From IMG/VR virus record IMGVR_UViG_3300025128_000277, positions 1-26,315 of that record: DNA of 26,315 nucleotides; one strand, 5' to 3'. Each line of letters opens with the position of its first letter. Within the stretch, counting starts at the first letter, position 1. Made by a program: the position numbers and the translations under genes. This document shows, piece after piece, positions 1 through 26,315 of this stretch. This stretch comes from a virus. Under the pieces are notes generated by a model, which saw only the letters and a list, made by a program, of their open reading frames with translations, was not told the DNA's origin and did no database searches.

Positions 1-60
1 AGAGGGAGTGGAAGCAGGGTCTAGTCTGACCTCTGCACGGTTGTTATTTCTATCTTTCAT
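1..60 (-). CDS. Truncated small early-type protein (5' end only)
   Basis: Only the first 20 codons lie in the window (MKDRNNNRAEVRLDPASTPS); the gene continues past the left edge. The start was chosen because the ATG is 6 nt downstream of TATAAT and opens with ATG-AAA-GAT, the pattern seen at several other minus-strand genes of this block. There is no Shine-Dalgarno sequence. No function can be given from 20 residues. Confidence 0.55.
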   Translation of the reverse strand, partial: MKDRNNNRAEVRLDPASTPS

Positions 61-548
61 GCCCCCATTATACCATAGGTTCTGAGAAATACAAGGGTTG
101 GGGACTATAAACATTGGGTGTTCCTAGTGTTATGTGTTGTTGTAAGTGCTTGTAGATTCAATACTTATGGCCTTTCGCGCCGCCGCGCCCTGGATTTTGC
201 AAGCACAAAAGAGAGAAAAGGTGAGGAGAACAAGCACCAAGCGTAGGCACTTACTGCCTCCCCACCCATGTAGAGAGGAAAGACGGAGAGAAGAGGACAG
301 GACTTACTTTATTACCTGCATGACTCCATGTTACTGGTTCGTTATCGCCAACGACAAACGGCTACTGCCTTGACCATACCTCACGGGATTCCGCTCTGGG
401 TTCTGGCCTGTCTGCACTAGAGAGCAACAAAACTCTTATTATGCGACCTACTTCTGCGTTTGCATGTTGCAGAAGCCTCTCCGAATTTCCAACCCTCCAA
501 GGATGAGATCTCATCCAAAGAGGCGCTCTGAGCCTAATGTCTATTTAT
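61..548. other. Long stretch without a convincing gene
   Basis: Apart from the promoter at its left end, about 450 nt show no open frame that looks coding on either strand. The open frames present are Arg/Pro-rich and lack a promoter or ribosome binding site. A perfect 16-nt palindrome (GGATGAGATCTCATCC) sits at 501-516, and TATAAATA occurs on the minus strand at 549..542. No tRNA T-loop or cloverleaf was recognised. It may carry a small RNA or simply be spacer. Confidence 0.4.
67..94 (-). promoter_or_regulatory. Sigma70-type promoter for a leaderless transcript
   Basis: On the minus strand: TTGTAT at 94..89, a 16-nt spacer, then an extended -10 TGGTATAAT with TATAAT at 72..67. The ATG starts at 60, only 6 nt after the -10, so the predicted transcription start is at or next to the A of the start codon. 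Confidence 0.65.
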
Positions 549-616
549 ACTCGCTCAGACGAGTGCCTACTCCTAGGCAGTTAGGTAACGGTGGTTACCC
601 TTGGCAACGAATTGCC
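549..616. other. Cluster of four back-to-back hairpins
   Basis: Four short perfect inverted repeats follow one another: ACTCG/CGAGT (549-564, 6-nt loop), TGCCTA/TAGGCA (564-579, 4-nt loop), GGTAAC/GTTACC (584-599, 4-nt loop) and GGCAA/TTGCC (603-616, loop CGAA, which reads TTCG on the minus strand). The last two lie inside the 3' end of the 72-aa gene, the second spans its TAG stop, and the first lies just beyond. In the mRNA they would form a compact 3' structure including a UUCG tetraloop. No T-tract follows, so this is not a standard intrinsic terminator; protection of the mRNA 3' end is a possible role. Confidence 0.5.
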
Positions 617-791
617 GTGAGTTCTTGTACTTGCGATTCCAAGCAGACTTGGCTCCCGCAAGAGATCCCGTGAAGCTGTTCATGCCAGCCTTGAGATCGA
701 AGATAGTGTAGACCGCAGAGTTGCTGCTGCCGACTCGGACCATGACCGCGTTCTGGTTTGAACGCACGATGTTTGTGATGCTATTAAGCAT
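573..791 (-). CDS. Small unknown protein, 72 aa, with strong promoter
   Basis: I do not recognise this protein. It is short and basic, with a serine/asparagine-rich first half containing a possible beta hairpin (AVMVRVGSSNSAVYTIF) and a basic C-terminal part (WNRKYKNSRQF). There is no signal peptide or membrane segment. The start has a good ribosome binding site (AAAGGAA, about 8 nt upstream) and a leader of roughly 30 nt, unlike its leaderless neighbours. The promoter is a perfect sigma70 consensus, so expression is probably high. The 3' end of the mRNA carries several stable hairpins. A small abundant virion or host-takeover protein would fit, but this is inference. Confidence 0.7.
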   Translation of the reverse strand: MLNSITNIVRSNQNAVMVRVGSSNSAVYTIFDLKAGMNSFTGSLAGAKSAWNRKYKNSRQFVAKGNHRYLTA

Positions 792-829
792 AGGTTTCCT
801 TTTGTAAGGGGGAGTAGTGATGAGGGACC

Positions 830-858
830 ATTATAACATGGCCCCTCGTTAATGTCAA
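830..858 (-). promoter_or_regulatory. Perfect-consensus sigma70 promoter
   Basis: On the minus strand: TTGACA at 858..853, a 17-nt spacer, then TATAAT at 835..830, preceded by TG at the extended -10 position. All twelve hexamer bases match consensus. It lies at the 3' end of the upstream gene (the -35 overlaps its TGA stop) and drives the 72-aa gene beginning at 791. Confidence 0.85.
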
Positions 859-1250
859 GCCTCAAGTGCGAGAAAAACATCACCATCGGTGATATCCTCG
901 CCATTGGCAATGGAGCTAGTGAGGGCAGCAAGAGAAGCACGGAGCTTGTCCTTGCGAGCCTTAGCCTCTGAGATGAGAACCTCAGCCTCGAACTTCTGAG
1001 TCTGGATCTTGTTGATCCGATCCTGAGCCTTGGCAATGCGCTCATCGAAGTTTTGGGGACCCTTAGAGAATCCTTTACGGGCCATGAGTTCAGCCTTCTC
1101 TACGTCCTTGATCTCATCTAGGAGAGGCGCGAGAAGCGGGTTTGATGCTGCCTCGGATTCAGCAGCTTTGGCTTGGAGCTTGTCCAAGCGGGACTGAGCA
1201 TCTGCGATCAGTTGCTCGGGTGTCCTCCGAGTTCGTTTGTTGTTTTCCAT
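855..1250 (-). CDS. Coiled-coil protein of unknown function, 131 aa
   Basis: The product is a charged, mostly helical protein without Cys. It begins with a basic patch (ENNKRTRRTPEQLI), and the heptad-like helices that follow (about residues 12-50 and 65-110) are rich in Ala, Lys and Glu, so a coiled-coil dimer is likely. The RRTPEQLI start resembles the N-terminus of many small bacterial coiled-coil proteins, but I cannot assign a family. The start is 6 nt after TATAAT and has no Shine-Dalgarno sequence. Codon use is GC-rich like the rest of this block. A DNA-binding or host-takeover role is possible but not shown. Confidence 0.75.
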   Translation of the reverse strand: MENNKRTRRTPEQLIADAQSRLDKLQAKAAESEAASNPLLAPLLDEIKDVEKAELMARKGFSKGPQNFDERIAKAQDRINKIQTQKFEAEVLISEAKARKDKLRASLAALTSSIANGEDITDGDVFLALEA

Positions 1251-1256
1251 GTCGGT

Positions 1257-1285
1257 ATTATACCATAAGGGGAAGGGGTTTGCAA
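1257..1285 (-). promoter_or_regulatory. Sigma70-type promoter for a leaderless transcript
   Basis: On the minus strand: TTGCAA at 1285..1280, a 17-nt spacer, extended -10 TGGTATAAT with TATAAT at 1262..1257, then 6 nt to the ATG at 1250. Confidence 0.75.
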
Positions 1286-1288
1286 GAA

Positions 1289-1459
1289 CTATTTAGAATC
1301 TTTTTGAACTCTGTCCCAGCAAGGTTGGCACAGGATGCTAGTGCGAGGTGCATCGTCTGCAAGGTGAGACTTGGGGTTTTTCGTCCCACACAGATCACAT
1401 AGGTAGAACATGACTGAGGGGAAGGATGCGAGAGGGTGGACTTTGAATATGTCTTTCAT
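1289..1459 (-). CDS. Zinc-ribbon mini-protein, 56 aa
   Basis: This small minus-strand frame encodes a protein with CDLC at residues 21-24 and CQPC at 44-47, a CxxC-x19-CxxC pattern typical of a single zinc ribbon or treble-clef knuckle. The N-terminal 20 residues (MKDIFKVHPLASFPSVMFYL) are hydrophobic rather than basic. The start is the ATG 6 nt after TATAAT and opens ATG-AAA-GAC like its neighbours. The TAG stop lies next to the -35 region of the following gene. Phage proteins of this size with one zinc knuckle are often host-takeover or recycling proteins; no specific function can be assigned. Confidence 0.7.
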   Translation of the reverse strand: MKDIFKVHPLASFPSVMFYLCDLCGTKNPKSHLADDAPRTSILCQPCWDRVQKDSK

Positions 1460-1465
1460 GGCCCT

Positions 1466-1493
1466 ATTATATCACGGATCAGGCCATAAGCAA
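1466..1493 (-). promoter_or_regulatory. Sigma70-type promoter for a leaderless transcript
   Basis: On the minus strand: TTGCTT at 1493..1488, a 16-nt spacer, extended -10 TGATATAAT with TATAAT at 1471..1466, then 6 nt to the ATG at 1459. Confidence 0.7.
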
Positions 1494-1690
1494 GCACTCA
1501 TTCCTACTTTTTTTCTGGCGTAAGTTGTTAGCTCATCACTACTTAGGGCGCAGCGCCCCGCCCCAAAATGGGATGTCCTACCGAATACTGGCGTGACCAA
1601 ACCAGGAGCAGATAGGTTCCCAAAGGTGGAAGGGGAGAGGATTGATGAAAGGTTAGAAGCCCAACCTGAGGCCCCCTCTCCCCCTAGATG

Positions 1691-2020
1691 CTATGCCTCC
1701 ATAGCAGCCCACTCAGGATGGTATTCCTGCTTCCCAGAGCAGATATCACGTTCGATACCCATACCCATAGGAAGCTTGACAGACTCAAGCTCTGCAAGTG
1801 TCACATAGCCAAGCTCAGGTGAGCCCATGGCAAGATCACACATACCAAAGAAGAGCCATGTATCCATGCCCTCCTGATAGGAGCCCTCATAGATCTCCCA
1901 AGACTCAGAGCCTAGAGGATTGAAGAATCTCACCACCACCTGCTTCTCCTCAAGGGGAGTATCTTCGGATGAGTAGAGAGGGGGAAGAGCTTTCTTGATT
2001 GCGTCTGTGAGTAGTTTCAT
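1691..2020 (-). CDS. DUF2958 family protein, 109 aa
   Basis: The sequence matches the DUF2958 pattern well: an N-terminal MKLLTDAIKKALPPLYSSED (the family's lysine-leucine start followed by LPPLY and an acidic turn), then a VVVRFFNP strand, a WEIYEG strand, a WLFFGMCD segment, the ELGYVTLAELESVKLP block and the conserved IERDI near the end. The length is usual for the family. These proteins are widespread on phages, plasmids and integrative elements; their function is not known to me. The ATG directly follows the stop codon of the 53-aa gene upstream, whose 3' end supplies the ribosome binding site (AAAAGGAG), so the two are translationally coupled and share the promoter near 2190. Confidence 0.85.
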   Translation of the reverse strand: MKLLTDAIKKALPPLYSSEDTPLEEKQVVVRFFNPLGSESWEIYEGSYQEGMDTWLFFGMCDLAMGSPELGYVTLAELESVKLPMGMGIERDICSGKQEYHPEWAAMEA

Positions 2021-2182
2021 TTATGCGTTCTCCTTTTCGAGCCACCATGTGGCCCATGCTTCGATGTCTGCGTCTCCAAGCTCTGACTCATCAGCCATTG
2101 CGTCGAGGACGCGCATTGCTTCAAAGACCTGTGCTTCCGTAACCTCTTCTAGGGCATCGCCCATCAGTTCTAAATCTTTCAT
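2021..2182 (-). CDS. Small acidic protein, 53 aa
   Basis: The product is very acidic and probably helical (MKDLELMGDALEEVTEAQVF, then an Ala/Asp/Glu-rich middle and AWATWWLEKENA at the end). It has no recognisable domain. Its start lies 6 nt after TATAAT, with no Shine-Dalgarno sequence, and again opens ATG-AAA-GAT. Its TAA is immediately followed by the ATG of the DUF2958 gene, making a two-gene operon. It could be a partner of the DUF2958 protein; that is inferred from position only. Confidence 0.75.
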   Translation of the reverse strand: MKDLELMGDALEEVTEAQVFEAMRVLDAMADESELGDADIEAWATWWLEKENA

Positions 2183-2188
2183 GTGCGT

Positions 2189-2217
2189 ATTATACCACTA
2201 CTTGGTGGGGTATGCAA
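2189..2217 (-). promoter_or_regulatory. Sigma70-type promoter for a leaderless transcript
   Basis: On the minus strand: TTGCAT at 2217..2212, a 17-nt spacer, extended -10 TGGTATAAT with TATAAT at 2194..2189, then 6 nt to the ATG at 2182. The -35 element lies inside the 3' end of the upstream lysozyme-like gene. Confidence 0.75.
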
Positions 2218-2689
2218 ACCTTTTCTGGAATTTTGTGACATTTTTTATCCAGTGCTTATTGAGCCCTGTGGGGTCGTTCTTAGCTCCAACGGGGCAGTAG
2301 ATACCCCCAAGGTATGTGATGAACTCACCCTTAGCCCCTGCCTTATGCCACCTGTCCCAGTTCTTCTGAACAGTAGCAGCACACCACCCAGCTTGGGGCC
2401 TATAGCCCTTGGGGCATCGCTTGTGAATGATACCATACTGATAGGTCTTTCCATTCTCTGCGTAGCGTATGGCTGCTACTATGGGTGCAAGCTCACGCAC
2501 ACACTCGGGGCGTATGTTGACCTTGATAGCATCATCGAACATAGCAGCACACGCCTTGCCATCCTTAGCGTGTATGGCTTGGGTGGGTGTGTCTGCGCGT
2601 ACTGCACCACCTAGGACCACCATAGCCAGAAGGAGCCAGAGGGCATAACCCAAGAGAGTAGAGAGGAGAATCGTCAATGTGTCTTTCAT
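2198..2689 (-). CDS. Secreted or membrane-anchored lysozyme-like protein, 163 aa
   Basis: An N-terminal hydrophobic segment (residues 5-29) followed by AVRA-DTPT looks like a signal peptide or signal anchor. The rest resembles small phage muralytic domains: AAIRYAENGKTYQYGI (candidate catalytic Glu78), GWCAATVQKNWDRWHKAG, and a C-terminal FITYLGGIYCPVGAKNDP block. Five Cys in the exported part (47, 63, 92, 103, 132) could form disulfides, in keeping with a periplasmic site. I chose the ATG at 2689 because it lies 7 nt after TATAAT and opens ATG-AAA-GAC like its neighbours; the in-frame ATG at 2698 overlaps the -10 element itself and could hardly be transcribed from that promoter. A role in host lysis or wall degradation is inferred from weak similarity; the exact hydrolase class is uncertain. 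Confidence 0.55.
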   Translation of the reverse strand: MKDTLTILLSTLLGYALWLLLAMVVLGGAVRADTPTQAIHAKDGKACAAMFDDAIKVNIRPECVRELAPIVAAIRYAENGKTYQYGIIHKRCPKGYRPQAGWCAATVQKNWDRWHKAGAKGEFITYLGGIYCPVGAKNDPTGLNKHWIKNVTKFQKRFAYPTK

Positions 2690-2696
2690 GTTTTCC

Positions 2697-2725
2697 ATTA
2701 TACTATATTATCGACCATATATCAA
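2697..2725 (-). promoter_or_regulatory. Sigma70-type promoter for a leaderless transcript
   Basis: On the minus strand: TTGATA at 2725..2720, a 17-nt spacer, TATAAT at 2702..2697, then 7 nt to the ATG at 2689. This copy lacks the TG of an extended -10. Confidence 0.7.
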
Positions 2726-2817
2726 GAACTCTTTATGCCTAATTAGGATAACTTTGGGTCTTCCTATGGTCCTAAGTGCTTTATTCCCAGATGTTTGGCG
2801 GAGAAAACCCCATAGAG

Positions 2818-2954
2818 TTAGGAGTCCCCATATCGCCCCCACCCTTACATGGTACATCATAATTTTGTTAAGGGACTCCTAAAAATTTTTAGGGACTCCT
2901 ACTTTTTTTTAATTGGGACCCCTATTTTGGGACTCCTAATTTGTTGGGACTCCT
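2818..2954. repeat. GGGACTCCT repeat array before the rightward cassette
   Basis: Five direct copies of GGGACTCCT start at 2872, 2892, 2915 (one mismatch, GGGACCCCT), 2929 and 2946. One inverted copy lies at 2820-2828; it and its flanks make an 11-bp inverted repeat (TTAGGAGTCCC at 2818-2828 with GGGACTCCTAA at 2872-2882). Between the first two direct copies is a perfect 16-nt palindrome, CCTAAAAATTTTTAGG, at 2878-2893, and a T8 run follows the second copy. The last copy ends 10 nt before the first ATG of the rightward genes. The array marks the switch of coding strand and base composition. It could be an operator, an origin-type iteron array or an RNA structure. Confidence 0.7.
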
Positions 2955-2964
2955 ATATAACTAT

Positions 2965-3645
2965 ATGAACACATACGATAGAATTTATACTTTAATAACA
3001 GAAGCAAACAGGTCTAACCCACAACTAGATTACATTCTCAAATCTAAAGAAAATGTAATGAGCGGAGCTACCAGAGCATTCCGTAAAGGAGCCACAAAAG
3101 CTAAGAAGACAGGTAAAGGTAATAAGGGTGAGGATCTAATCAACACACTTCCTAAGAAATTTCCTGCAATGATGAGACGAGGAAGAAAAGCTAGAGGCAA
3201 ATCCACAATTCAGAACGAAGGAACAGGTTTTAGAAGAAAATTTCTAAGACAGGCTTCTAGAGATGATGATATTACATCAACTGAGGCTGGAACAATTGAT
3301 GCTGCAATGTACGCTAAAGCTCAAGGTGATAAGAAGGGTGCGAAAAAACTTTCAAAGAAAGTAGCAAAGAAAATTGCAATCAGAAGGCAAAAATCAGTAA
3401 CAGAAACTAGAGCTTCTAAGAAGACACAGGCTGCGTCTGAGAGAAGTGAGAGAAGAAAAAAACTTCCACTAAAGGATCAAGGTCGTGTAAGTAAAGGTGC
3501 CCTACCTGCAACATCTAATTACTCTGGTAAGATTCGTATGAGAGATCGTATGGCTTATGATAAGCAACAATCAGAAAAAAGAGACGCTGATCAACAAACT
3601 AAAAAGTTTACATCTGGTACATTAAGACAAAGGAGAGGAAAATGA
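2965..3645 (+). CDS. Putative capsid-internal protein with T4-like targeting leader, 226 aa
   Basis: The N-terminus MNTYDRIYTLITEA resembles the T4 capsid-targeting sequence of the internal proteins (MKTYQEFIAEA), including a possible prohead-protease site after ITE (residue 13). The rest is extremely Lys/Arg-rich (GATKAKKTGKGNKG, KKLSKKVAKKIAIRRQKS), low in hydrophobics and probably disordered, as expected of a protein packed with DNA. The ATG at 2965 is preferred to an in-frame TTG at 2941 because it restores the leader shared by the following genes. No Shine-Dalgarno is visible, and TATATA ends 5 nt before the ATG, so this transcript may also be leaderless. It is the first gene of the rightward cassette and overlaps the next by 4 nt (ATGA). 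Function after ejection is unknown. Confidence 0.7.
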   Translation: MNTYDRIYTLITEANRSNPQLDYILKSKENVMSGATRAFRKGATKAKKTGKGNKGEDLINTLPKKFPAMMRRGRKARGKSTIQNEGTGFRRKFLRQASRDDDITSTEAGTIDAAMYAKAQGDKKGAKKLSKKVAKKIAIRRQKSVTETRASKKTQAASERSERRKKLPLKDQGRVSKGALPATSNYSGKIRMRDRMAYDKQQSEKRDADQQTKKFTSGTLRQRRGK

Positions 3646-4289
3646 GTGTATACGAAAAAATTCGCGGCCTCCTAACGGAGGCAAAAACTGAAATGAACTC
3701 ATACAATAGAATACTAAACGAAATCTCGGCTGCTCAAGCTAAGGACATTGAGATTAAGCACTCAAAAGCTCCTGGACGTAGAGGTCTATTGGGGTTAAAA
3801 GCTCCAGACGCAGCAAAAACAGAGATTCATTCTCGTAAGGTCAGTGCTGCAAAGCAGAGAATTAAAGATAGAGATGCTATTAGTAGCGTGGAGCGATCCG
3901 ATGCGAAAGCTGACCGAGAATTGGGTCGTGATCTTAGTAATAGTCGAAGAAGCCAACTCTCTCAACAAGGAACACAAGCTAAATTTACAAAAAACCTGTA
4001 TACTCACAAAGTTCCTGGAGCAGACGGTAAGCCTGTAAAGGCTAGAGTAAAAATAGCAGCAAGCACTGAGATCAATATGCAGGGATACGGTAGACTAGCT
4101 GAAATGCTAGGTGGACAAGCAAAACCTTCTCACGGGTTTCCAGGACATGAGAAAAGAATGAAGGGTCATATGGAGAGAATCCAAAAGGATCCTAGATTTA
4201 CGGAACCAGATCAGGCAACAAGAGACAAGGGAAAGAAAGGGGCTTCTGCTTCGAACAAGGCACAAGCAAAGAAAAAAGAGAAAGGCTGA
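3642..4289 (+). CDS. Putative capsid-internal protein with doubled targeting leader, 215 aa
   Basis: It begins MSVYEKIRGLLTEA, a variant of the cassette leader with a perfect (L/I)xE site (LTE, residue 13). A second copy-like leader follows at residue 18: MNSYNRILNE, ending in LNE. Both methionines have a ribosome binding site (AGGAG before 3642; GGAGG at 3677-3681 before an ATG at 3693), so translation from two starts is possible. The mature part is basic and Gly/Lys-rich, with an alternating charged C-terminal tail (KGKKGASASNKAQAKKKEKG). No enzymatic motif is visible. It overlaps the preceding stop by 4 nt and is followed by a 100-nt gap that probably starts a new unit. Confidence 0.7.
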   Translation: MSVYEKIRGLLTEAKTEMNSYNRILNEISAAQAKDIEIKHSKAPGRRGLLGLKAPDAAKTEIHSRKVSAAKQRIKDRDAISSVERSDAKADRELGRDLSNSRRSQLSQQGTQAKFTKNLYTHKVPGADGKPVKARVKIAASTEINMQGYGRLAEMLGGQAKPSHGFPGHEKRMKGHMERIQKDPRFTEPDQATRDKGKKGASASNKAQAKKKEKG

Positions 4290-4390
4290 GGAAAGTAGGT
4301 TTTAGAACCTCCTTAGTGTAAGGAATAAAAAGAACGGGCGTTACTCGGGGGTTCTCCCTAAATAGAAAAGGGGGGAACAGGAGATTAATA

Positions 4391-4777
4391 ATGACCGATA
4401 AACCAATGATTAATGATAAAGGATATATTGATGTAAACTCTGCTTTAAAGCTTAAAGAAGCTGAAGGTAGAGTTGAAGTAGACAAAATGAATGCGGAATC
4501 TGATGCTAAATTCCGTGAATTACTAATTCGTGAAAGTGCAAAAGAAACTGCGTCTAAACACCTTGCAAAATTTGCTGGTTTTTACCTAACTTTCTTAGTA
4601 TGTACCTTCATTTTTAGTATACAATTCGTTCCCGAAACCAGTATTGCTGTTGTTGCAGGTTTGATCACGCTTGTTGTGACAAATTTATCAACTATTCTTA
4701 AGGGAATTGTTGAGAATGGCGACAGACAAGAAGAAGAGCTTCATGATGAAGCAAGAAAACGAGGATTAATGAAATGA
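4391..4777 (+). CDS. Two-transmembrane small protein, 128 aa
   Basis: The N-terminal 60 residues are a charged helical region (NSALKLKEAEGRVEVDKMNA), followed by two hydrophobic helices at about 61-80 (FAGFYLTFLVCTFIFSIQFV) and 84-107, then a charged tail ending in KRGLMK. The start has a good ribosome binding site (AGGAG). This layout, with both ends predicted inside, fits a class II holin, but phages also carry unrelated proteins of this shape. It overlaps the next membrane-protein gene by ATGA, so the two are coupled. Position inside a cassette of internal proteins leaves open a part in DNA or protein entry. Confidence 0.65.
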   Translation: MTDKPMINDKGYIDVNSALKLKEAEGRVEVDKMNAESDAKFRELLIRESAKETASKHLAKFAGFYLTFLVCTFIFSIQFVPETSIAVVAGLITLVVTNLSTILKGIVENGDRQEEELHDEARKRGLMK

Positions 4778-5004
4778 ACCCACTATGGGCACTATTATTT
4801 AAGGACAGATTGAGGACACCTTTCTCAGTGTATAAAATGAGTTTAGCTGAAGTAGTAGTTTTAGGAGCTATTGCATTTGGTATTGGTTATGGTTGTGTTC
4901 AAGGTGGAAAATGGCTTGTTGAAATTCTTCAAAATGCTTCACCTGTAGAGGTTACCGCTCCCGTAGAGGTTGCCGCCCCTCAAACACCTGTTACCCCTCA
5001 ATAA
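4774..5004 (+). CDS. Single-transmembrane small protein, 76 aa
   Basis: A basic N-terminus (LFKDRLRTPFSVYK) precedes one hydrophobic helix at about residues 24-43 with several glycines, and then a tail with a duplicated PVEV-T/A-AP motif and Thr/Pro-rich end (PQTPVTPQ). No lipobox or signal-peptidase site is evident. It is translationally coupled to the two-transmembrane gene upstream (ATGA), so the pair may act together in the host membrane, for example as holin and accessory. I do not recognise a family. Confidence 0.6.
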   Translation: MNPLWALLFKDRLRTPFSVYKMSLAEVVVLGAIAFGIGYGCVQGGKWLVEILQNASPVEVTAPVEVAAPQTPVTPQ

Positions 5005-5136
5005 TTGAACAAAAAGAACAAGGGGTACAGAAATAAAGACCCTAGATATAATGAGAAGCTTGCTGTGTTTAAACGGCAGGTAAAAAGATTGTTTGTTCGA
5101 GAGACCAAACGAAAACACGGGAAAAAATTAATATGA
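5005..5136 (+). CDS. Possible basic mini-protein with TTG start, 43 aa
   Basis: Directly after the TAA of the preceding gene, in the same frame, an open frame begins with TTG and runs 43 codons (NKKNKGYRNKDPRYNEKLAV, then KRQVKRLFVRETKRKHGKKL). Its TGA overlaps the ATG of the next gene (ATGA), which is typical of coupled genes here and the main reason to accept it. There is no Shine-Dalgarno before the TTG and no ATG. It could instead be reached by stop-codon readthrough or be non-coding. The strongly basic composition matches the cassette, but the shared leader is absent. Confidence 0.4.
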   Translation: MNKKNKGYRNKDPRYNEKLAVFKRQVKRLFVRETKRKHGKKLI

Positions 5137-5348
5137 ATTGGAAAGACAGAATATACAATAGTTTGACAGAAGAACTCACCGCAGATGGGAAAAGGGAATT
5201 AGTTGGCACTGTAAGAGGCCGACAAAGAGGACTGAAACCTCACGGTGGTAGAGGCAAAGTAACAACAACCCATAAAAACAAAAAAGGGCAGACTGTGATT
5301 GTTACTAAGATGCCTGATGGAACAGAAAAGAAAACAACATTGAAATGA
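5133..5348 (+). CDS. Putative capsid-internal protein with targeting leader, 71 aa
   Basis: The leader is MNWKDRIYNSLTE, with LTE at residues 11-13 as the predicted prohead-protease site. The remaining 58 residues are basic and Gly-rich (GRQRGLKPHGGRGKVTTTHK), with a short beta-like repeat TVIVTKMPDGTEKKTT at the end. No Cys. It overlaps the preceding and following frames by ATGA on each side. Cleavage would release a small basic peptide of about 58 residues into the capsid, similar in size to small T4 internal peptides. Confidence 0.7.
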   Translation: MNWKDRIYNSLTEELTADGKRELVGTVRGRQRGLKPHGGRGKVTTTHKNKKGQTVIVTKMPDGTEKKTTLK

Positions 5349-5506
5349 CAAGTAAGCATGTTCCTAAGGATAATACTTATGTCCACACTTTAGCTTGTAC
5401 TTTTAAAGCAAGCCCAAAAATAGCAGCAGAGGTTCTCTATGAAGAGTACCCAAAACAAGCTGTTGAACTAGCAAAAGAGATATTAAAAAATGAATTGGCA
5501 AAATAG
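5345..5506 (+). CDS. Small helical protein, 53 aa
   Basis: The frame starts at an ATG overlapping the previous TGA and encodes MTSKHVPKDNTYVHTLACTF followed by a helical segment with balanced charge (KIAAEVLYEEYPKQAVELAK). Unlike its neighbours it lacks the targeting leader and is not strongly basic. Its last 17 nt overlap the start of the next gene in another frame. The clean overlap and sensible amino-acid content support a real gene. No family is recognised; it might be a regulator or partner of the internal proteins. Confidence 0.6.
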   Translation: MTSKHVPKDNTYVHTLACTFKASPKIAAEVLYEEYPKQAVELAKEILKNELAK

Positions 5507-5978
5507 AATTTACGAGAGTTTAACAGAGGTAACTTTAAAAAAAGCAGCACAAGCTGCTGGGAAGGCTAGGTATACAAGACCTCAGCAAGTTCCCACAACG
5601 GGAGGTAGTCTCAACAGTCCACAAGACCCAAAACTGGCGGCGGCGAGTGCTCAAAAGACTGACGCTCAAATAAAAAGAGTTAAAGGGAAGTTAACCCAAC
5701 GAGCTATAAAGAAGCACGGTGAAGCGGGAGAAAAAAAGGTATATACGAGCCCAGGAGAAGTACCTGCTGAACTAGGTGGTGGTCGATATGAACGAAGCTT
5801 GAAAGGAACTGTTCCCAAAAGAACTGTTTATAGTGGTGGTAGAAGAGAGACACGCGCTCAATCGGTTGAGCGTAAATTTGAAAAAATCGCAGGGAAAGCC
5901 GAGAAAAAGAGTTCGAGAAATGACCCTAAGTACCAGCCTAAGCCTAAAGGAACAGACTCCATGGGTCGAGAGGGTTGA
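5490..5978 (+). CDS. Putative capsid-internal protein with targeting leader, 162 aa
   Basis: The leader MNWQNRIYESLTE is the clearest version in the cassette, with the predicted cut after LTE (residue 13). The body is Lys/Arg/Gly/Pro-rich and probably disordered (KKAAQAAGKARYTRPQQ; GGGRYERSLKGTVPKRTVYS; AEKKSSRNDPKYQPKPKG). No enzymatic motif or Cys. The first 30 nt of the gene are 29/30 identical to those of the gene at 5981, which points to recent duplication or exchange of the leader. Its ATG lies inside the end of the 53-aa gene. Confidence 0.7.
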   Translation: MNWQNRIYESLTEVTLKKAAQAAGKARYTRPQQVPTTGGSLNSPQDPKLAAASAQKTDAQIKRVKGKLTQRAIKKHGEAGEKKVYTSPGEVPAELGGGRYERSLKGTVPKRTVYSGGRRETRAQSVERKFEKIAGKAEKKSSRNDPKYQPKPKGTDSMGREG

Positions 5979-5980
5979 TT

Positions 5981-6193
5981 ATGAATTGGCAAAATAGAAT
6001 TTACGAAAGTATGCTAGAATCAGTTTATGATTATTCAAAAGAAAAAACTAAGCCTGTTGTTAAACGAGGCGACCCTTTTGCTCACTTGCCTAAAGCGTTA
6101 CAAAATAAAATCTTAGCAGGTAAAGCTTTGCGTGGTGGTGGAGCTAAGAAACTTGCTACAAACATTGACCGCTCAGGTGGAACTAAAAAATGA
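5981..6193 (+). CDS. Putative capsid-internal protein with targeting leader, 70 aa
   Basis: The leader MNWQNRIYESMLE is almost identical to that of the gene at 5490, with MLE in place of LTE at the predicted cleavage point. The remainder is basic (KEKTKPVVKRGD, ALRGGGAKKLATNI). I chose the ATG at 5981, which has AGAGG about 8 nt upstream, rather than an in-frame TTG two codons earlier. The TGA overlaps the next ATG. Confidence 0.7.
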   Translation: MNWQNRIYESMLESVYDYSKEKTKPVVKRGDPFAHLPKALQNKILAGKALRGGGAKKLATNIDRSGGTKK

Positions 6194-6567
6194 GAATACA
6201 AGATCGTATTTTAGAAGTAGGTAATCTAAATGAAGTGGGTGAAGATCCTCACAGACTAGGGCAAGTTGTTGGAAGATCCTTAACCAATATTAAGAACGCA
6301 AAAATTGAAAAGGGAGAGGCAAAAGACGATGAAAGGGTGGGTGACCCAAAGTTTAGTCAAGAACACCGACAAAAGAAAGTAAAACAAATGATGAGGATTT
6401 ACAAAAAAGTTGGCAAAAGAGGCGGTTTCTTATCAGGTGCGAAAAGTAAATTTAAAAAAGGGATGCTGGATCAGGGAGACTTTGTGCCTAAGAAACCTGA
6501 AACTCCCTCTATGCCTAAAAGAATAGCAGGTCTTAAAGTTACTGGGCCTGGAAGACTGAATAAATAG
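6190..6567 (+). CDS. Putative capsid-internal protein with divergent leader, 125 aa
   Basis: The start MRIQDRILEVGNLNEV keeps the (D/N)RI core of the cassette leader and offers two possible protease sites, ILE at residue 9 and LNE at residue 15. The rest is strongly basic (MMRIYKKVGKRGGFLSGAKS; KFKKGMLDQGDFVPKKPETP). No catalytic motif. It is the last gene before a pseudoknot-like element and a strong terminator, so the cassette from about 4391 to 6567 is probably one transcript. Confidence 0.65.
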   Translation: MRIQDRILEVGNLNEVGEDPHRLGQVVGRSLTNIKNAKIEKGEAKDDERVGDPKFSQEHRQKKVKQMMRIYKKVGKRGGFLSGAKSKFKKGMLDQGDFVPKKPETPSMPKRIAGLKVTGPGRLNK

Positions 6568-6568
6568 A

Positions 6569-6608
6569 CCAACTCCGAAGTGTTTACGCTTTTCGTGTTG
6601 GAACTTCG
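6569..6608 (+). other. Pseudoknot-capable 3' element
   Basis: Two interleaved inverted repeats lie just after the stop codon: CCAAC (6569-6573) can pair with GTTGG (6597-6601), and CGAAGT (6576-6581) with ACTTCG (6603-6608). The order A-B-A'-B' is that of an H-type pseudoknot, although the two stems may simply be alternatives. It directly precedes the terminator. Confidence 0.4.
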
Positions 6609-6612
6609 CTTG

Positions 6613-6648
6613 CTCCCCCTAATTCCTGTGTTTTAGGGGGAGTTTTTT
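6613..6648 (+). terminator. Strong intrinsic terminator after the internal-protein cassette
   Basis: A 10-bp perfect stem, CTCCCCCTAA (6613-6622) with TTAGGGGGAG (6633-6642), has a 10-nt loop and is followed at once by six T's. Confidence 0.92.
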
Positions 6649-6664
6649 GTTTAAATACCCTATC

Positions 6665-6729
6665 TATAATAGAAAGAGAGTTGCCGTAAGGGACTCTTTA
6701 CCCCCTTGTCGAAAGAAAGGAGAAAAACA
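6665..6729 (+). promoter_or_regulatory. hsp20 promoter -10 and structured 5' leader
   Basis: TATAAT at 6665-6670 predicts a start near 6677 and a leader of about 53 nt; no good -35 is visible. In the leader, CTCTTT (6694-6699) and CCTT (6704-6707) can pair with the ribosome binding site AAAGGAG (6716-6722), so the site may be masked. An RNA thermometer of the type known for heat-shock genes is possible. Confidence 0.45.
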
Positions 6730-7155
6730 ATGGGAAACTTCTATTGGACTAATTTTGATTATATTTGGAATGACCTCGATCTAGTCCTTCGAGATTGGCA
6801 CCGTATGGTGATCGAACCTAAAAAGCAATTAGCTTCTCTTCCAAATTACCCGCACTCTGATTGCTGGGTAGATGATGACTGTAACAAACTTTCGTTACGG
6901 TTTGCACTTGCTGGCTACGCAAAGGAAAATATCAGCGTAAAAGCCAGTAAAAACGTCCTGCGAATCACCGCAAAAGGTGTGGTTGAACAGGGTGTCAAAT
7001 TCGTGCATCACGGAATCAGCAAAAAAGATGTGGACTTTTCGCTGAATATTGACGAGGCTTTCAATCTAAAGAAAGCTAAGACTGAGTTTGTTGATGGGCT
7101 TTTATCCATCGTCATCCCTAGAGCAAAGGAGGCAGAACTGGTTGAACTAATGTAA
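6730..7155 (+). CDS. hsp20: Small heat-shock protein (Hsp20 / alpha-crystallin family), 141 aa
   Basis: An aromatic N-terminus (MGNFYWTNFDYIWNDLDLVL) leads into an alpha-crystallin domain: LSLRFALAGYAKENISVKAS with the family's A-G-[FYV]-x-[KR]-E-x-[IL] segment, then VLRITAKG, a region matching the dimer loop, FSLNIDEAFNLKKAKTEFVDG, and LLSIVIPRA, the usual G-x-L-x-[IV]-x-[IV]-P end. The protein is an ATP-independent chaperone that holds unfolding proteins. Hsp20 genes are common in T4-like marine phages and may assist virion assembly. The ATG at 6730 has an ideal AGGAG at 7-8 nt and is chosen over an in-frame TTG at 6706. The gene stands alone between two terminators. Confidence 0.92.
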   Translation: MGNFYWTNFDYIWNDLDLVLRDWHRMVIEPKKQLASLPNYPHSDCWVDDDCNKLSLRFALAGYAKENISVKASKNVLRITAKGVVEQGVKFVHHGISKKDVDFSLNIDEAFNLKKAKTEFVDGLLSIVIPRAKEAELVELM

Positions 7156-7173
7156 CTTTTTGCTCCTTAGTAA

Positions 7174-7211
7174 AAAAAAGTCGATCAAAGTTACATTTGG
7201 TCGGCTTTTTT
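7174..7211. terminator. Probable bidirectional intrinsic terminator
   Basis: A stem between AGTCGATC (7179-7186) and GGTCGGCT (7199-7206), with two G-T pairs and a 12-nt loop, is flanked by an A-tract on the left and a T-tract on the right. It can end hsp20 transcription rightward and transcription of the glycosyltransferase-like gene leftward. Confidence 0.8.
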
Positions 7212-7215
7212 ACTA

Positions 7216-7221
7216 TATACT
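7216..7221 (+). promoter_or_regulatory. -10 element placed for a leaderless transcript
   Basis: TATACT lies 6 nt before the ATG at 7228, the same geometry as the minus-strand promoters in the first 2.7 kb. There is no clear -35 and no Shine-Dalgarno (GGTAGC fills the gap). Confidence 0.45.
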
Positions 7222-7227
7222 GGTAGC

Positions 7228-7440
7228 ATGAACTGGATAAACGAATTAAAGACACTTGTATTAGAAGCAGATAAGCGTGAGACTATTCAACAGCGTATTT
7301 CTGCTAATGTTGCAAAAATAAAAGCGCATAAAGGCACTAGAACACCAGAGATTGAAGCATTAAGACGTAAAACAATGGAAATGATTACAAAAGGTAGAGC
7401 AATGGAGACTTCACCAAAGAAATCAAGCCCTGAGCGGTAG
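7228..7440 (+). CDS. Putative capsid-internal protein with leader variant, 70 aa
   Basis: The start MNWINELKTLVLEADKRE is a variant of the cassette leader (MNW, then a helical stretch ending in LE before Ala), with a weaker protease site (VLE). The body is helical and basic (QQRISANVAKIKAHKGTRTP; EMITKGRAMETSPKKSSPER). It is separated from the other members by hsp20 and has its own -10 element. Its 3' end overlaps the converging minus-strand gene by 18 nt. Confidence 0.6.
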   Translation: MNWINELKTLVLEADKRETIQQRISANVAKIKAHKGTRTPEIEALRRKTMEMITKGRAMETSPKKSSPER

Positions 7441-8112
7441 TTGTTGCCTAAAGATCTTAATATACGCTTCTCTGTTTTTGTGCCAGGAGTCTCTACCTGC
7501 TAACTCACCTTTAGACTCATGCATTATCTGAATAGGGAGTGTATGGTTTTCTTTTTTCTTTAGAAATGTCTGTGTAGTGTAGAAAATATCATAGAAGTCC
7601 CATTCTCCTTCAAAAAATTTAGGTTTGGTCATTTGAATAGATCTTAATGTCTTTTTAGTTGCAGCCAAGAATAGACCATCTAAAACAGCTACTTTCCCTA
7701 ACTTCCCAAAGTGCGTATCATCAGCTTTTGTAGCATCTGACCCATGTAAGACATATCCGCTGTGAAATCCTCTCTCCCAAAGATCTTTATCCCACCAAAC
7801 AGCGTCTCTGCTTAATATTTTTGTTCCTGCTACTCCAACAAAACCAACATTAGGTTTTGATAACTTTTCTTTTAGTAGTGAGGTAAATACTATAGGATCG
7901 GTGAGTATTTTTATATCATCATGACAAAGAATTACAATATCATTTGGATCGGCTTGTAGTTTATCTATGCCGTTTTCATATGCGTCGAATATTGATTTTT
8001 CGTCTACGAGAAGTTTTGATTGAATATCGCATCTTTTAAAATACTCTAATAGATTAGATGTCGTTTCTGACATCTCTCCACCTCTAGTACAAGTTAAGGA
8101 ATGAATTTTCAT
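7423..8112 (-). CDS. Glycosyltransferase-like protein (GT2-like fold), 229 aa
   Basis: Features of the small GT2-like family are visible: an N-terminal beta strand with a basic tip (MKIHSLTCTRGG), a segment DPNDIVILCHDDIKILTDP whose HDD takes the place of the nucleotide-sugar-binding DxD, a conserved VGVAGTKIL strand, and KVAVLDGLFLAATKKTL with the LDG seen at the acceptor side, followed by EGEWDFYDIFYT (candidate catalytic acid and metal contacts). The predicted reaction is transfer of a sugar from a nucleotide sugar; the acceptor (phage DNA, virion protein or host surface) is unknown. Its ATG shares the CATG at 8110-8113 with the start of terminase on the other strand, so its promoter must lie inside terminase. 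Confidence 0.7.
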   Translation of the reverse strand: MKIHSLTCTRGGEMSETTSNLLEYFKRCDIQSKLLVDEKSIFDAYENGIDKLQADPNDIVILCHDDIKILTDPIVFTSLLKEKLSKPNVGFVGVAGTKILSRDAVWWDKDLWERGFHSGYVLHGSDATKADDTHFGKLGKVAVLDGLFLAATKKTLRSIQMTKPKFFEGEWDFYDIFYTTQTFLKKKENHTLPIQIMHESKGELAGRDSWHKNREAYIKIFRQQLPLRA

Positions 8113-9652
8113 GGAAGCTGATGTTTTAGAAGAATTTAAACGCTGTAAGGAAGACCCTACACATTTTATGTCTAAGTATGTGCGTGTAACACACCCTGTT
8201 AGAGGATTAGTCCCCTTTAAATTATACCCATTTCAAGAAAGAATTGTTGGAGAACTTCAAACAAATCGTTTCAATATTCTAAGAAAGTTTAGACAGGCAG
8301 GGTGTACAACCATAGCAGCAGCCTATGCATTATGGTTGGCAGTATTTGAGCGACACCAATCTATCGTTATTTTGTCTAAAGGTGATACTGAAGCAACTGA
8401 GGTGTTAGATAGAATTAAGATTATGTATGAAGAGCTTCCATCTTTCTTGCAACCAGGAATAACTGAGGATAACAAGCATACACTAAAGCTAAAGAACAGG
8501 TCAATAATTAAATCAAGACCTTCAGGCAAGCAATCAGGTAGATCTCTAGCTGGTTCTTTCTTGATTATTGACGAAGCAGCCTTTGTTGAGTCTATTGATA
8601 CCATCTGGGCAGCCGTTTACCCAATTATCTCTACAGGTGGTCGAGCCTTTATCTTATCAACCGTAAATGGTGTTGGTAACTGGTTTTATGAGACTTACTA
8701 TAGGGCCATAGAAAAAGCTAACTCTTTTAATGCAATTGATATTACTTGGAAAGAGCATCCAGAGTACTACAGAGTTAAAGGGTTTGAAAAACTATACGAG
8801 CAAATGGAGAAAAGAACTCCTCCTATGAATGTTGATGATTGGGTAGCGGTCACAAAATCCAACATGCCTAGAAAACAATGGCTACAGGAGTATGAGTGTG
8901 AGTTTTTAGGCACAGGAGATACTTTTATTGACGGATCACTTCTTTCCCACCTAGCTGAGAGTGTAAATTCGGGATACTATACCAAGTATAACAATAGAAT
9001 GCGCGTTTGGAAGGATCCTGAGCCTTTTTATGATTATATTATCGGAGTAGACACTGCTTTAGGTAGAGGTAGAGATTACTCCGCAGCACAAATAATAAAT
9101 ATGTACAATGGAGAGGTTGTTGCGGAGTTTTATAGCAACAAAACACCTATTGATGAGTTTGCATCCATCCTCAATAAGGAGGGTATTTATTATAATACAG
9201 CTAATTTAATCGTAGAAAGAAATACTGTTGGAAATCATGTCCTTGATTTACTCTATAATAAGTTAGAGTACGAAAATTTATGGCACGATGAAAGGGGTTT
9301 AACTGGCTTTCAGGTTACTATGAAGAACCGAGAGACAATTTTATCCGAGTTAGAAGAAAGTATTAGGACTAATGTTCTAAAAATTAATTCTGAACGCACT
9401 TTAAATGAGCTAAATACCTTTGTAATAACAAATTCAGGAAAGATAACTGCTGATAATGGTAAACACGATGACCTAATTATGAGTTTAAGTCTTGCAAACC
9501 ATATCATGAAGAGCACTAGAGACAATTCTTTCATCGAATTTACAAAAGAGAATGCTTTTAAGGAAACAAAACTTTACCCTAAGAGCACAAAAATACCTTT
9601 AATATCAAAAGGTAAGCAAGTAATAGAGGATATTGAATGGCTGATGAAGTAG
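8111..9652 (+). CDS. Terminase large subunit (T4 gp17-like), 513 aa
   Basis: This is the ATP-driven DNA packaging motor and headful nuclease. The N-terminal ATPase shows a deviant Walker A (RQAGCTT, 61-67), Walker B with catalytic Glu (LIIDEA, 151-156) and the coupling motif (LSTVNG, 182-187; T4 has STPNG). The C-terminal RNase H-type nuclease has acidic residues at D314 (IIGVDTALGRGRDYS), E369 (LIVERN) and D453/D454 (KHDDLIMS). Length is somewhat below T4 gp17 (610 aa). A weak ribosome binding site (AAGGA, about 10 nt) precedes the start. It overlaps the portal gene by 16 nt, so the two motor parts are co-expressed. No small terminase subunit is recognised nearby. Confidence 0.96.
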   Translation: MEADVLEEFKRCKEDPTHFMSKYVRVTHPVRGLVPFKLYPFQERIVGELQTNRFNILRKFRQAGCTTIAAAYALWLAVFERHQSIVILSKGDTEATEVLDRIKIMYEELPSFLQPGITEDNKHTLKLKNRSIIKSRPSGKQSGRSLAGSFLIIDEAAFVESIDTIWAAVYPIISTGGRAFILSTVNGVGNWFYETYYRAIEKANSFNAIDITWKEHPEYYRVKGFEKLYEQMEKRTPPMNVDDWVAVTKSNMPRKQWLQEYECEFLGTGDTFIDGSLLSHLAESVNSGYYTKYNNRMRVWKDPEPFYDYIIGVDTALGRGRDYSAAQIINMYNGEVVAEFYSNKTPIDEFASILNKEGIYYNTANLIVERNTVGNHVLDLLYNKLEYENLWHDERGLTGFQVTMKNRETILSELEESIRTNVLKINSERTLNELNTFVITNSGKITADNGKHDDLIMSLSLANHIMKSTRDNSFIEFTKENAFKETKLYPKSTKIPLISKGKQVIEDIEWLMK

Positions 9653-11409
9653 AAAACCAAATTGTTGAAGATGGTGGACAATCAACTTGGGCAAATTATG
9701 CAACCAAGGGACCTTATTTTTATCCTAGAGGGGCTTTAGGTAGGTTTTTCGCTAGGTTTTTTGCAACAAAAGCCCAAGACGCAGTAATTCAGGCCGTTTC
9801 TGACGTAGAGGGTCCAAACCTAACAGGTGATACTAAGCTAAAAAGCTCTGATCCTGCCGATAATACAGGTGCAGCGGCATTTACTATTAACAGGACCACT
9901 CCCGTCTATTCAGAGATCGAAAGATCAAGAAAAGAGCGATATAAAGACTACGAATCCATGGATGAGTACCCTGAGGTTGGTAGTGCTTTTGATATGTACG
10001 CTGATGACTCCACTCAAAAGGATACACAGCACAGAAGGTGGTCAGTTCGATCAGAAAGCCCTGAAGTAGTTCAAGAAATTGAAGATCTTTTTCAGAATGT
10101 ACAACTAGACAGGTATTATTACGATATTGTTCGAAATGCTGTTAAGTTTGGAGACTGCTTTCTTGAGATTATTGCAGATGTTAATAACCCCACAGCAGGG
10201 GTGCAAAGAGTAAAGATACTAAACCCCAATTATCTAATTAGAGTAGAAGATAATTATGGTTATCTAAAAACCTTTTTGCAGCAAATTCCAGATAACACTA
10301 CGATTGATGCTAGTTACCAAGCACCTCTACAGACTGGAAACAAAGATAGTCAGTATATTGAGCTAGATAAAAACCAAATTATACACTTTAGACTGTTTAC
10401 CTCAGATCCTAAGTTTTATCCTTATGGTAAATCAGTTGCTGCTTATGGAGTACACACCTTTAGGTCTCTAAAGCTCATGGAAGACGCGATGCTTATTTAC
10501 AGGCTTGCGCGAGCACCAGAAAGAAGGATCTTTTACGTTGATGTTGGCAACCTGCCTTCTAGCAAAGCAGAGCTTTTCATGGAACGAGTTAAAGAGAAGT
10601 TTAAGAAAGAAAAATACTTCAGGAATAAAGGAGTTGATGCTCGTTATAACCCTCTAGCTGCGGATGAAGATTACTTTGTTCCTATTAAAGGAAATCAAAA
10701 TACTCGTATTGAAACACTTCCTGGAGCCCAGAACCTTGGTGAGGTAACAGATGTTTCTTACTTTAGAGATAAACTACTTGCTGCTCTTAAAGTTCCAAAA
10801 GACTTTATTAGTCAGGACAAAGGGCAACAAGCAGAAAAGAAAGCTAATCTATCCGAACTAGATGTTAAGTTTTCCCGTGCAGTGGCAAGAGTTCAACATG
10901 AGATAGAAGTAGGTTTAGAGATAATGGCAAAAAGACATTTAGCTCTTAAAAAGTACCCTACTTCTTTAATAAACTCGCTTAGAATACAATTACCTGATCC
11001 TTCTGATAGATTTACCAAGAGGAAGCTGGAAATTGATGAAATGAGATTAAGAATAATTCAGGGCGTTACTCAAACTCAACTATTCCCTAAAGATCATATC
11101 TACAGAGAGTATTATGAGATGAGTGACGGAGAGATTGCTTTACTGAAGCAAAAACTAAAACAAGAGGCAGAAGATGCTGCATATCAGCAGCAGGAACTGA
11201 ATCAAATATCCCCAGGAGCGGGAGAGCTACCTCAAGGAAATACGCCTGGAGGGCAGGAAGCAGTTCCTACTCAACAAGCAAGAGAAGCTTTTTCTGAAAT
11301 AGAGGGGTTAAGGTCAAAACTTGTAGAAGAAAACGGGTATAGGCCAGCAGAGCAGAAAGTCTGGAAAAGAATTTTAGAAAAAATACCAGAAACTAAAAAA
11401 AAGCCTTAA
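9637..11409 (+). CDS. Portal protein (T4 gp20-like), 590 aa
   Basis: It forms the dodecameric ring at the capsid vertex through which DNA enters and leaves and to which terminase docks. The T4 portal core is clear: YPYGKSVAAYGVHTFRSLKL followed by LMEDAMLIYRLARAPERRIF and YVDVGNLPSSKAELFMERV, then ETLPGAQNLGEVTDVSYFRD and LLAALKVPKDFISQD. The crown/C-terminal region beyond about residue 500 is Gln/Glu-rich and ends in a basic KKKP. It is slightly longer than T4 gp20 (524 aa) because of extra N-terminal and C-terminal stretches. It starts inside the terminase 3' end. Confidence 0.95.
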   Translation: MADEVENQIVEDGGQSTWANYATKGPYFYPRGALGRFFARFFATKAQDAVIQAVSDVEGPNLTGDTKLKSSDPADNTGAAAFTINRTTPVYSEIERSRKERYKDYESMDEYPEVGSAFDMYADDSTQKDTQHRRWSVRSESPEVVQEIEDLFQNVQLDRYYYDIVRNAVKFGDCFLEIIADVNNPTAGVQRVKILNPNYLIRVEDNYGYLKTFLQQIPDNTTIDASYQAPLQTGNKDSQYIELDKNQIIHFRLFTSDPKFYPYGKSVAAYGVHTFRSLKLMEDAMLIYRLARAPERRIFYVDVGNLPSSKAELFMERVKEKFKKEKYFRNKGVDARYNPLAADEDYFVPIKGNQNTRIETLPGAQNLGEVTDVSYFRDKLLAALKVPKDFISQDKGQQAEKKANLSELDVKFSRAVARVQHEIEVGLEIMAKRHLALKKYPTSLINSLRIQLPDPSDRFTKRKLEIDEMRLRIIQGVTQTQLFPKDHIYREYYEMSDGEIALLKQKLKQEAEDAAYQQQELNQISPGAGELPQGNTPGGQEAVPTQQAREAFSEIEGLRSKLVEENGYRPAEQKVWKRILEKIPETKKKP

Positions 11410-11454
11410 GCTATTTTAGTATATAGATTTAAGCACTAAGGAGCAATTTTAATT

Positions 11455-13251
11455 ATGTTTGACCATATCTTTGAGAATAGAGACAGAAAGATAACTAATA
11501 TCGTCAAGTTATCGGATTATCTCGGAAGGTCGTTGAGAGAAAATGTTGAAGTATTTTCTATTGATGACACAGAAAATAAAGCTACCTTCGTCACTGAAAG
11601 CGGTAAAATTATCGCAGGTTCATACAACTTTGAAAAAGATGTTGAACTTAAGAATATTCAGATTGAGGACGGAGAGCTTTTTGAGGACGATCAGAGGTTT
11701 GATGAATTTGTAGACTACAAAATCTCAAACTTTGTACAAAATATTTTTGAGGAAGATTTTGTTGAAGCAGATACTAGCTTTAACAAAGTTCTTCAATTAT
11801 GGGAGAGTAGAGTTAAGTTCTCCTCCGTGAAGAAAAAACTCTACGAGAAATCCCAAAAATTCAATGGGTCAAATAGAATCATAGATAGTGAAGAGTTCCA
11901 GAAGGTAGTAGAGATTGCTCCTCAACTCGTAAACTTCTTAAAAGAAAACGAAAACTTAGTAAACATTCCTGAAATTAACAACATGGTCAAGCTATCATCG
12001 TCAGTTTCAAAGGCTTTTGCTTTACCTAAGATTTCATATGATTCTTTAAACGAAACTACTTACACAATTCCAGAAAATGTAAATCATACTATCTATGAAA
12101 TGATTTGCAAGCAGGAATTGATTAGAAAAGAGTTAGTTGAATCAAAAAACAGCTTTAACTTGGTTTGGTTGAACAACGAGAAGATCTCTAATCTTGCCAC
12201 CTTAGTGTATGAAGGCAATGAAGAGGTTGTCGTTAAAGCTTTAGTTGAGGCTGTTTGTGAAGTCCCTTACTTAGCTTTAGCTACAAAGAGACAAATCACA
12301 GAGACGCTGACCAGCAATCTTGAGTTAAACGAGTCGATTAAGGTTAATATGAAGGACATCAAGGCATTTAGTAGTGCCTTGTTTGAGTATAAGAAGCCTT
12401 TAAAGAACTTGTTTGTTTCAATGCTAAATGAAAAGTATGGAATCAGCGTTCAAAATCTAAAAGATATTCCCACCTTTAAAAGCTTGCTTAACACGCAAGT
12501 TTTAATTTTTGAGGCTTTAGCAAAGTTAAGCCCTAAAGCTTCTGTTCAAAAAGAAGTCTTAGTCGAAGCTGCGGCAATGCTAAAGGCCAAAAATGGTGTG
12601 GAATCTATTGATGTTAACCACTTCATCGAATTATTGTTTGAAAAATCAGGTTATCAAGACTACATCGTTGATGAGCCTTTAGTTGAAAATATCTCAATTA
12701 AAGAGACCTTCTCCGAAATGGAATCAATGGAAGAACTGATTGAAGCAATTTTAGTAGAAAACAAAAAGAAATCTAAAAAAGCAAAGCCTGATTACATTGA
12801 TATAGATGGTGATGGCGATAAGAACGAACCTATGAAAAAAGCCGTTCAAGACAAAAAGAAAGGCAAAACAATGTCTGAAGAGGACTCAGAGGAAGAATCT
12901 GAAGAGTCGGTAGACGAAGGCGCTAAGAAAGGTTATCCTGAGATGGGAATCAAAGGTGGCACTGAAGAAGCAGCGGCTGAAGCCAAAAAACGAAAGAAAA
13001 AGAAGGTTCAAGAAGAAGAGGCTGAGGAAACTGAGGTTGAAGAAGCTCCTGAAGAGTTAGAGGAGCAAGAAGTAGAAGAAAAACAAGCTCCTACCTCAGA
13101 TGAAATCATGTCCTCCTTCAAGGACTTCGAAGACATTCTTAACTCAATTGATTTTGAGGACATCATGAAAGACTCTCAAGAAGAGGAAGAAGAAGAGGAA
13201 ACCGAAACCGAAGAAGAGGAAGTTGATTCTCAGGAGGAGACTGAAGAATGA
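11455..13251 (+). CDS. Large virion-assembly protein with acidic C-terminal region, 598 aa; possible scaffold/core
   Basis: Residues 1-430 are a mostly helical, acidic region without a motif I recognise. Then comes a Lys-rich linker (ENKKKSKKAKPDYIDIDGDG) containing DIDGDGDKNE, an EF-hand/dockerin-like calcium loop often seen in marine phage virion proteins. The last third is extremely acidic (runs of Glu such as EEEEEEETETEEEE). T4 has its core (gp67, gp68), protease (gp21) and scaffold (gp22) right after portal, and an acidic helical protein here suits a scaffold or core component, but homology is not visible. It has an AAGGAG ribosome binding site and a possible promoter (TATATAGAT) in the 45-nt gap after portal, and overlaps the next gene by ATGA. 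Confidence 0.6.
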   Translation: MFDHIFENRDRKITNIVKLSDYLGRSLRENVEVFSIDDTENKATFVTESGKIIAGSYNFEKDVELKNIQIEDGELFEDDQRFDEFVDYKISNFVQNIFEEDFVEADTSFNKVLQLWESRVKFSSVKKKLYEKSQKFNGSNRIIDSEEFQKVVEIAPQLVNFLKENENLVNIPEINNMVKLSSSVSKAFALPKISYDSLNETTYTIPENVNHTIYEMICKQELIRKELVESKNSFNLVWLNNEKISNLATLVYEGNEEVVVKALVEAVCEVPYLALATKRQITETLTSNLELNESIKVNMKDIKAFSSALFEYKKPLKNLFVSMLNEKYGISVQNLKDIPTFKSLLNTQVLIFEALAKLSPKASVQKEVLVEAAAMLKAKNGVESIDVNHFIELLFEKSGYQDYIVDEPLVENISIKETFSEMESMEELIEAILVENKKKSKKAKPDYIDIDGDGDKNEPMKKAVQDKKKGKTMSEEDSEEESEESVDEGAKKGYPEMGIKGGTEEAAAEAKKRKKKKVQEEEAEETEVEEAPEELEEQEVEEKQAPTSDEIMSSFKDFEDILNSIDFEDIMKDSQEEEEEEETETEEEEVDSQEETEE

Positions 13252-14012
13252 GTAACAGAGACACCTTAATTCCAGTATGTAAAGTAGTCGGTATTGCTAG
13301 TGGCACCACTGGAGGAGTTCATTTAGCTAATACCGCTGTTGAAATAACAAATGTTGAAGTTTTTGATGAGCAACATAACAAACAAACAGCAGGTGCTAGT
13401 GGACTAGCAGAAGGTAATCAAACTTTCTTTGTTAGTGGCAATGCTGGAGGAACGATTACCTCTGGTTCAGTTGTTGTTAGAGTTCAAGGTGGACGAGTTG
13501 TCAATGCAACTGTTAAAAATGGTGGAGCCTATACGGGAGTAGACACAGCGTTTGGTTTGATTGATAACCATGATGACGGCATAAATAGTTACTCTTTGGG
13601 TGTGAATTTAACTGCAAGTCCTGCTATTGCTGATGTTCCTTATGTTACTGTTACAGATTTAAGTGGTCAAAGCGGTTGGTTCCGAGTTCAACCTGGACTT
13701 TCTGGGACATCTAATCTTTATGCAAACCCAAGTGCAACAGTTGGAGCAACCTTAGGTGGTAATCCCATTAAGTTGCCTGGTGGTCCAAGGTCAGGTTTTG
13801 ATACCTCTCAAGTCTTTGGTGATGTTTCTGGTTCTCCAGGAATCGTAGGTTCTGCTGGAACAACGGTAACTTTAACTCTACCAAGAGGTATAGACAGAAT
13901 TACTATTCAAAATAATACAGAAACTGCTGCTAGTGGCGTTTTTGCAGTCAACTATGGTGTTGTAAAACAAGGTAATGTTGTGCTAGACAATAGCACTAGA
14001 GATGTAACATGA
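13248..14012 (+). CDS. Beta-rich virion protein, 254 aa
   Basis: The protein is rich in Gly, Ser, Thr and Val, with one Cys and few charged residues, typical of phage head-decoration or appendage proteins. Short repeated beta-strand patterns occur (VEITNVEVFDEQHNKQ; GSVVVRVQGGRVVNATVKNG; GTTVTLTLPRGIDRITIQNN). The run GGAYTGVDTAFGLID is unlike any motif I can name. It is coupled to the genes on both sides by ATGA overlaps, so it belongs to the head/virion operon started by the 598-aa gene. No function can be named. Confidence 0.6.
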   Translation: MSNRDTLIPVCKVVGIASGTTGGVHLANTAVEITNVEVFDEQHNKQTAGASGLAEGNQTFFVSGNAGGTITSGSVVVRVQGGRVVNATVKNGGAYTGVDTAFGLIDNHDDGINSYSLGVNLTASPAIADVPYVTVTDLSGQSGWFRVQPGLSGTSNLYANPSATVGATLGGNPIKLPGGPRSGFDTSQVFGDVSGSPGIVGSAGTTVTLTLPRGIDRITIQNNTETAASGVFAVNYGVVKQGNVVLDNSTRDVT

Positions 14013-14473
14013 ACATAGTTTCCTTAGGGCGTACAGTTAGACCAGCAATAAACGGTCTAACTTCAGGGAGAGGATCTACAGACCAAACAACCATAAGTAA
14101 AAGAAAAGTTCAAGCTTATCGAGCTTTTGGTAAAGGAAGGTGGTCATTTGTTGTTAGAGCTAAAGCAAAAGGTCCTTATGGTGGTCGCAAAGGAAACTTC
14201 TTAAACATCGGTGTTTATCGACAGGCTGGGACACGTTATATCATAACACTTTTTGAAGATGATCAAGATAAGTTAGATGGTAATGTCAGCACCGCAGGGA
14301 TTGATGGAATTGGAGCAACAACAGTAGAGGCAATTGTTTATAAAATTAACAACACTGTAATGAATACTTGGATTGAGGCTGAAATGCTTGTTAATTATAC
14401 AAACCAAGAGTTTACTAATGCAGGAAATATCAACTTTGCTGATGCTCTTCCTCTCGAAGGAGGGAGGGGGTAA
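14009..14473 (+). CDS. Probable virion structural protein, 154 aa
   Basis: The N-terminus is basic (GRTVRPAINGLTSGRGSTDQ; ISKRKVQAYRAFGKGRWSFV), then a beta-rich region (NIGVYRQAGTRYIITLFEDD) and a C-terminal mixed part. No membrane segment or Cys. It overlaps the previous gene by ATGA and is followed with no gap by the next ATG. Context argues for a virion or neck component, but I do not recognise a family. Confidence 0.55.
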   Translation: MNIVSLGRTVRPAINGLTSGRGSTDQTTISKRKVQAYRAFGKGRWSFVVRAKAKGPYGGRKGNFLNIGVYRQAGTRYIITLFEDDQDKLDGNVSTAGIDGIGATTVEAIVYKINNTVMNTWIEAEMLVNYTNQEFTNAGNINFADALPLEGGRG

Positions 14474-15082
14474 ATGACCGTTGGAGAAAAAATACCTCTT
14501 AAGTTTGATTATGACAGTAACAATTCCCCTTCAGCTTTAGCGGAGTATACTGCGTCTGATGTTGTAGGTGTAACTAATGGTGGCACAGGAAGCTCTTCTT
14601 TAGGAGATTTTGGTCCAACTTTATCGGGAGTTAACCTGTCTGCGGCAACTGTTAATGGTATGCCTTACCCTGCGCCATTTGCTTATATTCAATTAACCGC
14701 AGATGATGCGGCTTCCTCTGACGAACAAAAGGTTGGGTATTCAAATACCCCTACTCAAGTTGTTTCAGATACAAATGATATTTCTTGGGATGATTCTGCT
14801 AAACAATTTATTGTAAAAAAAGCAGGTACTTATGAATGCGTAGGAAGAGTAGTTTTTGAAGGTGGATCTACATTAGTTGAAATGCATATTAATAAAGAAG
14901 GCAGCCCAGTAAATACTGCCACACCTAGGGCTCACACCACCGTTGATCCTGTTGAAAGAACCATTTCCGCAATATTCACTGCTGCTGTTGATGATACTGT
15001 GGATATTACTTATGAAGCAACATCAGCACAAACTACAGCAGCACAAATAGGAACAACCGTAACCGTTAAAAGGCTTAAATAA
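14474..15082 (+). CDS. Virion protein with C1q/TNF-like jelly-roll C-terminal domain, 202 aa
   Basis: The first 60 residues (with the GVTNGGTGSSSLGD segment common in phage fibre proteins) lead to a C-terminal domain of about 130 residues that reads like a trimeric C1q-type jelly roll: FAYIQLTADDAASSDEQKVG, then DISWDDSAKQFIVKKAGTYE, the GRVVFEGGSTLVEMHINKEG strand pair, and DTVDITYEATSAQTTAAQ near the end. Such domains form trimers in phage fibres, whiskers and head decorations and can contact the host. The start lies directly after the preceding TAA. Confidence 0.65.
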   Translation: MTVGEKIPLKFDYDSNNSPSALAEYTASDVVGVTNGGTGSSSLGDFGPTLSGVNLSAATVNGMPYPAPFAYIQLTADDAASSDEQKVGYSNTPTQVVSDTNDISWDDSAKQFIVKKAGTYECVGRVVFEGGSTLVEMHINKEGSPVNTATPRAHTTVDPVERTISAIFTAAVDDTVDITYEATSAQTTAAQIGTTVTVKRLK

Positions 15083-15321
15083 TGACAACACAAGATAAAA
15101 AGACTACGATAACAAAAGAAACTTTAATGCCCTTAGGTATGGTAATTATGTTGTGTGGAGGAGTGGTTTGGATTAGTAGCCAACTTAGTTTAATTCATAA
15201 TAAGCTTGAGTTACTAGAGTCTAGCTTAGAAGAGCAATGGACTAAGCGAGACATGGAAAATTGGGGCTTAAAGCTCAAGCTAGAGAACCCTAATATTGAA
15301 ATTCCTACAATTGATAATTAA
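15082..15321 (+). CDS. Small membrane protein with coiled coil, 79 aa
   Basis: A short polar N-terminus is followed by one hydrophobic helix (about residues 15-32, MPLGMVIMLCGGVVWISS), a heptad-like stretch (LSLIHNKLELLESSLEEQW, 33-52) and a polar tail. The shape (one membrane anchor plus coiled coil) resembles small phage membrane proteins such as XhlA-like or spanin-like proteins, but no specific family can be assigned. It is the last gene of the rightward virion operon (TAATG junction) and its stop overlaps the converging minus-strand gene. Confidence 0.6.
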   Translation: MTTQDKKTTITKETLMPLGMVIMLCGGVVWISSQLSLIHNKLELLESSLEEQWTKRDMENWGLKLKLENPNIEIPTIDN

Positions 15322-15545
15322 TCAACCATATGATCTTGTCTCATTAGGTGTAGTAATCTGTCAGTGTATTGCTCAGTGAGTGTCTGTATACTTGTTTGTA
15401 TGTTATACAGCGTTTTTAACCCTGCTACAGATATTTCAGATCTCTTGCTAAAATCCTCAAAAGATTGTGAAATCTCTTTTATCTTTTGATTATCTAAGCC
15501 GTTTAGCTTAGATAACATTCTGTTTATATCTTTTGGTGTTTTCAT
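15318..15545 (-). CDS. Small helical protein coupled to the helicase, 75 aa
   Basis: The product is helical and charged (MKTPKDINRMLSKLNGLDNQ; EISQSFEDFSKRSEISVAGL), without Cys or membrane segments, and unrecognised. Its ATG overlaps the helicase stop (ATGA), so the two are translated together, and a helicase accessory role is a reasonable guess. In T4 a separate small gene (uvsW.1) follows uvsW, but I cannot show relatedness here. Confidence 0.65.
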   Translation of the reverse strand: MKTPKDINRMLSKLNGLDNQKIKEISQSFEDFSKRSEISVAGLKTLYNIQTSIQTLTEQYTDRLLHLMRQDHMVD

Positions 15546-16903
15546 ATTAGTTTTACCTCATGTCCTTCTGCTTCGTAATGTTTTTTTCTTTCTTGGGAGT
15601 GATCTTTTAAGTACTTCTCTTGGTCAAAGAAATCATACACATAAACCTTGTCTTTTGTCTCATGTTTTCGTAGAGCCCTTCCGAGGGCCTGTAGAGTAGC
15701 TATTTCAGATTTCATTCCTCTTGCATTGATAAAATGCGTTATTTCTTCAATGTTAACCCCTGTTTGGAGGATTTTAGTACCAATGAGGATGCTAGAATCT
15801 CCACATCCTCTGAATCTAGATATAGCTTCATACCTCTCTCCGATTGAATCGCACCCTTGGAGGAATTCACAATTGCCTCCAAGTAAGTCTTCCAAGGTTC
15901 TTCCATGGTCAAGTGATTTGGTAAGAATAAGGATACGGGCTGCTTTGTTTTTATTTTTGATGTCATCTACAATCTCCTTTATAATATTGTTTCTCTCTTC
16001 ATTTTCAACGATGTACCTGTCGTATATTTCTAAATAACTTAGATGCTCATCTTCGTAGTTTGCTTTATACGGTCTGTCTATTATTTGAATTACGGGTTTC
16101 GTTAATTTTCCTTTATCTACTAACTCCTCTGTTGTAGCCACAGAGTATACTGGACCTAGCCCACCTTCTAGGTTATATTTGCTTATCTTTTGATTAGGGG
16201 GAGTTGCTGTAAATCCGTATCTGTAATTAGCCTCTGGAAAAGACTGTATTGCAGCTACTGTGGTTTTACCGTTGCTAAATTCGTGACACTCATCCACCAT
16301 TAAGACTTCACAATCGAGATGAGTATCTAAAACTTTTTCTATACTTTGAACCGTGCAAAGCATGATATCTCCATCTATATAGCCCTCACTGAAACATAAC
16401 CCTAAACCTTTAACTCCTAAGGACTTAAGGAACTCATACGTTTGTGTTAGCAGTTGCTTTGCATTAAATAAAAGCATCATTTTACGGCCATGTAAAGCTT
16501 TCACTAAACCCGCCATAATCAAAGTTTTACCAGCAGCAGTAGGTGCCTTTATAACACCTCGCCTGGTTTTTAGCATTTCTGTTATTGTTCGTTCTTGATA
16601 ATCATAATAATTAATATTATCAAAGGAATGGTCTTGTATGGCGGTATCGTATTGTCTTGTATCTATTATCTTTGGATTAGCATCAACTTTCTTGAGATCG
16701 GCAAGAACTTTATCTAATAAACCTGTCTTAAACTTACCTTTTTTTGAAAAAAACTTTTTTTTACCGTCCCAAACTCTGCTTCTATACTGTCGGGAGTACT
16801 CTGCTCCAGGAACTTTAAATGAGTATAAATCTTCTAACGCACTTAAAAGCTTAGGATTGTCGGTAAGTAGTCTACAATTTATCGTGTTTATGTGGAGTTC
16901 CAT
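15542..16903 (-). CDS. uvsW: UvsW-like superfamily 2 DNA helicase, 453 aa
   Basis: UvsW is a RecG-like ATP-dependent helicase that branch-migrates recombination intermediates and unwinds R-loops, switching T4 from origin- to recombination-dependent replication. Visible motifs: Q-tip region YYDYQERTI (about 99-107), motif I APTAAGKT (120-127), motif II DECH (204-207), motif III FTATPP (231-236) and, near residue 410, motif VI QALGRALRKH. The N-terminal 95 residues match the small domain of UvsW (KVPGAEYSRQYRSRVWDGKK). T4 UvsW has 503 residues. The start has no Shine-Dalgarno but TATAAT lies 7 nt upstream (16916..16911), as in the leaderless genes of the first 2.7 kb. It is divergent from the gp26-like gene. 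Confidence 0.93.
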   Translation of the reverse strand: MELHINTINCRLLTDNPKLLSALEDLYSFKVPGAEYSRQYRSRVWDGKKKFFSKKGKFKTGLLDKVLADLKKVDANPKIIDTRQYDTAIQDHSFDNINYYDYQERTITEMLKTRRGVIKAPTAAGKTLIMAGLVKALHGRKMMLLFNAKQLLTQTYEFLKSLGVKGLGLCFSEGYIDGDIMLCTVQSIEKVLDTHLDCEVLMVDECHEFSNGKTTVAAIQSFPEANYRYGFTATPPNQKISKYNLEGGLGPVYSVATTEELVDKGKLTKPVIQIIDRPYKANYEDEHLSYLEIYDRYIVENEERNNIIKEIVDDIKNKNKAARILILTKSLDHGRTLEDLLGGNCEFLQGCDSIGERYEAISRFRGCGDSSILIGTKILQTGVNIEEITHFINARGMKSEIATLQALGRALRKHETKDKVYVYDFFDQEKYLKDHSQERKKHYEAEGHEVKLI

Positions 16904-16910
16904 ACATACT

Positions 16911-16916
16911 ATTATA
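16911..16916 (-). promoter_or_regulatory. -10 element placed for a leaderless helicase transcript
   Basis: TATAAT on the minus strand lies 7 nt before the helicase ATG (16903). No good -35 is present. The surrounding TCTATAATAG is identical to that at the hsp20 promoter (6663-6672). Confidence 0.5.
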
Positions 16917-16933
16917 GATTAGAGGCATATTCT

Positions 16934-17683
16934 ATGAGTAATGAAATTCCACAAGCACCAGTAAATTCCGATGATGATCAAGTTGCGTCAATATTAGAAC
17001 ATCTCCCTGTTGAAACAGAGATTGATGTTTTGCTTCCTTCTAGAGGTATTCCTTATTTTGGAAAGGAAACTTCGGTAAGAATCAGACCAATTTTATTTGA
17101 AGATGAAAAACACATGGCTGTTGCATCTAGCGATAGGGATTATAACCCAGCACAATACTTATTAGGTAAATGTGTTGAGGGTATTGACCCAGGAAACCTT
17201 ATTCTTATTGATAAGTTATTTCTTTTATTAAAAATACGCGAGTTGTCCTACGGTAAGGATTACTCTGTTGGTGCTGCATGTAAGCAATGTGGTTTTGCAA
17301 ATAACCTAAATGTCCAACTAGATCAACTAAAAGTTAAGTATATCCCTGAAGATCTCGACGTATTTCAAATACCCGTAGATCTAAGCGGCATCAAAAAAAC
17401 AGCAATTATCTCTACGCCCATAAGCGCAGAGGAACATTACTTAACTAATGATATTGACCAGCATTTATGGAGATTCATTAAATCAATAGATGGGAATGAC
17501 TCCAAAACTGTTCTGTCCAAAGTCGTTAAAAAACTACCTTTATTAGATATTCATACTATTGTTAAATCATTTAGTCTAGAGCAATATGGAGTGCAATCAA
17601 CAGTGAAATTTTCTTGTGATTCTTGCGACCATACTAACGTAATCTCACTGCCAATAGACGAAAATTTTTTCTCCGTGAATTAA
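16934..17683 (+). CDS. T4 gp26-like baseplate/tail-assembly protein, 249 aa
   Basis: The sequence has the pattern of the T4_baseplate (gp26) family: an N-terminal acidic linker, a VLLPSRGIPYFGKETSVRIR entry, RPILFEDEKHM, KLFLLLKIRELSYGKDYSV, and two zinc-binding CxxC pairs (CKQC, 116-119; CDSC, 228-231), ending IDENFFSVN. T4 gp26 is needed for baseplate hub assembly and is not clearly a structural part. I start at the ATG giving MSNEIPQ, not the in-frame upstream ATG at 16892, which would overlap the helicase start and interrupt the intergenic -10. The 3' end carries a slippery run leading to a -1 frame extension (separate entry). Confidence 0.85.
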   Translation: MSNEIPQAPVNSDDDQVASILEHLPVETEIDVLLPSRGIPYFGKETSVRIRPILFEDEKHMAVASSDRDYNPAQYLLGKCVEGIDPGNLILIDKLFLLLKIRELSYGKDYSVGAACKQCGFANNLNVQLDQLKVKYIPEDLDVFQIPVDLSGIKKTAIISTPISAEEHYLTNDIDQHLWRFIKSIDGNDSKTVLSKVVKKLPLLDIHTIVKSFSLEQYGVQSTVKFSCDSCDHTNVISLPIDENFFSVN

Positions 17684-17856
17684 AGAGGTCTTTAGATTTA
17701 AAAGACCTCATACAAGAAGCCTATATACTTGTAAAACAGATAGGTTTTTCCTATTCTGACGTAAAAACATTAACTAGAACGGAAAGAACGATGTTTTTAG
17801 ACATATTAGCGCAAGATTTGGAGCGACAGAATAATGCCATTAATAAACACAACTGA
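17638..17856 (+). CDS. Start-less -1 frame extension of the gp26-like gene (programmed frameshift product)
   Basis: From the in-frame TAA at 17635-17637 to the TGA at 17854-17856 the -1 frame is open and codes for FLRELKRSLDLKDLIQEAYI, then LVKQIGFSYSDVKTLTRTER and TMFLDILAQDLERQNNAINK. It has no ATG, GTG or TTG until ATG 17791, 21 codons from the end. It can be read only by a -1 shift on AAATTTT or TTTTTTC (17662-17671, codons 244-246), giving a product of about 307 aa. A perfect 9-bp stem, GAGGTCTTT (17685-17693) with AAAGACCTC (17701-17709), lies 13 nt beyond. The LTRTERTMFLDILAQDLE segment resembles small proteins that follow gp26-like genes in other phages. Only the part after 17668 would be in the frameshift product. 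Confidence 0.75.
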   Translation, partial: RNLTANRRKFFLRELKRSLDLKDLIQEAYILVKQIGFSYSDVKTLTRTERTMFLDILAQDLERQNNAINKHN

Positions 17857-18832
17857 GGTAGTTGACAGACATAATCGTCCTGGAGCCACATCCAGGGTGA
17901 TGATTAGAACATTTTTCATCAATGATGGAGAATATACCGACCCATATCAAATTAGTTCGGTTCATGTATTTCAAAGGTCTCAAAACCTTTCCCCTAGCTC
18001 TGTACTAAACTCTTCTGGTACTGTTGCCTCTGGATCTACATCGTCTGCTGCGATGGTTTTTGGACCTAGCGGTACAGGTATCCTTGGTTCTGACACTGCG
18101 TTTGATGCAAGCAATTACAATGGGGTCGCAGGTGCAACCACCATTGTTCCTAATCCAGCAGGTACGGTTCAGTCCTGTTCTGCGTTAAGTGGAGTTTACA
18201 AACTAGCAAAAGGGGAGTTTGCGTGTGTCTTGGATGGCATTTTGGCTGGATCCTTGTCAGGCGTGGATCAAAACGGCACAGTTATGCAGAATACAGCGAC
18301 TGCGGCTAGAGAGTATATTGATATTTGGACTGTTAAACTAGTAGAAGCTAGTGAGTTTAAGACATTCATCAATTACTTTGAGCTTTTTGATGATTCCTTC
18401 TTATCAATAACAGAGCCCTTACTTCTAAGAACTAAGAATAAACTATTCAATAGACAGGTTATCTTGGGATCAAAAACTGATCTTAAAATTGGAACTGAAG
18501 TTACTGTTGAAAATGATCGAATTGATGAGTCCGTAAAGAACTTGTTTAAAGACTCTGTTGTTACTAGTGCGACTGTAGTAATCAAAAAGTTAAACGAAGA
18601 CTCCAGCTTGCCTTCACGGGTAACCGCTGTAAGTTCAACTAATGTGGATATCACATCAGATGATACAATAATCTACACGCTTGATACCGACACAGCTTTA
18701 GTATCAGGCGATGGGGTAACTTTGGACTCAGATGAGTTAGGTACGAGACGAGGGACTTATGCATTGCAAGTAACATACACTGTTCTTGCAGAGAAAATAG
18801 TAAGTCCGTTGATGTACTTTGTTGTTAAATAA
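17834..18832 (+). CDS. Tail or neck structural protein, 332 aa
   Basis: A beta-rich protein that starts inside the -1 frame extension. The first part (TTEVVDRHNRPGATSRVMIR; FFINDGEYTDPYQISSVHVF) is followed by a Ser/Gly/Ala-rich middle (about residues 50-140), a central segment EYIDIWTVKLVEASEFKTFI, and C-terminal strands ending GTYALQVTYTVLAEKIVSPL. No Cys cluster or enzymatic motif. Marine T4-like phages often carry a virion protein of this type next to gp26-like genes, so a tail assembly role is likely, but the exact part is unknown. Its stop overlaps the primase gene on the other strand. Confidence 0.6.
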   Translation: MPLINTTEVVDRHNRPGATSRVMIRTFFINDGEYTDPYQISSVHVFQRSQNLSPSSVLNSSGTVASGSTSSAAMVFGPSGTGILGSDTAFDASNYNGVAGATTIVPNPAGTVQSCSALSGVYKLAKGEFACVLDGILAGSLSGVDQNGTVMQNTATAAREYIDIWTVKLVEASEFKTFINYFELFDDSFLSITEPLLLRTKNKLFNRQVILGSKTDLKIGTEVTVENDRIDESVKNLFKDSVVTSATVVIKKLNEDSSLPSRVTAVSSTNVDITSDDTIIYTLDTDTALVSGDGVTLDSDELGTRRGTYALQVTYTVLAEKIVSPLMYFVVK

Positions 18833-19823
18833 GCTTTAAGCTTCTGTTCTCAAAGTTATACTCATAAGTTTTTTCAGTAAACCATTCATATAGGTCCTCA
18901 CCTTCTGCGTGAGCTTCGTTCCAATCCTTATACTTAAAGGGAGGATTGCATACTGAAAACGTAGGTAGTAAGTATTTTTTTCTTAGGTTCTCAAACTTCT
19001 CGATGCCTCTTATACCTGCTTCATCATTATCATATGCTAAGATGATTCTACCCTCAAACTCTCTTATGGTTTGCATCTGAACATCGGAGATTGTGCTGCC
19101 CACTGTGCATGTAGCATTTAAGCCATTTAAATTCAGTGAGATGGCATCAGCGGGACCTTCGCAAATACATAGGTGTTCACGCTCAAAGTCGAAGGGGTAA
19201 AGAATATTGCTGGATTTTACGCCTTCTTCGACGCTAGGATTTAAGTACTTGGGTGTTACGTTGTGCGAGAGGCTTCTGGCTTGGAAAAAGAAGATATTGT
19301 CATCATAATCTTTGAATGGGATTATCAATCTACCTCGGTATTTGCCTTCAGTGGCCAAGTAGTAAGGCTCATCAACGAATTCCTTTAGATCAAACAAACC
19401 TCGGTCCATCAAAAACTTCCACGCTTTGACCACAAGGGGGTTAGTTGAATCATGGCTATCAACATTCACAGGCTCAAATCCTGTGGTGTTTAGCTCATAG
19501 TCGCTAATAGAGACCTCATCTTTTTTTACAGTTGTCTCCCACAAGTCCCACATTCCAGTCTCAACACCTTGAAACAGGAGCTTAGATTCCGCTGCCTTGT
19601 ACGGAATTTCCTCTAGGATTGAGTATAGCTTTATAAAGTTACCTCTGGAGCCAGTTTTAAAGCACTGCCACAAGCCAGTCTCTAGGTTAATACTCATGTG
19701 CCTTTTGTAGTCATGCTCTATAAATACAGAGGGGAGGATTAATTCCCTATCACTTGAAGATATACGATAATCGCACTTCAACTTTTCGACTACATAGTCT
19801 TTAATAAACTGAGGACTAAACAT
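18825..19823 (-). CDS. DnaG-type primase (T4 gp61-like), 332 aa
   Basis: The protein makes RNA primers for lagging-strand synthesis. The TOPRIM catalytic core is present: EGPADA (222-227) and DNDEAG (265-270), preceded by a primase-core region RGRLIIPFKDYDDNIFFFQA and followed by CNPPFKYKDWNEAHAEGEDL. The N-terminal zinc-ribbon region (about 28-65) keeps the surrounding pattern (MSINLETGLWQCFKTGSRGN) but only one of four expected Cys/His ligands. The helicase domain is absent, as in T4. The start at 19823 gives MFSPQFIKDYV; the longer in-frame start at 19883 would lie inside the nuclease gene. The start codon shares CATG with the opposite gene. Confidence 0.85.
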   Translation of the reverse strand: MFSPQFIKDYVVEKLKCDYRISSSDRELILPSVFIEHDYKRHMSINLETGLWQCFKTGSRGNFIKLYSILEEIPYKAAESKLLFQGVETGMWDLWETTVKKDEVSISDYELNTTGFEPVNVDSHDSTNPLVVKAWKFLMDRGLFDLKEFVDEPYYLATEGKYRGRLIIPFKDYDDNIFFFQARSLSHNVTPKYLNPSVEEGVKSSNILYPFDFEREHLCICEGPADAISLNLNGLNATCTVGSTISDVQMQTIREFEGRIILAYDNDEAGIRGIEKFENLRKKYLLPTFSVCNPPFKYKDWNEAHAEGEDLYEWFTEKTYEYNFENRSLKLI

Positions 19824-20589
19824 GGTTTTTATAAATACAATAAGTAATTCAAAACGAGACACATTCAAGCAATGCAAACTCAAGTACCGTTATCGGTATG
19901 TAGACCGCATTGATGACTACGACATATCAAACACCGATGCTTTGCATTTTGGCTCATATATTCATAAAATATTTGAGGACGGTGTTGATTCGACTGAGAT
20001 TTCCCAGTTGCGGAAATTAGCGGAGGAGGCCAAAGGCACATATTCTTTTGCTAAAGCGTACAATAAAAAGATCGAGCCCTGCCTTGAAAACTTCCTAAGA
20101 TTTAATGCTTCTTTGCCTGAGAAGGGAATAACAGAGCAGCATTTTGATCTGGAGGTTACAGAGGGCATCAACATCAATGGTTACATTGATAGGGTGGTGA
20201 AAGGTAAGGAAGGTGGATACCTAGTAATTGATTACAAGACATCAAAACGAGAGAAGAGTAAAGTTGAACTGTACCAGGATCCACAACTAAAAGGTTACGT
20301 TTATGCGGTGCATAAGCTGTACAACGTGCCTTTAAATAAGATCACGGCTGCTCATTACTACCCTATTAGTGACACATTGGTTACCGTCCAGTATACTACC
20401 AATCAGATACACGCACATATTAGAGCGGTTGTTGATGATGTTTGGAAGATCAGGAAGAGTAAGAAAGTAGATCTTCTTCCTATAAGGAATCAATACTGTA
20501 ACTGGTGCTCTTACAAGTCTCTTTGCCCTGAATTTACAGAAACTTGCTTAATTGAGCATAGACTAGAAGAAGCAAAAAAGAAAGATTAG
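19822..20589 (+). CDS. PD-(D/E)XK nuclease with Fe-S cluster (Cas4/AddB-like), 255 aa
   Basis: The RecB-family nuclease core shows an H-box (HFGSYIH, 42-48), the metal-binding GYIDRV (D123) and LVIDYKTSK (D137, K139) motifs and the downstream QDPQLKGYVYAV. One Cys at 18 (FKQCKLKYRYRY) plus C226, C229 and C235 (YCNWCSYKSLC) match the four ligands of the 4Fe-4S cluster of Cas4 and AddB. It should degrade or resect DNA ends in replication-recombination; such genes are frequent in marine T4-like phages. It has a GAGG ribosome binding site, diverges from primase with overlapping start codons, and converges on the 98-aa gene. Confidence 0.9.
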   Translation: MVFINTISNSKRDTFKQCKLKYRYRYVDRIDDYDISNTDALHFGSYIHKIFEDGVDSTEISQLRKLAEEAKGTYSFAKAYNKKIEPCLENFLRFNASLPEKGITEQHFDLEVTEGININGYIDRVVKGKEGGYLVIDYKTSKREKSKVELYQDPQLKGYVYAVHKLYNVPLNKITAAHYYPISDTLVTVQYTTNQIHAHIRAVVDDVWKIRKSKKVDLLPIRNQYCNWCSYKSLCPEFTETCLIEHRLEEAKKKD

Positions 20590-20882
20590 TCTAGATATTT
20601 TTGAGTCCCTTGGATCAAAGGGTGGTAAATACTTATGTCGATGGCTCTAAAAAAGTTATCTACCTGCTCATCAGAATACTTACATTTCTTTGTTAAATAA
20701 TTATATAAAGTATCTAGTTTAATAACTTTTTTCTTGTTTAGTGAGTTTAATATTTTTATTTGAAAGTGCTTAATGAATCTTTCACTAAACCTATGTCTCC
20801 ATTTTTCTACAAATTCATTACTTAATGTAGTATTGATTAAATCAATAAAATCTATAAACTCTATGTCTGCATTACTATCCAT
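20586..20882 (-). CDS. Unknown helical protein, 98 aa
   Basis: It is compact and helical (DIEFIDFIDLINTTLSNEFV; WRHRFSERFIKHFQIKILNS; NYLTKKCKYSDEQVDNFFRA), ending in ISIYHPLIQGTQKYLD. One Cys, no membrane segment. The pattern WRHRFSERFIKHF followed by YSDEQVDNFF looks like a family I have seen in T4-like phages of cyanobacteria and related hosts, but I cannot name it. A ribosome binding site (AAGGA, 9 nt) supports the start. It is divergent from the tail operon and its stop overlaps that of the nuclease gene. Confidence 0.65.
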   Translation of the reverse strand: MDSNADIEFIDFIDLINTTLSNEFVEKWRHRFSERFIKHFQIKILNSLNKKKVIKLDTLYNYLTKKCKYSDEQVDNFFRAIDISIYHPLIQGTQKYLD

Positions 20883-20917
20883 TTTAATTAATCCTTAATA
20901 TATCTAATTAGACCCTC

Positions 20918-21511
20918 ATGTTCAGCATTTTTCAACAAAAAAATAGAAAAATTTTTGACGTTCGATCAACGATTGCGCGGTTAGTTGAGTTATATTATAA
21001 CTATAGAGCAGATTCAAAAATGTGGCAGAATTTCTCCCTGAGAGCCGCTAAGATGGAATTAAGTATTGAAAAAAGAGAAGAGACTTTACTGAAACAGTTT
21101 ACTCAGGATATACAAAAGAGCTATTCAAAGCTAGTCTCTGGTAAGTTTGTAGCTTTTAGTTACAACCGTTTGGATGGTATAAGTAAAACTTACCTAGCAA
21201 TGATTGTGGGAACCAAACGAGGAAATGGGGTTTACTACAATAGAAATACAAAGAACACTCTTATGTCTTGTTTTTTGGTTACTTCGAGTACTAACCTAAA
21301 TACTTTGGCAGTTGTGGCTACTGTTCTAAAAGAAAACGAGATGAGCAATACAAACAAGACTTTTTCTAATCTAACTAAGACTACAAACAATACTCTAGAA
21401 GAAAGGTCAGGTGTTAGCCAGCAGGGATTACAGGCTTTATTTCCCACAAATGAATTTAGAACTTTTAGACTTGAAACAGGAATGAAAAACATGTATGAGG
21501 TAACAATCTAA
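20918..21511 (+). CDS. Unknown protein at the head of the tail operon, 197 aa
   Basis: The N-terminal third is helical with a coiled-coil tendency (TIARLVELYYNYRADSKMWQ; MELSIEKREETLLKQFTQDI). A beta-rich region follows (GKFVAFSYNRLDG, TYLAMIVGTKRGNGVYY, LNTLAVVATVLKENE). The end (FRTFRLETGMKNMYEVTI) is a beta pair. No known family. It begins a TAATG-linked operon with the tape-measure-like gene, so a tail or minor virion role is likely. The 35-nt gap to the divergent gene holds TATATC but no clear ribosome binding site. Confidence 0.6.
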   Translation: MFSIFQQKNRKIFDVRSTIARLVELYYNYRADSKMWQNFSLRAAKMELSIEKREETLLKQFTQDIQKSYSKLVSGKFVAFSYNRLDGISKTYLAMIVGTKRGNGVYYNRNTKNTLMSCFLVTSSTNLNTLAVVATVLKENEMSNTNKTFSNLTKTTNNTLEERSGVSQQGLQALFPTNEFRTFRLETGMKNMYEVTI

Positions 21512-23067
21512 TGGTAAACCCAAATCAAACTCCTTACGAAAGAACACTAGCAGAATTGTATGATTTGCCGTTGGCAATGACCCAAGCAATTGAGAAAGGT
21601 TTTTCTTCGATGTTTGGCATTCAGCAAAATGTTTTAGGTAAAACCATAGGTATCCCTCTTCTAAAGGGTGTTAACTCTCTGATACGTTTCTCTAAGGGTG
21701 CGTTTGACACGGCTAACAAAAACAATAAGCTGTTCCTACAGTTAAACCAGACTCTTCCCCAAGCATTAAATAGATCCGCACAACAATTAGAAGATATGCC
21801 TGGATCCTTTGAGGATAAACTAGGAATATTATTCTCTTTCCAGCGCGAAGGTTTCTTAGACGTAGGCAAATCTACTACCTTCTTGGCTGGTAGGATGAAG
21901 GTTACTGGTCAAAATGTTGGAGCTTTAGTAGCAACAAATAAATCTTTATTAATCCAAGGTAGGTTAAATCAGGCTCAGATTGATGGGTTTAATAAAAATC
22001 TAACCACTTTAAGTGTTGCTTACGGCGTTTCCACAGAGAAACTTCTAGAAGGTTTTGGGGAGTTGAACCGATCATTAGGAGTTCTATCTTTAGGTGGCAC
22101 TGTTGATGAGGTGGGGACAGCGATCAGTCAACTAGGAGCGCAATTCCCTTTACTAACAAAAGACTTAGGTAGGTTCACAGATGCGTTTGTTACTGCTGAT
22201 ATATCTCAGCTAGGTATCTTAGGTGGCATTGATAATCTAGGTCAATTAACCTCTGGTATGGTTGGTAGCGGCAATGATCTTAGAAAGATTATTAGTGATA
22301 CTGCAAATAGAGCAAAATCTTTTGCTAAAACCTTTGAAAAAGAAGGTCCTTTAACTCAAAGAGCAATTAAGAATATTGTTGGTGACTTAGGTGTCATGGC
22401 TATTCAATTGGATGATGCACTTATGGGCACTGCAAACCGAATAACAGAAGTTGATAAACTGTTTAGAGATGCAGGAATAGCCTTTACAACTGCTTTGGAG
22501 CCTTTTGCAAGAGCTATTGGAGATGCAACCATTGAAGTAGGAGAGTTCATAGCAAGAATTTCTAATAATATTCCCGACAGCCTTGCAACTGGTGGTGCCG
22601 TTGCTGGCGCTTTTGGAGGCGCATTAGGTATGGGTAGACTAGGGCAAGCCATAGGAGCAGGATTGGCTGGTAAAACTGCTGCTGGGATTGCAGCTAAAGC
22701 GGCAGGAACCGCAGTTGCGGTTCCCATTGCACTTAAGATAGGTGTCGTAGCTGCTTTTGCTGCACTAAGTTACGGTATATTTAAACTTATTCAGCGTTCT
22801 AATGAGTCAGCAGAAAAGGCGGCTAATGCTACAGCAGATAATACCGCTGCTTTAGTAGACATAGAGAAAAAGAAAGAGCGAGACACTTTTGGGTCATCAA
22901 GATTTGAAAGACTTGCCACAAGAGCATTGCAAGATAATATCTTTAGGGTTGCCATGTCAGAAGCAGTTTCCACTAGAGCGATCACACAAGGCTTTGCTAC
23001 ACAAGCTGAATTGCTTGAGACTTTAGTTGGACAAGGATTAATTCCAGAACCCCTAACAGTGAGATAA
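21511..23067 (+). CDS. Tape-measure-like tail protein, 518 aa
   Basis: The composition is that of a short tape measure protein: long Leu/Gly/Ala-rich helical stretches from residue 1 to 350, then a small-residue hydrophobic segment (about 355-430, GGAVAGAFGGALGMG through AAFAALSYGIFKLIQ) and a charged C-terminus. Phage tape measures set tail length, fill the tube and often pass into the membrane on infection through such segments. T4 gp29 has 590 residues, so the length fits a T4-like tail. Its place directly before the tail-tube/baseplate genes also agrees. Sequence similarity to gp29 is not obvious by eye. Confidence 0.65.
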   Translation: MVNPNQTPYERTLAELYDLPLAMTQAIEKGFSSMFGIQQNVLGKTIGIPLLKGVNSLIRFSKGAFDTANKNNKLFLQLNQTLPQALNRSAQQLEDMPGSFEDKLGILFSFQREGFLDVGKSTTFLAGRMKVTGQNVGALVATNKSLLIQGRLNQAQIDGFNKNLTTLSVAYGVSTEKLLEGFGELNRSLGVLSLGGTVDEVGTAISQLGAQFPLLTKDLGRFTDAFVTADISQLGILGGIDNLGQLTSGMVGSGNDLRKIISDTANRAKSFAKTFEKEGPLTQRAIKNIVGDLGVMAIQLDDALMGTANRITEVDKLFRDAGIAFTTALEPFARAIGDATIEVGEFIARISNNIPDSLATGGAVAGAFGGALGMGRLGQAIGAGLAGKTAAGIAAKAAGTAVAVPIALKIGVVAAFAALSYGIFKLIQRSNESAEKAANATADNTAALVDIEKKKERDTFGSSRFERLATRALQDNIFRVAMSEAVSTRAITQGFATQAELLETLVGQGLIPEPLTVR

Positions 23068-23073
23068 TAAATT

Positions 23074-23907
23074 ATGGCTTTAGACGTTAGAATAGATCAG
23101 AAATTAGAACAAGATGCTAAGTTAGTATTTAAATTTCCACACCCTACTGGAAACAAACCTGCATTCTCTAGAACGTGCCCATTCTTTGAAAACCCAACAA
23201 TCAAAGAGGAGCAAACTGCAAACCTAATTAAGTATGATGTAATTGGCAGATCAGGGAATGTCTTTGGTTATACTGGAGCGAAATCAAGGACATTTAATAT
23301 TAGCTTTTTCATTACTTTACCTCACATACTGGAGCTTTCTAGAGGTTTAACGGATGCACAGCCCACGCCCTCAGACTTATCTAAGGAGGAGCAAAAAAAT
23401 GCGTTTTTCATAGATTCGGGAGACGCTGAAAATTTTGATAATGGTTATTTTAAAAATGCATTCAAATATATTAATAGGATTGCTCCTGACGAAAGTTCAG
23501 AATTATCTTTTTTAGAAGAAAACTATGCATCGCTTGGTGTCGCTTTAGATTCTACTACTGCCCAAGCCATGGATCTTATCTTGTACTGGGCTAATTTGAT
23601 TAGAAGTAGCACGTTAACTTATTCTCCAAACCCTTCAGTTGGTCCACCTACAATACGATTTACTCATGGATCGTTATATAGAGACATTGCAACCGTAGCT
23701 AGTAGGTATAATATATCAGTAGATGATAGATATGGTTACGACACAGTTACTCTTTTACCCAGAAGACTTGAGGTGGCCTTAACTTTACACGAAGTACAAT
23801 CTAATACAGATTTAGGATTTGAACAAGGCAAAGACTTTGTTCCTGATAGCATTGCTGGTTGGGAACAAGTAGTAGGTAGAAGAGATTTACCAAGGACCTC
23901 GGTATGA
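23074..23907 (+). CDS. Tail tube terminator/baseplate-type protein, 277 aa
   Basis: The protein has the order seen in T4 gp48/gp54-like and other tail hub proteins: an N-terminal ALDVRIDQKLEQDAKLVFKF, a turn with ENPTIKEEQTANLIKYDVIG then RSGNVFGYTGAKSRTFNISF (a beta pair ending in a basic and aromatic strand), a helical insertion, and a C-terminal strand cluster GYDTVTLLPRRLEVALTLHE. It has one Cys and no membrane segment. It lies between the tape-measure-like and gp53-like genes; T4 has 48 and 54 in the matching place after 29. The assignment rests on order and pattern, not clear homology. Confidence 0.55.
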   Translation: MALDVRIDQKLEQDAKLVFKFPHPTGNKPAFSRTCPFFENPTIKEEQTANLIKYDVIGRSGNVFGYTGAKSRTFNISFFITLPHILELSRGLTDAQPTPSDLSKEEQKNAFFIDSGDAENFDNGYFKNAFKYINRIAPDESSELSFLEENYASLGVALDSTTAQAMDLILYWANLIRSSTLTYSPNPSVGPPTIRFTHGSLYRDIATVASRYNISVDDRYGYDTVTLLPRRLEVALTLHEVQSNTDLGFEQGKDFVPDSIAGWEQVVGRRDLPRTSV

Positions 23908-24206
23908 CACAAAAAGATAAACCAAGTTTAAGCAGATACACTTACGGAGTTTCTGTGTTAAAACACAAAGATAAGTATGTAACAACCTCTGTAGGAAGTT
24001 CATATGATACTTTTTTACAGAGAATGCCTCTTAGTGCTAGTAAAAAAGGAAAAGTTCCATCCTTTGTAGAACATAGACCTGATTTAGTATCGGATGTGTT
24101 CTATGACACGCCAGGATATTGGTGGTATGTCATGGCTTACAACGGTCTAACTGATCCGTTTGAGCAGTTAAATCCTGGCGACGATATATTTATACCAGAG
24201 CTATGA
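23904..24206 (+). CDS. gp53-like baseplate wedge protein with LysM-like fold, 100 aa
   Basis: The C-terminal half (VFYDTPGYWWYVMAYNGLTD; PFEQLNPGDDIFIPEL) has the pattern of T4 gp53 and of LysM-like phage baseplate proteins: Y-x-T/P-x-Y-W-W-V/L, N-G-x-x-D-P, then P-G-D-x-I-x-I-P. T4 gp53 links wedges in baseplate assembly. At 100 residues this is the LysM core with a short N-terminal arm. It overlaps both neighbouring genes by ATGA. Confidence 0.75.
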   Translation: MTQKDKPSLSRYTYGVSVLKHKDKYVTTSVGSSYDTFLQRMPLSASKKGKVPSFVEHRPDLVSDVFYDTPGYWWYVMAYNGLTDPFEQLNPGDDIFIPEL

Positions 24207-26315
24207 ACTATAGATACCCAGTTAATAATTACAGATCTAGTAAAATAGGTAGCTATCAGATTATCCTTTCTGTTGATCCTTTTGTTGTAGACAACCTAAA
24301 GAATAGAAGTACTTCAAGCAAGTTTTTGCTTGACGAAGTAAAGAGTTCTAGATTTAGCACCATTTTTAACAGCGCGGACTCTAATTTTATAGAACTTGTA
24401 CACAACTTTAACCCTCAAGATAAATCAGGATCTACAGTAAACATAAATATGTTTGATCCAGGATTAAACTTCTTGAATGAGTTGTTTTTTGCGTTTAATC
24501 AAAAAAGCTTGAAAACAATTGTAGACTCAGCAGAGAACGAGGAGCGTTCACTTCGTGAATACTTTACTAGTTTAAAAGAAGTAAATCAAGAGATTAAAGA
24601 GAGTAATACATATAAAGATGTTAGGACTGAACAATTAGACAAGACTGATCCGTTAAAAATGGTGCAAATCAACAAACTTGGTGGTGGTTATGTTACGAAT
24701 TTTGTAGACAATCCAAGATATCTGGTACTGGAAAATGAAATAGATCACACTGACCGATTAATTGACGCAGCAGAGCAGAAAAAAGCAGCCTTGACAGAAA
24801 GTATACAGGCTGAGATAAGTAAAAGAACAATGCCAAAGGTTTATATTATGTATGGCATAGGAAATGATCTAAAAGATTGGGCAGGACCCTTCGAAACTTT
24901 TCTAGGTGATGTTAAACATAAAAATGATGGAAGGCATGAAACCGTTCAATATGAGTTTGTTGTTGATTACATTAGCGATCAATTATCTGTTCAAATAGAC
25001 ACACTAGAATCCAAGAGTTCCTTATTTTCTGATGGATCCATACCTTTTTTGGTTTTTGGAACTAAAAGAGATACCAATAGAGAAGAAGGAGAAGCAGGAG
25101 AAAATTTTCCCGCTGGAACCTACTTAGACCCTGGTTTAGATTCAAGAATATTTGATACTAAGTCTTACACTATACATGATATCATCGTTAAACTTTTATC
25201 TAATTATTTATTTAAACTAGGAATAAAAAATCATATAATACTCCTACCTTTTTTAGATGATATGTTGGCTGGATTATTAGAGAGGTGTGTTTTAGAGAGT
25301 ACGCCTATATTGGGAATTGATATTATTTCTGGAAATTCAACCTTATCGGGAAAAACAGGGGAAGAAAAAATTACCTATGTATCACAAATATCAGAGTTTT
25401 TGTTAAGAAATGATATAGGGGGTTTACTTAATGTAGTTGCACCTGATCCATCGACTGACCAGCAAGCATCGGCACAAGAAAAGTTGCAATTTGCTTTTAG
25501 GGACTCGAATAGTATTACAGCCTCAAGAACTAAAAGAAAGTTCATAAATACTGTGTTTGGTAAACTATTTAGTACTATTGGTTTAAAGAGCACAGCCGCA
25601 GAGGGTGACAGCGATGAAGGCGCTCCTGTTTTAATGAAAGTAGATAAGCCAGAGGGAGGCGGTTATGGTGATTTTATAAAAATAAACGATCCTTTCAAAA
25701 GAGATTTTCATCAAAACACTAACCAGTATACCGATCCCGTCCAAGGACAAACTGGTTTCATAGAAGCAAAAGAAATTTTAAGCATAAAGCTAGGGCCTAA
25801 GTATGCAGAAGTTGAGTCCGATACAGCGTTTAAATGGCAGGACCCTTTACGGGAAATAGTTCACTCTTTAAATAAGGTTTCCACAAATCAAACAATTAAC
25901 TATGATGGTTTTTTTGTAAGTGACCAAGAAACTAAAAATATTCTTAATAGAAAGTTTGAGGGTGGAACTTTTGCTGGTTATGCCTATGGGTATGCTTCAC
26001 AAGAAAAGAACCCTGGCTACCATGGTAAAGGAGCAGATCGTCCTAAGACTAAACCTATGAATGATGATCCTATTTTTGTTTTTGGCGATAGGGAGCTAAT
26101 TAGATTATTTTTATATGGTGGTTTATCTACATTAAGATCAACCGAGCCAGAGCTTTTTGATGACATGAGTAACTTGATAAATTTTGCAGGTTTGCCTTTC
26201 ATGCCAAAAGAAAACGGAAACGTGAGTGTCCAAGATCCTATTTGGAATTATTTCAAAAAACAAATTCAACTTCTTTCTGAAGATAGAAATAATTATTTTG
26301 AGAACACATACAAAA
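24203..26315 (+). CDS. Large baseplate/tail structural protein, 3' end outside the window (704 codons seen)
   Basis: The frame starts at an ATG overlapping the previous TGA (ATGA) and is open for 704 codons to the window edge. The N-terminus (MNYRYPVNNYRSSKIGSYQI; ILSVDPFVVDNLKNRSTSSK) is followed by segments such as MPKVYIMYGIGNDLKDWAGP, a strand-rich part, and an acidic/Gly-rich linker (EGDSDEGAPVLMK near residue 470). No enzymatic motif, Cys cluster or membrane segment was seen. Its position after gp53-like and its size argue for a baseplate hub or wedge subunit, but I cannot match it to a T4 protein. Confidence 0.7.
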   Translation, partial: MNYRYPVNNYRSSKIGSYQIILSVDPFVVDNLKNRSTSSKFLLDEVKSSRFSTIFNSADSNFIELVHNFNPQDKSGSTVNINMFDPGLNFLNELFFAFNQKSLKTIVDSAENEERSLREYFTSLKEVNQEIKESNTYKDVRTEQLDKTDPLKMVQINKLGGGYVTNFVDNPRYLVLENEIDHTDRLIDAAEQKKAALTESIQAEISKRTMPKVYIMYGIGNDLKDWAGPFETFLGDVKHKNDGRHETVQYEFVVDYISDQLSVQIDTLESKSSLFSDGSIPFLVFGTKRDTNREEGEAGENFPAGTYLDPGLDSRIFDTKSYTIHDIIVKLLSNYLFKLGIKNHIILLPFLDDMLAGLLERCVLESTPILGIDIISGNSTLSGKTGEEKITYVSQISEFLLRNDIGGLLNVVAPDPSTDQQASAQEKLQFAFRDSNSITASRTKRKFINTVFGKLFSTIGLKSTAAEGDSDEGAPVLMKVDKPEGGGYGDFIKINDPFKRDFHQNTNQYTDPVQGQTGFIEAKEILSIKLGPKYAEVESDTAFKWQDPLREIVHSLNKVSTNQTINYDGFFVSDQETKNILNRKFEGGTFAGYAYGYASQEKNPGYHGKGADRPKTKPMNDDPIFVFGDRELIRLFLYGGLSTLRSTEPELFDDMSNLINFAGLPFMPKENGNVSVQDPIWNYFKKQIQLLSEDRNNYFENTYK

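Follow-up and report, generated by a model that had tools for sequence, protein, structure and literature searches.

A shared N-terminal leader marks seven putative internal capsid proteins in a distant, uncultured marine relative of phage T4

The window analyzed here is an entire virus record of 26,315 bases, itself a fragment, and it belongs to an uncultured marine phage that is a distant relative of T4. Its terminase and portal genes are of T4 type but share only about 24-36% identity with their best matches in the phage collection. Before them lie seven open reading frames, with the starts given in an earlier note on this DNA (2965, 3642, 5133, 5490, 5981, 6190, and 7228), whose products are referred to below as cargo or by start position.

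2872..2964, plus strand: tandem GGGACTCCTA elements ending in GGGACTCCTATATAACTAT, directly before the first cargo gene
2965..3645, plus strand: putative cargo 1, 226 aa, tyrosine-type leader MNTYDRIYTLITE, predicted cut after E13
3642..4289, plus strand: putative cargo 2, 215 aa, tyrosine-type leader MSVYEKIRGLLTE
4391..4777, plus strand: conserved putative membrane protein without a leader, hydrophobic stretch read in the sequence
4774..5004, plus strand: conserved putative membrane protein without a leader, partner of 4391, hydrophobic stretch read in the sequence
5133..5348, plus strand: putative cargo 3, 71 aa, tryptophan-type leader MNWKDRIYNSLTE
5490..5978, plus strand: putative cargo 4, 162 aa, tryptophan-type leader MNWQNRIYESLTE
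5981..6193, plus strand: putative cargo 5, 70 aa, tryptophan-type leader MNWQNRIYESMLE, P3 = Met
6190..6567, plus strand: putative cargo 6, 125 aa, leader MRIQDRILEVGNLNE, candidate sites ILE9 or LNE15
7228..7440, plus strand: putative cargo 7, 70 aa, tryptophan-type leader MNWINELKTLVLE
8111..9652, plus strand: terminase large subunit (gp17-like), PHROG 2, E 1.5e-45
9637..11409, plus strand: portal protein (gp20-like), PHROG 213, E 1.3e-77

As the earlier note had it, the seven proteins carry related N-termini on unrelated bodies; the shared part is a leader of 13 residues, and the likeness stops at the predicted cut. Two types of leader are present, MN[ST]YERIYNLLTE (tyrosine) and MNWQDRIYESLTE (tryptophan), and the genes do not form the single uninterrupted cassette first described. 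All seven are there, but in two blocks, with the tyrosine-type leaders (2965 and 3642) preceding the conserved pair 4391/4774 and the tryptophan-type leaders (5133, 5490, 5981, and 7228), together with 6190, following it; leaderless genes at 5005 and 5345 and an Hsp20 gene at 6730 interrupt the second block. The same order, tyrosine type before and tryptophan type after the membrane-protein pair, is found in L005, L026, L090, and L260, with the 4391 protein occupying the same position in L090 and L260, while both types are mixed in the more distant G001. The GGGACTCCTA/GGGACTCCTATATAACTAT block also stands 19 nt upstream of the first cassette start in L011, L026, and L098 and is possibly a promoter; T4-late-promoter boxes, sought upstream of head genes, gave no clear pattern.

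Individual members add detail to this picture. A strict (L/I)xE motif ends five of the leaders (ITE, LTE three times, and LNE) rather than the four counted before, with MLE belonging to 5981 and VLE to 7228. In 3642, a second, tandem leader-like stretch, MNSYNRILNE, which the earlier note did not mention, directly follows the first leader; residual internal sites of this protein are LNE25 and LAE152, and its homologue L026_3237 is 59% identical over 70 aa. Two homologues of 5981 read VID at the site (e.g., L005_6725), placing at P1 an Asp that in T4 allows targeting and blocks processing (PMC9026906). The weakest member is 6190, with a profile score of 6.0, which in shuffled sequences is reached 0.46 times per 1,083 genes; its position and the ATGA overlap that it shares with 5981 were further reasons for keeping it in the set. 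Conservation of the 7228 body extends to five relatives, with W3 and E13 invariant, and a low-confidence AlphaFold2 model of this group (pLDDT 67) has three helices, the first spanning residues 3-14. In both 6190 and 7228 the cut site departs from the strict form or place.

Relatives were located through the window's terminase large subunit, and the close ones are IMG/VR contigs. The terminase of G002, which has a leader cassette of its own, is 81% identical to that of the window, and a more distant relative with 69% terminase identity is a 130.6-kb contig in the Prochlorococcus single-cell assembly AG-409-P03. No cultured member of the clade was found, psbA was not found in the seven records in which it was looked for, and a literature search, within its scope, brought up no account of the leader or of the clade.

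A profile of residues 2-8 collected 63 proteins from the window and its relatives; six of these were removed as members of small conserved families with no relation to the cassette, and the remaining 57 proteins fall into 38 body groups, so that the same leader does recur on unrelated bodies in related phages, a check that the earlier note had proposed. Column information across the 57 is high at residues 1-13 and near random from residue 15 (columns 15-26). Glu occupies residue 13 in 44 of them, and 43 have a strict (L/I)xE at residues 11-13. Because the pattern used to pick the first seeds already contained [LIVM]xE, a fair test is limited to the 31 proteins outside both the seed pattern and the seed list; among these, [LIVM]xE stands at residues 11-13 in 24, versus 43 of 969 other genes (4.4%), with the caveat that kinship among the proteins and phages makes the tests look more independent than they are and the p-values optimistic. 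Proteins sharing a residue often encode it with different codons (65% of pairs for L11 and 51% for E13), and the retention of both residues despite this variation indicates that selection acts on the protein. L260, which lay outside the profile, has eight further leader genes in the same layout, seven of which end in LTE, ITE, LLE, or LVE.

The leader can also be recovered de novo. When all N-termini were compared and pairs with similar bodies left out, the window gave 7 pairs with similar N-termini and unrelated bodies versus 0.05 expected from shuffles, and six of the seven genes were recovered, 6190 being the exception. As a positive control, the search recovered the MKTYQEFIAE proteins of T4, and it also finds the MKSFxQFLxE proteins of P-SSM2 and the MENFDLKKFLVEN proteins of Flavobacterium phage immuto.

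A processing enzyme and its expected targets were sought in the relatives, because the window, as a 26,315-base fragment, contains no recognised prohead protease and no recognised major capsid gene. The earlier note had named a gp21-type protease and (L/I)xE sites in other capsid proteins as checks, and both are present in relatives; the lack of a prohead protease, which by that note would have refuted the reading, is thus not seen in these larger genomes. Five larger relatives encode an S77 protease scoring above the curated cut-off, the leader-bearing G001 and G002 among them, and these gp21-type proteases have GEL(D/N)HP and SSRG motifs that align with T4 gp21. In G002, the protease, core, and capsid genes share one contig with the leader cassette, the protease lying at

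L087:8700-10217, minus strand: G002 protease

The (L/I)xE sites expected in other capsid proteins were likewise found, in relatives only. For 51 distinct gp23-type capsid proteins, a putative site located by its position relative to T4 gp23 falls just before a variable linker, with P3 being L in 31, I in 11, M in 7, and V in 2. All seven leaders of the window fit this range of L/I/M/V.

Taken together, the leader, its fixed site, the protease and capsid site of the relatives, and the site avoidance described below support the T4-type capsid-targeting reading, and on this sequence evidence the seven genes very probably encode internal capsid proteins that are targeted by their leader and cut by a gp21-type protease. 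We infer docking, packaging, cleavage, and ejection, as well as the role of each cargo, along the following lines. The 13-residue N-terminal leader would dock the protein onto the core of the prohead; as the head matures, a protease of gp21 type would cut at (L/I/M/V)xE, after residue 13 (in 6190, after residue 9 or 15); the basic body thus freed would remain with the packaged DNA and probably enter the host with it. By analogy with T4 IPI, a role of the cargo in counter-defence is plausible, at slightly below an even chance. Scans of the cargo bodies against Pfam, PHROGs, and NCBIfam gave no match worth naming and PDB sequence searches with two cargo queries gave chance matches only, none relevant, so these searches revealed no cargo body related to IPI.

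What the bodies do once packaged bears on the alternative that survives best, namely, that these are internal capsid proteins acting inside the head, in DNA charge balance or packaging, with no host target. This would keep the leader mechanism intact, and we regard it as a real possibility, if clearly short of an even one. The earlier description of the bodies as rich in Lys and Arg is borne out by a median net charge of +0.145 per residue versus -0.015 for other genes; nearly all are Lys/Arg-rich and net positive, many look disordered, and in T4 the lysines of internal proteins contact DNA phosphates (PMC3012670). Against a purely structural role, cargo turnover between close phages and the piecemeal exchange of individual genes resemble an arms race more than general charge balancing, and some bodies, such as the 7228 group, are conserved in a way that suggests specific roles.

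Leader DNA forms islands of 42-64 nt with 88-96% identity between phages and mostly different bodies downstream; the first 42-45 nt of 5490, for instance, are an island at that identity common to L005, L010, L017, L026, and L260, in which the bodies differ. DNA identity to L026 reaches 95% over 5003-5348, compared with 72-90% for most of the adjoining blocks; changes in 5133 were too few for a synonymous/non-synonymous comparison. Two body groups contain a short segment that stands behind either leader type, as with SGATRAFRK of cargo 1 (2965), which recurs behind a tryptophan-type leader in L030_4374. Leader islands and segment swaps would fit exchange in which the leader serves as the recombination point.

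It is also conceivable, though improbable, that the seven are prohead core (scaffold) proteins, needed for assembly and then chopped by the protease. In T4, gp21 also cleaves the core proteins gp22, gp67, and gp68 (PMC9026906), and the leader would put the seven proteins in the core. The distribution of protease sites, however, argues otherwise. Cargo bodies hold 14 [LI]xE sites versus 29.0 expected (z -3.1), or 8 versus 20.0 with one protein per body group, and the control patterns ExL, LxD, LE, LxxE, and [VF]xE show no depletion, whereas in the core proteins of these phages the site is overrepresented (44 versus 19.9). Other genes are slightly enriched (808 versus 629), and the seven window bodies alone (2 versus 4.0) are too few to tell. 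Bodies poor in the site beside core proteins rich in it point to cargo that is cut once and kept rather than to a shredded scaffold, and the basic, highly variable cargo bodies differ from the core genes of the relatives, which are conserved and include some acidic proteins. Avoidance of the site would be expected of bodies that meet the protease and have to survive it; it is an indirect sign of such survival and, of the new arguments for once-cut capsid cargo, the strongest. Several of the few sites remaining in bodies fall in tandem or internal copies of the leader.

A signal unconnected with the head, such as one for docking to a host enzyme or to the membrane, could be imagined for an N-terminus modeled, at low confidence, as a short helix, but this is very improbable, as the leader terminates in the very motif inferred for the capsid protease of this clade, stretches like it are also present in the tail of that enzyme, and the bodies avoid its site. 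Likeness by chance or by divergence of one duplicated gene is scarcely credible given the 7 pairs versus 0.05 expected, the abrupt end of likeness at residue 13 across 57 proteins, and the ability of one body segment to follow either leader type, even though 5490 and 5981 begin with 30 nt of nearly identical DNA, which shows that local duplication does happen.

The internal-protein reading has a clear precedent in T4, where a conserved targeting sequence is present on diverse internal proteins (PMC3012670) and residues 4 and 7 of the leader serve targeting and residues 8 and 10 processing (PMC9026906). Like T4 IPI, IPII, and IPIII (PMC3012670, PMC9026906), the proteins described here join a short N-terminal leader ending in a gp21-type site to unrelated, mostly basic bodies, and counterparts of gp21, gp22, and gp23 are present in the window's relatives. 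In the tyrosine-type leader, Tyr4 and Ile7 occupy the positions of the T4 targeting residues Tyr4 and Phe7. Homology to the T4 leader was not found, since the correspondence with MKTYQEFIAE is limited to Tyr4, a hydrophobic residue at position 7, and the terminal motif; such homology does not define the function, as other leader dialects are seen in P-SSM2 and L031. The leader here is instead of 13 residues, in two types and two blocks; seven genes, and eight or more in relatives, take the place of the three named internal proteins of T4; no cargo body resembles a known family; and P3 may also be Met or Val.

The giant phages phiKZ and SPN3US (PMC9026906, PMC10052503) similarly cut head proteins after Glu with a gp21 homologue, have a protease with a C-terminal propeptide, and pack many proteins into the head. 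Most propeptides of SPN3US have 111-254 residues and two are short, in contrast to the roughly 13 residues common to unrelated bodies here. Phage P1 DarA and Hdf are reported to be head-linked anti-restriction proteins (PMC12810830) and could serve as a model for a possible cargo role; they are set beside the cargo as functional analogues only.

The concept of a capsid-targeting sequence is thus known from T4, and the clade, its leader, and its cargo are new, as are the two leader types in two blocks, the lineage styles, the DNA islands, the site avoidance, and the protease tails described below. The idea, known in detail from few phages, is extended to a large uncultured marine group, and a sequence rule (shared leader, fixed cut site, and site-avoiding bodies) can list capsid cargo without culture. 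Such lists would supply candidate proteins delivered at the start of infection, possibly including counter-defence ones, and the leader types offer natural variants for probing what lets proteins enter a phage head.

The leader style differs by lineage, being TYRYIGHLIAE in L065 and NTYKYIGLLIAE in G003, and stand-alone leaders share their style within a lineage (MN[ST]YERIYNLLTE, TYRYIGHLIAE in L065, and NTYKYIGLLIAE in G003) with a motif in the tail of the protease. In this clade, the part of the protease after the DLVADP motif is 46-679 residues long, mostly basic, and variable, often with one to three motifs resembling the leaders of the respective lineage; the protease ORF of T4 and four other phages is 202-222 aa. 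An N-x-[YF]-xx-[LIV]-[KRY]-xx-L-x-E stretch occurs in 12 of 16 near-clade tails and a YxxIGxxLAE-like stretch in 14 of 28 more distant ones, both patterns (A and B) having been drawn up after viewing the tails, which makes the shuffled comparison descriptive only. When a profile built solely from stand-alone tyrosine-type leaders was run on the tails, the top-scoring position reached p<=0.05 for 10 of the 16 near tails, generally on the motif itself, and for 7 of 29 among the distant tails; since the tails are homologous, this is suggestive and not proof. When all G002 proteins were scanned with the leader profile, the tail motif ranked third, with 0.4 expected by chance, and alone is not significant. 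T4 gp21 and giant-phage proteases lose a C-terminal piece (PMC9026906, PMC10052503). It could tentatively be speculated, at rather less than even likelihood, that in this clade the protease is itself a cargo carrier whose tail, by self-cleavage, would free more internal proteins; together with the stand-alone cassette it would make up an exchangeable delivery system, leader and tail co-varying by lineage. Candidate self-cut points in the G002 protease tail are NQYAFLREFLVE and NTYAALKGLLLE.

Directly ahead of the first cargo gene lies a repeat block that might serve as a shared promoter. The features discussed here are as follows.

2872-2955: GGGACTCCTA repeated five times in tandem, with a mismatch in one copy
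5005-5136: short leaderless ORF between cargo genes, with similar ORFs in L048 and L075
5345-5506: short leaderless ORF between cargo genes, its DNA conserved in L003
6730-7155: Hsp20-type small heat-shock protein gene inside the cargo block
11455-13251: 598-aa protein directly after the portal gene, with a very acidic C terminus and a DYIDIDGDGDKNEP motif

In the window, the array ends in a TATATAA box 11 nt upstream of the ATG at 2965. Three other phage records (L011, L026, and L098) carry the same GGGACTCCTA/TATATAA block ahead of their first cassette gene, and a related form, TATATAAAT, is found in L041, L061, and L043.

The DNA of the Hsp20-type gene is conserved across several relatives. 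The acidic protein had no match in PHROG, nor by tblastn in the phage collection, and its single weak Pfam match is at chance level.

In two homologues of the cargo protein encoded at 5981-6193 (L005 6725 and L003 1288), the predicted cut reads VID, with Asp replacing Glu. In T4, Asp at the cut position permits targeting and blocks processing (PMC9026906).

Among cultured phages, unrelated bodies share the N terminus MENFDLKKFLVENKLT in Flavobacterium phage immuto (L134, L139, and L140) and MKSFxQFLxE in P-SSM2 (L158 and L161). Both are candidate capsid leaders, and virion proteomics on these phages is feasible.

Several distant protease tails, the long extensions after the catalytic domain of the prohead protease (L199, L207, L218, L219, and L231), contain FPDLNKDGEITKADVL or DVDNDGDTDSSDAYL stretches, which look like calcium-binding loops.
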